NCBI RefSeq assembly: GCF_916619195.1
Contig: NZ_CAKAKL010000015.1
Location: 1-64,000, forward strand
Reading direction: 5' to 3'
Length of the DNA: 64,000 nucleotides
Origin: Inquilinus sp. Marseille-Q2685
GTDB taxonomy: Bacteria > Pseudomonadota > Alphaproteobacteria > DSM-16000 > Inquilinaceae
In this document: in pieces, positions 1 to 64,000 of the stretch
How positions within the stretch are numbered: the first letter of the stretch is position 1
How the letters are laid out: every line of letters starts with the position of its first letter
The notes under the pieces: model-generated
Database searches by the model: none
Told to the model about the DNA's origin: nothing
The model's input: only the letters and a program-made list of their open reading frames with translations
Position numbers and translations under genes: made by a program

Positions 1-423
1 GTCGAGCCTCTGGTGCAGCATGCCGGTGCGATGGTCGGCCTCGTCGAGCTCCTCGATCGACTGGGCGGGGTCCCAGATCAGGGCGTAGAGGGCCTCGGTG
101 ACGTGGTTGCGCTGGCGGGCCCGGCGGGCCTTCCGGTCGGTCTTGTCGCGGGCGCAGAGATCGGCGGCGGCGCGGCTGCGCTGCATGAGGGCCCGCTGCA
201 CCGTGCCGGCATGGCGGGCGAAGGCAAGGCCGTGGTCCTTGGCCGGCGGAGCACTGGGCTGCTCGGCCTCAGGCTGCTCGGCCTGGGCGATGGCCTTGGC
301 GCCCTCCGCCTCGACCAGCCGCATGCCGATCTCGGCGATGCGGGTGAGCATCCCGATCTGCTGCAGCGCGAGGCTGCGGCAGGTGGCCTGGATGTCGAGA
401 TCGGAGTCCGTGCCTGCGTCCAT
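1..423 (-). CDS. Hypothetical protein, 3' end cut off by the window edge
   Basis: An uninterrupted reading frame starts at ATG 423-421 and runs off the left edge: 141 codons with no stop. The N-terminus (MDAGTDSDLDIQATCRSLAL) has alternating acidic and helical character. A middle segment rich in Ala, Glu and Pro (residues about 45-60) is followed by a basic helical stretch (RDKTDRKARRARQRNHVTEAL). No transmembrane segment or signal peptide is seen. I do not recognise the family. Codon third positions are strongly G/C, as in the neighbouring genes, which supports coding. A perfect palindrome lies 33 bases upstream of the start (456-471). Confidence 0.6.
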   Translation of the reverse strand, partial: MDAGTDSDLDIQATCRSLALQQIGMLTRIAEIGMRLVEAEGAKAIAQAEQPEAEQPSAPPAKDHGLAFARHAGTVQRALMQRSRAAADLCARDKTDRKARRARQRNHVTEALYALIWDPAQSIEELDEADHRTGMLHQRLD

Positions 424-455
424 AGAACATATCATGAACGAGATTGATGCGGCCG

Positions 456-471
456 CGCAATGAACATTGCG
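456..471. promoter_or_regulatory. 7+2+7 palindrome upstream of the truncated gene
   Basis: CGCAATG-AA-CATTGCG is a perfect inverted repeat in the gap between the truncated minus-strand gene (start 423) and the RTX gene (start 748). Its size and place suit an operator for the minus-strand gene. The rest of the 325-base gap holds no convincing ORF or terminator. Confidence 0.35.
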
Positions 472-747
472 TGAAGCGGTCGCAGGGCGGTGCGGGTGGG
501 CGCCAGGTCCGGTTCCGAGAGGGCTGCCCGCCGGCTCATCCCATTTTTGCTGGATTCCGGCCCCGAGGTCGCGTTCCATCTCTCCAGAGGTGCTGCAGCG
601 GAGGTTCAGGGCTCTCGACCGGCAGGCTGATATGCCTGGGCCGGCAGCGTCGGTCGGCCGGCGCTTCACAGCACTTCATCCCATTCCGACTTCATGCCGG
701 TCCGCGGCGACATCGCGGGCCACGAACCTGTGCGGAGATCATTTGAG

Positions 748-2262
748 ATGGCGAATTTCACCGGGACTGCAGGCGCCGATTACTATCCCGGCACGGCCGA
801 CGCCGACACGATCAGCGGCCTGGACGGCAACGACGTGCTCGAAGGCGCCGGCGGCAACGACACGGTCAATGGCGACGGGGGGGACGACACGGTCAATGGC
901 GACGGGGGTGACGACCAAGTCACCGGCGCTGCTGGAGACGATATCCTCCACGGCGGGGCGGACCAGGACGTTGTCGTCGGCGGGGATGGCAACGACACCC
1001 TCAACGGCGATGACGGCAACGACGTCCTCGCCGGCGCCGCGGGGGCCGATGTGCTGAATGGCGGCAGCGGCAACGACTTCGTCGATTACTTCAGCTCGCC
1101 GGCCGCGGTGACCATCGATCTCGAATCCGGCGCCGCCGGCGCCGGCGGCGATGCCGCCGGGGATACCTATTCGGGCATCGAGTATCTGAACGGCAGCAAC
1201 TTCGGCGACACGCTGCGGGGCGATTCGGGCAACAACCAGCTCTGGGGCTGGGACGGCGACGACGTCCTCAACGCCGCCGGGGGTGACGATCTCGTCAATG
1301 CCGGCGCGGGCGCGGACCTGCTCCGCGGCGACGACGGCAATGATGAGCTCAACGGTGGGGTCGGCGATGACCGGCTCGCCGGCGGCGCGGGAGCCGACGC
1401 GCTCAGCGGCTGGGTCGGCATCGATACCGCCGACTACAGCGGCTCCTCCGCGGGTGTCACGGTCAATCTCGCGGCCGGCACCGGCGCCGGCGGCGATGCC
1501 GAAGGCGACACGCTGCGGGAGATCGAGAACCTCACCGGCTCCGCCTCCGCCGACCGTCTCACCGGCAGCGCGGACGCCAATGTGCTCGACGGCGGCGCCG
1601 GCGACGACATGCTCCGCGGCGGCGCGGGCGCGGACCGGATGATCGGCGGCGACGGCAACGACATCAGCGAGGCCGGGGCCGGGGCCGACACCATCATCGG
1701 CGGGGCCGGCATCGACACGGCGTCCTATGCCGGTTCCGCCGGGGCGGTGACCGTCCACATCCAGGCCGGCACCGCCCTCGGCGGCGATGCCGAGGGCGAC
1801 ACGCTGACCGGGATCGAGCAGGTGATCGGGTCGGGCTTCAACGACGTCCTGTCGGGCGATGCCGGCAACAACACCCTCTGGGGCGGCGCGGGCGACGACG
1901 TGCTCACCGGCGGTGCCGGGGCCGATGTGCTGAAGGGCGGGGCCGGCAACGACAGCTTCGTCTACGCCGCGATCGGCGACAGCGCCGCGGCGACCGCCGG
2001 CCGGGACGTGATCTCGGACTTCGCCACCGGCGACCGGATCGACCTGTCCGGCATCGACGCGGACGGCAACAGCGCCAACGGCGACACCGCCTTCACCTTC
2101 GGCACCGGCAACTTCACCGGCATCGCGGGACAGCTGCGGGTGGTGGCGTTCGGCGACGGCCGCCAGGGCGTCTATCTCGACGTCGACGGCGACAGGACGC
2201 AGGACGCGATCATCACCGTCTATTCCGACCACGCCCTCACGGCAGCGGATTTCGTGCTGTGA
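748..2262 (+). CDS. RTX-type calcium-binding protein, putative type I secretion substrate
   Basis: This 504-aa protein consists almost wholly of glycine/aspartate nonapeptides of the GGxGxDxLx type, which bind Ca2+ in a parallel beta-roll after secretion. The repeats come in blocks separated by spacers of the type '[21 protein letters not shown]...IENLTGS', seen three times. The last 100 residues resemble the serralysin-type C-terminal domain (DVISDFATGDRIDLSGID) and end in TAADFVL, a typical uncleaved type I secretion signal. There is no N-terminal signal peptide and no enzymatic domain. I chose ATG 748 (MANFTGTAG) rather than an upstream in-frame start at 694 because a GGAG lies just before it and homology-like sequence starts there. 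No type I secretion genes are in the window. The second RTX protein at 56.0-58.0 kb has the same architecture and tail. Confidence 0.88.
   Translation: MANFTGTAGADYYPGTADADTISGLDGNDVLEGAGGNDTVNGDGGDDTVNGDGGDDQVTGAAGDDILHGGADQDVVVGGDGNDTLNGDDGNDVLAGAAGADVLNGGSGNDFVDYFSSPAAVTIDLESGAAGAGGDAAGDTYSGIEYLNGSNFGDTLRGDSGNNQLWGWDGDDVLNAAGGDDLVNAGAGADLLRGDDGNDELNGGVGDDRLAGGAGADALSGWVGIDTADYSGSSAGVTVNLAAGTGAGGDAEGDTLREIENLTGSASADRLTGSADANVLDGGAGDDMLRGGAGADRMIGGDGNDISEAGAGADTIIGGAGIDTASYAGSAGAVTVHIQAGTALGGDAEGDTLTGIEQVIGSGFNDVLSGDAGNNTLWGGAGDDVLTGGAGADVLKGGAGNDSFVYAAIGDSAAATAGRDVISDFATGDRIDLSGIDADGNSANGDTAFTFGTGNFTGIAGQLRVVAFGDGRQGVYLDVDGDRTQDAIITVYSDHALTAADFVL
866..918 (+). repeat. 27-bp tandem duplication inside the RTX gene
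   Basis: Two consecutive nonapeptide-pair units, encoding ND/DDTVNGDGGDD, are nearly identical at the DNA level with a 27-base period. Elsewhere the repeats have diverged at synonymous sites, so this looks like a recent in-frame duplication. Confidence 0.5.
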
Positions 2263-2270
2263 CGCCCCGG

Positions 2271-2297
2271 GGCCCGGGCGCTTCAGAGCCCCGGGCC
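2271..2297. terminator. Hairpin between convergent RTX and map genes
   Basis: GGCCCGGG (2271-2278) pairs with CCCGGGCC (2290-2297) around an 11-base loop, in the 72-base gap between the convergent RTX and map genes. No T-run follows on either strand, so terminator activity is only plausible. Confidence 0.35.
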
Positions 2298-2334
2298 TCT
2301 CACGGCCTTCGTCAGCGCATATGCAGGTCTTGCG

Positions 2335-3105
2335 TCATGCGACGGGCCGCGCTTCGTCCGGCCGCAACGTCAGCACACGAACGCCGTCACGGGTAACCGC
2401 AACCGTGTGCTCGAACTGTGCGGAGAGCGTCCCGTCCGCCGTGACGACGGTCCATCCGTCGTCCTCGGTCCGGACCGTCCTGCGCCCCTGGTTCAGCATG
2501 GGCTCGATCGTGAAGACCATGCCCTCCCGCAGCATCAGGCCGGTGCCCGGCTTTCCGAAATGCAGCACCTGCGGCGCCTCGTGCATCTCGCGCCCGATGC
2601 CGTGGCCGCAGTATTCCCGCACGACCGAATAGCCGTTCCGCTTCGCGTGCCGCTCGATGGCGTGGCCGATGTCGCCCAGCCTTGCGCCCGGGCGCACGGC
2701 GCGGATGCCCTTCCACATGGCCTCGTAGGCGGTGCGGACGAGCCGTCTCGCCGCCGGCGCCACGGTCCCGACGAGGAAGGTCTTGCTGGAATCCGCGATA
2801 TAGCCCTGCTTCTCGAGCGTGATGTCGAAATTGACGATATCGCCGTCCTGCAGGACCTCGTCCCGCGACGGCACGCCGTGGCAGACGACCTCGTTCCTCG
2901 AGCTGTTCAGCACGAAGCCGTAGCCGTACTGGCCCTTGCTGGCGGGCCGCGCCCCGAGCCGATCGACGATGAAGGCCTCGACGAGGTCGTTGACCTGCAG
3001 GGTGCTCAATCCGGCGAGGGGCTGCCCGTCCAGATGCGCGAACACCGACGCGAGCAGACGCCCCGATTCCGCCAGCAGCTCGACCTCGGCCGGCGTCTTC
3101 GTCAC
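2335..3105 (-). CDS. map: Type I methionine aminopeptidase
   Basis: The protein removes the initiator methionine from nascent proteins in the cytoplasm. At 256 aa it has the normal length, and all five metal ligands plus the substrate histidine of the E. coli enzyme are present: H76 (CHGVP), D94 (NFDIT), D105 (IADSS), H168 (GHGIG), E201 (TIEP) and E232 (FEHT). It should therefore be active. It begins with GTG 3105, which overlaps the TGA of the upstream ParD-like gene by four bases (GTGA), so the two are translationally coupled. It lacks the SH3-binding N-terminal extension of other subtypes. Many bacteria that have this pair also carry a housekeeping map elsewhere; whether this one does cannot be seen here. 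Confidence 0.95.
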   Translation of the reverse strand: MTKTPAEVELLAESGRLLASVFAHLDGQPLAGLSTLQVNDLVEAFIVDRLGARPASKGQYGYGFVLNSSRNEVVCHGVPSRDEVLQDGDIVNFDITLEKQGYIADSSKTFLVGTVAPAARRLVRTAYEAMWKGIRAVRPGARLGDIGHAIERHAKRNGYSVVREYCGHGIGREMHEAPQVLHFGKPGTGLMLREGMVFTIEPMLNQGRRTVRTEDDGWTVVTADGTLSAQFEHTVAVTRDGVRVLTLRPDEARPVA

Positions 3106-3314
3106 TTGGCCGCAGCCGCGAGATCGAGGGCGTCGACGCCCGCCTGCTTCAGCTCGCGCGCCACGATCTCCTGGAAGGTGAGGCCCGGGTTCAGCTCGCA
3201 GAGCATGCCGATCCTGATCCAGAACGCCGCCTGGGCGTTGATCGACCGATAGGACGCCTTGCTGGCCCGGCGCAGCTGCTCGTGCAGATCATCCTCGATA
3301 TTGACGATGCCCAT
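3102..3314 (-). CDS. ParD-like antitoxin-family protein
   Basis: This 70-aa protein begins MGIVNIEDDLHEQLRRASK, a ribbon-helix-helix start of the ParD-like family (the family PF11903, recalled from memory). It is followed by 'SINAQAAFWIRIGMLCE' and a C-terminal 'TFQEIVARELKQAG' helix. I chose ATG 3314 over ATG 3329 because GGGAG sits six bases before it. It is translationally coupled to map by a GTGA overlap. AT-rich inverted repeats lie directly upstream, as expected for an autoregulated RHH repressor. No recognisable RelE/ParE toxin is nearby; the partner position is taken by methionine aminopeptidase. Toxin-antitoxin function is not shown by the sequence. Confidence 0.8.
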   Translation of the reverse strand: MGIVNIEDDLHEQLRRASKASYRSINAQAAFWIRIGMLCELNPGLTFQEIVARELKQAGVDALDLAAAAK

Positions 3315-3326
3315 CGGAGGCTCCCG

Positions 3327-3356
3327 CATATATGATTCGTATATGTTTTATATACG
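3327..3356. promoter_or_regulatory. AT-rich overlapping inverted repeats, operator of the ParD-like/map operon
   Basis: CGTATAT (3338-3344) and ATATACG (3350-3356) form a perfect 7-bp inverted repeat with a 5-base spacer. CATATA (3327-3332) and TATATG (3340-3345) form a second one that overlaps it. The cluster starts 13 bases upstream of the ParD-like start codon and stands out against about 70% GC surroundings. It suits a promoter covered by RHH dimers. Confidence 0.6.
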
Positions 3357-3411
3357 CGAGATTGGCGCGCGGCAAGCGGTACGCGGGCGGCCGAGCGGTC
3401 CTGGTCCTGGC

Positions 3412-3939
3412 CTACCTCTCCGGGATCACCAGCGGACCGCAATTGTCGTCGGCGACGAAGACGGCGAGGATCCGGGCCGGCTCGGTGGCGCTGGCGTTCT
3501 CGGCGAAGAGGTGCAGCGCACCCGGCGGCTCGAACCAGGTGGTGCCGGGACTGTAGACCCGGGGCGGGCTGCCGGCGAGCTGGGAGCGCACCGCGCCCGC
3601 GATCACGAAGGCGGTGACCGAGCCGGGATGGCGGTGTGCCGGGGTGTAGGCGCCGGGCGGGAAGTCGACCATGGCCGTGGTGATCGACTTGCCCGGCACG
3701 TTCGGCAGCGCCTCGCAGGACAGCGGCTTGACCACCGTCGCCGGCCGGGCGCCCGGCACCGCGCCCATCTGAGCCTGACCCTCGGCCTGGGCGTGGACAT
3801 GGGCCGGCATCGCCGGAGCCGTGGCGGGGCCGCCGGCCGGCCGGGCGCCCCACAGCGCCGCCAGCGCGACCAGGGCCGCGCCGCCGGCCACCAGGAGCAT
3901 CAGCCGCATCGGCTGCGGACCGGGATGCAGGGCGGACAT
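3412..3939 (-). CDS. Secreted cupin-domain protein
   Basis: This 175-aa protein has an N-terminal hydrophobic segment (residues about 11-30, LMLLVAGGAALVALAALWGA) that acts as a signal peptide or anchor, then a low-complexity Pro/Ala linker. A cupin barrel follows, with the metal-binding pattern 'HRHPG...' near residue 105 and 'GALHLFAEN' near residue 145. I chose ATG 3939 (MSALHPGP) because the hydrophobic segment follows it closely; longer frames extend into the upstream gene. The start lies 13 bases after the stop of the epimerase-like gene, so it is the last gene of a GNAT-epimerase-cupin operon. The ligand is unknown. Confidence 0.8.
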   Translation of the reverse strand: MSALHPGPQPMRLMLLVAGGAALVALAALWGARPAGGPATAPAMPAHVHAQAEGQAQMGAVPGARPATVVKPLSCEALPNVPGKSITTAMVDFPPGAYTPAHRHPGSVTAFVIAGAVRSQLAGSPPRVYSPGTTWFEPPGALHLFAENASATEPARILAVFVADDNCGPLVIPER

Positions 3940-3952
3940 GATCCCGCCTCCC

Positions 3953-4684
3953 TCAGCCGCACAGCCGGAACCCGGCGTCCCAGCCGAGCTCGCGCACCGC
4001 CTTTTCGACCAGGGCCGGGCCGCCCGGCTCGGCCACGTTGAAGATGCCGGGCCGGCCGCGGTCGACCGCCAGCAGCGCCGCCTGCGCCGCGGCGTCGACA
4101 TGCACCGCGCCCGGCCCCGGCGGCGCCTCGGCGCCGGTGCCGGGGCCGTAGAACTGGCCGTAGCGCAGCACGATGCCCTCGAGCGGCGGGGTGTGCAGCA
4201 CCTGCGTCTCCAGCGCCATTACGCCGTCGATGCTGATCCGCCGCGGGTTGTCGGGCGACCGGTCGAGCGGGTGGTCCTCGGCATAAGGCGGCGTGCCCGG
4301 CGCATAGACCCAGGCGATGCTCTGGGCGATCAGCCGGCGGGCGCCGGCCTCTCGCGCCGCCGCGACCAGGTTGCGCGTGCCCTCGCTGCGGATCCGGGCG
4401 TTGCGCGGCGCGGCCTCCGCCATCCGCGCCGGGTCGAGGCCGGGCGGCAGGTCGGTCAGCTGGTGGATCACCACCTGCGGCCGCGCCGCCGTCACGGCGC
4501 GATAGAGGGCCTGGGCGTCGAACACGTCGACCACCACCGGCTCGGCGCCCAGCCGGCGCAGCGCCTCGGCCTTGGCCGGGTCGCGGGTGGTGCCGGAGAC
4601 CTGGTGCCCGGCGTCGCGCAGCAGCGGCACCAGGCGGCGTCCGACGGCGCCGCTGGCGCCGGCGAGGAAGATCCGGAACGGCAT
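3953..4684 (-). CDS. NAD(P)-dependent epimerase/dehydratase family protein
   Basis: This 243-aa cytoplasmic short-chain/extended oxidoreductase starts with a clear Rossmann nucleotide-binding motif (residues 7-13, GASGAVG) and has 'RYGQFYGPG' near residue 175, typical of NAD-dependent epimerase/dehydratase proteins. The usual catalytic YxxxK is not obvious; 'AWVYAPG' occupies the region. The protein is shorter than classical 300-aa epimerases. It sits between a GNAT acetyltransferase gene (15-base gap) and the cupin gene. The whole operon is divergent from a MarR regulator that probably controls it. The substrate cannot be assigned. Confidence 0.85.
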   Translation of the reverse strand: MPFRIFLAGASGAVGRRLVPLLRDAGHQVSGTTRDPAKAEALRRLGAEPVVVDVFDAQALYRAVTAARPQVVIHQLTDLPPGLDPARMAEAAPRNARIRSEGTRNLVAAAREAGARRLIAQSIAWVYAPGTPPYAEDHPLDRSPDNPRRISIDGVMALETQVLHTPPLEGIVLRYGQFYGPGTGAEAPPGPGAVHVDAAAQAALLAVDRGRPGIFNVAEPGGPALVEKAVRELGWDAGFRLCG

Positions 4685-4699
4685 CGTCTTCTCCTTGGA

Positions 4700-5146
4700 T
4701 CAGGCCAGCGGCAGGCCGAAGCGCAGCGCGGTCGCGAGCAGGCCGCAGCGATAGTAGAAGCGGTGGCCCAGCACATTGGCCAGCGGGGTGTCGAGCACCA
4801 GCCGGGCGCAGCCGGAGGCCCGCCCCTCCCCCGCCAGCCAGTCCATCAGCCGGGCGCCGTGGCCGAAGCTGCGCTCGGCCTCGTCGGTGACCAGGTCGTC
4901 GACATAGAGATGCGGGCCGTAGACCAGGTTCTCCTGCACCCGGAAGCCGGCCAGCGCCACCGGCCGGCCGCCGCGCCACAGCGCCGCCAGCCGGTACCCG
5001 CCAGCGGTCTGCCGGCGCCAGCGCGCCACCAGTTCGGCCTCCGAGTCCTGATGCGGCCGCAGCTGCCGCATCAGCGGCCAGCAGGCGGCGACGGCGGCCT
5101 CGTCCTCGACGGGGCGGAGATCGACGGTTTCGGCATCGGCCGACAT
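4700..5146 (-). CDS. GNAT family N-acetyltransferase
   Basis: This 148-aa protein is of normal size for a single GNAT domain, which transfers acetyl from acetyl-CoA to an amine. Motif A is visible as 'VDDLVTDEAERSFGHGARLM' around residues 85-105, with the acetyl-CoA pyrophosphate loop (here degenerate, SFGHGA). A C-terminal 'LGHRFYYRCGL' matches GNAT motif B. It is the first gene of the minus-strand operon, divergent from MarR with a 68-base gap that carries the operator. The acceptor substrate is unknown. Confidence 0.88.
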   Translation of the reverse strand: MSADAETVDLRPVEDEAAVAACWPLMRQLRPHQDSEAELVARWRRQTAGGYRLAALWRGGRPVALAGFRVQENLVYGPHLYVDDLVTDEAERSFGHGARLMDWLAGEGRASGCARLVLDTPLANVLGHRFYYRCGLLATALRFGLPLA

Positions 5147-5177
5147 GGCGATGGCCCTTTCGGGAAAGCCGGACTAA

Positions 5178-5212
5178 TATCAGAGCACGAACAACATATA
5201 AGAGCTCTGATA
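5178..5212. promoter_or_regulatory. Perfect 9-bp inverted repeat, probable MarR operator
   Basis: TATCAGAGC (5178-5186) and GCTCTGATA (5204-5212) are exact inverted copies 17 bases apart. They lie between the divergent GNAT operon (start 5146) and the marR gene (start 5215). The right arm ends two bases before the marR start codon, so binding should block its own translation or promoter as well as the GNAT promoter. Confidence 0.7.
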
Positions 5213-5214
5213 CT

Positions 5215-5697
5215 ATGGTCAAGCGCGGCGACGGGCCGGCGATTCCGCGTCCCGGCGAGGGCAAGCGGGGCGAGGCGGGGCATTTCGGCTATCTGCTGCG
5301 CCAGGCCAGCGGCATCTACCGGTTGCGGATGGAGCGCGCCCTGGCCGATCTGGAGGTGACGCCACCGCAATTCACCATCCTGACCATGGTCGCGGCCTAT
5401 CCCGGCCTGTCCGGCGCCGACCTGGCGCGGCTGACCCTGCTGACGCCGCAGACGGTCAGCGTCATCGTCGCCAATCTGGAGCGCGCCGGGTCGGTGGCGC
5501 GGCGGCCGCACCCGGTGCATGGCCGTATCCTGACCCTGGAGATCACCGATGGCGGCAGGGCCCTGCTGGCGCAGTGCCGCGAGCGCGTGCAGGTGCTGGA
5601 ACGCCAGCTGGCCGCCGGGCTGTCGCCGGAGGAGGAGGCCGTCATCCGCCGCTGGCTCGCCGCCGTGGCGGCGGAGGGCGGCGAGGTGGAGGGTTAG
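5215..5697 (+). CDS. MarR family transcriptional regulator
   Basis: This 160-aa winged-helix protein shows the MarR order: an N-terminal dimer helix (GYLLRQASGIYRLRMERALA), then the HTH 'PGLSGADLARLTLLTPQTVSVIVANLERAGSV' split around residues 60-92, then the wing 'RRPHPVHGRILTLEITDGG' and a C-terminal dimer helix. It is divergent from the GNAT-epimerase-cupin operon with a palindrome in the shared gap, so local auto- and cross-regulation is likely. The stop codon TAG (5695-5697) coincides with the terminal TAGAGC of the adjacent MITE-like element, so the original C-terminus may have differed. Confidence 0.9.
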   Translation: MVKRGDGPAIPRPGEGKRGEAGHFGYLLRQASGIYRLRMERALADLEVTPPQFTILTMVAAYPGLSGADLARLTLLTPQTVSVIVANLERAGSVARRPHPVHGRILTLEITDGGRALLAQCRERVQVLERQLAAGLSPEEEAVIRRWLAAVAAEGGEVEG

Positions 5698-5950
5698 AGC
5701 AGGATGATTTGAGGTCCGGTCGCGTCACGGTCTGACAGGATGTCGAGCGACTTTGCGTTGCCTCTCCCGCGTGTCGGGAGAGGTCGGGCGTCCGCAGAAC
5801 GACCGGGTGAGGGCTGGTCCCGGCCTCGACAAACTCCCTCACCCGGAGCCGCTTCGCGTCTCCGACCTCTCCCGCAAGCGGGAGAGGCAACAACTTGCTG
5901 CCGGATGCGATCGGATGACCCGATCTGGCCTGAACTTATCCCGCTCTAGC
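5695..5950. mobile_element. MITE-like palindromic element of about 255 bp
   Basis: The left end (TAGAGCAGGATGA..., from 5695) and the right end read on the minus strand (TAGAGCGGGATAA..., from 5948) are imperfect inverted repeats of about 70 bases. Inside, GTTGCCTCTCCCGC (5757-5770) and GCGGGAGAGGCAAC (5878-5891) are perfect 14-bp inverted repeats. Further nested stems lie between them. The element has no ORF of its own. It fills the whole gap between two convergent genes, and its two TAGAGC ends supply the stop codons of both marR and the sugar permease. Confidence 0.65.
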
Positions 5951-6944
5951 CCGACTGCCGGGTCAGCCGGGCGCGGAGATAGCCGACCGCCATCACCAGC
6001 AGCAGGATGCCGCCCCAGATGGCGAGGGTCAGGTGGGTGCTGAAGCCCAGCAGGTTGAAGCCGCTGGAGATGGCCTGGAGGATGATCAGCGCCAGCACCA
6101 GCCCGCCGACCTTGCCGAAGCCGCCGAACGGGTCGGTGCCGCCCAGCACCGCGGCTAGGATGGTGACCAGCAGATAGCTTTCGCCGTAGCTGGCATTGGC
6201 CGAGTTGAACCGCGCCATCAGCACCAGCCCGGCGACGCCGCAGAGCAGGCCGGACAGGGTGTAGGTCCAGAGCAGCATCCGCCGGGTGTCGACGCCGGAG
6301 AAGCGCGTCGCCTGCTCGTTCGAGCCGATCAGGTACAGGTTGACGCCGAAGGGCGTGCGGTTCAGCAGGACCGCGACCGGCAGGGCGCAGGCGGCGAAGA
6401 CGAAGAGCGGCATCGGCACCGGCCCGACCATGCCGTTGCCGAGGAACAGGATGCCCTCGGGGAAGCCGCCGATGACGTTGCCGCGGGTGAAGCCGATGGC
6501 CAGCCCCTTGAACAGGATCATGGTGCCAAGCGTCGCCAGGATCGGCGACACGCCGACATAGGCGATGATCACGCCGTTGAGCGCGCCGCAGAGGGAGGCC
6601 AGCGCCAGCCCGGCCAGGACCGCCAGCAGGATGGTGCCGCCCCCGGCCTCGGCCCCGCCGCCCTGGACCATGATCCAGCCCATCAGCAGCGCCGCGCAGT
6701 TGGCGGTGGAGATCACCGACAGGTTCAGCCCGCCGCAGACCAGCGTGATCATCATCGCCAGCGCCAGCACGCCGAGCTCCGGCAGCTGGAAGGCGATCGA
6801 CTGCAGGTTGGCGGCAGACAGGAAGCGTTCGCCCACCAGCAGCGAGAACACCAGGACGACCGCGACCAGCAGCAGCGCCAGCCCGCCCAGCACGGGGTCG
6901 AGGCGGAGGCCCGGACGGGCGGACGCAGACTCAGACGACGCCAC
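5946..6944 (-). CDS. Sugar ABC transporter permease (RbsC/AraH type), second permease of the operon
   Basis: This 332-aa inner-membrane protein has about nine hydrophobic segments and the BPD_transp_2 hallmarks: 'GGLNLSV' near residue 90, 'NGVIIAYVGVSPILATLGTMILFKG' near residue 150, and the EAA-like 'NEQATRFSGVDTRR' loop near residue 220 that contacts the ATPase. It overlaps the end of the first permease by 14 bases (6931-6944). It therefore belongs to the binding-protein/ATPase/permease/permease operon running leftward from 10.7 kb. Two different permeases would make a heterodimeric channel, as in LsrCD. Its stop codon lies in the TAGAGC end of the MITE-like element. Confidence 0.93.
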   Translation of the reverse strand: MASSESASARPGLRLDPVLGGLALLLVAVVLVFSLLVGERFLSAANLQSIAFQLPELGVLALAMMITLVCGGLNLSVISTANCAALLMGWIMVQGGGAEAGGGTILLAVLAGLALASLCGALNGVIIAYVGVSPILATLGTMILFKGLAIGFTRGNVIGGFPEGILFLGNGMVGPVPMPLFVFAACALPVAVLLNRTPFGVNLYLIGSNEQATRFSGVDTRRMLLWTYTLSGLLCGVAGLVLMARFNSANASYGESYLLVTILAAVLGGTDPFGGFGKVGGLVLALIILQAISSGFNLLGFSTHLTLAIWGGILLLVMAVGYLRARLTRQSG

Positions 6945-7986
6945 GGCTCTTCCTCCGGGTCTTCATGCGGTCGCTCAGCGCGGTGATGCAGACGCTGACC
7001 AGGATCACCAGGCCGGTGCAGACCTGGGTCCAGTAGGAGGACACGCCGACCATGATCAGCCCGTTCTGCAGCACGGCGAGCAGCGCGATGCCCAGCACCG
7101 TGCCCAGCACCGTGCCGACGCCGCCGAGCAGGCTGGCCCCGCCCAGCACCACGGCGGCCAGCACGTCGAGCTCGCGCCCGACCAGCACGTTCGGCGCCAC
7201 CTGCTGCTGCAGCTGGGCGTGGATGATGGCGGCGACGCCGGCCATGGCGCCGAGATAGCCGAACACGAACATGTGCAGCCGGCCCATGCCGAAGCCCAGG
7301 CGCTTCGCCGCCTCGGGGTTGCCGCCCATGGCGTAGATCTGCCGGCCGATCGCGGTCTGGTTCAGCAGCGCCCAGGTCGCCAGCAGGGCCAGGACCAGCG
7401 CCAGCATCTGGATGGTGATGCGCAGGGTGCTGCCGTCCGGCAGCGGCAGCTGCACCAGCACGCCCTTGAAGAAGAAGGTCGGCAGGTTGAAGATCTGCTT
7501 GCCGCGCGAGAAGAACATCAGCAGGCCGAAGAACAGGTTCATCGTCGCGATGGTGACGATGATCGACGACGCCCTGAACCGGTAGACGATGGCGGCGTTC
7601 ACCAGCCCCAGCGCCAGCCCGACCGCCATCGCCACGGCGAAGACGATCGCCCAGTCCAGCACCGGCACGCCGGTGCCGGCCCGGCCGAGGACATTGAGCG
7701 CGAACAGCGCCGCCGCATATTGCGACACCATGGTGGTGGCGGCGAAGGAGATGTCGATGTTGCCGGAGATCAGCACCACCAGCAGCCCCGCCGCCAGCAC
7801 GCCGGTGACGGCGTAGGAGTTGGCGAGATTGGACAGGTTGCCGAGCGTCAGGAAGTTCGGCGCGGCCAGGCCGAGGCCGGCCACCGCCACGGCGATCACC
7901 ACCACCAGATAGAACTCGGTCCGCCGCAACAGGCGGCCGAGCAGCGGCGGCCGGTCCGCCGGCGCCAGGGTTGCGGTGCTAGCCAT
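6931..7986 (-). CDS. Sugar ABC transporter permease (RbsC type), first permease of the operon
   Basis: This 351-aa polytopic membrane protein has the ribose-type permease motifs 'SGNIDISFAATT' near residue 95, 'NAAIVYRFRASSIIVTIATM' near residue 145, and the cytoplasmic coupling loop 'GGNPEAAKRLGF' near residue 215. The start ATG 7986 overlaps the stop of the ATPase gene by eight bases, so coupling is tight. It resembles LsrC/RhaP-type subunits and pairs with the following permease. The substrate is not defined by the sequence. Confidence 0.93.
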   Translation of the reverse strand: MASTATLAPADRPPLLGRLLRRTEFYLVVVIAVAVAGLGLAAPNFLTLGNLSNLANSYAVTGVLAAGLLVVLISGNIDISFAATTMVSQYAAALFALNVLGRAGTGVPVLDWAIVFAVAMAVGLALGLVNAAIVYRFRASSIIVTIATMNLFFGLLMFFSRGKQIFNLPTFFFKGVLVQLPLPDGSTLRITIQMLALVLALLATWALLNQTAIGRQIYAMGGNPEAAKRLGFGMGRLHMFVFGYLGAMAGVAAIIHAQLQQQVAPNVLVGRELDVLAAVVLGGASLLGGVGTVLGTVLGIALLAVLQNGLIMVGVSSYWTQVCTGLVILVSVCITALSDRMKTRRKSRGVV

Positions 7987-9468
7987 TCACTCTCTGCCTC
8001 AGCTCCGCCTCCGTCGTCTGGTGCGGCCGGACCTCGCCGGTGATCCGCCCCTGCCGCATCACCAGGATGCGGTGGCAGTGGTACAGCACCTCGGGGATCT
8101 CGTCGGAGATCATGACCACGGCCATGCCCTCGGCGGCCAGGCGCTTCACCACCTCGTAGATCCCGTCCTTATTGGCGATGTCGACGCCGACCGTCGGGCT
8201 GTCCAGGATCAGCACCTTCGGCTTGGTGGCGATCCACTTCGCCAGCACCACGCGCTGCTGGTTGCCGCCGGACAGGGTGCGCACCGGGTTCTCCGGGTCC
8301 GACACCTTGATGTTGAGCGACCGGATGGCGCCCTGCACCTGGTCGTTCGCGGCGCGGCGCCGGATCAGGCCGAGGCCGAGGTCAACCGGTCGAGGATGGT
8401 GACGGTGGCGTTGCGCGCGATCGACTGCGGCAGGACCAGGCCGAGCGTCAGCCGGTCCTCCGACACATAGGCGATGCCCTGGCGGATCGCCTGGCGCGGC
8501 GACCCGATGCGCACCGGCCGGCCCTCGACCCGCACCTCGCCGGCATCGGCCGGGTTCATGCCGAACAGCGACAGCGCCATCTCGGTGCGGCCGGAGCCGA
8601 GCAGGCCGGTGATGCCCAGGATCTCGCCGCGATGCACGGTGAAGCCGATATCGGCGAACTCGCCGGCCTTGCCGAGCCCTTTCACCTCCAGCACCGGCTC
8701 GGCCCGCGTGGCGCCGGGGTCGAGGACGTCGTAGTGGAACTCCTTGCCGGTCATCAGGAAGGCCATGCGCTTCGCGTCCATCTCCGCCGCCGGCCAGGTG
8801 CCGACCTTGCGGCCGTCGCGCATCACCGTGACCCGGTCGGCGATCTCCATCACCTCGTCCAGCCGGTGGCTGACGAACAGGGTGGAGATGCCGTGCGCCT
8901 TCAGGTCCAGCACCAGCCGCAGCAGGGCGTCGACCTCGGTCCGGGTCAGGGACGCCGTCGGCTCGTCCATAATCACCAGCCTGGCGTCGGCGGCCAGGGC
9001 CCGGCAGATCGCCACCAGCTGGCGGCTGGCGATGTTGAGCGACCCGACCGGCGCCTCGGGGTCCAGCCGGACGCCGATCCGCGCCATCGCCGCCTGGGCC
9101 GACTCCTTGATCGCGGCCCAGCGCGCCGGGGTGAAGCTGCGGCCGACATGGTGGCCGATGCCGATATTCTCGGCCACGGTCAGATTCGGGAACAGCGACA
9201 GGTCCTGGTAGATCACCTGGATGCCGCGGCGCACCGAGGAGACCGGGGTCAGGTGCCCGATCGCCTCGCCGCCGATGGCGATGCGGCCGCCCGGCTCCGG
9301 CGCCAGAACGCCGGCGATGATCTTGATCAGCGTGCTCTTGCCGCAGCCGTTCTCGCCGACCAGGCAATGCACCTCGCCGGCGGCGAGATCGAAATCGACC
9401 TCGCGCAGGGCATGCACGCCGCCGAAGCGCTTGCCGATGCCCTGGAGGTCGAGGAACAGATCCGTCAT
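7979..9468 (-). pseudogene. Sugar ABC transporter ATP-binding protein, interrupted by a one-base frameshift
   Basis: The gene encodes a duplicated RbsA/LsrA-type ATPase. The N-terminal cassette has Walker A 'GENGCGKST' and Walker B 'LVIMDEPTASL'; the C-terminal cassette has the signature 'LSGGNQQR' and 'LILDSPTVGVD'. The frame starting at ATG 9468 ends early near 8365, after 'TVTILDRLTS'. The remaining 130 codons continue in another frame to the TAG at 7979. Adding one base to the CC at 8377-8378 would restore 'LTSGLGLIRRRA' and give a 496-aa protein, the normal family length. This may be a sequencing error or a true recent mutation. As written, the second ATPase domain would be lost and the importer inactive. 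Confidence 0.85.
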
Positions 9469-9477
9469 GCGGGGCAG

Positions 9478-9662
9478 GGCCCCCTCTATGACCTCCCCCT
9501 CCCCCCGCGGGAGGGTAGAGAGGGTTGTCTCCGAAGCGGCGGCGGTCCACATGGCCGCACCGCCGAGTCCGTTCAGTGGGCCATCATGTCCGGCTCCGGC
9601 GGCCGAGCCCCCTCCCCCTGCCCCCTCCCGCAAGGGGAGGGGGAGATCGTGCGGGGCAAGGC
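9478..9662. repeat. G/C-run palindromic repeats between binding-protein and ATPase genes
   Basis: The 225-base gap between the ATPase gene and the binding-protein gene holds two related imperfect palindromes. One runs from about 9484 to 9530 (CTCCCCCTCCCCCCGCGGGAGG), split here by its centre CGCG. The other runs from about 9609 to 9650, where CCCCCTCCCGC pairs with GCAAGGGGAGGGGG. Very similar palindromes occur at 60.55 and 60.68 kb, again after a sugar-binding-protein gene. They could fold in mRNA and raise binding-protein levels over the downstream genes. Confidence 0.55.
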
Positions 9663-9693
9663 CGTTGTCCGAGTCAGCCGTGCCTGGCCCGTC

Positions 9694-10683
9694 TCACAGC
9701 CCGGCGTCGACCAGCTTGTCCACCGTGTCCTTGTTGATGTGCAGGATCAGGTTGGCGCGGATGTTGTGCGTCGCCGGGTCGACCGCGACCTTGCCGACGC
9801 CCGGGATCTCCATGCCGTCGGTGATCTCCTTCTTGTCCAGCACCAGCCGGGTCACCGCCATCATGGCGTAGCCGGCGTCGATCGGGTTCCACAGGAAGCA
9901 TTCCTGCACCACGTCGTCGGCGATCAGCGCCCGGCCCGGGCTGGGCAGGCAGGTGCCCACCACCGAGACCTTGCCCTGCAGGCCGCGCTCGCGCACCGCG
10001 TTGCCGGCGCCGATCGGGCCGTTCGAGCCGAAGCCGATGATGCCCTTCAGGTTCGGATAGGCGGTGATCGCGTCCATCGCCACCTTGTAGGCGCTGTCGA
10101 CCTCATCTGCGCCCGGGAAGCGGTCGGTGACCAGCTTCATCTTCGGGTACTTCGCCTTCTGATAGGCGATCGCCGCGTCGGCCCACTGGTTGTGCAGCGG
10201 CGTGGTTAGCGTGCCGACCATGGCGATGTATTCGCCCTCGCCGCCCATCGACTGGGCCAGCCGCTCCATCTGGACCTCGCCGAACTCCTTCGAATCGATC
10301 AGCTCGATGTTCCAGGTCTTGGTCTTCTGCTCCGGCGCCTCATGGGTGATGATCGGGATGCCCGCGGCGGCGGCGCGCTGCAGCACCGGCTCCATCACGT
10401 TGATGTCGAGCGGGATCAGCCCGATGGCGGCGACCTTGCGGGCGATCAGGTCCTCGACCAGCTTCACCTGCTGCGCCGGGTCGACGGTGTTGGGGCCGAC
10501 CATCGAGGCGTTGAGGCCGAACTCCTCGCCGCCTTTCTGAATCCCCTGCTCGACGGCGTTGAACCAGGGGATGCCGGCGATCTTCACCACCGTCACCACC
10601 TCGGGCTTGTCCTGGGCCACGGCCGGGCCCGCGAGCAGCGCGGCAGTCAGCGGCAGGGCGTATCTCAAGAGCTTCCTGGTCAC
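9694..10683 (-). CDS. LsrB-like sugar ABC transporter substrate-binding protein
   Basis: This 329-aa periplasmic protein has a Sec signal peptide (TRKLLRYALPLTAALLAG, cleaved after AVAQ or similar) and a type I periplasmic-binding fold (Peripla_BP_4). It resembles LsrB/RhaS proteins: 'DPAQQVKLVEDLIARKV' near residue 60, 'NQWADAA' near residue 160 and 'EIPGVGKV' near residue 300. I chose GTG 10683 because GGAGG sits seven bases before it; longer frames start at 10725. It is the first gene of the leftward operon and has an inverted repeat upstream (10740-10765). The ligand may be a pentose, a 6-deoxysugar or AI-2; the sequence does not decide. Confidence 0.92.
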   Translation of the reverse strand: MTRKLLRYALPLTAALLAGPAVAQDKPEVVTVVKIAGIPWFNAVEQGIQKGGEEFGLNASMVGPNTVDPAQQVKLVEDLIARKVAAIGLIPLDINVMEPVLQRAAAAGIPIITHEAPEQKTKTWNIELIDSKEFGEVQMERLAQSMGGEGEYIAMVGTLTTPLHNQWADAAIAYQKAKYPKMKLVTDRFPGADEVDSAYKVAMDAITAYPNLKGIIGFGSNGPIGAGNAVRERGLQGKVSVVGTCLPSPGRALIADDVVQECFLWNPIDAGYAMMAVTRLVLDKKEITDGMEIPGVGKVAVDPATHNIRANLILHINKDTVDKLVDAGL

Positions 10684-10739
10684 GTTGCGGCCTCCCATCG
10701 ACCTGTTCTGTTCCGGCGGAATCACCGGGTTAGATCCGA

Positions 10740-10765
10740 CAAATGTTCGGTTTGAAAAACATTTG
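10740..10765. promoter_or_regulatory. 8-bp inverted repeat upstream of the LsrB-like operon
   Basis: CAAATGTT (10740-10747) and AACATTTG (10758-10765) are exact inverted copies separated by ten bases. They lie in an AT-rich patch 57 bases upstream of the binding-protein start codon. This is the only AT-rich stretch in the gap, so it is a good candidate for the operon promoter/operator. No regulator gene lies directly beside it. Confidence 0.55.
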
Positions 10766-10768
10766 AAG

Positions 10769-11407
10769 TCAAGGGGAGGACACAGCCGCCGAAGGGTGCA
10801 GCTGCGGCCGGTAGCCGGCGGCGAGGACGGCGGCGCCGGGCAGCGGCGTCAGCAGCCCGACCGGCCTCTCATCCGGGCGCGGCCGCACCGCGCCATAGCC
10901 CGACGGGGTCCAGCGCCGCAGGATTCCTCCCAGCACCAGCCAGGCGCCGCCGGGATCGTCGGGCAGCGCCACCATCGCCCCGTCCGGCAGATCGGCCGCC
11001 CGATGCGGCACCACGCGCTGCCGGCGGGTGGCGGGGTCGATGCGGGCGGCGTGCAGCCCCCGGTCCATCGCCTCGGCCCGCGGCGGGTCGGCCAGGCCAT
11101 GGGCCCGCATCCAGGCGGCGCGCCAGGCATTGTAGGCCTCGCGCCGGCATTCGGCGCAGGGCCGGTGGCCGGCGGCGATCGCCACCGCCTCGTCCAGGAA
11201 GAACAGATGGGTCCAGCGGTTGGGCTCCATCACCGGCCGCCACCACCCCTTGAACGAAAGCCGGCAGCAGATCCAGCGCGTGGTCGACCAGGGCCGGCGG
11301 ATGCGCCCCGCCGCATCGTGGATCACGCCGCGATTGCCCAGCATGGTGCCGCGGGCGGGGTCGGCGACGATCTCGCCGAAGGGCGTGACGCGGTTGCGAT
11401 GAGCCAT
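10769..11407 (-). CDS. Conserved hypothetical protein with a CxxC motif
   Basis: This 212-aa soluble protein is unrecognised by name. It has a Trp-rich N-terminal half (RRPWSTTRWICCRLSFKGWWRP, split here after 20 residues) and the motif 'GHRPCAECRREAYNAW' near residue 80. That motif resembles the zinc-binding CxxC start of Ada-type domains but lacks the rest of them. The C-terminal half is rich in Pro and Gly. It starts at ATG 11407, divergent from the TetR gene. No signal peptide or membrane segment is seen. Codon use matches the neighbours. Confidence 0.7.
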   Translation of the reverse strand: MAHRNRVTPFGEIVADPARGTMLGNRGVIHDAAGRIRRPWSTTRWICCRLSFKGWWRPVMEPNRWTHLFFLDEAVAIAAGHRPCAECRREAYNAWRAAWMRAHGLADPPRAEAMDRGLHAARIDPATRRQRVVPHRAADLPDGAMVALPDDPGGAWLVLGGILRRWTPSGYGAVRPRPDERPVGLLTPLPGAAVLAAGYRPQLHPSAAVSSP

Positions 11408-11450
11408 GCGGCATCATGGCATGGCTGCCATGCCCCGGCATCGGATTGCC

Positions 11451-11474
11451 ACTATACCGACCAGTCGGTACAGT
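11451..11474. promoter_or_regulatory. TetR operator between divergent genes
   Basis: TACCGAC (11455-11461) and GTCGGTA (11464-11470) are exact inverted copies around CA. The match extends outward to ACT...AGT with one mismatch per side. The site ends eight bases before the tetR start at 11482 and covers its likely promoter, so autoregulation is expected. Confidence 0.7.
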
Positions 11475-11481
11475 ATCTGCC

Positions 11482-12030
11482 ATGAGCACGCCCGACACCA
11501 AGACCCGGATCCTGAACGCCGCCGAGCAGGTGGTGCTGGAGCGCGGCGTTCCGGCCCTGACGCTGGACGCGGTGGCGGAGTCGGCCGGCCTGAGCAAGGG
11601 CGGGCTGATCTACCACTTCGAGAGCAAGGAGGCGCTGATCCGCGCCATGATCGCGCGGATCGGCACCTGCATGCAGGAGCGGATGGACCGCCTCTCCGCC
11701 GCCGACGGCCGGCCGGGCGCCCGCACCCGCGCCTATCTCGGCGCGGCCTTCCCGCCGCCGGGGACCCCGGAGGACCGGGATGCGACGCGGGAGGCGGCAC
11801 TGATCGCCGCCCTGGGCAACGACCCGGCGCTGCTGGCGCCCTATGCCGCGCAATATGCCGGCTGGGTGGCGCAGCAGCGGGCGGACGGGATCGACCCGGT
11901 GCTGGCCGCCATCGTCCGGCTGGCGGCGGACGGGCTGTGGCTGAACGAGGTGTTCGGCATCCGCGCCGTCGACCCGGCGGACCGGGCGGCGGTGCTGCAG
12001 CGCCTGGACGCGATGACGCGCGGCGCCTGA
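11482..12030 (+). CDS. TetR/AcrR family transcriptional regulator
   Basis: This 182-aa repressor has the TetR N-terminal HTH '[20 protein letters not shown]' (residues about 27-46) followed by '[12 protein letters not shown]'. The C-terminal ligand domain (TetR_C type, residues 80-170) is unassigned. ATG 11482 ([11 protein letters not shown]) gives the usual spacing to the HTH. Longer frames begin inside the divergent gene. The two SMR transporter genes follow after a 25-base gap, so the regulator probably senses cationic or amphiphilic compounds exported by them. Confidence 0.92.
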
Positions 12031-12055
12031 CCTTTCAATCCAAGGAGTTTCCGTC

Positions 12056-12376
12056 ATGGCTTGGGTGATCCTGATCGTCGCCGGGCTGTTCGAGATCGGC
12101 TGGGCCATCGGCCTGAAATACACCGAGGGCTTCACCCGGCTGTGGCCCAGCGTGGCGACCGCGGCGGCGATGATCGTCAGCCTGGCGCTGCTGGGCCTGG
12201 CGCTGAAGACGCTGCCGATCGGCACCGCCTACGCGATCTGGACCGGCGTCGGCGCGGTCGGCACCGCCATCCTCGGCATCTACCTGTTCGGCGAATCGGC
12301 CGATTTCGCCCGGCTGGCCTGCATCGGCCTGATCGTGGCCGGGATCATCGGGCTGAAGCTGGTCACCCCGCATTGA
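12056..12376 (+). CDS. SMR family small multidrug/guanidinium transporter, first subunit
   Basis: This 106-aa protein has four transmembrane helices, as expected of the SMR family, and starts '[20 protein letters not shown]' with the conserved membrane glutamate E13. '[17 protein letters not shown]' in helix 3 and '[20 protein letters not shown]' leading into helix 4 are classic. The GWAIGLK context resembles the SugE/Gdx branch, which exports guanidinium. It is followed 11 bases later by a second SMR gene, so the pair may form a heterodimer like YkkCD or Gdx pairs. Confidence 0.93.
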
Positions 12377-12387
12377 GGGCCGTCCCC

Positions 12388-12708
12388 ATGGCCTGGATCC
12401 TGCTGCTCGCCGCGATCGGCTTCGAGGTCGCCGGCACCGTCTGCATGAAGCTGTCCGACGGGTTCCGCAACCCGCTGCCCTCGGTGCTGATCTTCGTGTT
12501 CTACGCCGCCGCCTTCGGCCTGCTGACGCTGACCCTGAAGCGGATGGACCTGAGCCTCGCCTACGCCATCTGGGCCGGGATCGGCACCGCGCTGACCGTG
12601 GCGATCGGCGTGCTGTGGTTCCAGGAGGCGCTGACCATGCTGAAGCTGGCCTCGGTTGCGCTCGTCATCGCCGGCATCGTCGGGATGAACCTCGGCGGCG
12701 CGCATTGA
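12388..12708 (+). CDS. SMR family transporter, second subunit
   Basis: This 106-aa four-helix membrane protein begins 'MAWILLLAAIGFEVAGTVCM' with the conserved glutamate at residue 13. Helix 3 carries 'MDLSLAYAIWAGIGTALT', followed by 'FQEALTMLKLASVALVIAGI'. It is a diverged paralogue of the gene just upstream. It starts at ATG 12388, 11 bases after the first SMR stop, and both belong to the TetR-controlled unit. A paired SMR is expected to be an obligate heterodimer, but homodimers cannot be excluded. Confidence 0.92.
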   Translation: MAWILLLAAIGFEVAGTVCMKLSDGFRNPLPSVLIFVFYAAAFGLLTLTLKRMDLSLAYAIWAGIGTALTVAIGVLWFQEALTMLKLASVALVIAGIVGMNLGGAH

Positions 12709-12776
12709 CGGGTGGACCCGGCTGGGCTCAACTGCCGCCGTTTCAGCCAAGCCCATAGCGTCCCGAGGTTGCCCGA

Positions 12777-13823
12777 ATGCAGGAGATTTCCATTGCCGGC
12801 CGCAGGATCGGCCCCGACCACCCGCCCTATGTGATCTGCGAGCTGTCGGGCAACCACAATGGCGAGCTGGCCCGGGCGCTGAGGATGATGGAGGCGGCGA
12901 AGGCCACCGGCGCCGACGCGGTCAAGCTGCAGACCTACACCGCCGACACCATCACGCTGGACCATGACGGCGAGCAGTTCCGGATCAAGGGCGGGCTGTG
13001 GGACGGCCAGCGCCTGTACGATCTGTACCAGGAGGCCTCGACCCCCTGGGAGTGGCACGAGGCGCTGTTCGCCAAGGGGCGCGAGCTGGGCATCACCATC
13101 TTCTCCACGCCCTTCGACAAGACCGCGGTCGACCTGCTGGAGGGGCTGGGCGCCCCGGCCTACAAGGTGGCGTCCTTCGAGGTCGTCGACCTGCCGCTGG
13201 TCGAGTACATCGCCAGCAAGAAGAAGCCGATGATCATCTCCACCGGCCTCGCCAATCTCGGCGAGATCCAGGAGGTGATCGACACCGCGCGCCGGGGCGG
13301 GGCCGACGGGCTGGTGGTGCTGCACTGCATCAGCGCCTATCCGGCGCCGATGGAGGACGCGAACCTGCGCACCATCCCGAACCTGGCCGAAACCTTCGGC
13401 GTGATCAGCGGCCTGTCCGACCACACCCTGGGCACCACCGCCTCGGTCGCCGCGGTGGCGCTGGGCGGGTCGGTGATCGAGAAGCACTTCACCCTGGCCC
13501 GCGCCGATGGCGGCCCGGATTCGGCCTTCTCGCTGGAGCCGGCGGAGTTCACCCGGCTGGTCGAGGACTGCAGGGGCGCCTGGGCGGCGCTGGGCCGGAT
13601 CCGCTACGACCTCAAGGGGTCGGAGGCCGGCAACATCGTCTATCGCCGCTCGCTGTACGTCACCCGCGACGTCAGGGCCGGCGAGACGCTGACCGAGGCC
13701 AACGTACGCTCGATCCGCCCGGGCTACGGCCTGGCGCCGAAGCACCTGCCGGAGGTGCTGGGCCGCCGCGCCGCCCGCGACCTCGCCCGCGGCGAGCCGC
13801 TGGCCTGGTCGATGGTGGAGTGA
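12777..13823 (+). CDS. pseI: Pseudaminic acid synthase (NeuB/SpsE family)
   Basis: The enzyme condenses phosphoenolpyruvate with 2,4-diacetamido-2,4,6-trideoxy-altrose to make pseudaminic acid, a nine-carbon sugar used on flagellins or surface polysaccharide. At 348 aa it has the normal length. The NeuB barrel shows 'ELSGNHNGELARAL' near residue 22, 'DAVKLQTYTADTIT' near residue 47, 'FSTPFDK' near residue 110 and 'SDHTLG' near residue 215. The 'GLWDGQRLYDLYQEASTPWEW' stretch (one residue longer than quoted limits, residues about 73-93) is typical of PseI rather than NeuB. The C-terminal SAF antifreeze-like domain starts near residue 290 (RRSLYVTRDVRAGE). No other pse gene is adjacent; pseG is 49 kb away at 62.1 kb. 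Confidence 0.9.
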   Translation: MQEISIAGRRIGPDHPPYVICELSGNHNGELARALRMMEAAKATGADAVKLQTYTADTITLDHDGEQFRIKGGLWDGQRLYDLYQEASTPWEWHEALFAKGRELGITIFSTPFDKTAVDLLEGLGAPAYKVASFEVVDLPLVEYIASKKKPMIISTGLANLGEIQEVIDTARRGGADGLVVLHCISAYPAPMEDANLRTIPNLAETFGVISGLSDHTLGTTASVAAVALGGSVIEKHFTLARADGGPDSAFSLEPAEFTRLVEDCRGAWAALGRIRYDLKGSEAGNIVYRRSLYVTRDVRAGETLTEANVRSIRPGYGLAPKHLPEVLGRRAARDLARGEPLAWSMVE

Positions 13824-13853
13824 CCCTGGCATAGGTCCCCGCCCCACCCCCTC

Positions 13854-13931
13854 TGTCATTGCCGGGCTTGACCCGGCAATCCAGAGAGCGTCGACATCTT
13901 CTGGATGCCCGGGTCAAGCCCGGGCATGACA
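13854..13931. repeat. Dispersed palindromic repeat, family B copy 1
   Basis: TGTCATTGCCGGGCTTGACC begins an element whose end is its inverted partner (CGGGTCAAGCCCGGGCATGACA). The 78-base copy lies in the 236-base gap between pseI and the FGGY kinase gene. Its arms match those of copies at 24004-24093 and 34752-34842, but its centre differs. The rest of the gap shows nothing more. Confidence 0.75.
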
Positions 13932-14059
13932 ATGAGGGCAACGGCAAGACCACCACCGTCCTGAGGGACCCTAAGTCGGACCTATTCATCCGCCCGGCCT
14001 TTGCGTAACACTTCCGCGGCATCCCGGAACGGGAGGGCCATAAGCGGGGCAGGAAGCGC

Positions 14060-15451
14060 ATGTCCGTCGTCGCGGTGCTCGATGTCGGCAAGACCAATCT
14101 GAAGCTGCTCGCGGCATCGCCGGAGGGCGAGGTGCTGGAGGCGGGGCGCCCCCGAAACCTGTCGCGGCCGGGCCCGCCCTATCTGCATGTCGACCTGGCG
14201 GCGATGGAGGCCTGGCTGCTGGGCGCGCTGGGCGACCTGGCCCGCCGCCACCGCCTGGCCGCCTTCGTCGCCACCGGCTACGGCACCAGCGGCGTGCTGG
14301 TCGACGACCGGGGCCCGGTGCTGCCGATGATGGATTACGAGGCCGAGGCGCCCGGCTGGCTGGACGAGGCCTACGCCGCCGAGGGGCCGGGCTTCGCCGA
14401 GACCGGCTGCCTGGTCGACCCCGGCGCGCACCGCCTGGCCAAGCAGATGCTGTGGCTGGAGCGCGACTTCCCGGACGGCTTCGCCCGCGCCCGCCGGCTG
14501 CTGCCCCTGCCGCAATACTTCGCCTGGCGGCGGGGCGGCGCGCCGGCCAGCGAGACCCCCACGCTGGCGGCCCAGCCCCATCTGTGGAACCCGGCGGCGG
14601 CGGAGTTCCCCGGCATCGTCCGGCGCCGCGGCGGGGACCGGCTGACCCCGCCACGCCGCAACGCCTGGGACGTGCTGGGCACCATCCGCCCGGATCTGGC
14701 CGCGGCGCACGGGCTGCCGCCGGACCTGGCCCTGCTGTGCGGGGTGCATGACAGCAACGCCAACTACCACCGCTTCCTGGCCGCCGGCCTCGGCGACGTG
14801 CCGCTGCTGTCGACCGGCACCTGGATCATCGGCTTCCGGCCGGGGCTGCCGCTGGACCGGCTGGACCCGCGCCGCGGCATGGTCGCGAATGTCGATGTCG
14901 ACGGCCGGCCGATCGGCTGCACCCTGCATATGGGCGGCCGGGAGTGGGAGCGGATCGCCGGCGATGTCCGGAGCGAGGCGACCGCCGGGGACGTCGCCGC
15001 CCTGATCGCCGCCGGGACGATGGCGCTGCCCAGCTTCGCCGAGGGCGACGGGCTGTTCCCCGGCCGGGCCGGGCGCGGCGGGATCACCGGCCCGGCGCCG
15101 GCGGGGCCGGCCGGCCGCGCCGCCCTGGCGACGCTGTACACCGCGCTGTGCTGCGCCGCGGCGCTGGACCTGCTGGAGGCGCGCGGCCGGGTGATCGTCG
15201 ACGGCGGCGTCGCCGCCAACCCGAACTTCGCGCCGCTGCTGGCGGCGCTGCGGCCGGGCGACCGGGTCGAGACCTCGACGGAATCGGACGGAAGCGCCAT
15301 CGGCGCGGCGCTGCTGTGGGCCCGCAACCGGGGCCGCGCGGCCGCCCGGGTGCCGCTGCGGCCGGCGGAGCCCCTGGCCCTGCCCGGCCTCGCCGCCTAT
15401 GCCGAACGCTGGAAGAGCCTCGCTGGCGCGCCGGGCGCCGCGGCGCTATAG
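14060..15451 (+). CDS. FGGY-family carbohydrate kinase (L-fuculokinase/rhamnulokinase-like)
   Basis: This 463-aa cytoplasmic kinase has the actin-like ATPase fold of FGGY kinases. Phosphate-binding 'DVGKTNLKLL' lies at residues about 8-17, the catalytic aspartate region 'GVHDSNANYH' near residue 230, 'STGTWIIGF' near residue 252, and the adenosine-binding 'VDGGVAANPNF' near residue 380. The DVGKTN form is typical of fuculokinase/rhamnulokinase relatives. AGGAAG precedes ATG 14060. A class II aldolase gene follows after 46 bases; kinase plus aldolase is the standard ketose-1-phosphate cleavage pair for 6-deoxysugars. The sugar is not proven. Confidence 0.9.
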   Translation: MSVVAVLDVGKTNLKLLAASPEGEVLEAGRPRNLSRPGPPYLHVDLAAMEAWLLGALGDLARRHRLAAFVATGYGTSGVLVDDRGPVLPMMDYEAEAPGWLDEAYAAEGPGFAETGCLVDPGAHRLAKQMLWLERDFPDGFARARRLLPLPQYFAWRRGGAPASETPTLAAQPHLWNPAAAEFPGIVRRRGGDRLTPPRRNAWDVLGTIRPDLAAAHGLPPDLALLCGVHDSNANYHRFLAAGLGDVPLLSTGTWIIGFRPGLPLDRLDPRRGMVANVDVDGRPIGCTLHMGGREWERIAGDVRSEATAGDVAALIAAGTMALPSFAEGDGLFPGRAGRGGITGPAPAGPAGRAALATLYTALCCAAALDLLEARGRVIVDGGVAANPNFAPLLAALRPGDRVETSTESDGSAIGAALLWARNRGRAAARVPLRPAEPLALPGLAAYAERWKSLAGAPGAAAL

Positions 15452-15497
15452 ATCGGACGTATCGCCGCCCACCAATCAACCAGCCGAGGAAACCCCG

Positions 15498-16196
15498 ATG
15501 TCCGCCCTCAACCATCTCACGCTGCGGCAAGGCATCATCGACACCTGCCGCGAGATGAACGCCAGCGGGCTGAACCAGGGCACCTCCGGCAACGTGTCGC
15601 ACCGGATCGAGGGCGGCATGCTGATCACTCCGACCAGCCTGCCCTATGCCCAGATGCAGCCCGAGGACATCGTCGAGATGGCCTTCGACGCCAGCTACGA
15701 GGGCCGCCGCATGCCGTCCTCGGAGTGGCGCTTCCACCGCGACATCCTGAAGAACCGGCCCGACGTCAACGTCGTGCTGCACACCCATTCGGTGTTCTCG
15801 ACCACGCTGGCGGTGCATGAGAAGGGCATCCCCTGCTTCCACTACATGGTGGCGGTGGCCGGCGGCATCGACATCCGCTGCTCGCCCTATGCCTGCTTCG
15901 GCACCCAGGAGCTGTCGGACTTTGCCCTGAAGGCGCTGGAGGGCCGCACCGCCTGCCTGCTGGGCCATCACGGGCTGATCGTGCTGGCCGAGAGCTTCTC
16001 CCAGGCGCTGTGGCGGGCCACCGAGGTCGAGGTGCTGGCCAGGATGTATGTCCATGCGCTGGCGATCGGCGAACCGCCGCGGCTGACCGAGGCGGAGATG
16101 GCGCAGGTGATCGAGCAGATGCGGCGCATGAGCTACGGCCAGGCGCCGGACCTGGACGGTGTCGGCGATACGCCGCGCCCGCGCAGCGCTGCCTGA
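15498..16196 (+). CDS. Class II aldolase/adducin family protein (fuculose/rhamnulose phosphate aldolase-like)
   Basis: This 232-aa enzyme is a zinc-dependent sugar-phosphate aldolase. It has 'GLNQGTSGNVSHR' at residues about 23-35 (phosphate binding), the catalytic glutamate in 'SSEWRFH' near residue 77, the first zinc histidines in 'VLHTHSVFST' near residue 95, and the third in 'GHHGLI' near residue 157. The start ATG 15498 follows GAGGAAA; longer frames run through the kinase tail. Its likely partner is the FGGY kinase just upstream. Together they would split a phosphorylated ketose into dihydroxyacetone phosphate and an aldehyde. Confidence 0.9.
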   Translation: MSALNHLTLRQGIIDTCREMNASGLNQGTSGNVSHRIEGGMLITPTSLPYAQMQPEDIVEMAFDASYEGRRMPSSEWRFHRDILKNRPDVNVVLHTHSVFSTTLAVHEKGIPCFHYMVAVAGGIDIRCSPYACFGTQELSDFALKALEGRTACLLGHHGLIVLAESFSQALWRATEVEVLARMYVHALAIGEPPRLTEAEMAQVIEQMRRMSYGQAPDLDGVGDTPRPRSAA

Positions 16197-16212
16197 GGCC
16201 CGGCCGGACGTC

Positions 16213-16962
16213 ATGAGGGCGACCGTCGCCGCGCTCGGCCTGTGCCTGGCGGCGCTCCACCCCGCCGCGGCGGCCGAGGCGCCGTCGCTCGAGGCCCAGG
16301 TGGTCGCGGCGCGGACCGGCCCGCAGAACGACGTCGCAATGGTGCTGATGGTCACCGGCGACGGGGTGGACCCGAGCGCCCTGCCGATCGATGCGGAAGG
16401 CTGCGACGGCAGCGGCTATGCCCGCGCCGACGACCCGCAGGAGATCGGCTGCTACAGGATCGCGATCACCGAGAACGGCAAGCCCGTCGGCGGCCTGTCC
16501 TACGACCATCTCATCAACCGCGGCGCCACGACCGTCCTGGCGCTGCGCTACCGCTCGCCGGTCGAGCCGCGCTTCGCCCGCGCCCTGCGCATCGACATCT
16601 CCTTCCGGCTGGGGGACGGGGTGGTGCGCAACCGCCCGGCGGAGATCGCCATGGAGGGCATCCCCGGCGACGCCTTCGCCGACCCGGACAACCCCTGGGC
16701 GCCGCTCTACGCCTTCCAGGACCGGCGGCTGAACGCGATCTATGACGGCGTGATGTCGAGCCCGAAGGTCGCCGACGACACGGAGTTGCGCCGGCTGGTC
16801 GTCCAGGCCGAGCGGGACTGGATCGCGCTCAAGGAGGCGGATTGCGCGGCGCCCCTGGCGCCGTCGCCGGTGGAGGCTGACCAGTGTCGGACGCTGCACA
16901 CGGTGGTGCGGATCGACCAGCTGGCTGCGCTGCAGCGCAGCCTGGCCGAGGCCAGGCCGTGA
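16213..16962 (+). CDS. Periplasmic protein with LprI-like C-terminal region
   Basis: This 249-aa protein has an N-terminal signal peptide (MRATVAALGLCLAALHPAAAA, one residue over the quoting limit if counted whole; cleavage after AAA near 21). A 120-residue N-terminal domain of unknown type follows. The C-terminal 100 residues show the LprI/DUF1311 pattern: 'LNAIYDGVMSS', then 'LVVQAERDWIALKEADCAAP' and a paired cysteine in 'DQCRTLH'. It ends in GTGA, overlapping the next gene, its paralogue. LprI family members bind lysozyme or related targets; function here is inferred only from shape. Confidence 0.7.
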   Translation: MRATVAALGLCLAALHPAAAAEAPSLEAQVVAARTGPQNDVAMVLMVTGDGVDPSALPIDAEGCDGSGYARADDPQEIGCYRIAITENGKPVGGLSYDHLINRGATTVLALRYRSPVEPRFARALRIDISFRLGDGVVRNRPAEIAMEGIPGDAFADPDNPWAPLYAFQDRRLNAIYDGVMSSPKVADDTELRRLVVQAERDWIALKEADCAAPLAPSPVEADQCRTLHTVVRIDQLAALQRSLAEARP

Positions 16963-17666
16963 GGCGGGTCGCGGCCCTGCTGGCCGTGCTGCTCCTCCCG
17001 GCCCTGCCGGCGCGGGCGGAGCAGGTGCTGACGCTGGAGGTCCTGTCGGCGAAGCTGGCGCCGGACCGGACCGACGTGCTGCTGCGCCTGGTCGACGACA
17101 GCGGCATCGGCGTGCTGCGCCCGGAAGGGCAATGCGACAGCAGCCAACCCGGGATCGGCGAGGCCGCGTCCGGCTGCTATGCCGTGACCATCGCCGAGAA
17201 CAGCGCGCCGGTCGCGCGCTATTCCTACCGCATCCTGGAGACCCGCGGCACCGACAGCTTTCTGCTGCTGACCTGGCCGTCGGCTGCAGCCGGCGAGCGG
17301 CGGGTCAGCCTGCGCGTCGATTATAACGGCTTCTATAATCACGACCCGGAAACGGTGCTGCTGCTGTCCGACTACGACAACGGCGCGCTGGACCCGCAGG
17401 ACCCGTTCGAGACCCTGCACCGGATCTATGCCGGCAAGCTGAAGGCCTTCGCGGCCGAGCTGGCCGACAACCCGCCGGTCGACGATGCCGAGGCCGCGCG
17501 CTGGCGCGACGCCTTCCTGGCGGCGCAGCGGCGATGGACGCAGTTCGCCGAGAGCGACTGCGTGGTCGCCGCGCGCCTGTCGGGCGAGCCCGCGCGCAGC
17601 CGCTGCCTGGCCGACCGCGCGATGGACCGGATCGACTGGCTGGAGGGCAGCTCCGCGCCGCAGTGA
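16959..17666 (+). CDS. Periplasmic LprI-like protein, paralogue of the preceding gene
   Basis: This 235-aa protein begins at GTG 16959, overlapping the stop of the previous gene (GTGA). It has a signal peptide (RRVAALLAVLLLPALPARA) and the same two-part layout. The N-terminal domain has a cysteine pair around 'EGQCDSSQ' and 'ASGCYAV'; the C-terminal LprI-like half has 'FLAAQRRWTQFAESDCVVAA' and 'RSRCLADRAMDRIDWLEG'. Sequence similarity to the upstream gene (QEIGCYRIAITEN versus ASGCYAVTIAEN) shows they arose by tandem duplication. The function is unknown. Confidence 0.72.
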   Translation: MRRVAALLAVLLLPALPARAEQVLTLEVLSAKLAPDRTDVLLRLVDDSGIGVLRPEGQCDSSQPGIGEAASGCYAVTIAENSAPVARYSYRILETRGTDSFLLLTWPSAAAGERRVSLRVDYNGFYNHDPETVLLLSDYDNGALDPQDPFETLHRIYAGKLKAFAAELADNPPVDDAEAARWRDAFLAAQRRWTQFAESDCVVAARLSGEPARSRCLADRAMDRIDWLEGSSAPQ

Positions 17667-17770
17667 GGCTGCATCAAAAGCTCTATCTCCCGCCGCATTT
17701 GCGGAACATCCTCCTGCCCTCGACCCTTATCTCGGTCCGCACCCGCGACCGCGAGACTGGAGAAAAAGTC

Positions 17771-18235
17771 ATGCGTTCCATCCGTTTGCCCCTGACCGTC
17801 GCCGCCGCCCTCCTGCTGGCCGGCCCGGCCTCCGCCCAGGACATGCAGAACCTGCTGGACCAGGCCGGCAAGGCCCTCGACCAGGCCGGCCGCCGGGTGC
17901 AGCAGGGCTATGAGGACACCGCCAAGGCGATCGACCAGGCGATCGCCAACCCGCAGGACCCGGCCTACGGTTCGTTGGCGACCCGGCTGATCCGGTCCGA
18001 CGTGCTCGATTCGGCCCAGCGTCCGATCGGCGAGATCGCCGATTTCGTGATCGCGCCGAACGGCCAGGTGCTGCTGGCGATCATCCGCATCGGCGGCACG
18101 CTGGGCGTCGGCGGCCGGCTGGTCGCGGCCGATTACGGCCAGCTGGAGCCGGTGCTGGTGAAGGGCCACCCGGCCTTCGTCTACAAGGGCGACCTCGGCG
18201 CCCTGCCGGACTACAAGGTCGCCGCCGGCAACTGA
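17771..18235 (+). CDS. Secreted PRC-barrel domain protein
   Basis: This 154-aa protein starts with a signal peptide (RLPLTVAAALLLAGPASAQ), then a helical region with repeats of the 'LLDQAGKALDQAGRRV' type (residues 26-50). A PRC-barrel follows from about residue 70 (LIRSDVLDSAQRPIGEIADF) to the end. PRC-barrels mediate protein contact or RNA/photosystem assembly; secreted forms with short helical leaders are common in alphaproteobacteria and poorly studied. The gap upstream (17667-17770) holds no other ORF. Confidence 0.82.
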   Translation: MRSIRLPLTVAAALLLAGPASAQDMQNLLDQAGKALDQAGRRVQQGYEDTAKAIDQAIANPQDPAYGSLATRLIRSDVLDSAQRPIGEIADFVIAPNGQVLLAIIRIGGTLGVGGRLVAADYGQLEPVLVKGHPAFVYKGDLGALPDYKVAAGN

Positions 18236-18241
18236 CCGGGC

Positions 18242-18267
18242 GGGCGCCGGCGGCACCGCCGGCGCCC
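18242..18267. terminator. Perfect GC hairpin after the PRC-barrel gene
   Basis: GGGCGCCGGCGG (18242-18253) and CCGCCGGCGCCC (18256-18267) are exact inverted copies around CA, seven bases after the stop codon. No T-run follows, so it may pause or stabilise the transcript rather than terminate by itself. Confidence 0.5.
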
Positions 18268-18295
18268 CCTCATGACGACTGTGGCAATTTTGGGA

Positions 18296-18309
18296 TTCCC
18301 TAAAGGGAA
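18296..18309. promoter_or_regulatory. 6+2+6 palindrome upstream of hpnI
   Basis: TTCCCT-AA-AGGGAA is an exact inverted repeat in the AT-rich centre of the gap between the PRC-barrel gene and hpnI, 144 bases before the hpnI start. It is the only notable motif there and may be an operator. Confidence 0.3.
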
Positions 18310-18452
18310 CCGACCGCCTAGCTTGCGCATCATCCTTCCGGATGCCGGAGACCTGATCCGGGGTCTGGCGTGGACGATCGGAACGCCATCGCCCCGGCCC
18401 GGCCGGCGGCGGCGAGCGCGCCGGCTGCATGGAAGCGCGCGGGCACGGAACG

Positions 18453-19601
18453 ATGTTGGACGTCCTCCAGATCCCGATCCTGGTCCTGGCGGTGCTCGGG
18501 TGCCTCTACCTGGGCCTGGCCATCCTGCTGACCGGCCGCCAGGCCCGGCGGCGCATGCCGGAGGCCGGCACCTTCCCCTCGATCACCGTGATCAAGCCGC
18601 TGCACGGCGCCGAGCCCGGGCTGTTCGAGAACCTGGCCTCGTTCTGCAGCCAGGACTATCCCGGCCCGGTGCAGATCCTGCTGGGCGTCGCCGACCCGCG
18701 CGACCCGGCGATCGCGGTGGTCGAGGAGATTCGCCGCGCCTTCCCCCGGGCGGCGCTGGAGCTGGTGGTCGATTCGCGCCGGCACGGCACCAACCGCAAG
18801 GTGTCGAACCTGATCAACATGGCGGAGCGGATCCGCCACGAGGTCGTAGTGTTCTCCGACAGCGACGTGCGCGTGCCGGCCGACCATCTGCGCCGAATGA
18901 TGCCGGAGCTGCAGGCCCCCGGCGTCGGCTGCGTCACCTGCCTGTATCACGGGGTGCCGACCGGCGGCGTATGGTCGCGGCTGATCGGCCTGGGCATGGA
19001 CACCCATTTCACCCCGAGCGTGATCGTCGGGCTGGGGCTGCGCCTGGCGCGGCCCTGCATCGGCACCACCATCGTGATGGGCCGCGACATGCTGGCCGAG
19101 ATCGGCGGGCTCGAGGCCTTCGCCGACCTGCTGGCCGAGGACCATGCGATCGGCGCCGCGGTGTGGGCGGCCGGCCGCAAGGTGGCGGTGTCGACCCAGC
19201 TGATCGGCCATCTGTGCAGCGAGGCCTCGGCCGCCACGATGTGGGCGCATGAGCTGCGCTGGGCCCGCACCATCAAGAGCATCGACCCCCTCGGCTACGC
19301 CGGGTCCCTGATCACCCATCCCCTGCCGCTGGCCCTGATCGCCTGGGCGCTGGGCGGCGGGTTGCCGGCCCTGGCGGTTGCCGGGCTGGCGCTCCTCCTG
19401 CGGATCGCCCTGTGCATCCGCTTCGAACGCGCCTACTCTCTGCCGCCGCGGCCGTACTGGCTGATTCCGGCGCGCGACCTGCTGGCCTTCGCGGTGTTCG
19501 TCGTGAGCTATCTCGGCTCCGGCGTGAACTGGCGGGGGCATCTGTATCAACTCGTACCAGACGGCACCTTGGTGACGGATCGGAGGCCTCCCTCCCCATG
19601 A
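18453..19601 (+). CDS. hpnI: Hopanoid biosynthesis glycosyltransferase HpnI
   Basis: HpnI adds N-acetylglucosamine to bacteriohopanetetrol at the inner membrane. The 382-aa protein has an N-terminal helix (residues about 3-28) and a GT2 domain with 'TVIKPLHGAEPGLFENL' near residue 42. The metal-binding DxD is in 'VVFSDSDVRVP' near residue 130, and 'EDHAIGAAVW' near residue 230 fits the GT2 acceptor motif. Two or three C-terminal helices follow 290. I chose ATG 18453 (MLDVLQIP); an in-frame ATG at 18429 lacks a better ribosome site. The stop overlaps the start of hpnJ (ATGA), so the two are co-translated. Confidence 0.93.
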   Translation: MLDVLQIPILVLAVLGCLYLGLAILLTGRQARRRMPEAGTFPSITVIKPLHGAEPGLFENLASFCSQDYPGPVQILLGVADPRDPAIAVVEEIRRAFPRAALELVVDSRRHGTNRKVSNLINMAERIRHEVVVFSDSDVRVPADHLRRMMPELQAPGVGCVTCLYHGVPTGGVWSRLIGLGMDTHFTPSVIVGLGLRLARPCIGTTIVMGRDMLAEIGGLEAFADLLAEDHAIGAAVWAAGRKVAVSTQLIGHLCSEASAATMWAHELRWARTIKSIDPLGYAGSLITHPLPLALIAWALGGGLPALAVAGLALLLRIALCIRFERAYSLPPRPYWLIPARDLLAFAVFVVSYLGSGVNWRGHLYQLVPDGTLVTDRRPPSP

Positions 19602-21028
19602 CGATGAAGACGTTGTTCCTGCAGGCGCCGTCCTTCGACGGCTTCGACGGCGGTGCCGGGTCGCGCTACCAGGCCCGGCGCGAGATCAAGTCCTTCTGGT
19701 ACCCGACCTGGCTGGCCCAGCCGGCGGCGCTGGTCGAGGGCTCGAAGCTGATCGACGGCCCGCCGTCGCGGATCAGCCCGGCCGCGGTGGCCGCGCAGGC
19801 CAAGGACTACGACCTCGCCGTCCTGCACACCTCGACCCCGTCCTTCGCCTCCGACGTCAAGATGATCGAGGCGCTGAAGGCGGTGAACCCGAACCTGAAG
19901 GCCGGCCTCGTCGGCGCCAAGGTGGCGGTGGACCCGAACGGCAGCATGGAAGGGTCGCCGCTGATCGACTTCGTCGCGCGCAACGAGTTCGACTTCACCA
20001 TCAAGGAAGTGGCGGACGGCCGGGATCTCGCGAAGATCGACGGCCTGACCTGGCGCAATTCCGAAGGCGTGGTGGTCCACAACCCGGAGCGCGCCACCCT
20101 CGAGAACATGGATGCGCTGCCCTTCGTCAGCCCGGTCTATCACCGCGACCTGGTGATCGAGGATTATTTCATCGGCTATCTGAAGCACCCGTACCTGTCG
20201 ATCTACACCGGCCGCGGCTGCAAATCGCGCTGCACCTTCTGCCTGTGGCCGCAGACCGTGGGCGGGCACCGCTACCGCACCCGCAGCGTCGGCCATGTGA
20301 TCGACGAGATCCGCTGGGCGAAGCAGACGATGCCGCAGATCCGCGAGTTCTTCTTCGACGACGACACCTTCACCGACGACGCGCCGCGGGCCGAGGCGAT
20401 CGCGCGCGAGCTGGGCAAGCTCGGCGTCACCTGGTCGTGCAACGCCAAGGCCAACGTGCCGCGCGAGACGCTGAAGGTGATGCGCGACAACGGCCTGCGC
20501 CTGCTTCTCGTCGGCTATGAATCCGGCAACCAGCAGATCCTGTTCAACATCAAGAAGGGCATGCGGATCGAGGTCGCGGAGAGGTTCACCAAGGACTGCC
20601 ACGAGCTCGGGATCCAGATCCACGGCACCTTCATCCTCGGCCTGCCGGGCGAGACCAAGGAGACGATCCAGGAGACGATCCGCTTCGCCACCCGGATCAA
20701 CCCGCACACCATCCAGGTGTCGCTGGCGGCGCCCTATCCGGGCACGTACCTCTACAACCAGGCGGTGGAGAACGGCTGGCTGGACGCCGCCAATGCCGAG
20801 CTGGTGGACGAGCGCGGCGTGCAGATCGCGCCGCTGCACTACCCGCATCTGAGCCATGACGAGATCTTCCACTCGGTGGAGGATTTCTACCGGCGCTTCT
20901 ACTTCCGGGCGCCGAAGATCGCCTCGATCGTCGGCGAGATGGTGCGCAGCCCGGAGATGATGAAGCGCCGCCTGCGCGAGGGCGTGGAGTTCTTCCGGTT
21001 CCTGAAGGAGAGGAAGGCGGCGGCGTAA
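19598..21028 (+). CDS. hpnJ: Hopanoid biosynthesis radical SAM protein HpnJ
   Basis: HpnJ is a radical SAM enzyme that converts the glucosaminyl group of the hopanoid to a cyclitol ether. The 476-aa protein has an N-terminal B12-binding-like region (residues 1-160) and the radical SAM motif CxxxCxxC in 'GRGCKSRCTFCLWPQT' near residue 207. 'FFFDDDTFTDD' lies near residue 250 and 'VGYESGNQQILFNIKKG' near residue 307. The start ATG 19598 overlaps the hpnI stop by ATGA; longer frames read through hpnI. A deacetylase gene (hpnK), often next in line, does not follow: a repeat and a minus-strand permease gene do. Confidence 0.95.
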   Translation: MTMKTLFLQAPSFDGFDGGAGSRYQARREIKSFWYPTWLAQPAALVEGSKLIDGPPSRISPAAVAAQAKDYDLAVLHTSTPSFASDVKMIEALKAVNPNLKAGLVGAKVAVDPNGSMEGSPLIDFVARNEFDFTIKEVADGRDLAKIDGLTWRNSEGVVVHNPERATLENMDALPFVSPVYHRDLVIEDYFIGYLKHPYLSIYTGRGCKSRCTFCLWPQTVGGHRYRTRSVGHVIDEIRWAKQTMPQIREFFFDDDTFTDDAPRAEAIARELGKLGVTWSCNAKANVPRETLKVMRDNGLRLLLVGYESGNQQILFNIKKGMRIEVAERFTKDCHELGIQIHGTFILGLPGETKETIQETIRFATRINPHTIQVSLAAPYPGTYLYNQAVENGWLDAANAELVDERGVQIAPLHYPHLSHDEIFHSVEDFYRRFYFRAPKIASIVGEMVRSPEMMKRRLREGVEFFRFLKERKAAA

Positions 21029-21091
21029 GCCCCGGAGGAGGAGCGCCCCCGGCCCCTCCGGTCGGCGAGACCTTTTCAGAATTCCAAACAC

Positions 21092-21177
21092 CGTCATTGC
21101 GAGCGCAGCGAAGCAATCCAGGGCCGCTTGGCGTGGCCCCTGGATTGCTTCGTCGGCTTCGCCTCCTCGCAATGACG
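21092..21177. repeat. Dispersed palindromic repeat, variant of family B
   Basis: CGTCATTGCGAG (21092-21103) is mirrored by CTCGCAATGACG (21166-21177), with a second stem (CAATCCAGG/CCTGGATTG) nested inside. It lies in the 221-base gap between the convergent hpnJ and TauE-like genes. The outer arm resembles that at 36266-36308 (CGTCATGGCGAG). It would serve both strands as a terminator-like hairpin. Confidence 0.7.
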
Positions 21178-21249
21178 TTTTAAGCCCTCTCGCAGAGCGG
21201 GAGAGGCGAAGCAGTTCGGTTCCTGAGCCGGCCCGTGCGGTCCGGCCGG

Positions 21250-22037
21250 TCAGCCCGCCGAGGGCGCGATGCCGAAGATCTGGGTGAACTGGTAGCCGGC
21301 GAGGCACAGGATCACGACGCCGACGCCCCAGGTCATCGGCCTGGCCGGCACGCGCTTGACGATCAGCCCGGCGAAGGGGGCGGCCGCCAGGCCGCCGACG
21401 ACGAGGCCCGCGACGGCCACCGCATGCTGCCGGAGGTCGCCCGCCTCCTCCCACCGCCCGGACAGCAGGGCGGCCACGAAGGCGGCCGAGACGGTGCAGG
21501 TGACGATGAATTCCGACGCCCCCACGGTGCCGATCGCCCGCCGCGGCTCCACCCCCGCGCCCACCATGGTGGAGGAGACGATCGGGCCCCAGCCGCCGCC
21601 CCCGAGCGCATCGAGGAAGCCCCGGCCGCCCCGATCGGCGCGGTCCAGGCCGGGCGCAGATGGCGGGGCCGGATCTCACGGATGGCCCGCGCCAGGATGA
21701 ACAGCCCGACGAGGGCGAGATAGGTCGCCACGAACGGCTTGACGGCCTCGCCGGGGATGCCGGTCAGCACCGTCACGCCGAGGACGGCCCCGACCACCCC
21801 GGACACGGCCAGGGGGAAGAACAGGCGCCAGCTCACATTCCTGTGGGCCATGTGCGAGGTGGCGGTGGCCGCGGTCGTGAACACCTCGGCCGCATGGATG
21901 CTGGCCGACGCCGCCGCGGGCGGCACACCGAAGGCCATCAGCACCGAGGAGGAGATGACGCCGTAGGCCATCCCCATCGCCCCGTCGATCACCTGCGCCA
22001 CGAAACCCACGGCCAGGAAGAGGAAGAAGGCTTCCAT
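21250..22037 (-). pseudogene. TauE/SafE family sulfite exporter-like permease with a one-base frameshift
   Basis: The protein would be a 262-aa polytopic membrane protein of the TauE/SafE type, moving sulfite, sulfonates or related anions. The first frame starts at ATG 22037 with 'FLFLAVGFVAQVIDGAMGMA' and carries the conserved N-terminal repeat. It goes out of frame near 21620 after 'TAPIGAAG'. The second half (MVGAGVEPRRAIGTVGASEF, to 21250) is in another frame. One extra base in the CCCC run 21620-21623 would join them as 'GAAGGFLDALGGGGWGPIV'. This is the second single-base loss in a C/G run in this window, so sequencing error is a serious alternative to a real mutation. Confidence 0.8.
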
Positions 22038-22143
22038 CGGCGCCTCTGCTGCGCTCCGCTCAGAGAACAGCCCCGGAAGCCTGTCGTTCCACCGGGTCCG
22101 GCTCCGCCCGGTCGGCGGATAGGTCCCGGGAGGCCGCGGCGCC

Positions 22144-23097
22144 CTACCCCTTCATCGCCGCGCGGCGGGCCTCGATCGCGTCCCACAGCACGGCCTCGAT
22201 CTTCACCCCGTCCAGCCGGTTGATCTCGTGGATGCCGGTCGGCGAGGTGACGTTGATCTCGGTCAGCCAGTCGCCGATCACGTCGATGCCGACGAAGATC
22301 TGGCCGGTGGCCCGCAGGTCCGGGCCGATGCGGGCGCAGATCTCGCGCTCGCGGTCGGTCAGCACGGTCTTCTGCGCCCGGCCGCCGACATGGAGGTTGG
22401 CCCGGGCCTCTCCTTCCGCCGGCATGCGGCTGACGGCGCCGACCGGCTCGCCCTCGACCAGGATGATGCGCTTGTCGCCCTGCCGGATCTCCGGCAGGTA
22501 GCGCTGGATCATGATCGGCTCGCGATACATCCGCTCATAGACCTCGAGCAGCGAGCCGAGATTCTCGTCGTCCGGCCGGATCCGGAACACCCCGGCCCCG
22601 CCATTGCCGTAGAGCGGCTTGACGATGATGTCGCCATGCTCGCGCCGGAAGGCGCGGATCTCGTCGCGGTCGGAGGTGATCAGCGTCGGCGGCATCAGCT
22701 CCGGATAATGCGTGACCAGCAGCTTCTCCGGCGCGTTGCGCACCTCCTTCGGGTCGTTCACCACCAGGACGCGGTCGGCGACATGCTCCAGCAGATGCGT
22801 CGCGGTGATGTAGCCCATGTCGAAGGGCGGGTCCTGGCGCATCAGGATGACGTCGACGGCGCCGAGGTCGACCGTCTCCCATTCGCCGAAGGTGAAGTGG
22901 GCGCCGCGCACCGCCTGCACCGTCAGCGGCCGGGCCTTGGCGGTCAGCCGGCCGTCGCGCAGGGTCAGCGCCCGCGGCAGGTAGTGCCACAGGCGGTGGC
23001 CGCGCCCCTGCGCCTCCAGCGCCATGGCAAAGGTCGAATCCCCGCCGATGTCGATGGTCTCGATCGGATCCATCTGGATGGCGACGGCAAGGCCCAT
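22144..23097 (-). CDS. gshB: Glutathione synthase
   Basis: GshB joins gamma-glutamylcysteine and glycine with ATP to make glutathione in the cytoplasm. The 317-aa protein has the usual length. The N-terminal substrate domain contains '[19 protein letters not shown]' near residue 87. The ATP-grasp core shows '[18 protein letters not shown]' near residue 155, '[20 protein letters not shown]' near residue 205 and '[18 protein letters not shown]' near residue 275. It is transcribed in the same direction as the SirB1-like, YraN-like and rsmI genes. That arrangement is common in alphaproteobacteria. Confidence 0.97.
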
Positions 23098-23108
23098 GAT
23101 TGCCTCTG

Positions 23109-23927
23109 CTAATTCAGGCTGCTGCGGAAGGACTGGAGCAGGATCGCCGCCTCGTGGCGCTGGGTCTCCGGCTCGCCGGGGGCGGAGACGTAGCGGTCGA
23201 GGGCGTCGATCGCCGCGCGCATGTTGCCGAGCCGGGCGTAGAGGATGCCGGCTTCGCGCAAGAGCGGCGCGTGGTGGGGGGCGAAGCGGCGCATCGCCTC
23301 GATCACGCCGAGCGCCTTGGCGAACTCGCCGGCGCGGATGTGGCGGACCTTCAGGTTGTTCTGCAGCCGCAGCAGGATGTCGCGGTCCGACACCGGCTCG
23401 TAATGCTCGGGCACCAGCTCGGCCCCGGCGTCGAGCACGGCCTTCAGCAGGTCGCGCAGCTCGCCCGGGCCGCGGCTCATGCCGGCGTGGAACGGGTCGA
23501 GGATGGTGCGGGCGCCGCCGGCGTCGAGCCGGACCAGGAAATGGCTGGGGAAGTTCAGCCCGACCATGGTCCAGCCCTGGGCGCGGGCGACGTGCAGATA
23601 GAGGATGCCGAGCGTCACCGGCAGGCCCTTCCGCCGGTCGATCACCCGCATCAGGTTGGCGTTCTGCAGGTCGTCGTAGCTGTCGACGTCGCCGGCATAA
23701 CCCCAGCGCCGTGCCAGCACCGCGGTCAGCGCTTCGGAGGGAGGCAGCCGCTCGGCCTCACGGGTGACGTCGCCGACCAGCTGGTCGAGATGGCGCCGAT
23801 ACCAGTCGAACCCGACGCCGCGCGGCCGGTCGAGCGCCGCCAGCGCCAGCGCCGCCTCGGCGAGATCGATGGCGTCGTCCGGCTGAGCGCCGGCGCGGTC
23901 GAGTATCGACTGGATCGTCGGGTCCAT
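23109..23927 (-). CDS. SirB1 family protein (transglutaminase-like plus TPR region)
   Basis: This 272-aa cytoplasmic protein has a SirB1 N-terminal transglutaminase-like region: '[20 protein letters not shown]' near residue 88 and '[13 protein letters not shown]' near residue 120. In true transglutaminases a catalytic Cys lies in the first segment; here none is seen, so catalysis is doubtful. The C-terminal third carries TPR-like helices ('[20 protein letters not shown]', '[20 protein letters not shown]'). It lies 11 bases upstream of gshB and is probably cotranscribed with it. The molecular role of this family is unknown. Confidence 0.88.
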
Positions 23928-24003
23928 GAGTCCTGACTTAGCCCGATCCCGCCGGGGATTCCACTACCGATCGAACGGGCTGTCGGGTGAACCACCTCCC
24001 TTT

Positions 24004-24093
24004 TGTCATTGCCGGGCTTGACCCGGCAATCCAGGGCCACCGAGAGCGGCTCTTGAAAGCCCCTGGATCCTCGGGTCAAGCCCGAGGATGACA
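24004..24093. repeat. Dispersed palindromic repeat, family B copy 2
   Basis: The 90-base element has terminal arms TGTCATTGCCGGGCTTGACC and GGGTCAAGCCCGAGGATGACA-like at the right (21 bases with one mismatch to its partner; shown in two parts: GGGTCAAGCCCGA, GGATGACA). It is almost identical, in inverted orientation, to the copy at 34752-34842, including the centre 'CACCGAGAGCGGCTCTTG'. The 201-base gap between the SirB1-like and YraN-like genes contains nothing else of note. Confidence 0.8.
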
Positions 24094-24128
24094 GTTTCTG
24101 AGGACGCGCCCTTCATCCGGTCGTCTTG

Positions 24129-24515
24129 CTACCGATCGACCTGCCAGGCGTCGGCGATATGGACAGGCCAGCGCCAGGGCCGCACCACCACCAGGTCGAA
24201 GCGCAGATCATGGCCCTGGGCGTAACGCGGCCGCTGCGCCAGGAACAGGATCGCCGCGCGCTGCAGGCGCTCGCGCTGGCGCGGCTGCAGCGCCAGCATC
24301 CCGGCGCTGAGGTCGGGCCGCGCCTTGACCTCGACGAAGGCCACGGTGCGGCCGCGCCGGGCGACGATGTCGATCTCGCCGAGCGGCGTCTTCAGCCGCC
24401 GCGCCAGGATGCGCCAGCCCTTGGCCCGCAAGAGCCACGCCGCCGCCCGCTCGGCGCGCAGGCCGAAGGCCTCGGCCCGGCGGCGGGAGCCGTCCCCGGG
24501 CGCGCTATTTCTCAT
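24129..24515 (-). CDS. YraN family (UPF0102) nuclease-fold protein
   Basis: This 128-aa protein has the Holliday-junction-resolvase-like endonuclease fold of the family. 'RAEAFGLRAERAAAWLLRAK' lies near residue 13, and the catalytic motif E-x-D-x(n)-ExK appears as 'LGEIDIVARRGRTVAFVEVK' near residues 45-65. Its biochemical role is not established. It overlaps the 3' end of rsmI by 11 bases (24505-24515), so the two genes are translationally linked, a common pairing in proteobacteria. Confidence 0.94.
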   Translation of the reverse strand: MRNSAPGDGSRRRAEAFGLRAERAAAWLLRAKGWRILARRLKTPLGEIDIVARRGRTVAFVEVKARPDLSAGMLALQPRQRERLQRAAILFLAQRPRYAQGHDLRFDLVVVRPWRWPVHIADAWQVDR

Positions 24516-25452
24516 CGGCGGCGAGGTCGAGCGCCAGGCGGTAGACCTCGCGCTTCGGCTCCCCGGTCGCCGCCGCCACGGCTTCGACCGCGTCGCGCAG
24601 GCTCATGCTCGCCAGCGCGCGGCGCAGCTGGCCGGCGAGGTCCGCTTCGGTCGGCCGCGCCGCCTCGCCGGGCGGGCCGACGACGATGACGATCTCGCCC
24701 TTGGGCGGCCCGGCCTCGGCGTAATGCGCCGCCAGATCCGGCAGCGGGCCGCGACGCACCTCTTCGAACAGCTTGGTCAGCTCTCGCGTCACCGCCGCCT
24801 CGCGGTCGCCCAGAACCGCCGCCAGATCCTCGAGGCATTCCGGCAGGCGATGCGGCGCCTCGAACAGGATCAGGGTGGCGGCGATCGGTGCCAGCTCGGC
24901 CAGGAAGGTCCGGCGGGCCGCGGATTTCGGCGGCGGGAACCCGGCGAACAGGAAGCGGTCCGACGGCAGGCCGGACAGCAGCAGGCCGGTCAGCGGCGCC
25001 GAGGCGCCGGGCAGGCAGGTGACGGCAAGCCCCTCGTCCCGCGCCGCCCGGGCCAGCTTGTAGCCGGGGTCGGAGATCAGCGGCATGCCGGCGTCGGAGA
25101 CCAGCGCGACCGCCTGGCCCTCGGCGACCCGGCGCAGGATCTGCGGCCGCATCTCGGCGGCGTTGTGCTCGTGATAGGGGATCAGCTTGGTGCCGATGCC
25201 GTAGAGCGACAGCAGCTTGCGGGTGGTGCGCGTGTCCTCGCAGGCGATCGCGTCGGCGCCGCGGAGCAAATCGAGCGCCCGGAGCGTTATGTCGCCGGCA
25301 TTGCCGATGGGGACCGCCGTCAGATACAGGCCCGGCGCCGGCTTGCTCGGGCCCGGTTTACTCGGAGATGCTGCGCCGGTAGGGTCGGCGGCAGAGGGCC
25401 GCCGCTGCCCGGCGCCGATGGATTGTCGAGAGTGAGGGGGCGTCCGTGACAA
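24505..25452 (-). CDS. rsmI: 16S rRNA (cytidine1402-2'-O)-methyltransferase
   Basis: RsmI methylates the ribose of C1402 in 16S rRNA with SAM. The 315-aa protein has the tetrapyrrole-methylase fold: 'GLYLTAVPIGNAGDITLRAL' near residue 41, 'CEDTRTTRKLL' near residue 70, 'LVSDAGMPLISDPGYKLARA' near residue 115 and 'LPSDRFLFAGFPP' near residue 155. The first 40 residues are a Pro/Ser-rich leader. No ATG or GTG occurs before the core, so the track start TTG 25452 is the most credible, and it overlaps the divergent lipoprotein gene by seven bases. Confidence 0.95.
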   Translation of the reverse strand: MSRTPPHSRQSIGAGQRRPSAADPTGAASPSKPGPSKPAPGLYLTAVPIGNAGDITLRALDLLRGADAIACEDTRTTRKLLSLYGIGTKLIPYHEHNAAEMRPQILRRVAEGQAVALVSDAGMPLISDPGYKLARAARDEGLAVTCLPGASAPLTGLLLSGLPSDRFLFAGFPPPKSAARRTFLAELAPIAATLILFEAPHRLPECLEDLAAVLGDREAAVTRELTKLFEEVRRGPLPDLAAHYAEAGPPKGEIVIVVGPPGEAARPTEADLAGQLRRALASMSLRDAVEAVAAATGEPKREVYRLALDLAADEK

Positions 25453-26657
25453 GACTTGCGACAGTCAGTGAGGGGGTCGAGGGCGAAGGCCGCGCGAGGC
25501 TGCGCCGCCTCGTCCGGCTGGCGGGGGCCGCCGCGATGGCCGCGGCGCTCGCCGCCTGCGCCCAGTTCCAGACCGTACCGAGGCCGACCCCGATCACGCA
25601 AGCGCCGACCGCGCCCAGTGCGTCGACCCGGCCGGATGACGGCGTGCTGCGGGTCGGGCTGCTGCTGCCGCTGACCGGCGGCAGCGCCGCGCTGGGCGAG
25701 GCGATGCAGCGCGCGGCGCAGATGGCGGTGTTCGACACCGGCACCCAGGTCGAGCTGCTGCCGCGCGACACCGGCGACAGCCCGAACGCGGCCGGCGAGG
25801 CCGCGCGGTCCGCGATCGCCCAGGGCGCCGACATCATTCTGGGGCCGCTGTTCAGCAAGTCGGTCGCGCCCGTGGCGCAGCAGGCCCGGGCGGCCGGCAT
25901 CAACGTCGTCGCCTTCAGCACCGACACCGCCCAGGCCGGCGGCAACGTGTTCCTGCTGAGCTTCCTGCCGCAGCAGGCGATCGACCGGATCGTCGGCTAC
26001 GGCGCCAGCCAGGGGATGCGCCGCTTCGCCCTGCTGGCGCCGCGCTCGGCCTACGGCCAGATCGTCAGCCGGGCGCTGACCGAGGCCGCCATCAAATACA
26101 ATGTCGAGGCGCCGGTGATCGAGCTGTACGACAGCAAGCTGTCCGACCCGACGCCGCTGCAGCAGAAGCTGCAGTCGAGCCAGGTGGACGCGGTGATCGT
26201 GGCCGATGTCGGCAGCCGGCTGAGCGTGGTGGCGCCGATGCTGGGCTATTCCGGCGTCACCGCCAAGCTGATGGGCACCGGCCAGTGGGACGACCCGCAG
26301 GTGAACCGCCAGTCCTATCTGGCGGGCGCCTGGTACGCGGCACCCGATCCGTCGCGCCGCGCCGATTTCGAGAGCCGCTACGCCCAGCAGTTCGGCGGCC
26401 CGCCGCCGCGGCTGGCGACGCTGGCCTATGACGCGGTGGCGCTGACCGCGGCGCTGGCGGGCCAGCCGGCCTCGGGCGGCAACCCGTTCAACACCACGGC
26501 GCTGCAGGACCCGAACGGCTTCGTCGGCATCGATGGCATCTTCCGCTTCGGCCCGAACGGGCTGGTGCAGCGCGGCCTGGCGGTGCTGCAGGCGGAGCCG
26601 ACCGGGCCGACCGTGGTCGAAGCAGCGCCGGACAGCTTCTCCGGCGCCGCGTTCTAG
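25446..26657 (+). CDS. LpoA-like penicillin-binding protein activator lipoprotein
   Basis: This 403-aa protein starts at GTG 25446 and has a lipoprotein signal peptide ending in a lipobox (AALAAC, Cys near residue 38). A Pro/Thr linker follows, then a periplasmic-binding-like domain (DDGVLRVGLLLPLTGGSAAL from residue 68). Others in this LpoA-type family activate class A penicillin-binding proteins in peptidoglycan synthesis from the outer membrane. It is divergent from rsmI, the usual location for this gene in alphaproteobacteria. It lacks the N-terminal TPR domain of E. coli LpoA. Confidence 0.9.
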   Translation: MTRLATVSEGVEGEGRARLRRLVRLAGAAAMAAALAACAQFQTVPRPTPITQAPTAPSASTRPDDGVLRVGLLLPLTGGSAALGEAMQRAAQMAVFDTGTQVELLPRDTGDSPNAAGEAARSAIAQGADIILGPLFSKSVAPVAQQARAAGINVVAFSTDTAQAGGNVFLLSFLPQQAIDRIVGYGASQGMRRFALLAPRSAYGQIVSRALTEAAIKYNVEAPVIELYDSKLSDPTPLQQKLQSSQVDAVIVADVGSRLSVVAPMLGYSGVTAKLMGTGQWDDPQVNRQSYLAGAWYAAPDPSRRADFESRYAQQFGGPPPRLATLAYDAVALTAALAGQPASGGNPFNTTALQDPNGFVGIDGIFRFGPNGLVQRGLAVLQAEPTGPTVVEAAPDSFSGAAF

Positions 26658-26687
26658 ACTTTTTTAGGGATTCTCCGGCGCCGCGTT
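26637..26687. repeat. 17-bp direct repeat at the end of the LpoA-like gene
   Basis: TTCTCCGGCGCCGCGTT occurs at 26637-26653, across the 3' end of the coding region, and again at 26671-26687 after the stop codon, with a 34-base period. It looks like a local duplication; the palindromic core CCGGCGCCG could also fold. Confidence 0.6.
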
Positions 26688-26741
26688 TTGGGTTAGGTAC
26701 GGGGCTCCGACGTGTGGACGTCGCGGCGCCGGGAGATGTCG

Positions 26742-28343
26742 ATGTCGATCGTTCAGCCGAGCCGGCCGAACGAGCAGCCGGGCGGGGGCGGCCCGCCCCC
26801 GGAAGCCCCCGTCGAGATCGAGCTGAAGCTGCGCGTGGCGCCGGGGGATCTCGCCCGGCTTCGCGGTGCGGATGTGCTGACGCGGATCGCGGCCGGGCCC
26901 GGCACCACCCGGTCGCTGACCTCCTTCTACTACGACACGCCGGACTGCGCGCTGCAGCGCCGCGGCGTGACTCTGCGCGTGCGCCGCATCGGCCAGCGCT
27001 TCGTCCAGAGCCTGAAGACCGAGCGCCGCGGCGACGGGCTGGCCCGCGGCGAATGGGAGGTGGCGCTGCCGGCGATGGTGCCGGCGCCCGAGGCCTTCGA
27101 CGACCCGGAGGCGAAGGCGCTGCTGGACGGCGTGCCGGTCGAGGCGCTGACCCATCTCTTCACCTCCCGCATCCAGCGCGAGACCCGGATCCTGTCGCTG
27201 CCGGACGCGGTGGTGGAATGCGCCTTCGACACCGGCACGATCGAGACCCGCGACGCCAGCGACCCGGTGGCGGAGGTCGAGCTGGAGCTGAAGGAGGGCC
27301 GGGCCGCCGCCCTGTACCGGCTGGCGCTGTCCTTCCTGGACGAGGTGCCGCTCAGGGTCAGCGAGGTGACCAAGGCCGAGCGCGGCTATCGCCTGGTGGC
27401 GCGCCGCCCCCCCGGGGTGATGTACGACCCGAAGACGCCGCTGACCTCGCGCATGACGGTGGACGAGGCGATCGCCACCGTGCTGGCCCGGTGCCTGCGG
27501 CACTGGACCGCCAACGAGGCGGCGGCGGAGGATGGCGGCGACCCCGGCGGCGTGCATCAGATGCGGGTGGCGCTGCGCCGGCTGCGGTCGGCGCTGGCCC
27601 TGTTCAAGAAGACCGTGCCCTCGCCCACGCTCGACTGGCTGCGCGAGGAGGCGAAATGGCTGGCCGGCGCGCTGGGGCCGGCGCGCGACTGGGACGTCTT
27701 CCTCAACGCCACGGTCGAGCCGCTGGACACGATGCGGCCGGACGATCCCGGCATCGGCGCCCTGCGCGCCGCGGCGCAGCGCCAGCGCGAGGCGGGATAC
27801 GCCGCGGTGCGCCAGGCCCTGGCCGATCCGCGCTGCGCCCGGCTGCACCTGACCCTCGGCGAGTGGCTGGAGCGGCGGGGCTGGCGCGACCACGCCTCGA
27901 CCGCGACGCTGACCGCGCTGGTCGAGCCGATCGACGGGCTGGCCGGGCGGCTGATCGGCCGGGCGCATCGCAAGGTGGCGACCCGCGGCCGGCATCGCGC
28001 CCGGCTGGACCCGCACCAGCGGCACCAGGTGCGGATCGCGCTGAAGCGGCTGCGCTACGCCATGGATTTCTTCCGCCCGCTGTATCCGGAGAAGCGGGCC
28101 AAGCCCTTCGCGTCGCAGCTGTCGAAGCTGCAGGACGCCTTCGGCCATCTCAACGACGTCGCCACCGCCGAGGCGCTGCTGGCACGCCTGACCGGCGAAT
28201 CCGCGGATCCGGCGCTGCACCGGGCCGCGGGCATGGTGCTGGGCTGGCACGCCCGCGGCGCCGAATCGACCGAGCCGGAGCTGCTGGCGCAATGGGACGC
28301 CTTCCGCGCCGTGAGGCCGTTCTGGACGATTCGGGGGGAATGA
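26742..28343 (+). CDS. CYTH and CHAD domain protein (putative polyphosphate-associated)
   Basis: This 533-aa protein has an N-terminal CYTH domain with the signature ExExK in 'VEIELKLRV' (residues 24-32), which in active members hydrolyses triphosphates. A C-terminal CHAD domain follows with two histidine-rich helices, 'GVHQMRVALRRLRSALALF' near residue 270 and 'HQVRIALKRLRYAMDFF' near residue 430. CHAD proteins bind polyphosphate and localise to polyphosphate granules. I chose ATG 26742 because GGGAG lies seven bases before it; the frame also has ATGs at 26736 and 26712. The stop codon overlaps the start of the next gene (ATGA), an orphan ParA ATPase. Confidence 0.9.
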   Translation: MSIVQPSRPNEQPGGGGPPPEAPVEIELKLRVAPGDLARLRGADVLTRIAAGPGTTRSLTSFYYDTPDCALQRRGVTLRVRRIGQRFVQSLKTERRGDGLARGEWEVALPAMVPAPEAFDDPEAKALLDGVPVEALTHLFTSRIQRETRILSLPDAVVECAFDTGTIETRDASDPVAEVELELKEGRAAALYRLALSFLDEVPLRVSEVTKAERGYRLVARRPPGVMYDPKTPLTSRMTVDEAIATVLARCLRHWTANEAAAEDGGDPGGVHQMRVALRRLRSALALFKKTVPSPTLDWLREEAKWLAGALGPARDWDVFLNATVEPLDTMRPDDPGIGALRAAAQRQREAGYAAVRQALADPRCARLHLTLGEWLERRGWRDHASTATLTALVEPIDGLAGRLIGRAHRKVATRGRHRARLDPHQRHQVRIALKRLRYAMDFFRPLYPEKRAKPFASQLSKLQDAFGHLNDVATAEALLARLTGESADPALHRAAGMVLGWHARGAESTEPELLAQWDAFRAVRPFWTIRGE

Positions 28344-28993
28344 GCATGGGGGATGCCGGCATGATTTCCGTGCTCGTCGCCAACACCAAGGGCGGCTGCG
28401 GCAAGACCACGATCGCGACGACGCTGGCCTCGGCCTTCGCCGGGCAGGGCCGGTTCACCGTCCTGGCCGATGTCGACCGCCAGCATTCCAGCCTGGACTG
28501 GGCCAAGCGCCGGCCGGACGCGGCCCCGGCCCTGGCGGGGCTGGACTGGGCGAAGTCGGAATTCGCGGTGCCGAAGGAGGCCGACCGGCTGGTGATCGAC
28601 GCGCCGGCGGCGCTGAAGATGAAGGATGTCGAGGCGCTGGTGAAGATCGCGGACGTGATCGTCCTGCCGGTGCTGCCCTCGGCCTTCGACGAGGCGGCGA
28701 CCCGCCGGTTCCTGACCCGGCTGGAGGAGCTGAAGCCGATCCGCAAGAGCCGCGCGGCGGTGGCGATCGTTGGCAACCGGATGCGGGTGCGGACCCGGGC
28801 GGCCGCCCAGTTGGACGCCTTCCTGGGCGGGCTGGGGCACACGGTGGTATCGCGGATCCGCGACAGCGCCGCCTATACCGAGGCCGCGGCGGAGGGCCTG
28901 AGCGTGTTCGACCTGCGCGGCCGCCGCGCCGAGGAGCTGCGCGAGGACTGGGCGCCGCTGCTGCGGCATATCGAAGAGGCGGGCGCCGCCTAG
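28340..28993 (+). CDS. Orphan ParA/MinD-family ATPase
   Basis: This 217-aa cytoplasmic protein begins with the deviant Walker A 'NTKGGCGKTTIATTLA' (residues about 14-29), with the signature lysine, and has Walker A' 'VLADVDRQHSSLDWAKRR' near residue 45 and Walker B-like 'DRLVIDAPAAL' near residue 80. It lacks the N-terminal DNA-binding region of chromosomal ParA, and no parB lies nearby. Such orphan ParAs position cargo (chemotaxis arrays, carboxysomes, storage granules) on the nucleoid. Its start overlaps the CHAD gene stop (ATGA), so the CHAD protein or its granule is the natural cargo candidate; this is inference. In-frame ATGs at 28346 and 28361 are alternative starts. Confidence 0.88.
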   Translation: MSMGDAGMISVLVANTKGGCGKTTIATTLASAFAGQGRFTVLADVDRQHSSLDWAKRRPDAAPALAGLDWAKSEFAVPKEADRLVIDAPAALKMKDVEALVKIADVIVLPVLPSAFDEAATRRFLTRLEELKPIRKSRAAVAIVGNRMRVRTRAAAQLDAFLGGLGHTVVSRIRDSAAYTEAAAEGLSVFDLRGRRAEELREDWAPLLRHIEEAGAA

Positions 28994-29037
28994 AGAAACC
29001 GCCTGATTAGAGCTAGGTTAAGCAGGAAGAACCGCGC

Positions 29038-29066
29038 TGCCTCTCCCGCGTCCGGCGGGAGAGGCA
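29038..29066. terminator. 12-bp stem hairpin after the ParA gene
   Basis: TGCCTCTCCCGC (29038-29049) and GCGGGAGAGGCA (29055-29066) are exact inverted copies with a 5-base loop. The arm is shared with the inner arms of the element at 5757-5891. It lies 45 bases after the ParA stop, so it may be a remnant of the same mobile family acting as a terminator. Confidence 0.6.
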
Positions 29067-29119
29067 AGGCCAGGACGCTCGGCGTCTGATCATGCTCTGA
29101 CGCCGCCATAACGCAGGGA

Positions 29120-29314
29120 TCAGTGCCGGGCGGTGTAATCGCGCAGCACGTCGGCGATGAAGGTGTTGGCCAGGTCCGACGACGCTTCCGGGTGACGCTT
29201 GCGGAACGCCTCGAGCGCGGCGTCGCAGGCCGTCCATTCATCCGCGCCGGCGGCGCGGCGCGCCTCATAGGCGCTGATCACGAGGTCGCTGATGGAAGGA
29301 ACGGACTGGCCCAC
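29120..29314 (-). CDS. Short hypothetical protein
   Basis: The 64-aa product is predicted to be soluble and helical (ISDLVISAYEARRAAG, DAALEAFRKRHPE) with a 'TFIADVLRDY' C-terminus. I chose GTG 29314 because a strong GGGAGAGG lies four bases before it. A longer frame to 29485 exists, but its extra part reads like non-coding sequence with poor codon bias. I do not recognise the family. Confidence 0.6.
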   Translation of the reverse strand: MGQSVPSISDLVISAYEARRAAGADEWTACDAALEAFRKRHPEASSDLANTFIADVLRDYTARH

Positions 29315-29555
29315 GGAACCTCTCCCTTGCGCAATATCGGTGCCTGATGCGGCGAACAATCCGGCAGGTGAAGCTATCAACATTGCACTGCACAATAAGT
29401 TCCCTGTCCAGTCGAATCTTCGGGTGAAATCGCTCTGAGCCACTGTCAAAATCGATACAATTTTGAATAAAGCGCCGTCATCCAAGGGGTATGGGACAAT
29501 ATCCGAAATGATGAGGCCGAGATCAGGACAAGATCATGTCCGATATTCGTCGGAC
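29315..29555. other. Gap of 241 bases with lower GC, no gene found
   Basis: Between the small hypothetical gene and the ABC-2 permease the sequence is less GC-rich than its neighbours (for example CTGAGCCACTGTCAAAATCG). It holds no ORF with good codon bias, no clear hairpin terminator and no promoter that I can support. Confidence 0.4.
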
Positions 29556-30410
29556 CTAGGGCTTCAGCCGCCAGCCGCGGGCGATGAGGAGAGCGGCGCA
29601 AGCCCATAGCGCCACGCCGCCGGCGGCCAGGGCCGCGAGGCTGCGGCCGACCGTTTCCGTTCCCGCGCCGCCGAAGGCGATGCGTGCGGCGTCGATCGCG
29701 TAGTAGACCGGGTTCAGCGCCACCACGGCCGCGAGCGGGCCGGGCAGCAGCGCGACCGGGGCGAAGACGCCGGACAGGAAGGTGACCGGGATCAGGAGGA
29801 AGCCGAAGAAGGCGGCGGCCTGGTCCCATTTCTCCGCCCACAGCCCGACCAGCGTGCCGGCGGCGGCCAGCAGGAAGGCGCCGAGCAGCAGCACCAGGGC
29901 CAGCAGCGCCGGGTCGGCCACGCCGGTGCCGGAGGCCAGCAGCAGGGCGATCAGGCAGGGCAGGCCGGTGACGAGGCCGGAGGCGGTGCCGGCCAGGGCG
30001 TAGCCGGCCGCCACCTCCCACGCCGCCAGCGGCGGCATCAGGATGTCGCCGACCAGCCGTTCGACCTTGAGGAAGGTGATGCTGTAGACCGTGGCCTCGG
30101 CCGCGCGCAGGATCACGACATAGACCACCAGGCCGGGCGCCAGGAACGGCAGCAGCCCCCCAGGCCCGGCCCAGGCGGCCGTCCCAGCCGGATCCCCCGC
30201 CGCCTCGCCCGAGGCGATGGCGAACACCGCGACGTAGAGCAGGATCGAGAAGGTCGGGGCGACGATCGTCTCCATCCAGTCCTTGAGATAGGCCCGGAAC
30301 TCGCGCCGGACCAGCGTGGCCAGGCCCAGCCAGTGCACCGCGCCGTAGCGCCGGACCGGGCGCGCCGCCCCTGCGGGGCGCGCCGCGCCTGCGGGATGCG
30401 GCACGGTCAC
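29556..30410 (-). CDS. ABC-2 type transporter permease, second of the pair
   Basis: This 284-aa protein has six hydrophobic segments of the ABC-2 permease fold (NodJ-like): 'RREFRAYLKDWMETIVAPTF' near residue 36, 'VERLVGDILMPPLAAWEVAAGY' split at residues about 112-133, and 'SGVFAPVALLPGPL' near residue 215. It starts at GTG 30410, overlapping the stop of the paralogous permease (GTGA). No ATPase gene is adjacent, so the pair must use an ATPase coded elsewhere. ABC-2 exporters of this kind carry lipids, polysaccharides or lipo-oligosaccharides. Confidence 0.88.
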   Translation of the reverse strand: MTVPHPAGAARPAGAARPVRRYGAVHWLGLATLVRREFRAYLKDWMETIVAPTFSILLYVAVFAIASGEAAGDPAGTAAWAGPGGLLPFLAPGLVVYVVILRAAEATVYSITFLKVERLVGDILMPPLAAWEVAAGYALAGTASGLVTGLPCLIALLLASGTGVADPALLALVLLLGAFLLAAAGTLVGLWAEKWDQAAAFFGFLLIPVTFLSGVFAPVALLPGPLAAVVALNPVYYAIDAARIAFGGAGTETVGRSLAALAAGGVALWACAALLIARGWRLKP

Positions 30411-31195
30411 GCCTTCAGCTTGTAGCCGGTGGCGAGCATGCGCAGCAGCAGCGCCAGCAGCGCCGCGTTGACGCCGAGCAGGACCACGATGCCGACGGCC
30501 AGCGTGCCGTCGCTGACGCCGATGAAGCCGTAGCGGAACCCGTCGATCATGTAGAAGAACGGGTTGAGATGGGCGACGAAGTGCCAGGCCGGCGGCACCC
30601 GGTCGAGCGAGTAGAAGGTGCCGGACAGGAAGGCCAGCGGCGTGACCACGAAGTTGGTCACGGCGGCGATGTGGTCGAACTTCTCCGACCAGATGCCGCC
30701 GATGGCGCCCAGCAGCGCCAGCATCATCGAGGCGGCGACGCCGTGGAACAGCACGAAGCCCGGATGGACCGGGTCGACCGGCACGAAGATCCGGATCGCG
30801 GCCCAGGTCACCGTCCCGACCAGCAGGCCGCGCACGATGCCGCCGGCGATGTAGCCGGCCGCCAGCTCGGCCGGCGCCAGGGGCGGCATCAGCACGTCGA
30901 CGATGTTGCCCTGGATCTTGGCGATCATCAGCGAGGAGGAGGTGTTGGCGAAGGCGTTCTGCGCCATCGCCATCATGATCAGCCCCGGTGCCAGGAACTG
31001 CAGGAACGGCACCCCCGCCGCCTGCCGGCCGGCGCCGCCGAGGGCGAGCGCGAAGATGGCGTAGAACAGGAGGGTGGTGACCACCGGGGCGGCGATGGTC
31101 TGGGTCGCGACCTTGAGGAAGCGGTGGATCTCCTTGGCGGTCAGGGTCCACAGGCCGATCCAGTTGATGCGGCCGATCAGGCGGGGCTGGGGCAT
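30407..31195 (-). CDS. ABC-2 type transporter permease, first of the pair
   Basis: This 262-aa membrane protein has six hydrophobic segments with 'TAKEIHRFLKVATQTIAAPV' near residue 20, 'FLQFLAPGLIMMAMAQNAFA' near residue 65 and 'NFVVTPLAFLSGTFYSLDRV' near residue 178, all typical of NodJ/RfbA-like ABC-2 permeases. I chose ATG 31195 (MPQPRLIGRINWIG) because the hydrophobic core follows directly. Longer frames run into the AT-rich gap. It is a homologue of the next gene and the two may form a heterodimer. Confidence 0.9.
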   Translation of the reverse strand: MPQPRLIGRINWIGLWTLTAKEIHRFLKVATQTIAAPVVTTLLFYAIFALALGGAGRQAAGVPFLQFLAPGLIMMAMAQNAFANTSSSLMIAKIQGNIVDVLMPPLAPAELAAGYIAGGIVRGLLVGTVTWAAIRIFVPVDPVHPGFVLFHGVAASMMLALLGAIGGIWSEKFDHIAAVTNFVVTPLAFLSGTFYSLDRVPPAWHFVAHLNPFFYMIDGFRYGFIGVSDGTLAVGIVVLLGVNAALLALLLRMLATGYKLKA

Positions 31196-31299
31196 GGGCG
31201 TTCTTGCGGCGGCGGGCGCGCGACCATAGCCCGGCCTGCGATGGACAGCAAAGGGCCCTTGCCTGCGCCCCGCTGGCTGGCGCAGCACGATTCCAGCAT

Positions 31300-31433
31300 T
31301 CGGCAATGCAATTAAATATTGCATAAATTTGCGCAATTGCTCAGAAATTGGCAATTGACTCATTCTGAATATATGATTATCTTCATAATAGAACTCGTTT
31401 TATCAATACATTTTTGCCGTAACTTAATAGCAA
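31300..31433. other. AT-rich island upstream of the BP74-like gene
   Basis: This stretch drops well below 45% GC in an otherwise 70% GC window (for example AATTAAATATTGCATAAATT). It contains the near-palindromic GCAATTGC and AATTGGCAATTG, and a weak promoter-like match: TTGACT (31355-31360) followed 17 bases later by TATCTT (31378-31383). No ORF is supported. It fits acquired DNA or a strongly AT-rich promoter. Confidence 0.45.
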
Positions 31434-31445
31434 ATGGAGCCGGAC

Positions 31446-31793
31446 GTGCCCGCTTATTTCGCATTCACACAGACATCGGCGCCGGGACAGGAATTCATCA
31501 TCGAACTCAACGATGACATCAAAATTCAAATGGCCCGCGACATCCTGTCCGGAAAGGAGAAAAACCGAACCCACGTCCACGGGCGGATCATCAAACGCAG
31601 GCAGCCCTACAATCCGCGATTCAACTTCTATCTTGACCCTCAGACGATCGATTTCTTCGAGGTGGCGATCGAGGTGTGCGACGCCAGCATGATCTATGTG
31701 GAAGACCATCTCGACGAGGCCTGCGGCGCCTTCCTGCCGGGATGCCACTGGTGCCCCTGGGACTCCCGGCTGAGCCGCGAGGTCCTGCCGTAG
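31446..31793 (+). CDS. BP74-related domain protein
   Basis: This 115-aa protein is similar, from memory, to small bacterial proteins of the BP74-related group (calcium-dependent adhesion/protease-inhibitor-like, named from Dictyostelium). Typical stretches are 'AYFAFTQTSAPGQEFIIELN', 'DDIKIQMARDILSGKEKNR' and 'ACGAFLPGCHWCPWDSRLSR'. I chose GTG 31446 because GGAG lies six bases before it; ATG 31434 contains that GGAG and would give four more residues. The gene's AT-rich codons (AAA, ATC, AAT) differ from the neighbours, a sign of transfer. No signal peptide is visible. Confidence 0.6.
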   Translation: MPAYFAFTQTSAPGQEFIIELNDDIKIQMARDILSGKEKNRTHVHGRIIKRRQPYNPRFNFYLDPQTIDFFEVAIEVCDASMIYVEDHLDEACGAFLPGCHWCPWDSRLSREVLP

Positions 31794-31813
31794 CCTGCTT
31801 TCAGCGGCGGAGG

Positions 31814-32899
31814 CTACTCCGCCGCCATCGCCCCGGCAGCCGAGTCCGGCGGCATCAGCCAGCCATCCTCGACCTTCAGACGCAGGGCCGAGCCCTCCTC
31901 TGGCGGCGGGCCGCGATGGGCGACGCGCAGCACCCGGCCGGGATCGGCGTCCGGCCGGCAGTGCAGGATGGTGACCGCCCCCTCGAACACGGCGCGGTCG
32001 AGCCGGACCGGGATGCCCTCGGCCGGATCCACCGCCAGCCCTTCGGCCCGCAGGCAGGCGGTCTGCGTCGGCATGTGCGCCCCCGCGCCGCCGCGCAGCC
32101 GCACCGGATGGCCCCACAGCTCGGCGGCGCACAGGCCGGCACCGGCGCCGCCGCGCCAGGTCACCGGCACCACCATGCCGCGGCCGACGAAATCCGCCAC
32201 CATCGCCGTCGCCGGCTCGGCATAGAGACGCCGCGGCGGCGCCACCTGCTGCAGCCTTCCGTGGTCCATCACCGCGATGCGGTCGGCCAGGGCCATCGCC
32301 TCGGCCTGGTCGTGGGTGACGTAGACCACGGTGGCGCCGAGCTGCCGGTGCAGCCGGCGGAACTCCGCCTGCAACGCGTCGCGCAGATGCACGTCGAGAT
32401 TGGCCAGCGGCTCGTCCATCAGCACCAGGGCCGGCGCCATGGCCAGGCAGCGGGCCAGGGCGACGCGCTGGCGCTGGCCGCCAGACAATGCGTCGGGCCG
32501 GGTGTCGGCGCGGTCGGCCAGGCCCACTGCCGCCAGCGCCTGGTCGGACCGCTGCGCCCGCTCCGCCGCCGGCAGCCGGCGGATGCGCAGGGCGTAGTCG
32601 ACATTCTCGCGCACGGTCATGTGCGGCCAGAGCGCGTAGGACTGGAACACCATGCCGATGCCGCGCTCCTCCGCCGGCACCATCGCCCCGCCCCCCGCGA
32701 CGACGCGGCCGCCGATCCGGATCGTGCCGGCATCCGGCGCGTCGAAGCCGGCCAGCAGGCGCAGCAGCGTGGTCTTGCCGCAGCCGGAGGGGCCGAGCAG
32801 CGCCAGGAACTCGCCCTGCGCCACAGCCAAGTCGACACCGTCGACCGCGATGCGCTGGCCGAAGCGCCGGACGACGCGCTCGATGTCTACGGCAGCCAT
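31814..32899 (-). CDS. ABC transporter ATP-binding protein (FbpC/PotA type)
   Basis: This 361-aa cytoplasmic ATPase has Walker A 'GPSGCGKTT' near residue 36, signature 'LSGGQRQRVALAR' near residue 133 and Walker B 'LVLMDEPLANLD' near residue 157. The C-terminal 120 residues form a TOBE-type regulatory domain, which is why it is longer than a simple ATPase. It is the third gene of the SBP-permease-ATPase order (35.8 to 31.8 kb). Its start (ATG 32899) overlaps the permease end by 13 bases. The set belongs to the ferric-iron, spermidine/putrescine or 2-aminoethylphosphonate class; the binding protein suggests the first or last. Confidence 0.92.
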   Translation of the reverse strand: MAAVDIERVVRRFGQRIAVDGVDLAVAQGEFLALLGPSGCGKTTLLRLLAGFDAPDAGTIRIGGRVVAGGGAMVPAEERGIGMVFQSYALWPHMTVRENVDYALRIRRLPAAERAQRSDQALAAVGLADRADTRPDALSGGQRQRVALARCLAMAPALVLMDEPLANLDVHLRDALQAEFRRLHRQLGATVVYVTHDQAEAMALADRIAVMDHGRLQQVAPPRRLYAEPATAMVADFVGRGMVVPVTWRGGAGAGLCAAELWGHPVRLRGGAGAHMPTQTACLRAEGLAVDPAEGIPVRLDRAVFEGAVTILHCRPDADPGRVLRVAHRGPPPEEGSALRLKVEDGWLMPPDSAAGAMAAE

Positions 32900-34590
32900 G
32901 GCAGCGATCCCCTAGGCAGGCGGCGGGCGAAGAGGGTGGCGAGTCCGGCGAGGCCGAGCGTGACCAGCACGGTCAGCACGGCGACGGCCGAGGCGGCAGT
33001 GGCGGCGCCTTCCGCCTGCAGCGAGAACACCATCACCCCGACCGTCTCGCTGCCGCGCGACCACAGCAGGGCCGAGACGGTCAGCTCGTTGAAGGCGGTC
33101 AGGAACACCAGGATGGCGCCGGTCGCGACCGCCGGCGCCGCCACCGGCAGCAGGATGCCGAAGAGGCGCCGCGGCCCGCGGGCGCCGGCCAGCCGGGCCG
33201 CCTCCTCTGGCGCCGGGTCGGCCTGGGCGATCGCCGCCGCCACCGGCCGCAGCGCCAGCGCCAGGAACCGGCCGAGATAGGCGGCGAGGATGATCCACAG
33301 CGTGCCGTAGAGGCTGATCCCGAGCAGCGGCAGCGGCCGCAGCAGCAGGAGGATCGCGGCGATCGCGGTCAGCACGCCGGGCAGCGCATAGGGCAGGTCG
33401 GCCACGGCGTCGAGCCAGCGCATCGCTCGCCAGCGCCGCGCCTCGGCGTAATAGGCCAGGACCAGCCCGACCGCCGCCGTGGCCAGCGCTGCCGCGGCGG
33501 CCAGGAGCGCGCTGTTGAGGAAGGCGCGGCGGGTGGCGTCGTGCCGGAACAGGATGTAGCCGAACTGGTCGAGGCTGGCGGTGGCGAGGCTGAGCTCCAC
33601 CCCCAGCGCCGGCACCAGGGCCGAGGCCAACAGCGCGAGGAGCGGGGCGATCGAGAGCAGGCCGACGATCAGCCAGAGCGCGGCCTCGGCCCAGGGCCGG
33701 GCCCGGCCGAGCGGCAGGACGGGGCCGGTCGGCCCGGTACGCACAAGGACGGGCGCCCGCGACGCGGCCCAGCGCTGCAGCCCGAGGCCGAGCGCCGCCA
33801 GTGCGGCCAGCACCAGGGCCAACGCCGCGACCTCGCCCAGCACCGATGGGCCGAAGCCGCTGAGCCGCTGGTAGATCAGCGTGGTCAGCACGCTGTAGCG
33901 GCCGGGGATGCCGAGCAGCGCCGGCACGCCGAAATTGCCGATGGCCGAGACGAAGGCGAGCGCGGCGCCGGCCCCGAAGGCCGGGCGCAGCAGCGGCAGC
34001 AGGATGCCGAGCAGGATCCGCGGCCCCCTGGCGCCGGCGGCGCGTGCGGCCTCGACCAGGTCGCAGGGCAGGCCGCGGATGGCGGCGGTGACGGCGAGGA
34101 AGACCAGCGCCGCATGCTCCAGCCCCATGATCCAGACCACCCCGCCGCCGGAATAGAGCGGATGGTTCGGCCAGGGGCCGGTGACGGCGTCGAGCAGGCC
34201 GCGGGCCGGGGTGCCGGCGTCGAGCAGCCGGATCCAGGCCAGGGCGGCGATCTGCGGCGGGATCAGCATCGGCAGCAGGCACAGCAGCGCCAGCAAGCCG
34301 CGGCGGCGGATGTCGGTCAGTCCGATGGCCAGCGCCAGCCCGCCGCCGACCACGACCGATACCAGGGTCGAGCCGAGGCCGGAGACGACGGTGTTCTGCA
34401 GCGCCCGCAGCGTCGCCCGGCCGCCGAGCATGGCCAGCGCCGCCTCCGGCTGCGCCAGCCCCTCGGCGAACAGGCGAAGCAGCGGCAGGGCGCAGAGCAG
34501 CAGCACATAGGCCCCGGCCGCCCCGGCCAGGACCGGATCGCCCCAGCGGCGGGGGCGGAGAGTGGGGGCTGATGTGAGAGAATGGCTCAC
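32887..34590 (-). CDS. Fused ABC transporter permease (FbpB/PhnV-type)
   Basis: This 567-aa protein contains two six-helix permease halves, each with an EAA-type loop. The first half shows 'LVEAARAAGARGPRILLGIL' near residue 188; the second shows 'EEAARLAGARGPRRLFGILL' near residue 477. Such fused permeases serve ferric-iron and 2-aminoethylphosphonate importers. The start is GTG 34590; this reading frame begins right after the repeat-rich gap. It overlaps the ATPase gene by 13 bases. Confidence 0.92.
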   Translation of the reverse strand: MSHSLTSAPTLRPRRWGDPVLAGAAGAYVLLLCALPLLRLFAEGLAQPEAALAMLGGRATLRALQNTVVSGLGSTLVSVVVGGGLALAIGLTDIRRRGLLALLCLLPMLIPPQIAALAWIRLLDAGTPARGLLDAVTGPWPNHPLYSGGGVVWIMGLEHAALVFLAVTAAIRGLPCDLVEAARAAGARGPRILLGILLPLLRPAFGAGAALAFVSAIGNFGVPALLGIPGRYSVLTTLIYQRLSGFGPSVLGEVAALALVLAALAALGLGLQRWAASRAPVLVRTGPTGPVLPLGRARPWAEAALWLIVGLLSIAPLLALLASALVPALGVELSLATASLDQFGYILFRHDATRRAFLNSALLAAAAALATAAVGLVLAYYAEARRWRAMRWLDAVADLPYALPGVLTAIAAILLLLRPLPLLGISLYGTLWIILAAYLGRFLALALRPVAAAIAQADPAPEEAARLAGARGPRRLFGILLPVAAPAVATGAILVFLTAFNELTVSALLWSRGSETVGVMVFSLQAEGAATAASAVAVLTVLVTLGLAGLATLFARRLPRGSLPWLP

Positions 34591-34667
34591 GGGGCCGATG
34601 GAACTGTGCTCGACGATCTCGGAGCCTCCGCGTTTAGCCCATCGCGATGGACACGCCTATTCCCCCC

Positions 34668-34842
34668 TGTCATTGCCGGGCTTGACCCGCTGCTGTCCGG
34701 CTCAGGGGAAGGGCACTAAAGCGTGTCCATTTCGGATTTGTTCAATTTTTTTGTCATCCTCGGGCTTGACCCGAGGATCCAGGGGCTTTCAAGAGCCGCT
34801 CTCGGTGGCCCCTGGATTGCCGGGTCGAGCCCGGCAATGACA
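34668..34842. repeat. Dispersed palindromic repeats, family B copies 3 (partial) and 4
   Basis: A full copy at 34752-34842 is the near-exact reverse complement of the copy at 24004-24093. A truncated left arm (CTGTCATTGCCGGGCTTGACC, counted as 20 from its second base) lies at about 34670-34690. They fill much of the 282-base gap between permease and binding-protein genes of one importer. The gap also repeats the words GTGTCCATTTCGG and GGACACGC, so it probably assembled by repeated insertion. Confidence 0.75.
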
Positions 34843-34872
34843 AGGAGGGAGAAGGCGGAGAAGCGAAAAGCC

Positions 34873-35850
34873 TCACCCGCCGAAGGCGTCGCTGAACTTG
34901 CGCTTGTTCTCGTCGACGCCCTTGGCCAGGGTCTCGGCCGAGACCGGCATCAGCTTCAGCGCCGACGCGGCGGAGCGGCCGGGCGGCAGGGCGACGCCGG
35001 GCTTGCCGGGGATGTAGCCCTGCTTGGCCATATAGGCCTGGCCGTCATCCGAGAGCAGCCAGTTCACGAAGGTCTTGGCGTCGGCGACATCGTCCGCGGT
35101 CTTCAGGATCGCCACCGGCTCGGTCACCACCGACACGCCGTCCGACGGATAGACGAAGTCGACCGGCGAGCCCTTGGCCTTGGCGTTCAGCGCCATGAAG
35201 TCGACGATCACGCCGTAGGCCTTCTGGCCGGTGGCCACCGCCTCCATCACCGTGCCGTTGCCCTGGCCGGCGACGGCGCCGTTCTCCGCCAGCTTGTCGA
35301 GATAGTCCCAGCCGAGCCCGGGCTGCGCCGCGACGGTGCCGACATGGATCACCGCGGCGCCGGAATAGAGCGGGCTGGCCATGATCACCTGGTCCTTGGC
35401 CGCGGCCGACAGCAGGTCGGCCCAGGACTTCGGCGCCGGCACGCCGGACTTGGTGTTCCAGGCGATGCCGGTCGGGATCAGCTTGGTGCCGAAATAGGTC
35501 TTGTCCGGGTCGGCGAAGCCGTCGGGAAAGCCCTGGATCGGCGCGTCGGCATAGGCCAACAGGCGGCCGTCATCCTTCAGCTGCTGCATCGCCACCGCGT
35601 CGGCGATGAACACCACGTCGGGCTGCGGCGACCCGGCCGCGAACTCCGCCTGCAGCTTGTTCAGCACCTCGGTGGTGCCGGAGCGGAAGAACTCGACCTT
35701 CACCTCCGGATGCGCCTTGTTGAACTCGGCGACCAGCGCCGTCATCGCCTCGTTCGGGGTCGAGGTGTAGATCATCAGCGATCCCGGCGCGGCGAGCGCC
35801 GCGGTGGATACGGCCGTGACGGCGGCGGCGAGGAGAAGGCGGGTCAGCAT
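34873..35850 (-). CDS. Periplasmic binding protein of an Fe(III)/2-aminoethylphosphonate-type ABC importer
   Basis: This 325-aa protein has a signal peptide (MLTRLLLAAAVTAVSTAALA) and a type II periplasmic-binding fold of the FbpA/PhnS class: 'IYTSTPNEAMTALVAEFNK' near residue 25, 'DVVFIADAVAMQQLKDDG' near residue 78, 'PTGIAWNTKSG' near residue 130, and 'VVTEPVAILKTAD' near residue 235. I chose ATG 35850; the frame could start at TTG 35865. The iron-ligand tyrosine pair of FbpA is not evident, so a phosphonate ligand is at least as likely. The importer operon is leftward: binding protein, permease, ATPase. Confidence 0.9.
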   Translation of the reverse strand: MLTRLLLAAAVTAVSTAALAAPGSLMIYTSTPNEAMTALVAEFNKAHPEVKVEFFRSGTTEVLNKLQAEFAAGSPQPDVVFIADAVAMQQLKDDGRLLAYADAPIQGFPDGFADPDKTYFGTKLIPTGIAWNTKSGVPAPKSWADLLSAAAKDQVIMASPLYSGAAVIHVGTVAAQPGLGWDYLDKLAENGAVAGQGNGTVMEAVATGQKAYGVIVDFMALNAKAKGSPVDFVYPSDGVSVVTEPVAILKTADDVADAKTFVNWLLSDDGQAYMAKQGYIPGKPGVALPPGRSAASALKLMPVSAETLAKGVDENKRKFSDAFGG

Positions 35851-36086
35851 CGGCGTCGATCCCAAGGATTTTAGAGAATGCCCGGGGTGCTAGCAGGTTC
35901 CGGTTGCAGTTTCGTGACCGGTTCGAGCCGCCGGGGCAAGCCTGCCGTGTCCGGCGGCGATCACCCGGTCGCGATTGGCGATGCTCCGGCCGTGGCGCAG
36001 GAACAGGAAGGGCTGCATCGATCTGAATCGTTCCTATGTTATAGAATGCGATCGGACGTCAGCGCATACGCGGGGTCGGGTGCACG

Positions 36087-36248
36087 ATGGACGACAAGAC
36101 GGACAACCCGGTGCTTGGGCATCTGCGTGCGATCCGGACCGACCTTGCCGAGGTGAAGACCGACCTGCGCGAGGTCAAGACCAGGCTCGGCCTGCTGCTC
36201 AGTGATATCGAGCAAATCCGGAAGCGCCTGAACTTCGTCGAGGCCTGA
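36087..36248 (+). CDS. Small coiled-coil protein, 53 aa
   Basis: The 53-aa product starts at ATG 36087 (MDDKTDNPVLGHLRAIRTDL) and is one long amphipathic heptad helix (AEVKTDLREVKTRLGLLLSD, IEQIRKRLNFVEA). Small genes of this kind are frequent in alphaproteobacteria; their function is unknown, though I have seen them beside toxin-like genes. The nearest neighbours here are a binding-protein gene and an MBL hydrolase. The preceding 236-base gap holds no other gene. Confidence 0.6.
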   Translation: MDDKTDNPVLGHLRAIRTDLAEVKTDLREVKTRLGLLLSDIEQIRKRLNFVEA

Positions 36249-36265
36249 TACCAGCGACCGAAACA

Positions 36266-36308
36266 TTCCCGTCATGGCGAGCCCCTTCGCTCCTCGCCAT
36301 GACGGGAA
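36266..36308. terminator. 16-bp stem hairpin between convergent genes
   Basis: TTCCCGTCATGGCGAG (36266-36281) and CTCGCCATGACGGGAA (36293-36308) are exact inverted copies around an 11-base loop. It sits between the small coiled-coil gene and the convergent MBL gene (stop at 36328). The arm resembles family B variant 21092-21177, so the terminator may derive from that repeat. Confidence 0.65.
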
Positions 36309-36327
36309 GGGACATGACCCGCACAAG

Positions 36328-37425
36328 TCAGATCTCCACGATCTCCTCGAGGGCGATGCGGGCGGGGGCGAAGGCCTTGGTCCAGGCGTCGCGGTATTTG
36401 GCGTCGCCGAAGGCCGGCACCACCGTCTCGGCCCCGAGCGCCCGCGCCAGCGCAGCGTTCTGCGACAGCCGCGGATGCACCGGCCAGCGCAGCGCGATCG
36501 CCCGCCCCTCCTCCACCGCCTTTCGCGCCGGGGTGCCGGCGGCGACATAGCCGGTGGCGACCACCGGGCCGTCCTCCGCCCTCCAGCCCTCCAGCAGCGG
36601 CCTGGCGGCGCCGCCGGTGGCGTTCGGCTTGGCGGCGATGATCGGCCGCTCCGGCGGCGGCTCGACCGACCCGATCGGCTCGATCCGGCTGCGTAGGGAA
36701 TCCAGCATCGTGCCGGCGCCGGGGCGCAGCCAGGCCGGGTCGGCGATGAGAGCGTCGATCATCGCGCGGTTGGCGTCGCACACCGCCGGCTTCCGGCCGT
36801 TCGCGGCCGCGGCGGCCAGCGCCATCTCCGGCCCGCGCCCGCCGGCCGGGGCCAGCAGAAGGGCGCGCTTCGCGGTGAAGACCGGGGCATAGGCGGCCAG
36901 CCGCTCCTCATGCGGCGTGTCGTCGTCGCCATAGGAGGCGTCGAGAATGGCGACCCGGGCCCGGGGCGGCTCTGCGTCGACGGCGAAGACCACCGAGTCG
37001 AAGCCCATGTCGCCGGCATAGAACAGCCCGCCGCCGATCGCGAGATGCAGCCACACCCCGCCCGGCGCGTGGCCGGAGCGGCCGCAGGTGACGGTGAGGT
37101 CGCCGGCCAGCCGGTTGCGGCCGAGGGCCAGCGGCCGTCGGTCGGCCGGCGCGCCCTCCGGCAGCGCCTGCAGCACCGGCGGGGTGGCGTAGACCGGCAC
37201 CGGCCCGAACCGGTCCGCCGCCTCCGGCAGCGCCGCGACATGGTCGGGATGGGCATGGCTGAGCAGGATGGCGTCGATCGGGCCGAGGCCGGACAGGTCG
37301 GGCCGCATGCCCTCGTCCGGCCCGGCGCCGCAGTCGAGCAGCAGCCGCAGCCCGGCCGCCTGCACCAGGAAGCAGGCGGGACCCTTGCCCCCGACCCCCG
37401 AGATCGCCCGCACGCTCGCCGTCAT
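36328..37425 (-). CDS. MBL-fold metallohydrolase
   Basis: This 365-aa cytoplasmic protein has the metallo-beta-lactamase fold: 'LLSHAHPDHVAALPEAADRF' near residue 55 carries the HxHxDH metal motif, 'SGHAPGGVWLHLA' near residue 117 another ligand, and 'FYAGDMGFDS' near residue 136 the Asp bridge. The C-terminal part is typical of RNase J/CPSF-like beta-CASP proteins in having 'VVATGYVAAGTPARKAVEEG' near residue 302, so RNA or nucleotide hydrolysis is possible. It starts at ATG 37425, divergent from the LacI gene. Confidence 0.85.
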   Translation of the reverse strand: MTASVRAISGVGGKGPACFLVQAAGLRLLLDCGAGPDEGMRPDLSGLGPIDAILLSHAHPDHVAALPEAADRFGPVPVYATPPVLQALPEGAPADRRPLALGRNRLAGDLTVTCGRSGHAPGGVWLHLAIGGGLFYAGDMGFDSVVFAVDAEPPRARVAILDASYGDDDTPHEERLAAYAPVFTAKRALLLAPAGGRGPEMALAAAAANGRKPAVCDANRAMIDALIADPAWLRPGAGTMLDSLRSRIEPIGSVEPPPERPIIAAKPNATGGAARPLLEGWRAEDGPVVATGYVAAGTPARKAVEEGRAIALRWPVHPRLSQNAALARALGAETVVPAFGDAKYRDAWTKAFAPARIALEEIVEI

Positions 37426-37522
37426 CGGATCCTCCAGATCGCAGACCCTGCCTAGACGGGAACGGGGCGGAGCGCCACCGCGTCCCCCGCAGAGGTGCCC
37501 TGACGGGCGTCTTGACTCCCGG

Positions 37523-37536
37523 ATGAAACGTTTCAT
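37523..37536. promoter_or_regulatory. LacI-type operator upstream of lacI
   Basis: ATGAAACGTTTCAT is a perfect 14-bp palindrome, ten bases before the lacI start at 37546. It has the TGAAANNTTTCA form of LacI/GalR operators, so the regulator probably represses itself and, across the divergent gap, maybe the MBL gene. Confidence 0.75.
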
Positions 37537-37545
37537 AGTGATGCC

Positions 37546-38625
37546 ATGTCGCAGCGTAAGACGACGATCAGGGAGGTGGCGTCGCGTGCCGGGGTCTCGC
37601 TCGGCACGGCGTCCAACGTGTTCAACGGCAAGGCCGGGGTCGGGGCTGAGAGCCGCCGGCGGGTGCTGGAGGCGGCGGAGGCGCTGGGCTACCGCCCGAA
37701 CAGCCTGGCCGCGGGGCTGCGCCGCCAGCGCACCCGCACCATCGGCCTGGTGGTGCCCGACGTGCTGAACATCGTGTTCAACGAGCTGGTCGAGCATCTC
37801 GAGAACATCGCCCTGTCGCAGAGCTACGAGGTGATCATCGTCACCTCGCGCGAGGATCCGGAGCGCGAGCACGAGCGGGTGCGGGCCCTGCTGTCGCGGC
37901 GGGTCGACGGGCTGATCATCGTGCCGACCCGCGACTGGTCGGCGACCGAGCGCGAGATGCGGCACCACCGCATCCCGGTGGTGGGGCTGGACCGCGTCGC
38001 CGCCCGCGACCATTTCCCGTCCGTCGCGGTCGACAACGCCGCCGCCACCCGGCTGGGCACCGAGCACCTGCTGGGCTTGGGCCATCGCGACCTGGCCTTC
38101 GTCATCAACTCCACCCGCCTGTGGAACAGCGCCGCGCGGGTCGAGGGCTTCCTGGCCGCCATGCGTGCCGCCGGGCTGGAGCAGCGGGCCCGCGTCCTGC
38201 TGCCGGGCATGACCGAGGAGGAGACCCGAGCCGGGGTGCTGCCCGTGCTGACCGCCGCGGACAGGCCGACCGCGGTGTTCACCGGCAGCAACGTCGCCAC
38301 GCTGGGCGTGCTGCGGGCGGTGCAGGATGCCGGGATGTCGATCCCGCAGGACCTGTCGCTGCTGGCCTTCGACGATTTCGCCTGGCTGACCGTGCTGCGC
38401 CCCTTCGTCAGCGCCATTCGCCAGCCGACCGAGGCGCTGGCCGGCCATGCCTGGCGGATTCTCACCGCGGCCTTCGAGGCGCCGGACCGGCCGGCGGAGC
38501 ACATCCGCCTGCCGGCGCCGCTGATCGTGCGCGAGACCACGGCCGCGCCGCCCGGAAGGGCGGCGATGCGGCGCCGTATGAAAGCTTTCAAGGACACGGT
38601 GGAAGGGACGGCCGGGCCGCCCTGA
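37546..38625 (+). CDS. LacI family transcriptional regulator
   Basis: This 359-aa repressor has the LacI HTH 'TTIREVASRAGVSLGTASNV' at residues about 6-25 and hinge 'LGYRPNSLAAGLRR' near residue 50. A sugar-binding periplasmic-like core follows from residue 63 (TRTIGLVVPDVLNIVFNELV). It precedes the sugar ABC operon at 38.7-42.6 kb by 55 bases. A LacI-type palindrome lies before it and a second one inside its 3' end. It is the expected local regulator of the three transporter genes. Confidence 0.94.
   Translation: MSQRKTTIREVASRAGVSLGTASNVFNGKAGVGAESRRRVLEAAEALGYRPNSLAAGLRRQRTRTIGLVVPDVLNIVFNELVEHLENIALSQSYEVIIVTSREDPEREHERVRALLSRRVDGLIIVPTRDWSATEREMRHHRIPVVGLDRVAARDHFPSVAVDNAAATRLGTEHLLGLGHRDLAFVINSTRLWNSAARVEGFLAAMRAAGLEQRARVLLPGMTEEETRAGVLPVLTAADRPTAVFTGSNVATLGVLRAVQDAGMSIPQDLSLLAFDDFAWLTVLRPFVSAIRQPTEALAGHAWRILTAAFEAPDRPAEHIRLPAPLIVRETTAAPPGRAAMRRRMKAFKDTVEGTAGPP
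38579..38590. promoter_or_regulatory. Second LacI-type operator, inside the 3' end of lacI
   Basis: TGAAAGCTTTCA is a perfect 12-bp palindrome about 90 bases upstream of the ATPase gene (start 38681). It has the same half-site as the operator at 37523-37536 (TGAAA/TTTCA). It should control an internal promoter for the transporter genes. Confidence 0.65.
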
Positions 38626-38680
38626 ACCACCGGAACGGGCGGCCGCCACGAAGCCGCCCGCGGCAAAAGAGGGAGGAGAG

Positions 38681-40273
38681 GTGTCGAGTCCAGTCGCAGA
38701 AACTCGTCCGGCCGCGGCGCCGGTGCTGCAGGCCGCGGGCATCGGCAAGGCCTTCGCCGGGGTGACGGTGCTGCACGGCGTTGGCCTGGACGTGTTCCCG
38801 GGCGAGATCCACGCGCTGATGGGCGAGAACGGGGCCGGCAAGTCGACGCTGATGAAGATCCTGGCCGGCATCTACGCCGACTATGACGGCACCATCCTGG
38901 TCGACGGCGTACCGCGCGCGTTCGCCGGGGTGCGCGACGCCGAGGAGGCCGGCATCGGCATCATCCACCAGGAGCTGAACCTGGTGCCGGGCATGACCGT
39001 GGCCGAGAACATCTTCCTGGGCCGCGAGCCGCTGCGCGGCGGCATCTTCGTCGACGGGCGCGCCCTGCGCGACGCGGCGGCGCGGCTGATCCGCCGGCTG
39101 GGCATCGCCGTCGACCCGGAGGCGCGGGTGGGCAGCCTGCGGGTCGGCGAGCAGCAGCTGGTCGAGATCGCCAAGGCGCTGTCGCTGGACACCCGCATCC
39201 TGATCATGGACGAGCCGACTTCCGCCCTGTCGCAGGCCGAATGCGCCACCCTGTTCGGCGTGGTGCGGCAGCTGGCGCGCGACGGCGTCGCGGTCGTCTA
39301 CATCTCGCACCGGATGGACGAGGTGATGGAGCTGGCCGACCGCGTTACCATCCTGCGCGACGGCCGCCACGTCGTCACCGCCCCGATCGCCGAGCTGACG
39401 CGGGAGCGGATCATCGCCCATATGGTCGGCCGCGAACTGGCCCGCGCGGAGCATCCGGCCGGGCGAGGCGGCGCCGGCGGCCGGCCGGTGCTGTCGGTCC
39501 GCGACCTGTCGCTGGAGGTGCCGGGCCGGCGCGGCGGCTGGCGCCGGGTGCTGGACGGCGTCGGCTTCGACCTGCATGCCGGCGAGATCCTGGGCATCGC
39601 CGGCCTCCTGGGCGCCGGCCGCACCGAGATCCTGGAGACGATCTTCGGCTCCGCCCGCGGCCGCCGCGGCGGCACCATCCGCATCGACGGCGAGGCGGTG
39701 GCGATCGACGACCCGGCCGCGGCCAAGCGCCACGGCCTGGCGCTGGTGACCGAGGACCGCAAGGTGACCGGCCTGCTGCTCGGCGCCTCGATCCGCGACA
39801 ACCTGGCCCTGCCCTCGCTGCCCGCGCTCGCGCGCCTCGGCCTGCGCCGCTTCGGGCGCGAGGCGAATCTCGCGCGCGGCACCATCGGCCGGCTCGGCGT
39901 ACGCTGCACCGGGCCGCAGCAGCCGGCCGGGCGCCTGTCCGGCGGCAACCAGCAGAAGGTGGTGATCGGCAAGTGGCTGGCCACCGCCCCGCGCGTGCTG
40001 CTGCTGGACGAGCCGACCCGCGGCATCGATGTCGGCGCCAAGAAGGAGATCTACGATCTGGTCTTCGCCCTGGCCGACCAGGGCATCGCCATCCTGCTCG
40101 TCTCCTCCGAGCTGTCGGAGTTGCTGCTGCTCGCCGACCGCATCCTGGTGATGTGCGAAGGCCGGCAGACCGGCCTGCTGTCCCGCGCCGAGGCCGGCCA
40201 GGAGGCGATCATGGAGCTCGCCTCCCCCCGCACGTCCCACCCCGTTTCCCGATCTGTCGAGACCGTGTCATGA
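38681..40273 (+). CDS. Sugar ABC transporter ATP-binding protein (RbsA type)
   Basis: This 530-aa protein has two ATPase cassettes. The first has Walker A 'GENGAGKSTLMKILAGIY' near residue 45, 'LRVGEQQLVEIAKAL' near residue 150 and 'LIMDEPTSALS' near residue 170. The second has 'GAGRTEILETIFGS' near residue 310, signature 'LSGGNQQKVVIGKW' near residue 420 and 'LLLDEPTRGIDVGAK' near residue 444. GTG 38681 follows GGAGGAGAG. Its TGA overlaps the permease ATG (ATGA). The gene is intact, unlike the equivalent gene at 8-9.5 kb. Confidence 0.95.
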   Translation: MSSPVAETRPAAAPVLQAAGIGKAFAGVTVLHGVGLDVFPGEIHALMGENGAGKSTLMKILAGIYADYDGTILVDGVPRAFAGVRDAEEAGIGIIHQELNLVPGMTVAENIFLGREPLRGGIFVDGRALRDAAARLIRRLGIAVDPEARVGSLRVGEQQLVEIAKALSLDTRILIMDEPTSALSQAECATLFGVVRQLARDGVAVVYISHRMDEVMELADRVTILRDGRHVVTAPIAELTRERIIAHMVGRELARAEHPAGRGGAGGRPVLSVRDLSLEVPGRRGGWRRVLDGVGFDLHAGEILGIAGLLGAGRTEILETIFGSARGRRGGTIRIDGEAVAIDDPAAAKRHGLALVTEDRKVTGLLLGASIRDNLALPSLPALARLGLRRFGREANLARGTIGRLGVRCTGPQQPAGRLSGGNQQKVVIGKWLATAPRVLLLDEPTRGIDVGAKKEIYDLVFALADQGIAILLVSSELSELLLLADRILVMCEGRQTGLLSRAEAGQEAIMELASPRTSHPVSRSVETVS

Positions 40274-41586
40274 CCGTGCTTCGCCTCCTGTCCCGCACCA
40301 AGCTGTACTGGGGCCTGCTGGTCATCCTGCTGATCGGCATCGCCTTCTCGCCGGTCAGCGGCAGCGGCCGCAACATCTTCCTGTCCTACGGCAACCTGAC
40401 CGACGTGCTGCGCCAGGTGTCGATCACCGGCCTGGTCGCCGTCGGCATGACCGTGGTGATCCTGATCGCCGGCATCGACCTGTCGGTCGGGTCGGTGATG
40501 GCCTTCGGCACGGTGCTGACCGCGACGCTGCTGACCGAGGCTGGCTGGACCAGCTCCGCCGGCGTCGCCGTGCCGGCCGCCATCCTGGTCGCCTTCGCCG
40601 CCGCCTTCTTGCTGGTCCGCTTTCTCGGTCGGGGCTTGAGGCACACCGAGGGGCCGGTCGGCGCCCGCCGGCGACCGGGCCGCGACCCGCTGCGCGACGG
40701 CTGGATCCCCGGCGCCGCCGGCCTGGCCCTGGCGGCGCTGGTGGCCGCCTGGCTGGTGCCGCAGGTCGGCACCAAGTTCGGCGTCCCGGCCCTGCTGGTC
40801 GCCGTGCCCTGCGCCGGGCTGATGGTCGGCGCGGTCAGCGGCGCCATCATCGTCGCCGGACGGCTGCAGCCCTTCATCGTCACCCTCGCCATGATGGTCG
40901 GCATGCTGGGCCTGTCGCGCCTGACCGCGGGGCAGGACAGCGCCGTGCTGCCGGTCTATGCCGGCACCAACGCCACCGAGGACATCGAGCTGCTGCGCAG
41001 CATGCTGTGGGGCGTGCTGCCGGTGCCCGGCATGTTCTTCCTGGCCGCGGTCGCGGTCTTCGCCGTGCTGCTGCGCCTGACCGTGTTCGGCCGCTACGTC
41101 TACGCCATCGGCGGCAACGAGGAGGCGGCGCGGCTGTCCGGCATCCCGGTCGACCGGGTGAAGATCGCCGCCTACGCCTTTTCCGGCATGCTCGCCACCC
41201 TGGCCGGCATCCTCTATGTCGCCCAGTACCGCCAGGGCAAGCCGGATGCCGGGGCGGGGCTGGAGCTGGACGCCATCGCCGCGGTGGTGATCGGCGGCAC
41301 CAGCCTGATGGGCGGCCGCGGCGCCCTGGCCGGCACGCTGGTCGGCGTCCTGATCTTCGGGCTGCTGTCGAACATCCTGCAGCTCCACAACATCAACTCC
41401 AACCTGCAGCTGGTGTTCAAGGGGGCGATCATCGTCGTCACCGTGCTGCTGCAGGAGCGCAACCTGGCCGATCTGCTGGCGCCGTTCCGCACGGCGCGCG
41501 CAGCCCGGCGGGACCCCGCCGCCCGATCCGAGGCGCCGGGCCAACAAGGATCGTCGCTGATCCATCGGGAAGGAACGCAACCATGA
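40270..41586 (+). CDS. Sugar ABC transporter permease (RbsC/XylH type)
   Basis: This 438-aa membrane protein has motifs 'VILIAGIDLSVGSVMAFGTV' near residue 65, 'FIVTLAMMVGMLGLSRLTAG' near residue 200, and 'GGNEEAARLSGIPVDRVKIA' near residue 283 (the ATPase coupling loop). A charged stretch (residues about 120-145) between helices makes it longer than RbsC, as in XylH. Its start overlaps the ATPase stop and its stop overlaps the binding-protein start, both as ATGA, so the three genes are one translational unit. Confidence 0.94.
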   Translation: MTVLRLLSRTKLYWGLLVILLIGIAFSPVSGSGRNIFLSYGNLTDVLRQVSITGLVAVGMTVVILIAGIDLSVGSVMAFGTVLTATLLTEAGWTSSAGVAVPAAILVAFAAAFLLVRFLGRGLRHTEGPVGARRRPGRDPLRDGWIPGAAGLALAALVAAWLVPQVGTKFGVPALLVAVPCAGLMVGAVSGAIIVAGRLQPFIVTLAMMVGMLGLSRLTAGQDSAVLPVYAGTNATEDIELLRSMLWGVLPVPGMFFLAAVAVFAVLLRLTVFGRYVYAIGGNEEAARLSGIPVDRVKIAAYAFSGMLATLAGILYVAQYRQGKPDAGAGLELDAIAAVVIGGTSLMGGRGALAGTLVGVLIFGLLSNILQLHNINSNLQLVFKGAIIVVTVLLQERNLADLLAPFRTARAARRDPAARSEAPGQQGSSLIHREGTQP

Positions 41587-42554
41587 ACCGTCGCGATCTG
41601 TTGAAAACCACCGCGCTGGCGCTGGGCGCCGGCGTCACCCTGCACCTGCCCGCCGGCTGGACCCCGGCCCGCGCCGCTGCCCAATGGCGCATCGGCTTCT
41701 CCCAGGCCACGACGCTGGAGCCGTGGCGGGTGCAGTTCAACAAGGACATCAAGGCCGAGGCCGAGAAGCACCCGGAGGTGGAGCTGCTGATCGCCGATGC
41801 CGAGGACAAGACCGAGAAGCAGGTCGCCGATGTCGAGAACTTCATCCGGCAGGAGGTGAACGCCCTGCTGATCTCGCCGAAGGAATCGGCCGGCCTGACC
41901 GGGGTGGTGGAAAAGGCGATCGACGCCAAGATCCCGGTCTTCGTGCTGGACCGCAACGTCGACACCGACCGCTACACCCAGTTCATCGGCGGCGACAACG
42001 TCGTGATCGGCAAGGCGGTCGGCGACTTCGTGGTCAAGGCGCTGGGCGGGCCGGGCCAGGCCAAGGGCAACGTGGTCGAGATCTGGGGCGGGCTCGGCAC
42101 CCAGCCGGCGCATGACCGGTCGAACGGCTTCCATTCGGTGGCCGACAAGGAGCCCGGGCTGAAGTTCCTGCTGGACAAGCAGTCGGCCGACTGGAAGCAG
42201 AACCTGGCCTACGACATCATGTCGACCGCCCTGCGCAACTTCGAGACCATCGACCTGGTCTACGGCCACAACGACCCGATGGCCTATGGCGCCTATCTCG
42301 CCGCCAAGGATGCGGGCCGGGAGAAGGAGATCAAGTTCGTCGGCGTCGACGGGCTGCCGAACGAGGGCGTGGTCTGGGTCAACAAGGGCGAGCTGGCGGC
42401 CACCTTCCTCTACCCCACCCCCGGCGCCGAGGGCCTGCGCCAGGCGGTGAAGCTGCTGAAGGGCGAAAAGGTCGAGAAGACGATCGTGCTGCCGACCCTG
42501 ACCATCACCAAGGAGAACGCGCCGGAGATCCTGAAGCAGAACGGGCTGATGTGA
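41583..42554 (+). CDS. Sugar ABC transporter substrate-binding protein (RbsB type)
   Basis: This 323-aa periplasmic protein begins MNRRDLLKTTALALGAGV, with a twin arginine, so it may use the Tat pathway, unlike its two equivalents in this window. The mature part is a type I binding fold: 'WRIGFSQATTLEPWRVQFNK' near residue 34, 'INALLISPKESAGLTGVV'-like near residue 92 and 'DLVYGHNDPMAYGAYLAAKD' near residue 220. It is the last gene of the LacI-ATPase-permease-binding protein cluster. The sugar is unknown. Confidence 0.93.
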   Translation: MNRRDLLKTTALALGAGVTLHLPAGWTPARAAAQWRIGFSQATTLEPWRVQFNKDIKAEAEKHPEVELLIADAEDKTEKQVADVENFIRQEVNALLISPKESAGLTGVVEKAIDAKIPVFVLDRNVDTDRYTQFIGGDNVVIGKAVGDFVVKALGGPGQAKGNVVEIWGGLGTQPAHDRSNGFHSVADKEPGLKFLLDKQSADWKQNLAYDIMSTALRNFETIDLVYGHNDPMAYGAYLAAKDAGREKEIKFVGVDGLPNEGVVWVNKGELAATFLYPTPGAEGLRQAVKLLKGEKVEKTIVLPTLTITKENAPEILKQNGLM

Positions 42555-42563
42555 TCGCGCCCC

Positions 42564-42603
42564 GTCCCGGGCCGGGCTGCATCGGCCGTCCCCGGCCCGG
42601 GAC
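42564..42603. terminator. 13-bp stem hairpin after the binding-protein gene
   Basis: GTCCCGGGCCGGG (42564-42576) and CCCGGCCCGGGAC (42591-42603) are exact inverted copies around a 14-base loop, nine bases after the stop codon. There is no T-run, so it may act as a mRNA 3' stabiliser. The rest of the 290-base gap is AT-rich (for example AATTAACCTTATCTTAAGCA) and probably holds the promoter of the next gene. Confidence 0.6.
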
Positions 42604-42844
42604 TCGGCATCGACCCACCAAAGGATCGAATCAATAAGCATAAACCTTTATCCGATTTCTGATTGCAATTCCCTGAAGACAAAGCCGGCAATTAACCTTA
42701 TCTTAAGCACCCCATTATTGGGGTTTATTTGACACACGATGTGTTGACCGAAATCGAGACGCGCCGGCCGCAGATTTAAAGCCGGCTCGACTGGATCTTC
42801 CCAGCCGTCGCTGTTGTCCTCGACCACGAGCGGGACGAACGGCC

Positions 42845-43744
42845 ATGAAACACGGATTCCGCCTGGTGGCGTGCCTTCTCTTGGCCGCCTGTGGCAACGT
42901 TCCCAACCCTGCGGCGCCGCTGGTCACCGAGGGGCCGCTGACCACGGTGCCCTGGCCCGGCACCGTCATTCCCGGCGTGACGCCGCCGATGCCGCGGGTC
43001 GCGGCGATGCCCGAGCCGTCGCCGCCCGACGCGGTCGCCGAGGTGGGCGCCGGGCCCGGCTGCCGGTCGGACGGGCTGAGCCCGACCCAGCGGGCCATCT
43101 GCGGGTCTCCGACGGCGCTGTGGCTGGACCGCCAGCTCGACGGCATCCAGGGCTGGAAGACCGCCGGGCCGGCCGCCGTCGGCCGCGCCGAGACCGACGC
43201 CATGCGCCTGGCCGTGCGCCGCTGGATCGGGCAGTGCGGCGCCGACATCGCCTGCATCCAGTCGCGGCAGCTCGGCATGCTGCGCACCCTGACCGCCTCG
43301 ATCGACGCGGCGCGATGGGGCGGCCGCTACGACGGTCCCCATTGGACCATGTATGTCCTGCCGGCCCAGTATGTCGGCGAGGTCAACGTGTTCTTCACCC
43401 TGGACCACAACGGCCGCGAATGCGCGCTGGCGCTGACCGGGGTGCGCCTGGACCTGCACGACCGCTTCCCGCTGCCGGACCTGCGCGCCGGGGCGATCGG
43501 CGGCAGCGACCGCCTGTACCTGGCCGATCCGGACAACCCCTCGGCCCTGATCCGCTTCACCCGCGTCGGCTCCAAGGTCTGGATCAACCGCGACGGGCGC
43601 ACCCCGGCTCTGGACCGGCAATGCCGGGCCGGGGCGATCTACGGCGAGTACCGCAAGGACGACGCCAGGAAGCCGCTGGTCAGCTATCTCGGCGCGCCGG
43701 GGCTGGAGCCGCTGCCGCCGCACATCATGGTGCCGGGGGCGTGA
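42845..43744 (+). CDS. Lipoprotein with LprI-like region
   Basis: This 299-aa protein begins with a lipoprotein signal (MKHGFRLVACLLLAACGN, Cys 16 as the lipidation site). A Pro-rich linker follows, then a cysteine-rich stretch resembling the LprI family, 'CRSDGLSPTQRAICGSPTAL' near residue 75 and 'RRWIGQCGADIACIQSRQLG' near residue 125. The C-terminal 150 residues have no clear match. LprI-like regions also occur in the two paralogues at 16.2-17.7 kb. The function is unknown; binding to a hydrolase at the envelope is a guess from family precedent. Confidence 0.75.
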   Translation: MKHGFRLVACLLLAACGNVPNPAAPLVTEGPLTTVPWPGTVIPGVTPPMPRVAAMPEPSPPDAVAEVGAGPGCRSDGLSPTQRAICGSPTALWLDRQLDGIQGWKTAGPAAVGRAETDAMRLAVRRWIGQCGADIACIQSRQLGMLRTLTASIDAARWGGRYDGPHWTMYVLPAQYVGEVNVFFTLDHNGRECALALTGVRLDLHDRFPLPDLRAGAIGGSDRLYLADPDNPSALIRFTRVGSKVWINRDGRTPALDRQCRAGAIYGEYRKDDARKPLVSYLGAPGLEPLPPHIMVPGA

Positions 43745-43790
43745 GCTCCAGCATTGGCGGAGGCCGACGGCGGCGGGTTGTCCCGGCAGA

Positions 43791-45023
43791 TCATGTGGCC
43801 ATGATCGTTTCGATCGCCGTGACGGCGGCGCCCAGACCGTCCTCCGCCGCCATGGATTCGCCGACCGCTTTCGCACGCTGCCTTGTCCCTGCGCTTTCGG
43901 CGAACGCGATGCCACGCGCCAATCGGGCGGCGCTGAGCGCCCTGCCCGGCACGGCCGGCGGCGCCACGCCGATCCGCGTGAGGCGGTCGGCCCAGAAGAA
44001 CTGGTCGCCGGCGAAGGGTACGGGAACGGACGGCACGCCGGCCCGTGCCGCCGAATGCGTCGTCCCGGAGCCGCAATGGTGGATCACCAGGGACATGCGT
44101 GGGAACAGCCAGCTGTGCGGAGTATCGCCGATCGCCAGGAAATTGGCCGGGAGACGCGCGACGTCGATGCCGCTCCACCCCTCGTGGAAGACGGCCCGGC
44201 GCCCGTCGACCGCGTCGATGACCGCCCTGACGATCGCATCGCGATCGAAGCCGAGCATGCTGCCGAAGCCGACATAAAGAGGCGGTTCCCCGGCCGCCAG
44301 GAAGTCGAGCAGCTGCGGCGACGGCGACCAGCGCGGCGGAGGCAGGGTCCATTGACCGCAGACAAGCGCGTTGGCCGGCCAGTCCGACGGGCGCGGCAGC
44401 AGGCTGGGCGAAACGCCGTACAGCATGGGATGCCGGGTCCAGAGATCCCGCCGGGGCGGCAGCTCGCCGACGGCGGCGCGGGCCGCATTCGTCGCGTCGC
44501 GGAAGGACCGCCACAGCATGGTATTGACCAGGTGATGACTGGCGCGATGGAGGAAGCGGGGCACGATCCCGGGCGGAAGGAAGGGTGACGGGAACGCGGC
44601 CGTCGGCGTGATCGGGATGAGGCCGGCCCCGATCGCCTTCACGCCGAGATGCTCCGCCGCCGAGAGACCGATAAACGCGGCAAGGCCGGAGACGATGATC
44701 GCGTCGCATCCGCGCCCGTTGTCGACCACCGTGCGCATCCAGGCCCCGGCATTCGTGTTCGCGATGCGCGACAGGGCCTTCACGGTATGGGTGACCCGGC
44801 GCCCCCCGGCGACGGCGGCGGAGATCGCGTCGCCGGATCGCAGGGTTCCGCGTATGTCGCCGGCGAGCGCGACGGCTGGAACGCCCATGGCCCCGGCGCT
44901 GCCGAGCGTGGCGCTGTCGGCCAGCAGCATGGACTCGTGACCCGCGTCCATGAGCGCCCGGCATAGCGCCGCGAGAGGACGGGCATCACCCTCCGTTCCG
45001 TAAGTCACGACGAGAAACTTCAT
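43791..45023 (-). CDS. UDP-glycosyltransferase of the macrolide/antibiotic-type (GT1) family
   Basis: This 410-aa cytoplasmic enzyme has the GT-B fold. The N-terminal half starts MKFLVVTYGTEGDARPLAAL, and the C-terminal donor domain has 'LYVGFGSMLGFDRDAIVRAV' near residue 255 and the sugar-nucleotide motif 'SLVIHHCGSGTTHSAARAGV' near residue 322, followed by 'PVPFAGDQFFWADRLTRIGV'. This is the MGT/rhamnosyl type that glycosylates small molecules such as antibiotics, sterols or lipids. ATG 45023 overlaps the stop of the upstream TetR gene (ATGA). Confidence 0.9.
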   Translation of the reverse strand: MKFLVVTYGTEGDARPLAALCRALMDAGHESMLLADSATLGSAGAMGVPAVALAGDIRGTLRSGDAISAAVAGGRRVTHTVKALSRIANTNAGAWMRTVVDNGRGCDAIIVSGLAAFIGLSAAEHLGVKAIGAGLIPITPTAAFPSPFLPPGIVPRFLHRASHHLVNTMLWRSFRDATNAARAAVGELPPRRDLWTRHPMLYGVSPSLLPRPSDWPANALVCGQWTLPPPRWSPSPQLLDFLAAGEPPLYVGFGSMLGFDRDAIVRAVIDAVDGRRAVFHEGWSGIDVARLPANFLAIGDTPHSWLFPRMSLVIHHCGSGTTHSAARAGVPSVPVPFAGDQFFWADRLTRIGVAPPAVPGRALSAARLARGIAFAESAGTRQRAKAVGESMAAEDGLGAAVTAIETIMAT

Positions 45024-45619
45024 GCCTGTGCCGCCGCCCCCGCCAGGAAGAAGTCGAGCGCCTGTGCGAGTTCCTCTTCCAACGATATCCCGGCGTCGCC
45101 GAGCCAGGTCATCAGCGCGCACAGGTAGAGAAAGTGCAGGTAGCGAGCGAGCTGCCCTGCCGGCGCGTCACGCCGAATCTCGCCAGCGTCCTGTGCGTCG
45201 GCGATCAAGCGCACGTAAGCGCCGACCATGTCGGACGAAGGCTGGCCGTCTTCCGCCCGTCCGACGTCCTGGAAGCGATACCGGATATAGGGCGCGGCGA
45301 ACTGGCGGTGAGCATCCCACCAGCGGGCCGACGCCTGGAACAGCCCCGCCAGGCGGGAAGCGAAGCCGGTGCGCGAGAGCACGCCTTGCATGAGCGGCAC
45401 CAGGTCGCGCGCCAGTTCCGCATGCATCCAGTGCGCCAGCACCGCTTCCTTGACCGGAAAGTGGTTGTACAGCGTGCCTCGCGCGACATCGGCTTCGGCC
45501 GCGATCTGCTCCATCGAGACGGCCTCGTACCCATGACGCTCGAACAGCGCATGGGCCACCGCGGCGATGTGGTCGCGCGTCTGCTTCCGCTTCCGCGATA
45601 GCCGGTCCGGACGGATCAT
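45020..45619 (-). CDS. TetR/AcrR family regulator, coupled to the glycosyltransferase
   Basis: This 199-aa regulator starts at ATG 45619 (MIRPDRLSRKRKQTRDHIAA), with the HTH 'VSMEQIAAEADVARGTLYNHF' (21 residues; quoted core EQIAAEADVARGTLYNHF) at residues about 34-52. The C-terminal ligand-binding domain is unassigned. A TTG-started form from 45643 would place the start inside the operator. It is translationally coupled to the GT1 gene (ATGA). A matching palindrome lies immediately upstream. Confidence 0.9.
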   Translation of the reverse strand: MIRPDRLSRKRKQTRDHIAAVAHALFERHGYEAVSMEQIAAEADVARGTLYNHFPVKEAVLAHWMHAELARDLVPLMQGVLSRTGFASRLAGLFQASARWWDAHRQFAAPYIRYRFQDVGRAEDGQPSSDMVGAYVRLIADAQDAGEIRRDAPAGQLARYLHFLYLCALMTWLGDAGISLEEELAQALDFFLAGAAAQA

Positions 45620-45635
45620 GGTTGCGTTCAGATAA

Positions 45636-45665
45636 ATGGACAATGTCCATTACTAGACATTGTCC
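45636..45665. promoter_or_regulatory. TetR operator: palindrome plus inverted copy
   Basis: ATGGACAATGTCCAT (45636-45650) is a perfect 7+1+7 palindrome, and its core GGACAATGTC recurs inverted as GACATTGTCC at 45656-45665. The pair lies 17 bases upstream of the tetR start, so two dimers could bind side by side. Confidence 0.75.
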
Positions 45666-45707
45666 AGATATAGTCAAGCTGTCCGGTCCGGCCTCCCGGC
45701 GTCGCCG

Positions 45708-47813
45708 TCAGCCCGGTGCCGGACCACCGGTTGCAGCGATCGCGGCGGCGGCCAGGGCGGGGTCGGGCTCGCCACCGTCATGGCTGCGCACCACCACGTC
45801 GCGCCGGGCCAGGTGGATGCCGGCGGCGTCGAACTCCTCGAGGATGCGCTGGTACAGCTGGCGCCGGATCAGGAACTGCTCGCCGGGTCGGGCCGTGAAC
45901 TTGACGCCGACCACCATGTTGAACTCCTCGATCTGGCGCACGCCCTGGGATTTCGGCGGGTCGATCAGATGCGGGCCCAGCGTCGGGTCGGCCGCAATCT
46001 CGGCGCCGATCTTCTTCACGATCTTCTTCACCTGGTCGACATCGGTGTCGAAGGGCACCCGGAACTCCAGCTTCATCACCACCCAGTCGCGGCTGAGATT
46101 GGTCATCGCCCGGGCCTCGCCGAACGGCACCGTCTGCAGCGCGCCGCGCTGGTGGCGCAGCTTGAGCGAGCGGATCGAGATCGCCTCGACCGTGCCCTTG
46201 AGGTTGCCGATCTCGACATATTCGCCGACCCGGAACGCATCCTCGAGCAGGAAGAAGACGCCGGAGACGATGTCCTTCACCAGGGTCTGGGCGCCGAAGC
46301 CGATGGCCAGGCCGACCACCCCGGCGCCGGCCAGCAGCGGCCCGATGTCGATGCCGAGCGACGACAGCACCACCAGCACCGCGACCGTGGCCAGGGTGAC
46401 GAAATAGGCGTTGCGGAACAGCGGCAGCAGCGTGCGCAGCCGCGACTGATGCGCGGCGTCGGTCGCCGACATCGTCGCGGTCGACCGGCTCAGCTGGTGG
46501 TCGATCAGGGCCCGGCCGAGATGCCACAGCAGGTCGACCACGATCAGCGTCAGCACGATGCGAAGGACGGCGCGCAGCGCCATGGCGCCCGGATCCCCCG
46601 CCGCCATCATCGCCCGCATCGAATCGACATCCCAGCGGTCGGCCAGGAAGGCGAGCGCGCCGAGGATGACCAAGGCCTGGGCGGTGCGTTCCACCAGCAT
46701 GGCCAAGGGCCGGTCCTTGCCTTCGATCGAATCCGGCGACGCCACCGACCGCGCCGCCTCCCGGATCTGATGCAGGCCCCAGGGCAGGAGGGCCAGCACG
46801 AACACCGTGACCGCGGCACGGGCGGCACCGAGCGCGACCAGGACCGCCGCCGCCGCCATCGCCACCGTGACCAGCCAGCGCGCGAGGTCGTCCTTGAGGC
46901 CCGGCTGGTCGGTCCAGGCCCGACGGCGCCAGGTGAAGGCGACGACCAGGGCCAGCACCAGGAAGGAGGTCAGCTCGCGGATCAGCAGCGCCGCGTCCTC
47001 CGGCGCGTCCAGCCGGCGCATCAGCCGGGCCAGGAACACGCCGCCGATCATCACCGTCGGGATCGCGATCAGCCAGCGCATGATCACCGGGATCACCGTT
47101 TCCGGAACCGCGACCAGGCGCAGGTCCGGCCGGCCGGGGGCGAGGCCGAGCCGCAGCACCGCCCGCGCCAGCCGGCCAACCAGCACGATGGCGAGCAGGG
47201 CGATGACCAGGTGCTGGAAGCCGTGCGGCCAGGTGAAGATCAGGAAGATGCCGAGGCTGCCGACGGCGAAGGCGACCACGGCGCCGACGGCGAAGACCAG
47301 CCGGGCGGCGAAGACGGCGAGATGCTCGCCGATCCCGGCGCCCGGCGCGTGGATCAGCCGGTGGCGGATCGAGGCGGTCAGGCGCCGGAACAGCCATTCG
47401 GCCAGGATGCCGATGCCGACGAAGCCGCCGACCGCCAGGACCAGGCCGAGCAGCCCGAGCTCCGCCAGCGCCTGGCCGATCCGGGCCCCGACCGCGGCCA
47501 GGATGCCCGGCAGGTCGCGCGCGGTCGCGGCGTACCATTGCAGCTTGCTGCGGGTCTGCATCCGCATCATGTCGATCTCGTCCATCTCGGACGAGGCCGC
47601 CGCGGCGGCCGGCGCCGCCCCCTGCTGCGCCGGCACGGCCTGCCGCTGCGCCAGCCAGCCCTGCACCTCGGGGTTGCGCAGCAGGTCGAGCAGCTGCTGC
47701 ACCGAGGCCGGCGGGGGCTGCTCCGCCGTCGCCGGCGCGGGCACCTGCTGGGCCCAGCTTGGCGCGCCGAGCAGGACCAGCACCGCGATCAACAGGCCCC
47801 GGAACCAACGCAT
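45708..47813 (-). CDS. Mechanosensitive ion channel (MscS-like, long form)
   Basis: This 701-aa inner-membrane protein has a signal peptide (RWFRGLLIAVLVLLGAPSWA) and a periplasmic Pro/Gln/Ala-rich region to residue about 80. Some eight to ten transmembrane helices follow. The MscS core lies in the C-terminal part: pore helix 'AGVVGLAIGFGAQTLVKDIV' near residue 515, then the beta domain 'VGEYVEIGNLKGTVEAISIR' near residue 550. It protects cells from hypo-osmotic shock. I chose ATG 47813 rather than the upstream 47867 because the hydrophobic signal starts there. It follows the nucleoside permease gene by 60 bases. Confidence 0.93.
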   Translation of the reverse strand: MRWFRGLLIAVLVLLGAPSWAQQVPAPATAEQPPPASVQQLLDLLRNPEVQGWLAQRQAVPAQQGAAPAAAAASSEMDEIDMMRMQTRSKLQWYAATARDLPGILAAVGARIGQALAELGLLGLVLAVGGFVGIGILAEWLFRRLTASIRHRLIHAPGAGIGEHLAVFAARLVFAVGAVVAFAVGSLGIFLIFTWPHGFQHLVIALLAIVLVGRLARAVLRLGLAPGRPDLRLVAVPETVIPVIMRWLIAIPTVMIGGVFLARLMRRLDAPEDAALLIRELTSFLVLALVVAFTWRRRAWTDQPGLKDDLARWLVTVAMAAAAVLVALGAARAAVTVFVLALLPWGLHQIREAARSVASPDSIEGKDRPLAMLVERTAQALVILGALAFLADRWDVDSMRAMMAAGDPGAMALRAVLRIVLTLIVVDLLWHLGRALIDHQLSRSTATMSATDAAHQSRLRTLLPLFRNAYFVTLATVAVLVVLSSLGIDIGPLLAGAGVVGLAIGFGAQTLVKDIVSGVFFLLEDAFRVGEYVEIGNLKGTVEAISIRSLKLRHQRGALQTVPFGEARAMTNLSRDWVVMKLEFRVPFDTDVDQVKKIVKKIGAEIAADPTLGPHLIDPPKSQGVRQIEEFNMVVGVKFTARPGEQFLIRRQLYQRILEEFDAAGIHLARRDVVVRSHDGGEPDPALAAAAIAATGGPAPG

Positions 47814-47873
47814 CCGCCCCTCCCGTCCCCCAGCCCGCATGCTGTCGCGCCGCGGGACCGGTGGCAACGGTCC

Positions 47874-48929
47874 TTATGGGCGTGACAGCTGGACGGCGGC
47901 GGGGACCCCCGCCTGCCACGCCGCCCAGTCCTTGACCACGGCCTGGACGAAGGGAGCGCCGGCGGCGGCGAGGTTGGCGATCGCGATCGGGAAGCCGCCG
48001 GACCTGGCTTGCAGCGATTCCACCGCCGTCTGGCCGGGATGCGGCCGGTCGAAGTTGGAGGCGGTGCGCAGCACCGCGACCCGCCGGGTGTCGACCAGAC
48101 CGGCCTCCTCGCCCCGCCGCAGCGCCTCGAAGGTGGCGTTGTCCTCCTGCTGCGTCGTGCAGTAGTCGCCCTTGCCGTCGGTCAGGAGAGCCACCCACTC
48201 CTTGGCCCGCTTGCCGATCAGGGCACCGTGCCAATAGGTGTCGCCGGCCAGCGTGTCGCATTGCACGACCTTGGGCGGCTGGTTGGCCGGGGCTTCGGGA
48301 TAGCGGGCGCGATAGGCCGCCGCGGCCTCGCCGTCGGCCAGCCTGGCGTCCCTGCTCAGGGCCAGGGCCGCCTGCAGCAGGTCCTCGTTCAGCTGGAACA
48401 CCTCGGTCCGGTAGTTGAGCGGCGGCTTCCCGGCGGGATCCTTCGCCCCGATGCCGAGATAGCCGCCGGCCCAGCCCGGCGGCATCTCACGGGCGTCGAT
48501 CTCGTGCTGGATGCCGAAATCGACCAGGTAGCGGGCCCAGGCGGCGGTGCCGAGCGTGCCCTTGGCCGGGTCGATCCCGGCGATGCCGGCGATCAGCACA
48601 TAGGCGCGGGTCAGGTCGAACTGGCGGCTCCACAGCAGCGCCATGGTCGAGGCGGCGGCATTGGCGTGGCCCATGCCGGTGGTCATCTGGCACACCCCGT
48701 CGGCGTTGCAGTGCACGGCGGGATAGTCGGGCGAGAGGCCGGGCACCGCGATCTCCTGGTCGAGATGCAGCTGTTCGATCCAGGGCTTCGCCTCTGGACC
48801 GAACATCGAGATGACCAGCACCTTGACCGGCCGCGGCGCGGCCGGCGTCTGGGCCTGGGCGGCGGGACAGGCTGCGAGCAGCGCCAGCATCGCCATTCCC
48901 GCGATGTGCTTCAGTTCGGGCAGGGGCAA
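47874..48929 (-). CDS. Purine nucleoside permease (NUP family)
   Basis: This 351-aa protein belongs to the NUP family (fungal NUP, also found in bacteria). It has 'VLVISMFGPEAKPWIEQLHL' near residue 33, 'DGVCQMTTGMGHANAAASTM' near residue 72 and 'YVLIAGIAGIDPAKGTLGTA' near residue 105, and 'LRTASNFDRPHPGQTAVESL' near residue 308. In bacteria these are exported proteins of uncertain role. TTG 48929 is supported by GGAG eight bases before it and gives a signal peptide ending AACPAAQA; ATG 48896 is the alternative and has no good ribosome site. Confidence 0.85.
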   Translation of the reverse strand: MPLPELKHIAGMAMLALLAACPAAQAQTPAAPRPVKVLVISMFGPEAKPWIEQLHLDQEIAVPGLSPDYPAVHCNADGVCQMTTGMGHANAAASTMALLWSRQFDLTRAYVLIAGIAGIDPAKGTLGTAAWARYLVDFGIQHEIDAREMPPGWAGGYLGIGAKDPAGKPPLNYRTEVFQLNEDLLQAALALSRDARLADGEAAAAYRARYPEAPANQPPKVVQCDTLAGDTYWHGALIGKRAKEWVALLTDGKGDYCTTQQEDNATFEALRRGEEAGLVDTRRVAVLRTASNFDRPHPGQTAVESLQARSGGFPIAIANLAAAGAPFVQAVVKDWAAWQAGVPAAVQLSRP

Positions 48930-49166
48930 GGGGAAGGCTCCATCGAATCGGGTCGAAGCCGCGGACGGGCCGGGCCGGACGCAGCCTACCGCAATCCGCG
49001 GGCCGCGCGGTGCTCCGGCATCATCATTGCAAAGCAAACGACGTGCCGGAATGGCGCCGTCCGGCCGCCCGGTGAAACAGCCAGCAACAAATCGTTACGC
49101 CCCCGAGATTGTCCGCGCCGCCCGGCAACGCTAGGGAAGGGCAGGATCCACCACCCGGACAGACTG
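48930..49166. other. 237-base divergent gap, no gene found
   Basis: Between the nucleoside permease and the Pmp3-type gene no coding frame, terminator or palindrome could be supported. The stretch 'CATCATCATTGCAAAGCAAA' is the most AT-rich part and may include a promoter. Confidence 0.35.
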
Positions 49167-49334
49167 TTGGCCACCTTCCTGTACATCCTCGCCTTCCTCT
49201 GCCCGCCGCTTGCCGTCTATCTCGACATCGGCGCCGGCGATGAGCTGCGGCTGAACATCATACTGACCATCCTGGGCTGGATTCCCGGCATCATCCACGC
49301 GCTGTATATCCTGTCGATCCATCCGCCGCACTGA
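49167..49334 (+). CDS. YqaE/Pmp3 family membrane peptide
   Basis: This 55-aa peptide is too short for most gene callers' default lists, yet shows the full Pmp3 pattern: a first helix 'FLYILAFLCPPLAVYLDIGA' and a second helix 'NIILTILGWIPGIIHALYIL'. Pmp3/YqaE proteins affect membrane potential and stress tolerance. The start is uncertain: TTG 49167 (after an unusual lack of ATG or GTG) is the only sensible one that keeps the first helix. Confidence 0.8.
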   Translation: MATFLYILAFLCPPLAVYLDIGAGDELRLNIILTILGWIPGIIHALYILSIHPPH

Positions 49335-49496
49335 CGGCGCCCCCCGTCACAGCGAAGGCCCGGTTGCCCGCAATCGCGGCAAGTGGCATCGACGGCCGAC
49401 AGGTCGATCCGATCGCCTTCGGCGTAGCGGGGATCCGCATGAGTCCGGCCGCCGGATGTGCTCCAATGGCCGGATCCGAATGCAGGAGTCGCGACC

Positions 49497-50396
49497 ATGC
49501 TGAAGCGGATCGAGGCCGGGGTGCTGGACGTCGCCTATGAGGAGACCGGCGACCCCTCGGGCTGGCCGGCGGTGCTGCTGCACGGCTTCCCCTACGACAT
49601 CCACAGCTATGACGAGGTGGCGCCGCATCTGGCCGCGCAAGGCGCCCGGGTGATCGTGCCGTATCTGCGCGGCTACGGCCCGACCCGGTTCCTGTCGGCG
49701 GCGACGCCGCGGTCGGGCGAGCAGGCGGCGCTGGGGCAGGACCTGCTGGATCTCCTGGACGCGCTGGGGATCGAATCGGCGGTGCTGGGCGGCTACGACT
49801 GGGGCGGACGCGCCGCCTGCATCGTCGCGGCGCTGTGGCCGCAGCGGGCGCGCGGCCTGGTCTCGGTCAACGGCTACAACATCCAGGACATCGCCAGGTC
49901 CGGCGAGCCGGCCTCGCCCGAGGCCGAGTTCCGCTACTGGTACCAGTACTATTTCCACGGCGAGCGCGGCCGGAAGGGGCTGGAGCGCAACCGGCGCGAG
50001 CTGTGCCGCCTGCTGTGGCGGCTGTGGTCGCCGGAATGGCGCTTCGACGACGCCACCTGGGAGCGCAGCGCCGGATCCTTCGACAACCCCGATTTCGTCG
50101 ATGTCGTGATCCAGTCCTACCGCCACCGCTTCGCCCTGGCCGAGGGCGACCCGGCGGTGGCGGAGGTGGAGCGCCGGCTGGCGGCGCAGCCGCCGATCAC
50201 GGTGCCGGCGATCACGCTGGATGGCGACGCCGACGGGGTGATGCCGCCCGGCGGCACCGCCCATCACGCCAGCCGCTTCACCGGCCGGCACGAGCATCGC
50301 GTGGTGTCACCCGGCATCGGCCACAACCTGCCGCAGGAGGCGCCCGAGGCCTTCGCCGAGGCAATGCTGACGGTCAGGGACTGGGCCGGCCGCTGA
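49497..50396 (+). CDS. Alpha/beta hydrolase
   Basis: This 299-aa enzyme has the alpha/beta-hydrolase fold with oxyanion 'LLHGFPYDIHSYDEVAPHLA' near residue 27 and 'YLRGYGPTRF' near residue 57. At the nucleophile elbow it has 'GYDWGGRAACIVAALWP' near residue 98, giving Asp as nucleophile (GxDxGG), as in epoxide hydrolases and haloalkane dehalogenases. A histidine in 'PGIGHNLPQEAPEAFA' near residue 275 completes the triad. The substrate is unknown. Confidence 0.9.
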   Translation: MLKRIEAGVLDVAYEETGDPSGWPAVLLHGFPYDIHSYDEVAPHLAAQGARVIVPYLRGYGPTRFLSAATPRSGEQAALGQDLLDLLDALGIESAVLGGYDWGGRAACIVAALWPQRARGLVSVNGYNIQDIARSGEPASPEAEFRYWYQYYFHGERGRKGLERNRRELCRLLWRLWSPEWRFDDATWERSAGSFDNPDFVDVVIQSYRHRFALAEGDPAVAEVERRLAAQPPITVPAITLDGDADGVMPPGGTAHHASRFTGRHEHRVVSPGIGHNLPQEAPEAFAEAMLTVRDWAGR

Positions 50397-50403
50397 CGGC
50401 CAC

Positions 50404-52122
50404 TCACCGCATCCCGTATTGCGCGTCGTGCAGCCGGCGATAGAGGCCGCCGGCGGCGACCAGGTCGCGGTGCCTTCCCTGCTCGGCGATGCCGCTGGCG
50501 TCGACCACCACGATCCGGTCGGCGTCCTGGATGGTGGCCAGACGATGGGCGATCACCAGGGTGGTGCGGCCCTGCGACAGCTCGGCCAGAGACTGCTGGA
50601 TCGCCCGCTCGGTCTCGGTGTCGAGCGCCGAGGTCGCCTCGTCCAGGATCAGGATCGGCGGGTTCTTCAGGAACATGCGGGCGATCGCCAGGCGCTGCTT
50701 CTGGCCGCCCGACAGCTTCACCCCGCGCTCGCCGATCACCGTGTCCAGCCCGTCCGGCAGGCCGGCGACGACGCCGTCGAGCCGGGCGCGGCGCGCCGCC
50801 TCCATGATCTCGGCCTCGGTCGCGCCCAGCCTTCCATAGGCGATGTTCTCGCGGATCGTGCCGGCGAACAGGAACACATCCTGCTGCACCACGCCGATCT
50901 GCCGGCGCAGCGAGGCCATGGTCATGTCGCGGATGTCGATGCCGTCGATGGTGATGCGTCCGCCCTGGACCTCGTAGAAGCGCGGCAGCAGCGAGCAGAT
51001 CGTGGTCTTGCCGGCGCCCGACGGGCCGACGAAGGCCACCGTCTCGCCGGCCCGGATGGCCAGGTCGATGCCGCGCAGCACCGGCGTGCCGTCGCCATAG
51101 CCGAAGCTGACGCCCTCGTAGCGGATGTCGCCCTTGAGCGACGGGACCTCGACCGCGCCCGGCCGGTCGACGATGTCCGGCTCGGTGTCCAGGAGCTCGG
51201 TGTAGCGGCGGAAGCCGGCGATGCCCTTGGGATAGGTCTCGATCACCGAGTTGATCTTGTCGATCGGGCGGAAGAACACGTTGACCAGCAGCAGGAAGCC
51301 GACGAAGCCGCCCTCGCTGAGCCGGCCGGTCAGCACGAAATAGGCGCCGGCGATCATCACCACCATCTGGATCAGCCGCATGCTGAGATAGCTGAGCGAG
51401 GTGCTGGCCGCCATGATCCGGTAGGCGTCGAGCTTGGTGCGGCGGTAGTTCTGGTTGTCGTCCGCGAACAGGCGGCGCTCGTGCTCCTCATTGGCGAAGG
51501 CCTGGACCACGCGGATGCCGCCGACATTCTCCTCGATCCGGACGTTGAAGTTGCCGACCCGGCCGTAGAGCGCCTGCCAATTTCGGGTCATGCGGCCGCC
51601 GTAGCGGCTGGTCAGCCAGGCGGTCAGCGGCACGATCGCCGCGGTGATCAGCGCCAGCTCGAGATGGACCGTCAGCATCAGCGCGAAGGCGCCGATGAAG
51701 GTCATCACCGCGATGAACAGGTCCTCCGGCCCGTGATGCGCGACCTCACCGATCTCCTCCAGGTCCTTGGTCAGCCGGCCGACCAGATGGCCGGTCTTCT
51801 GGTTGTCGAAGAAGGAGAAGGACAGCTTCTGCAGATGGTCGAACGCCTTCCGCCGCATCTCGGTCTCGATGTTGATGCCGAGCATGTGGCCCCAATAGGT
51901 CACAACCGCCATCAGGCCGGTGTTGGCGACGTAGATCGCCAGCAGGCCGGCTGCGGCGAGCAGGATCAGCGGCCAGTCGCCGCTCGGCATCAGGCTGTCG
52001 ACGAACAGCTTCACCGCGATCGGGAAGCCGAGCTCGAGCAGGCCGGACACGATGGCGCAGCAGAAATCGAGCAGGAACAGCCCGCGATGCGGCCGGTAAT
52101 AGGCGAAGAAGCGTCTCAGCAT
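50404..52122 (-). CDS. ABC exporter, fused membrane and ATP-binding domains
   Basis: This 572-aa half-transporter has six N-terminal helices (residues 1-310) and a C-terminal ATPase with Walker A 'GPSGAGKTTICSLLPRFY' near residue 368, signature 'LSGGQKQRLAIARMF' near residue 465 and Walker B 'ILILDEATSALD' near residue 488. It resembles MsbA/lipid and multidrug exporters (ABCB type) and would act as a homodimer. It starts at ATG 52122, 14 bases after the DUF2585 gene stop, so the two form an operon. Confidence 0.93.
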   Translation of the reverse strand: MLRRFFAYYRPHRGLFLLDFCCAIVSGLLELGFPIAVKLFVDSLMPSGDWPLILLAAAGLLAIYVANTGLMAVVTYWGHMLGINIETEMRRKAFDHLQKLSFSFFDNQKTGHLVGRLTKDLEEIGEVAHHGPEDLFIAVMTFIGAFALMLTVHLELALITAAIVPLTAWLTSRYGGRMTRNWQALYGRVGNFNVRIEENVGGIRVVQAFANEEHERRLFADDNQNYRRTKLDAYRIMAASTSLSYLSMRLIQMVVMIAGAYFVLTGRLSEGGFVGFLLLVNVFFRPIDKINSVIETYPKGIAGFRRYTELLDTEPDIVDRPGAVEVPSLKGDIRYEGVSFGYGDGTPVLRGIDLAIRAGETVAFVGPSGAGKTTICSLLPRFYEVQGGRITIDGIDIRDMTMASLRRQIGVVQQDVFLFAGTIRENIAYGRLGATEAEIMEAARRARLDGVVAGLPDGLDTVIGERGVKLSGGQKQRLAIARMFLKNPPILILDEATSALDTETERAIQQSLAELSQGRTTLVIAHRLATIQDADRIVVVDASGIAEQGRHRDLVAAGGLYRRLHDAQYGMR

Positions 52123-52136
52123 CGGTCGTCTCGAAT

Positions 52137-52733
52137 TCAGCCGCCGGACTGCCAGACCCGGATCGAGTCGACGGGGTGCAGCAGCATCAGCACGTTCAGG
52201 GTCAGGTTGTCGCGGATCAGCCAGCCGGTCAGCAGCTCGAAGAACACCGCCAGCGCCACGGTCAGCCACACCGGCGCCCGCGCCGCGAAGACGAAGCCGG
52301 CGAGCATGAAGCCGATGTCGAAGACCGAGTTCAGGACGCTGTCGCCGGTGTAGCCCAGCGCGATCGTCGCCTCGCGGTAGCGGTCGATCACCATTGGGCT
52401 GTTCTCGGCGATCTCCCAGGCCGCCTCGACGGCGATGGCCAGCAGAGCCCGGGCGCCGAGCGGCAGGCGACGGGCAAGCAGCCAGGTCAGCCCGAAGAAC
52501 AGGAAGCCGTGGATGATGTGCGACGGCGTGTACCAGTCGGCGATGTGCTGCGAGTTGTCGGCGCTCATCACATCCGGCGCCCACAGCTTGACCGTGCCGC
52601 AGGCGCAGATCGGCACCCGGCCCATGGCCAGCAGGATCGCCGCCGTCGCCGCCACCATGCCGAGACCGAGCAGGAGGGTGATGCGCCACGCCGGCCCGGC
52701 CGGCCGCACCGCCTTGGAGAGTCCGTTCACCAT
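52137..52733 (-). CDS. DUF2585 (UPF0314) family membrane protein
   Basis: This 198-aa protein has about five hydrophobic segments and the family marks '[20 protein letters not shown]' near residue 43, '[20 protein letters not shown]' near residue 66 and '[20 protein letters not shown]' near residue 102. The function of this alphaproteobacterial family is unknown. It precedes the ABC exporter gene by 14 bases, so the two are probably cotranscribed. Confidence 0.92.
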
Positions 52734-52832
52734 GAGCGCAGTCCTAGCACGGCCGGAAGCCTGCGAAGCATTCGCAGACGTCGGGACGACGCGCCGGATT
52801 CGGCATGGCGGGGCGGATCACGGCGGGACGGA

Positions 52833-54278
52833 TCAGAGATACGGCGAGGCCAGCCACACCGTCCGGTTGCGCAGCCGGGTCAGGAACGGCCGGGCCCGCA
52901 GCGTCGCCAGCGTCTCCGGCCGGGCCGAGGCGATGCGCTGCCGGATGGCGGCGTCGACCGCGCCGGCCACGCCGCGGTCGTAGATCTCGACATCCAGCTC
53001 GAAGTTGAGCCGCAGGCTGCGCGAATCGAGGTTGGAGGAGCCGATCAGCGCCCAGGCGCCGTCCACCGCCATCAGCTTGGAATGGTCGAAGGGGCCGGTC
53101 GCCCGCCACACCCGGCAGCCGGGCCGCAGCACCTGGTCGAGCTGCGCCGTCATGGCGGCGTCGACCAGCGCCAGGTTGTTCACGCTGGGGATGACGATGT
53201 CGACCTCGACCCCGCGCTGCGCCGCGATGGCCAGGGCGCTGGTCAGCGGCAGGTCGGGCAGGAAATAGGGCGAGCAGATGAGGATCGAGCGCTGCGCCAC
53301 GGCGATCGCGCCCATCACCAGGCTGTGGTTCGAGCCGAGGGTGACGTCCGGCCCGGACAGGATGGCCCGGGCCAGCACCGACGGCGCCGGCTGCGGCTGC
53401 GGCAGCGACTGCCAGGCGCGGCCGTGCAGCCGCTCGCCCGTGGTGAAGCGCCAGTCCTGGACGAAGGCGGCCAGCAGGCTCTGCACCATCGGGCCGCAGA
53501 TCCGGGCATGGCTGTCGCGGGCCGGCGGCCCGTCGGCATGGGCGGTGGAGAACTGGGCCCGGATGTTCATGCCGCCGGTGAAGGCGGTCTCGCCGTCGAC
53601 CACCAGCAGCTTGCGGTGGCAGCGCAGATTGGCATAGGGCAGCTTCAGGCCGATCACGTTGCCCATGAAGCGGGCCGTCCGGACGCCGCCGTCGCGCAGC
53701 AGGCCGACGATCTGGGGCCGCGAATAGCGCGCCCCGATGGCATCGATCAGCACCCGCACCTGGACGCCGCGCCGGGCGGCCTCGATCAGCGCCCCGGCGA
53801 TCTCCCGCCCGACCGCGTCATTGTCGAAGATGTAGCTCTGCAGCGCGATCGAGGACCGGGCGCCGCGGATCGCCTCCAGCATCGCCGGATAGGCCTCGTC
53901 GCCGCCCTGCAGCAGCCGCAGGTCGTTGCCCGGGGTCACCGGGAAGGGTGAGACCCGGTCGCCGAGGCGCTGCAGCGAGGCGAATTGCGGCGCCGAGGCC
54001 GCCGCCACGTCGATCGCCGGGCCTGTCTCCCGGTCGTCCATGCCGGCGCCCGACCGCCGCCGCCGGCGCGCGATCGCGGCGCGGCGCACCCGGTTGACGC
54101 CCAGCACCAGATAGATCAGGGCCCCGAGGATCGGGTTCAGCACGATCACGCCGACCCAGCCGGTGGCGGCGCGCACGTCGTCCTTGGTCATGATCGCATG
54201 GATGGCGCCGGCGATGCCGAGCACGAGGCTGGCCGCCAGCACGATGTCGGACCAGTACGTCGTCCAGAAGCCGCTCAT
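52833..54278 (-). CDS. cls: Cardiolipin synthase (phospholipase D family)
   Basis: This 481-aa inner-membrane enzyme makes cardiolipin from two phosphatidylglycerols. It has two N-terminal helices (residues about 8-60) and two HKD motifs: HxKxxxxD in 'CHRKLLVVDGETAFTGGMN' near residue 218, and 'FDHSKLMAVDGAWALIGSSN' near residue 395. The start ATG 54278 precedes the first helix. It is divergent from the GntR gene. Related Cls proteins in the cell may act on other phospholipids. Confidence 0.93.
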   Translation of the reverse strand: MSGFWTTYWSDIVLAASLVLGIAGAIHAIMTKDDVRAATGWVGVIVLNPILGALIYLVLGVNRVRRAAIARRRRRSGAGMDDRETGPAIDVAAASAPQFASLQRLGDRVSPFPVTPGNDLRLLQGGDEAYPAMLEAIRGARSSIALQSYIFDNDAVGREIAGALIEAARRGVQVRVLIDAIGARYSRPQIVGLLRDGGVRTARFMGNVIGLKLPYANLRCHRKLLVVDGETAFTGGMNIRAQFSTAHADGPPARDSHARICGPMVQSLLAAFVQDWRFTTGERLHGRAWQSLPQPQPAPSVLARAILSGPDVTLGSNHSLVMGAIAVAQRSILICSPYFLPDLPLTSALAIAAQRGVEVDIVIPSVNNLALVDAAMTAQLDQVLRPGCRVWRATGPFDHSKLMAVDGAWALIGSSNLDSRSLRLNFELDVEIYDRGVAGAVDAAIRQRIASARPETLATLRARPFLTRLRNRTVWLASPYL

Positions 54279-54426
54279 GCCGTCCACGGGTCGGTTGCTC
54301 CGCCACACCCCTGCCAGGACCAGGGAATCCCGGCAAGGACCGGCAGGCGACATCCGCAGCATAGCGGTCCTCCGACGTCGGTCGAACCGGCACGGCGGGG
54401 TTGATGCGACGTCGATTCTCCTATAT

Positions 54427-54446
54427 TTTGGATCCATGGATCCAAA
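54427..54446. promoter_or_regulatory. 20-bp perfect palindrome over the gntR start codon
   Basis: TTTGGATCCATGGATCCAAA is its own reverse complement and contains the start codon ATG 54436 at its centre. It consists of two overlapping TGGATCCA units. It is the obvious autoregulatory operator of the GntR regulator, and lies 148 bases from the divergent cls start. Confidence 0.75.
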
Positions 54447-55053
54447 TTCGATTGCCGATGCGCTGCGGCTAGACATCGAGGCGCGCCTTCTGCCGCCGGA
54501 CACGGTGCTGCGCCAGGAGAGCCTGGCGGAACGATTCGGGGTCAGCCGCCAGCCGGTGCGGCAGGCGCTGGACCGGCTGCTGGCCGAAGGGCTGGTGGTG
54601 CGCCGGTCCGACCGCAGCCTGGCCGTCGCCGGCCTGTCGGCGGGGGAGAGCCGCGATCTGGCCGCCCTGCGCGTCCTGGTCGAGGGCGAGGCCCTGCGCC
54701 TGTCGCTGCCGCGGCTGGAGCCGCGCGAGCTGCGCCGGGCCGCGCGGCTGGCCGGGGACCTGGCCGAGGAAGAGGATCCGGCGGTGATCGAGGAGCTGGA
54801 CGTCGCCTTCCACGCCGTCCTGTACGGCGCCTGCGGCAACGCCCGCATGCTGCGCCTGATCGATTCGCTGCGGCGGGAAGGACGGCGCGCCTATGCGCTG
54901 CAGCCCCCCGGCTCCGCCTTCCGTGCCGCAATGGCGGCGCAGCACGAGACCATCCTCGCCGCCTGCCGGGCCGGCGACGCCGCCGCCGCGGTCGCCGCCC
55001 TGGCCGTCCATCTGCAGACGGCAGCCGATCCGCAACCAGGAGAGACCTCATGA
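54436..55053 (+). CDS. GntR family regulator (FadR subfamily)
   Basis: This 205-aa regulator has the GntR winged helix 'LAERFGVSRQPVRQALDRLL' at residues about 31-50 and an FCD-type C-terminal helical domain with 'EELDVAFHAVLYGACGNARM' near residue 117 and 'MAAQHETILAACRAGD' near residue 172. Three histidines in FCD usually bind a metal or an organic acid. It ends by ATGA overlap with the OsmC-like gene. It begins inside a palindrome, so strong self-repression is expected. Confidence 0.93.
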   Translation: MDPNSIADALRLDIEARLLPPDTVLRQESLAERFGVSRQPVRQALDRLLAEGLVVRRSDRSLAVAGLSAGESRDLAALRVLVEGEALRLSLPRLEPRELRRAARLAGDLAEEEDPAVIEELDVAFHAVLYGACGNARMLRLIDSLRREGRRAYALQPPGSAFRAAMAAQHETILAACRAGDAAAAVAALAVHLQTAADPQPGETS

Positions 55054-55511
55054 GCCACTACCAGGCCACGGTGCTGTGGCAGCGCCCGCCGGACGTCGCC
55101 TTCACCGACAGCCGCTACAGCCGGGCGCATCTCTGGCGATTCGACGGCGGCGTCGAGGTGCCGGCCTCGGCCTCGCCGCATATCGTGCCCCCGCCCTTCT
55201 CGGCCCCCGAGGCGGTCGATCCGGAGGAGGCCTATGTCGCCGCCCTGGCGAGCTGCCACATGCTGACCTTCCTGTCGATCGCGGCCAAGCGCGGCTTCGC
55301 TGTCGACCGGTACAGCGACACGGCGGAGGGGGTGATGGAGAAGAACGCCGAGGGCCGGCTGGCGGTCACCCGGGTGGTGCTGAACCCCCGCGTGACCTAT
55401 GCCGGACCGGCACCGGACCGGGCCGCGGAGGAGGCCCTGCACCACGCCGCCCATGAGCAATGCTTCCTGGCCAATTCGGTGAAGACCACCGTCGAGACCC
55501 GGCTGGGCTGA
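55050..55511 (+). CDS. OsmC family peroxidase
   Basis: This 153-aa protein is an OsmC-type thiol peroxidase against organic hydroperoxides. The two catalytic cysteines are in 'ALASCHMLTFLSIAAKRGF' near residue 70 and 'HEQCFLANSVKTTVETRLG' near residue 136, and the general fold is of standard length. It is coupled to the GntR regulator by an ATGA overlap. Regulation by GntR rather than OhrR/MarR is not the usual pairing. Confidence 0.92.
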   Translation: MSHYQATVLWQRPPDVAFTDSRYSRAHLWRFDGGVEVPASASPHIVPPPFSAPEAVDPEEAYVAALASCHMLTFLSIAAKRGFAVDRYSDTAEGVMEKNAEGRLAVTRVVLNPRVTYAGPAPDRAAEEALHHAAHEQCFLANSVKTTVETRLG

Positions 55512-56005
55512 CGCTTCCACACCATCGCGGCCGGCCCGGGGGCGTCCCGGGCCGTCGGGCCGGCGGCGAAGGACATCCGGTCATGACATACGATTATATG
55601 CATTCGATGCATAGGGACCATGCAAAAAGCGCAATCAAAAGAAAGCTCACTCCTCAGAACTGAAATTTAGTTCCAACTCATGGACCATTTGAGAGTTGCA
55701 GAGCGCTCCCCATTCGCCGGCGACAACGAAACAACTCCATATCTGGAAATTTCCATCCGTTCTCTGTCATCCGCGAAATCATTTCGGCGAAATATGAAAT
55801 AATATTGCTTATTTTAGAAATATTAAAATCAATAGTCGAAATTTCATAATGAAAAATCTTAAATAAATTCTTCATACTAAGAAGAGTCTCCGGCATCGTC
55901 ATGATCCTTTAAGTTGTTTGTAAACGACGATTTTGTGATCGTAGGCCGATAGCGGCGCCGTGCGCCGGCAGCCGATACTGGAACACGCGATAGCGGAGAA
56001 CGAAT
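55512..56005. other. AT-rich gap of 494 bases upstream of the second RTX gene
   Basis: GC drops to around 40% between 55.6 and 55.93 kb (for example AATATTGCTTATTTTAGAAA), the lowest in the window. The only frame of any length is a minus-strand one at 55678-55902, listed separately. No terminator was identified. The final 90 bases before the RTX start are GC-rich again. It could include the RTX promoter or acquired DNA. Confidence 0.5.
55678..55902 (-). CDS. Dubious short ORF in AT-rich gap
   Basis: The frame would encode 74 aa: an N-terminal 'MTMPETLLSMKNLFKIFHYE' and an Ile/Ser-rich middle (ISTIDFNISKISNIISYFAE), then a basic end. An AAAGGA sequence lies a few bases before the second ATG. 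There is no recognisable domain, and its AT-rich codons differ from every neighbour, so it may be a remnant of acquired DNA or a chance ORF. Confidence 0.3.
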   Translation of the reverse strand: MTMPETLLSMKNLFKIFHYEISTIDFNISKISNIISYFAEMISRMTENGWKFPDMELFRCRRRMGSALQLSNGP

Positions 56006-58036
56006 ATGGCATTGTCACTTGAGCTCCTTGGGCTGCTGGGCATCAATCTGGAGGACACCGACGACGAGGTGCTGACCGGTGGCAACATCATCGATGTGCT
56101 GAGCGGCGGTGCCGGTAACGACGTCATCGAGGGCAAGGGCGGCGCCGACGTCATCAGCGGCGGCGACGGCATCGACACGCTGAGCTACGAGACCTCGCCG
56201 GCGGCGGTGCGGGTCAGCCTGGTGCCCGGCCTGCTCGGCCTGATCAGCCTGAACAACGGCGGCGACGCCACCGGCGACCTGGTCAGCATCGGCTTCGAGA
56301 ACGTCGTCGGTTCGGCCTTCGCCGACACCATCACCGGCAACGACACGGGCAACACCCTTGCCGGGCTCGCAGGGGACGACACCCTCGACGGCGGTGCCGG
56401 CAACGACCTCCTCATCGGCGGCGCCGGGGCCGACCGGCTGGAGGGCGGCACGGGCGTCGACACCGCGAACTACAGCGAGTCGGGTGCCAGGGTGACCGTC
56501 GACCTGGCGGCCGGGACGGGCGCCGGCGGCGATGCCGAGAACGACACGCTGCTCAACATCGAGAACGTGGTCGGGTCGCGCTTCAACGACATCCTGGTCG
56601 GCAGCACCGCCGACAACGCGCTGAGCGGCGGGGCCGGCGACGACACCATCACCGGCGGCGCCGGGAAGGACGCGATCGACGGCGGCACCGGCTCCGACAC
56701 GGCGAACTACTCGACCTCGAACGCGGCGGTCACCGTCAACCTGGCGACCGGCATCAACACCGGCGGCCATGCCTCCGGCGACGTGCTGACGGCGATCGAG
56801 AACCTGACCGGCAGCCTGTTCGACGACAGGCTGACCGGCAGCGACGGCGCCAACATCCTGAACGGCTACCGCGGCACCGATATCCTGGTGGGAGGCGGCG
56901 GCAACGACACCCTCATCGGTGGTGTCGGCGCGGACAGCCTGGACGGCGGCACCGGCGTCGACACCGCCTACTACTCGAACTCCACGGCCGCGGTATCCGT
57001 CAACCTCGCGACCAACGTCAACACCGGCGGCGAAGCCTCCGGCGACTCGATCACCAATGTCGAGAACGTCGTCGGATCGTCCTTCAACGACACCCTCACC
57101 GGCGATTTCCGCGAGAATGTCCTGACCGGCCTGGCCGGCAACGACGTCCTCAGCGGCGGCGCGGCCAACGACATCCTCGCCGGCGGGACCGGGGCGGATG
57201 TGCTGAACGGCGGAGCGGGTATCGACACGGCGACCTATGAGAGTTCGTCGGCCGCGGTGTCCGTCAACCTGGCCACCGGCACCGGCACGGGCGGCGATGC
57301 CCAGGGCGACACGCTGACCGGCATCGAGAAGGTCGTCGGCTCGTCCTTCGCCGACACCCTGACCGGCAACAGCGGTTACAACGACCTGCGCGGCGGCAGC
57401 GGCAACGACGTGATCAATGCCGGCGACGGCACCGACGACCTGCGCGGCGGCGGCGGGGCCGACACGCTGAACGGCGGCAACGGGTTCGACACCGCCTACT
57501 ACTACGAGAGCAACGCCGGCGTGACCGTGAACCTGACCACCGGCCAGGGCTTCGGCGGCCATGCCCAGGGCGACCTGCTGATCGACGTCGAGGCGGTCGC
57601 CGGATCGCAGTTCAACGACACTCTCACCGGCACCGCCGGGCACAATATCCTGCGCGGTTATGCCGGCGACGACGTGCTGCGCGGTGGCGGCGGCCAGGAC
57701 ACGCTGTACGGTGACGCGGGGGCGGACAAGTTCGTCTTCACCGCGACCAGCGACAGCAACACCGTCACCGGCGTGGACGTGATCGCCGACTTCGGCCAGG
57801 ACCAGGCCGACAAGATCGACCTGGCGGGGATCGACGCCAACACCGGCGTCGCCGGCGACCAGGCCTTCACCTTCATCGGCACGTCCGCCTTCAGCGGCGC
57901 GGCCGGGCAGCTGCGCTTCGAGACGACCGCCGACGGGACCGTCATCCAGGGCGACGTCAACGGCGACAAGGTGATCGACCTGCAGATCCTGGCCGACGGC
58001 TCGGTCAGCTTCACCGCAAGCGACTTCGTCCTGTAA
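56006..58036 (+). CDS. RTX-type calcium-binding protein, putative type I secretion substrate
   Basis: This 676-aa protein repeats the architecture of the first RTX protein: GGxGxDxLx nonapeptides in blocks, separated by six spacers of the type '[21 protein letters not shown]' (one over; core [15 protein letters not shown]). Its N-terminus [20 protein letters not shown] is specific to it. The last 100 residues ([20 protein letters not shown]) are a serralysin-type C-terminal domain ending in TASDFVL, a type I secretion signal. No signal peptide is present. The start ATG 56006 follows GGAG at about 12 bases. It is followed by a strong terminator. Confidence 0.9.
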
Positions 58037-58057
58037 GCGAAGCGAATCGCGTGTTCG

Positions 58058-58085
58058 GGGCCGCCCTTCGGGGCGGCCCTTTTTT
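58058..58085 (+). terminator. Rho-independent terminator with TTCG tetraloop
   Basis: GGGCCGCCC (58058-58066) pairs exactly with GGGCGGCCC (58071-58079) around the stable tetraloop TTCG, then TTTTTT (58080-58085). This is the clearest terminator in the window and ends RTX transcription. Its T-run touches the stop codon of the convergent FGGY kinase gene. Confidence 0.9.
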
Positions 58086-59530
58086 CATTCCGCCCCTTCG
58101 GCGGCGCGGCGCCGGGCCTCCTCGGTGGCCCGGCGGAACCGGTCGAGGCGCCGCACGGCCCGGGCCGCGCGGTCCGGCCGCGGCGCGTGCACGGCGCCGA
58201 CCGCATCCGGCGGCACCGGCCAGCCCAGCGCCGCCGCGGCGATGCGGTAGCCGCCCATCGCCGTGGTCGCCGTCGGCAGGTCGGCGCATTCGACAAGGCG
58301 CCCGGTCGCGTCGGCGATCAGCTGCGGCCAGATCCGGCTGGCGCCGCCGCCGCCGGTCAGCCGGATCGGCCCGGGCATCGCCGCCATCGCGTCGAGATTG
58401 TTGCGCAGCGCCAGCGCCACCCCTTCCAGCACCGCATAGTGCAAGGCGCCGCGGCCCTGGGCGATGTCGAGATCGAGCAGGGCGCCGCGCAACGCCAGAT
58501 CGACGAAGGGCGACCGCTCGCCCTTCAGATAGGGCAGGAACAGCGTCTCCGGCAGCGCCGCGTCGGCGGCCTCCGCCTCGGCATCCAGCACCGCGAGCTC
58601 GGCGCCGGCGATCCGGCCGAACCAGCCGGCAGCGTCGCCGGCGGTCAGCAGCGGCGCGATCTCGATCGCCCAGCCGGCGCGCGGATGCGCCAGGGTGGTG
58701 AAGGGGCGCGGCAGCGCCGCGGGGTCGAGCGGCCGGCTGCGCGCGACCCAGCCGCTGGTGCCGAGATAGACATGGAGCTGGCCGTCGGCCGCCGCGCCGA
58801 TCGTCGAGGCCGCGGCGTCGCCGCAGCCGTTCACCACCGGGCAGCCCGGCGGCAGGCCGAGCGCCCGCGCGGCAAGGGGCAGCAACTCCCCGATCACCGC
58901 ATCCGCCGGCAGGATCGGCGGCAGCAGGGCGGGGTCGAGGCCGACGGCCTCCACCAGCGGCGCCGACCACTCGCGCCGGGCGATATCCATCAGCCCGACG
59001 GTGGTGCCGGCCGCCGGGTCGGTGGCGATCCGCCCGGTCAGGCGCAGCGCCAGATGGTCCTTGGCGCCCGGCAGGATGGTCGCGACCCGCCGCGCCGCCT
59101 CGGGCTCCGCCTGCTGCAGCCAGCGGAACTTGGCGACCGTGTTCAGCGGCCCGGGCGCGTTGCCCAGCACCGCCGGGGCGCCTGCCGCCAGCAGCCGGTC
59201 GCGAATCGCCGGGAACACGGCGCCGCTGCGGCCGTCGCTGTACAGCAGCGCCGGCCGGACCGGGCGCCCCTCGGCGTCGAGCGGCACCAGGTTCTCCATG
59301 GTGCCGACCAGCGCGATCGCCCGCACCGACTCGCGCAGCGCCGCCGGCAGGGCGGCGCAGGCGGTGGCGGCGGCGGTCCACCAATCCTCCGGGTCCTGCT
59401 CCTGCCCGCCGCCGGGACTCGCCCGGGTCGGATGGCGGGCTTCGACCTGCCGGGCCGGCCGGCCGTCCTCGCCGAAGGCCACCAGCTTCAGCGCCGTGGT
59501 GCCGAGGTCGAAGACCAGAAGGATGCTCAT
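58085..59530 (-). CDS. FGGY-family carbohydrate kinase (xylulokinase-like)
   Basis: This 481-aa kinase has 'LLVFDLGTTALKLVAFGEDG' near residue 4 (phosphate-binding, DLGTT), 'PGAKDHLALRLTGRIATDPA' near residue 152, 'NGCGDAAASTIGAAADGQLH' near residue 233 and 'RLTGGGGASRIWPQLIADAT' near residue 398. These are typical of xylulose/ribulose-kinase relatives. It starts at ATG 59530, overlapping the end of the permease gene by ATGA. It is the third gene of a binding-protein/permease/kinase operon. The sugar is likely a pentose or pentitol, by family only. Confidence 0.91.
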   Translation of the reverse strand: MSILLVFDLGTTALKLVAFGEDGRPARQVEARHPTRASPGGGQEQDPEDWWTAAATACAALPAALRESVRAIALVGTMENLVPLDAEGRPVRPALLYSDGRSGAVFPAIRDRLLAAGAPAVLGNAPGPLNTVAKFRWLQQAEPEAARRVATILPGAKDHLALRLTGRIATDPAAGTTVGLMDIARREWSAPLVEAVGLDPALLPPILPADAVIGELLPLAARALGLPPGCPVVNGCGDAAASTIGAAADGQLHVYLGTSGWVARSRPLDPAALPRPFTTLAHPRAGWAIEIAPLLTAGDAAGWFGRIAGAELAVLDAEAEAADAALPETLFLPYLKGERSPFVDLALRGALLDLDIAQGRGALHYAVLEGVALALRNNLDAMAAMPGPIRLTGGGGASRIWPQLIADATGRLVECADLPTATTAMGGYRIAAAALGWPVPPDAVGAVHAPRPDRAARAVRRLDRFRRATEEARRRAAEGAE

Positions 59531-60468
59531 CGTGCCGCCGCCATGCCGAAGCGGCGCAACATCACCGCGCCGATGATGATCGCGCCGGTGACCATCTTCT
59601 GGAAGAAGGGATCGACGTTGAGGATGGTGAGCCCGTTCGCCAGCACGGCGATGATGGCGACGCCGACCGCGGTGCCGAGTAGGTTCGGCCGGCCGCCGCG
59701 GAAGGCGGTCATGCCGAGGAAGACGGCGGCATAGGCCGGCAGCAGCAGGCTTTCGCCCATGGTGTGCTGGACGCTGCCGAGCCGCGCCGCCAGCAGCACC
59801 CCGGCCAGGCCGGACAGGGCGGCGGCGATGGCGAAGACGGCGACCACCGGCCGGCCGATCGGCACGCCGGACAGGCGCGCCGCCTCGCGGTTGCTGCCGA
59901 TCGCGATCAGCCGCCGGCCGAACACGGTCAGGGCCAGGGTGCCGCCGGCTGCGAGCAGCACCGCCAGCATCCACAGGGTCAGCACCGGCACCGGTCCGGC
60001 CGCGGTTCGGGCCAGCGCGGTGAAGCCGGGCGGGATGCCCTGGAACAGGCTGGCGCCGCCGGACAGCCAGTAGGCGAGCCCCGAGGCGATGGTGCCGAGT
60101 GCCAGCGTGGCGATGAAGGACGGCGCCCTGAGCCCGTGCACCACCAGCCCGTTGAGCCCGCCGACCAGGCCGCAGGCCAGCAGCGTCAGCAGGATCGCCG
60201 GGCCCGGCCCGAGGCCGGCGGCCAGCAGCTTGACCGCCAGCACGCCGGCCAGCGAGGCGACGAAGCCGACCGACAGGTCGAACTCGCCGATCACCATGAC
60301 GAGGGTCGCGGCGGCGGCGACGATCGCCAGGATCGCCATCTGCTGGGTGACGTTGAGCAGGTTGGCGGCGGTGGCGAAGGCGTCCGGCCGCGCCAGGGCG
60401 AAGCCCAGCACGATCGCTGCCAGCGCCGCCGGCGTGCCGAAGCGCTCGACCAGCCGCGCCTCAGCCAT
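59527..60468 (-). CDS. Sugar ABC transporter permease (RbsC type)
   Basis: This 313-aa membrane protein has 'MVIGEFDLSVGFVASLAGVL' near residue 55, 'HGLRAPSFIATLALGTIASG' near residue 105, the coupling loop 'GSNREAARLSGVPIGRPVVA' near residue 190, and 'AYAAVFLGMTAFRGGRPNLL' near residue 240. I chose ATG 60468 (MAEARLVERFG); longer frames run into the repeats upstream. Its binding protein precedes it, but no ATPase gene is present in this operon. Confidence 0.92.
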   Translation of the reverse strand: MAEARLVERFGTPAALAAIVLGFALARPDAFATAANLLNVTQQMAILAIVAAAATLVMVIGEFDLSVGFVASLAGVLAVKLLAAGLGPGPAILLTLLACGLVGGLNGLVVHGLRAPSFIATLALGTIASGLAYWLSGGASLFQGIPPGFTALARTAAGPVPVLTLWMLAVLLAAGGTLALTVFGRRLIAIGSNREAARLSGVPIGRPVVAVFAIAAALSGLAGVLLAARLGSVQHTMGESLLLPAYAAVFLGMTAFRGGRPNLLGTAVGVAIIAVLANGLTILNVDPFFQKMVTGAIIIGAVMLRRFGMAAAR

Positions 60469-60539
60469 CACGGCGTGCGCTCCGGACCATCCGGTCGCTC
60501 GCGGGTGAGGCCTGTTCGGAATTCGGCGACCCGAACCGA

Positions 60540-60722
60540 CGCATGTTTTCCACACTCCCCCTCCCCTCGCGGGAGGGGGTAGGGGGAGGGGGTGCCGAGG
60601 ACAGGAGCTGACGTGGAGTGACCCAGATGTCTGCGGGGCCGGCGGCGACGCTCGATATTGTACCGACGGCGCCAAACCCCTCCCCCTTGCCCCCTCCCGC
60701 AAGGGGAGGGGGAGGATAGAAG
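60540..60722. repeat. G/C-run palindromic repeats, second location
   Basis: Two imperfect palindromes related to those at 9478-9662 lie in the 291-base gap between binding-protein and permease genes. One is at about 60549-60592 (CCCTCCCCTCGCGGGAGGGG), the other at about 60674-60713 (CCCCCTTGCCCCCTCCCGCA then AGGGGAGGGGGAGG). The same position in two unrelated sugar operons suggests a selected role, such as mRNA protection of the binding-protein segment. Confidence 0.6.
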
Positions 60723-60759
60723 GGATGGATCTGCCTGACGGCGCTGGCCTGCGACGGTC

Positions 60760-61683
60760 TCACGGGCAGGTCACGCCCAGGCTCTCGCGCGTGACCAGCG
60801 TGCCGGGGGCGTAAAGCTCGGCCGCGTCCGGCTTGCCGCCGGCGAAGACCTTGGCCATCTGGCCGGCGGTGATCGTCGCCATCTCCGCGAAGTTCTGGCG
60901 CACCGTGGCGATGAAGGGCGTGCATTGCCCGATCAGCTCCACCGCCTGCGGGTTGCCGTCGATCCCGGCGATGACGACGTCGGTCCGACCGGCCGCCTGC
61001 AGCGCCAGGAGCGCGCCGATGCCGGGCTCGTCCCAGGCCGCCCAGACGGCGTCGATCGCGCCCGGCGCCGGATGGGCGGCCAGCATCGCGTCCATGGCGT
61101 TGCGGCTGTCGTCGATCTGGCCCGGCACCTGGACGTAGTGATCGGCCACCTGGCGGATGCCCGGCGCCGCCTGCAGCGCCTCGTCCAGCGCGATCTCGCG
61201 CTGATGCACGCCGGGATGGGCCGAATGGAAGAAGCGGACGATCGTGCCCTGGCCGCCCAGCCGGCCGAACAGGTGGTCGGTCATGGTCCTGCCGAGGGCG
61301 TGGTTGTCCGAGGTGACGTTCAGCGTCACCCCCGGCCCCGTCGCCCCGTCGATGGCGAAGACCGGGATGCCGGCGGCCGCGGCCTTGCCGACCTGGTCCT
61401 GGATCTGCGCCGGGTTGATCGAGACCAGAACGACGGCTCCGGTGCGGGCGTTGACCACGTCCTCGACCCGGCTGGCCAGGGCGCCGAAATCGCCGGCGGT
61501 GTCGACCACCGAGACGGTCCAGCCGCGCTTCTCGGCATCGGCCTTGAAGGTCTCGACCATCTCGCCGGTGGCGACGGCGGAGAGATAGGGCGTCAGCACC
61601 GACACCGTCTGGGCGGCGGCAGGGCCGGCCGTTCCCGCCGTGACCGCCGCCGCGAGGGCGATCGCCCCCATCCATCCCCGCAT
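60760..61683 (-). CDS. Sugar ABC transporter substrate-binding protein (RbsB type)
   Basis: This 307-aa periplasmic protein has a signal peptide (MRGWMGAIALAAAVTAGTAG) and a type I binding fold: 'TVSVLTPYLSAVATGEMVET' near residue 26, 'VVLVSINPAQIQDQVGKAAA' near residue 85 and 'DAVWAAWDEPGIGALLALQA' near residue 209. 'GIDGNPQAVELIGQCTPFIA' lies near residue 238. It is first in a leftward operon. With the permease and FGGY kinase it forms the third ribose-type system of the window. The sugar is unknown. Confidence 0.93.
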   Translation of the reverse strand: MRGWMGAIALAAAVTAGTAGPAAAQTVSVLTPYLSAVATGEMVETFKADAEKRGWTVSVVDTAGDFGALASRVEDVVNARTGAVVLVSINPAQIQDQVGKAAAAGIPVFAIDGATGPGVTLNVTSDNHALGRTMTDHLFGRLGGQGTIVRFFHSAHPGVHQREIALDEALQAAPGIRQVADHYVQVPGQIDDSRNAMDAMLAAHPAPGAIDAVWAAWDEPGIGALLALQAAGRTDVVIAGIDGNPQAVELIGQCTPFIATVRQNFAEMATITAGQMAKVFAGGKPDAAELYAPGTLVTRESLGVTCP

Positions 61684-61810
61684 CGTCCGCCCCTCCTCCT
61701 CGTTTTCGTCTGTCTAGCCGCTCCGCCCGGGGCTGACAACGACCGGCACCGCTTGCTCCCGGCCGCGCCAGCCCGCACTGTGGGCGCCGATCGAGCGGGA
61801 GCTGAACACC

Positions 61811-62134
61811 ATGGCCTTCCAAGATGCGCCGCGGGCGGTGCCGACCGTGCAGCAGGATGACGACACCGTCCGGATCACGCGCTGGGACTTCGAGCCCGGC
61901 GCCGCGACCGGCTGGCACCAGCACGGCCACCCCTATTTCGTCGTCATGCTGCGCGCCGGAACGCTGCGGATCCACAACGGCGAGGACGAGACCGCGGTGC
62001 CGCTGGCCGAGGGCCAGTCCTATATGCGTCCTGCCGGCATCCGCCACGACGTGATGAACGGCTCGCCGCACCCGATCGCCTTCGTCGAGATCGAGATCAA
62101 GCGGCCCGGCGCCCTCGATGGCTGGACCGTCTGA
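61811..62134 (+). CDS. Cupin-domain protein
   Basis: This 107-aa single-domain cupin has both metal motifs: 'GWHQHGHPYFVVMLRAGTLR' near residue 36 and 'AGIRHDVMNGSPHPIAFVEI' near residue 76. No signal peptide is present, so it is cytoplasmic. Its 3' end overlaps the start of pseG by 17 bases, so the two are coupled. Small cupins often bind or modify sugars and could act on a pathway intermediate; that is inference. Confidence 0.88.
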   Translation: MAFQDAPRAVPTVQQDDDTVRITRWDFEPGAATGWHQHGHPYFVVMLRAGTLRIHNGEDETAVPLAEGQSYMRPAGIRHDVMNGSPHPIAFVEIEIKRPGALDGWTV

Positions 62135-63167
62135 GGCGCCGCGCGTCGCCTTCCGGCTGGACGCGTCGGGCGCGATCGGCGGTGGCCACGCCATGCGATG
62201 CCTGTCCCTGGCCCGGGCGCTGGCCGATCGCGGGGCGGACTGCCTGTTCCTGGTGAACGGGGAGGCCGAGGCGGTGGTGCCGGCCCTGGCCGGCGTCGCC
62301 CGCCGGGTGGTCGGGCCCACCCCGGAGGCGGCGGTGGCGGCGGTCCGCGCCGCCTGGCCGGACGGGGCCGATGCGGCGGTCTGCGACCTCTATCGCTGGA
62401 CGGCGCCGGAGGAGCGGATTTTCGCCGCTGCCGCGCGGCGCCTGCTGGTGATCGACGACCTGATCGCGGCACAGCATCACTGCGACCTGCTGCTCAACCA
62501 GAATTTCGGCGCCGACCCGGCCGGCTATGACGGGCTTCTGCCGCCCGGCTGCCGGCGGCTGATCGGCCTGGACCACGCCCTGCTGCGGCCGGATTTCGCG
62601 GCGCTGCGGCCGGCGGCGCTGGAGCGGCGCCGGGAGGCGGGGCGGCCACGGACCATCCTGGTTTCGCTCGGCCTGACCGATGTCGGCGGCATCACCGGCC
62701 GGGTCTGCGCCGCCCTGGCGGCGATCCCGGACTTCGCCCGGGCCGAGGTGGTACTGGGGCCGGCGGCGCCGAGCATCCCGCGCGCGCGGACGATCGCCGC
62801 CGCCGATCCGCGCATCCGCTGCCATGTCGGGCTGGACGACATGGCGCAGGTCATGCTGCAGGCCGACGCGGCGATCGGCGCGATGGGCAGCAGCTCGTGG
62901 GAGCGCTGCTGCCTCGGCCTGCCGACGCTCGCCGTCACCCTGGCCGACAACCAGCGGCCGACGGCGCTGGCCCTGGCCGCGTCCGGCATCGTCGCGCTGG
63001 CCGGCGATGCGGCGGTGCTGGACGACGCCGCGCTGCGGGCGGCGATCGCGGCCTTTCTGGCCGATGCCGATCAGCAGCACCGTCTGTCACAGGCCTCGGC
63101 GGCCTTGTGCGACGGGCTGGGCGCGGGCCGGGTGGCGACGGCCCTCCTCGATTCGCTCGACGGCTGA
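62118..63167 (+). CDS. pseG: PseG, UDP-2,4-diacetamido-2,4,6-trideoxy-altropyranose hydrolase
   Basis: PseG removes UDP from the altrose intermediate in the pseudaminic acid pathway, the step before PseI. The 349-aa protein has the GT-B-like fold with 'FRLDASGAIGGGHAMRCLSL' near residue 11 (the family's N-terminal signature), 'LLVIDDLIAAQHHCDLLLNQ' near residue 109, and 'GAMGSSSWERCCLGLPTLAV' near residue 255 (nucleotide site). It overlaps the cupin gene by 17 bases. pseI lies at 12.8-13.8 kb; the other pse genes are not in the window. Confidence 0.92.
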   Translation: MAGPSEAPRVAFRLDASGAIGGGHAMRCLSLARALADRGADCLFLVNGEAEAVVPALAGVARRVVGPTPEAAVAAVRAAWPDGADAAVCDLYRWTAPEERIFAAAARRLLVIDDLIAAQHHCDLLLNQNFGADPAGYDGLLPPGCRRLIGLDHALLRPDFAALRPAALERRREAGRPRTILVSLGLTDVGGITGRVCAALAAIPDFARAEVVLGPAAPSIPRARTIAAADPRIRCHVGLDDMAQVMLQADAAIGAMGSSSWERCCLGLPTLAVTLADNQRPTALALAASGIVALAGDAAVLDDAALRAAIAAFLADADQQHRLSQASAALCDGLGAGRVATALLDSLDG

Positions 63168-63177
63168 GCGCCGGCCG

Positions 63178-63468
63178 TCAGGCCACCGGCCCGGCCTCGG
63201 CGACGGGGAGATCGGCCTGGTCCGCCGCCCGCCCCTCCCGCTCCGCCACCGCCTGGGCATGGGCGTGCTCGTAGCGGAAGCCGAGGCGCAGCACGACCTG
63301 GTAGTGGCCGACGCGATCGCCCTCGATATGGCCGCGGATCTCCTTCACCTCGAACCATTCGAGGTTGCGCAGGGTCTTCGAGGCGGTGGCGATGGCGCCC
63401 TGGATCGCGTCCTCGAGGCTGCGTTCGGAGGAGCCGGCGAGCTCGGTGATGGCATAGGTGTGGCCCAT
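63178..63468 (-). CDS. Dodecin family protein
   Basis: Dodecins form 12-mers that store flavin. The 96-aa protein has the full dodecin core (residues 1-70): 'MGHTYAITELAGSSERSLED', 'AIATASKTLRNLEWFEVKEI' and 'HYQVVLRLGFRYE'. A 25-residue charged tail ending VAEAGPVA is unusual, as classic dodecins are about 70 aa. The start ATG 63468 gives the normal N-terminus. Neighbouring genes do not indicate a special role. Confidence 0.9.
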   Translation of the reverse strand: MGHTYAITELAGSSERSLEDAIQGAIATASKTLRNLEWFEVKEIRGHIEGDRVGHYQVVLRLGFRYEHAHAQAVAEREGRAADQADLPVAEAGPVA

Positions 63469-63524
63469 GGCGATTCCCCTGTTGCCTATCCGGGGAATGG
63501 CGGGCCCGCCGGTCCGGTTCCGGA

Positions 63525-64000
63525 TCACGCTGCGGCGGCCCCGGCAACCGCCCCGGCCACCACGGCGAGATCCTTGACGAACTCGGCATAGGCGCGGCGC
63601 CGGGCCTCGGGGTCGGGCACGCGCAGCAGGGAGGACGGATGGACGGTGACCAGCCCCTGCAGCCCGCCCGGGAAGGCCAGGATCCGGCCGCGGTTCTGCC
63701 CGATCGCGAGCGGCCGCCCCGCCAGTGACCGCGCCGCCGTGGCCCCGAGGGCGACGGTCAGCCGCGGCCGGATCAGCGCCAGCTCGCGGTCGAGCCACCA
63801 TTTGCAGCGGTCGATCTCGAAGGCGTTCGGGGATTTGTGCAGGCGGCGCTTGCCGCGCGGCGCGAACTTGAAGTGCTTGACCGCGTTGGTGATGTAGGCG
63901 CGGTCGCGGGGGATGCCGGCCTCGGCGAGGGCCTTGTCGAAGATCCGCCCGGCCGGGCCGACGAAAGGCCGGCCCTGCAGGTCCTCCTGGTCGCCCGGCT
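63525..64000 (-). CDS. UdgX-type uracil-DNA-binding protein, N-terminus beyond the window
   Basis: The visible 157 C-terminal residues contain 'PGDQEDLQGRPFVGPAGRIF' (motif for uracil glycosylases of families 4/5 and X) and 'AVKHFKFAPRGKRRLHKSPN', whose KRRLH resembles the KRRIH motif of UdgX. In UdgX the histidine links covalently to the abasic site. Near the end, 'TVHPSSLLRVPDPEARRRAY' holds the HPS motif. The KRRxH insertion separates it from ordinary family-4 enzymes. The start is off the right edge; 5 or so N-terminal Cys of the Fe-S cluster cannot be seen. Confidence 0.85.
   Translation of the reverse strand, partial: PGDQEDLQGRPFVGPAGRIFDKALAEAGIPRDRAYITNAVKHFKFAPRGKRRLHKSPNAFEIDRCKWWLDRELALIRPRLTVALGATAARSLAGRPLAIGQNRGRILAFPGGLQGLVTVHPSSLLRVPDPEARRRAYAEFVKDLAVVAGAVAGAAAA

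Follow-up and report, generated by a model that had tools for sequence, protein, structure and literature searches.

A CYTH-CHAD gene followed by an orphan ParA gene

The window, i.e. the whole 64,000-nucleotide stretch of DNA analysed here, encodes on its forward strand a CYTH-CHAD protein of 533 amino acids (positions 26742–28343; Pfam CHAD, E-value 3.5e-64, 217 bits; Pfam CYTH, E-value 3.5e-18), followed in the same direction by a ParF-like orphan ParA ATPase (28361–28993; 210 amino acids from the conserved start, identified from Pfam CbiA/AAA_31, alignment and a structural model). The pair had been described in a first-pass annotation of the sequence, and both genes are indeed present and co-directional. 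The other neighbours of the ParA gene encode a lipoprotein, a hypothetical protein and ABC transporter components. At 23540–23632, ARAGORN called a tRNA-Trp that falls within a long ORF of the opposite strand (23109–23927) and is probably a false positive.

In the CYTH-CHAD protein, the CYTH (triphosphate tunnel) domain is N-terminal and the CHAD domain C-terminal. The ExExK motif characteristic of CYTH triphosphate tunnel enzymes is intact and reads EIELK in an alignment including ygiF (5a60). The CHAD domain aligned to the solved CHAD structures 6qv5 and 6qv7 over a region including both basic helix motifs involved in polyphosphate binding (HQMRVALRRLR and HQVRIALKRLRY), and the protein thus has the CHAD fold with the conserved His/Arg/Lys helix motifs that define phosins. 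These motifs were found in all 15 linked proteins compared. The window genome has a single CHAD gene and also encodes PPK1, whose gene adjoins PPK2-like and SixA-like genes on another contig, as read from the sequence.

The ParA protein carries a deviant Walker A motif with the signature lysine (KGGCGKTT), and the residues K10, G11, G12, G14, K15, D37, D39 and D80 are invariant in the ParA alignment, as expected for the ParA/MinD group with its conserved switch aspartates. The best NCBIfam model was NF041546, a ParA family partition ATPase, with a score of 129.2 bits against a curated cut-off of 180; the protein is therefore a relative rather than a member of that family. Among proteins of known structure, ParF/ParA of TP228 and a Synechocystis ParA are nearest to it in sequence. 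The structural model (pLDDT 91) was likewise nearest to ParF/ParA of TP228 (TM-score 0.8), with McdA further down (approximately 0.7). The protein also contains a basic stretch, NRMRVRTRA. The other two matches in the window genome share just 31–34% identity with it.

The ParA start and the gap between the genes

According to the first-pass annotation, the CHAD stop and the ParA start overlap as ATGA, so that the two proteins are made together. An ATGA does lie at 28340–28343 (forward strand), where an alternative start codon in frame with ParA overlaps the CHAD stop codon. This start is not the conserved one: nearly all ParA orthologues begin nine codons before KGG, which in the window corresponds to the ATG at 28361, 17 nt after the CHAD stop. 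Nor is the overlap kept in the genus, where the upstream start is either out of frame or missing; one congener has an out-of-frame ATGA-type start and a gap of 16 nt to the conserved start (L005), and others have gaps of 31 nt (L026), 149 nt (L025), 154 nt (L007) and 249 nt (L042). Coupling is therefore unproven in the window strain, and the argument that the proteins are made together is weak there; ATGA translational coupling was rejected for this strain as unsupported by the conserved ParA start. An ATGA or GTGA overlap exactly at the conserved ParA start was found at three other loci (L038, L131, L134), and three pairs with a second ParA lineage, described below, also overlap exactly in this way (L200, L201, L202). 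Strong hairpin-forming inserts of approximately 130–230 nt separate CHAD and ParA in three congeners (L025, L007, L042) and are absent from the window; those of L025 and L007 share a palindromic GCGAGGAGGCGAAGCCGACGAAGCAATCCAGGGGCC repeat.

Conservation of the pair within Alphaproteobacteria

Conservation was assessed in an evenly drawn sample of 385 alphaproteobacterial genomes and in a second set of 192 relatives. The ParA was present in 18 of the 385 genomes, and in ten of these the gene just upstream, in the same orientation, encodes CHAD. These ten belong to five families (f1, f51, f82, f131 and f80), and CHAD identity among paired genomes falls to about 31%. Of the 192 relatives, 21 carry the ParA, with CHAD directly upstream in 15, and the linked alphaproteobacterial genomes total 19. 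CHAD was found in 17 of the 18 ParA genomes compared to 120 of the 367 without ParA (Fisher P 1.5e-7, relatedness ignored), and the excess persisted where the two genes are unlinked, with CHAD in seven of the eight such genomes (P 0.003, relatedness again ignored). Adjacency in ten of the 17 genomes carrying both genes corresponds to a binomial P of about 1e-28 under a rough model of two neighbours per CHAD that ignores relatedness, and chance is therefore excluded as its cause. The CHAD-ParA pairing is thus real and recurrent, and it has so far gone uninterpreted.

The association is not obligatory in either direction. Of the 18 orthologues of the ParA in the class sample, eight do not lie beside CHAD, one genome of 95% completeness (G339) has the ParA and no CHAD match, and most CHAD genomes lack a ParA of the window type. 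In the ParA tree, the alphaproteobacterial members form one supported clade that includes Acinetobacter-type sequences, and linkage is scattered through this clade, a pattern consistent with a linkage that is old and has been lost several times. The ParAs of Acinetobacter and relatives (L047, L048, L191) branch inside the clade and have no CHAD adjacent; their position suggests gene transfer.

The genes flanking the pair vary between families, and no other candidate cargo gene was found next to it. No ParB or ParG gene was recognised beside ParA in the flanking regions that were read at linked loci, and an arrangement of the ParABS or ParFGH kind was therefore not seen. Alphaproteobacterial CYTH-CHAD genes are often adjoined by a gene for a SixA-type histidine phosphatase and sometimes by PPK1 (L171, L172, L174–L178, L181, L182, L239–L245, L247–L249, L254), which suggests a conserved polyphosphate locus. 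Because the SixA profile also picked up CHAD proteins, SixA counts use hits of about 165–200 amino acids only. The order CHAD-ParA-SixA was seen twice (L041 and L199). Three genera of the family to which the window strain belongs have a gene for a SAM-dependent methyltransferase immediately before the CHAD-ParA pair (L027, L028, L032).

Comparison of window-type CHAD proteins revealed no basic ParA-activating peptide or tail that marks the linked ones. The positions best separating linked from unlinked proteins were H469 and E511, and kinship can explain both. No natural CHAD-ParA fusions occurred among the fetched loci.

A second ParA lineage and pairs outside the class

The analysis also covered the neighbourhoods of another 60 CHAD genes, hand-chosen from match lists. 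At six of these loci, in as many genomes, a different ParA is encoded directly downstream of CHAD (L199–L202, L255, L256). The six ParAs form a 100/100-supported group far from the window type, on a branch of 3.98 in the ParA tree, and they pair with a different CHAD subfamily, the two genes either overlapping or lying no more than 17 nt apart. The pairing has thus evolved repeatedly, and the prediction that adjacency would extend beyond the window strain was borne out both by the five alphaproteobacterial families and by these separate pairings with another ParA lineage. In a broader search, the 30 best second-lineage matches were inspected, and CHAD was found only at the four nearest to the lineage; most of this ParA family therefore does something else, and the notion of the broad family as a CHAD-linked whole was rejected. 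Some second-lineage pairs lie beside GAK-system genes, namely those for an ATP-grasp protein (TIGR04356, L201) and an amphi-Trp protein (TIGR04354, L200). Two of them (L201, L256) also adjoin a gene whose product combines a weakly PhoU-like portion with one resembling an APH kinase.

Outside Alphaproteobacteria, the window-type ParA family is mostly unlinked to CHAD, with direct adjacency in one of 25 cases. A scan of named genomes returned chiefly distant ParAs unaccompanied by CHAD. One genome outside the class (G719, L184) has the reverse gene order, SixA-ParA-CHAD, with SixA upstream, and in another (G640) ParA and CHAD are less than 5 kb apart. In L184 and L188, the neighbours of ParA and CHAD include a putative ion-channel gene and one encoding a DUF6394 protein (by Pfam match in L188).

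Proposed role in positioning polyphosphate granules

Cargoes such as carboxysomes and plasmids are spaced on the nucleoid by ATPases of the ParA type, and other members of the CHAD family localise to polyphosphate granules. The part of the first-pass annotation that tied CHAD to polyphosphate is well founded, given the intact motifs, the frequent SixA and PPK1 neighbours and the specific binding of polyphosphate by CHAD domains reported in the literature (PMC6537752). Reasoning from the linkage, we propose, with a probability of roughly 0.55, that CHAD serves as the adaptor on polyphosphate granules for a nucleoid-based ParA, which would space these granules in an McdAB-like manner. The recurrence of the pairing in unrelated bacteria, with ParA types that are themselves unrelated, makes it probable that the pair positions the phosphate-storage granules of the cell.

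The two genes would then constitute a two-protein cargo-positioning module. The CYTH-CHAD protein would coat or dock on the granule via its CHAD domain and act as a partner of the ParB or McdB kind, and the ATP-bound ParA dimer would bind the nucleoid non-specifically. Stimulation of ATP hydrolysis by the granule-bound CHAD protein would release ParA from the DNA and leave a local zone of ParA depletion, and granules would move towards ParA-rich DNA and so be spaced and shared between daughter cells. We accordingly infer direct contact between CHAD and ParA, ATPase stimulation, DNA binding by the window ParA and a spacing phenotype.

The alternative that survives best, though unlikely, is that CHAD reports the polyphosphate level to ParA, which in turn acts on the chromosome, the division site or another complex, making polyphosphate the signal and not the cargo. 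The unlinked ParA orthologues and the CHAD-less genome G339 suggest that other ParA targets are possible, and the GAK-system genes and PhoU-like kinase beside some second-lineage pairs resemble phosphate signalling; however, neither another candidate cargo nor a ParB is encoded beside the pair, and the flanking genes vary from family to family. Ranking below it, and improbable, is a BcsQ-like arrangement in which ParA places or regulates the CYTH-CHAD enzyme (a triphosphatase, adenylate cyclase or polyphosphatase) or its PPK partner, so that the effect would be on polyphosphate chemistry rather than on the spacing of granules. The window protein and 13 of the 15 linked proteins have an intact ExExK, and for the CYTH-CHAD protein of Acidithiobacillus a role as a class IV adenylate cyclase acting together with PPK has been suggested (PMC6416229). 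In the second lineage, however, ExExK is lost in all six CHAD proteins and the pairing is kept; the enzyme is therefore dispensable for pairing, which suggests that ParA is partnered by CHAD rather than by the enzyme. Least probable is a shared operon kept for dosage or historical reasons whose products never meet, which would suit the several losses of adjacency in the ParA tree and the long repeat-bearing gaps tolerated within the genus, but not two separate ParA lineages with two CHAD subfamilies in both gene orders, nor the co-occurrence of CHAD and ParA even when unlinked.

If granule positioning is the common role, polyphosphate granules in many Pseudomonadota might be actively spaced and inherited via ParA-type ATPases with CHAD adaptors, an arrangement that would then have two or more origins, in unrelated ParA lineages; we hold this generalisation tentatively, at a little under even odds. 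The placement and sharing of polyphosphate granules in bacteria is an open question, for which the CHAD-ParA pair supplies, across many species, a specific ATPase and a specific candidate for the granule adaptor, and repeated pairing with unrelated ParA lineages would mean a general rule and not a curiosity. According to a 2025 review, the proteins that position polyphosphate granules in Caulobacter are not identified and the use of energy is unknown (PMC13052382).

Comparison with described systems

No description of a ParA positioning polyphosphate granules was found in the literature searched, which covered few subscription papers and no preprints, and to this extent the remark in the first-pass annotation that no such system had been described holds; the gene cluster itself, however, had already been shown for Acidithiobacillus (PMC6416229, PMC10892726). 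There, the order folD-ppk-parA-CYTH/CHAD is conserved and the same two protein families, compared at family level, are adjacent together with ppk, but the cluster has been discussed for copper resistance or cAMP signalling only, with no positioning role proposed (PMC10892726, PMC6416229). A known spacing factor for polyphosphate granules is AlgP of Pseudomonas aeruginosa, which shares with our proposal an even, nucleoid-linked spacing of the granules but is a histone H1-like DNA-binding protein and not a ParA-type ATPase (PMC9239181). The orphan ParAs PpfA and ParC, which act on chemoreceptor clusters, also position protein cargo without a ParB (PMC9178275), although their cargo and neighbourhood differ from those of CHAD-ParA.

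Despite its similarity to the window ParA in fold and sequence, ParF/ParA of TP228 acts together with a dedicated partner of the ParB type and a DNA centromere, whereas neither such a partner gene nor a plasmid was seen here. Like CHAD-ParA, the McdAB system of carboxysomes combines an orphan ParA-type ATPase with a cargo-bound partner encoded alongside, and spaces an organelle on the nucleoid as proposed for CHAD-ParA. The proposed cargo of CHAD-ParA is instead a polyphosphate granule and its partner a folded CYTH-CHAD protein, and neither an McdB partner nor carboxysome genes were found among the neighbours of the window ParA. The ATPases differ as well, since the window ParA is ParF-like and keeps the signature lysine, which McdA of S. 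elongatus lacks (PMC6328274). A separate departure from the Walker A consensus was noted in a ParA paralogue (L003, G000:C1:1206381–1206917), in which KGGAGET replaces KGGxGKT and which is encoded a few kb from a ppk1-ppk2-SixA region of the same genome.
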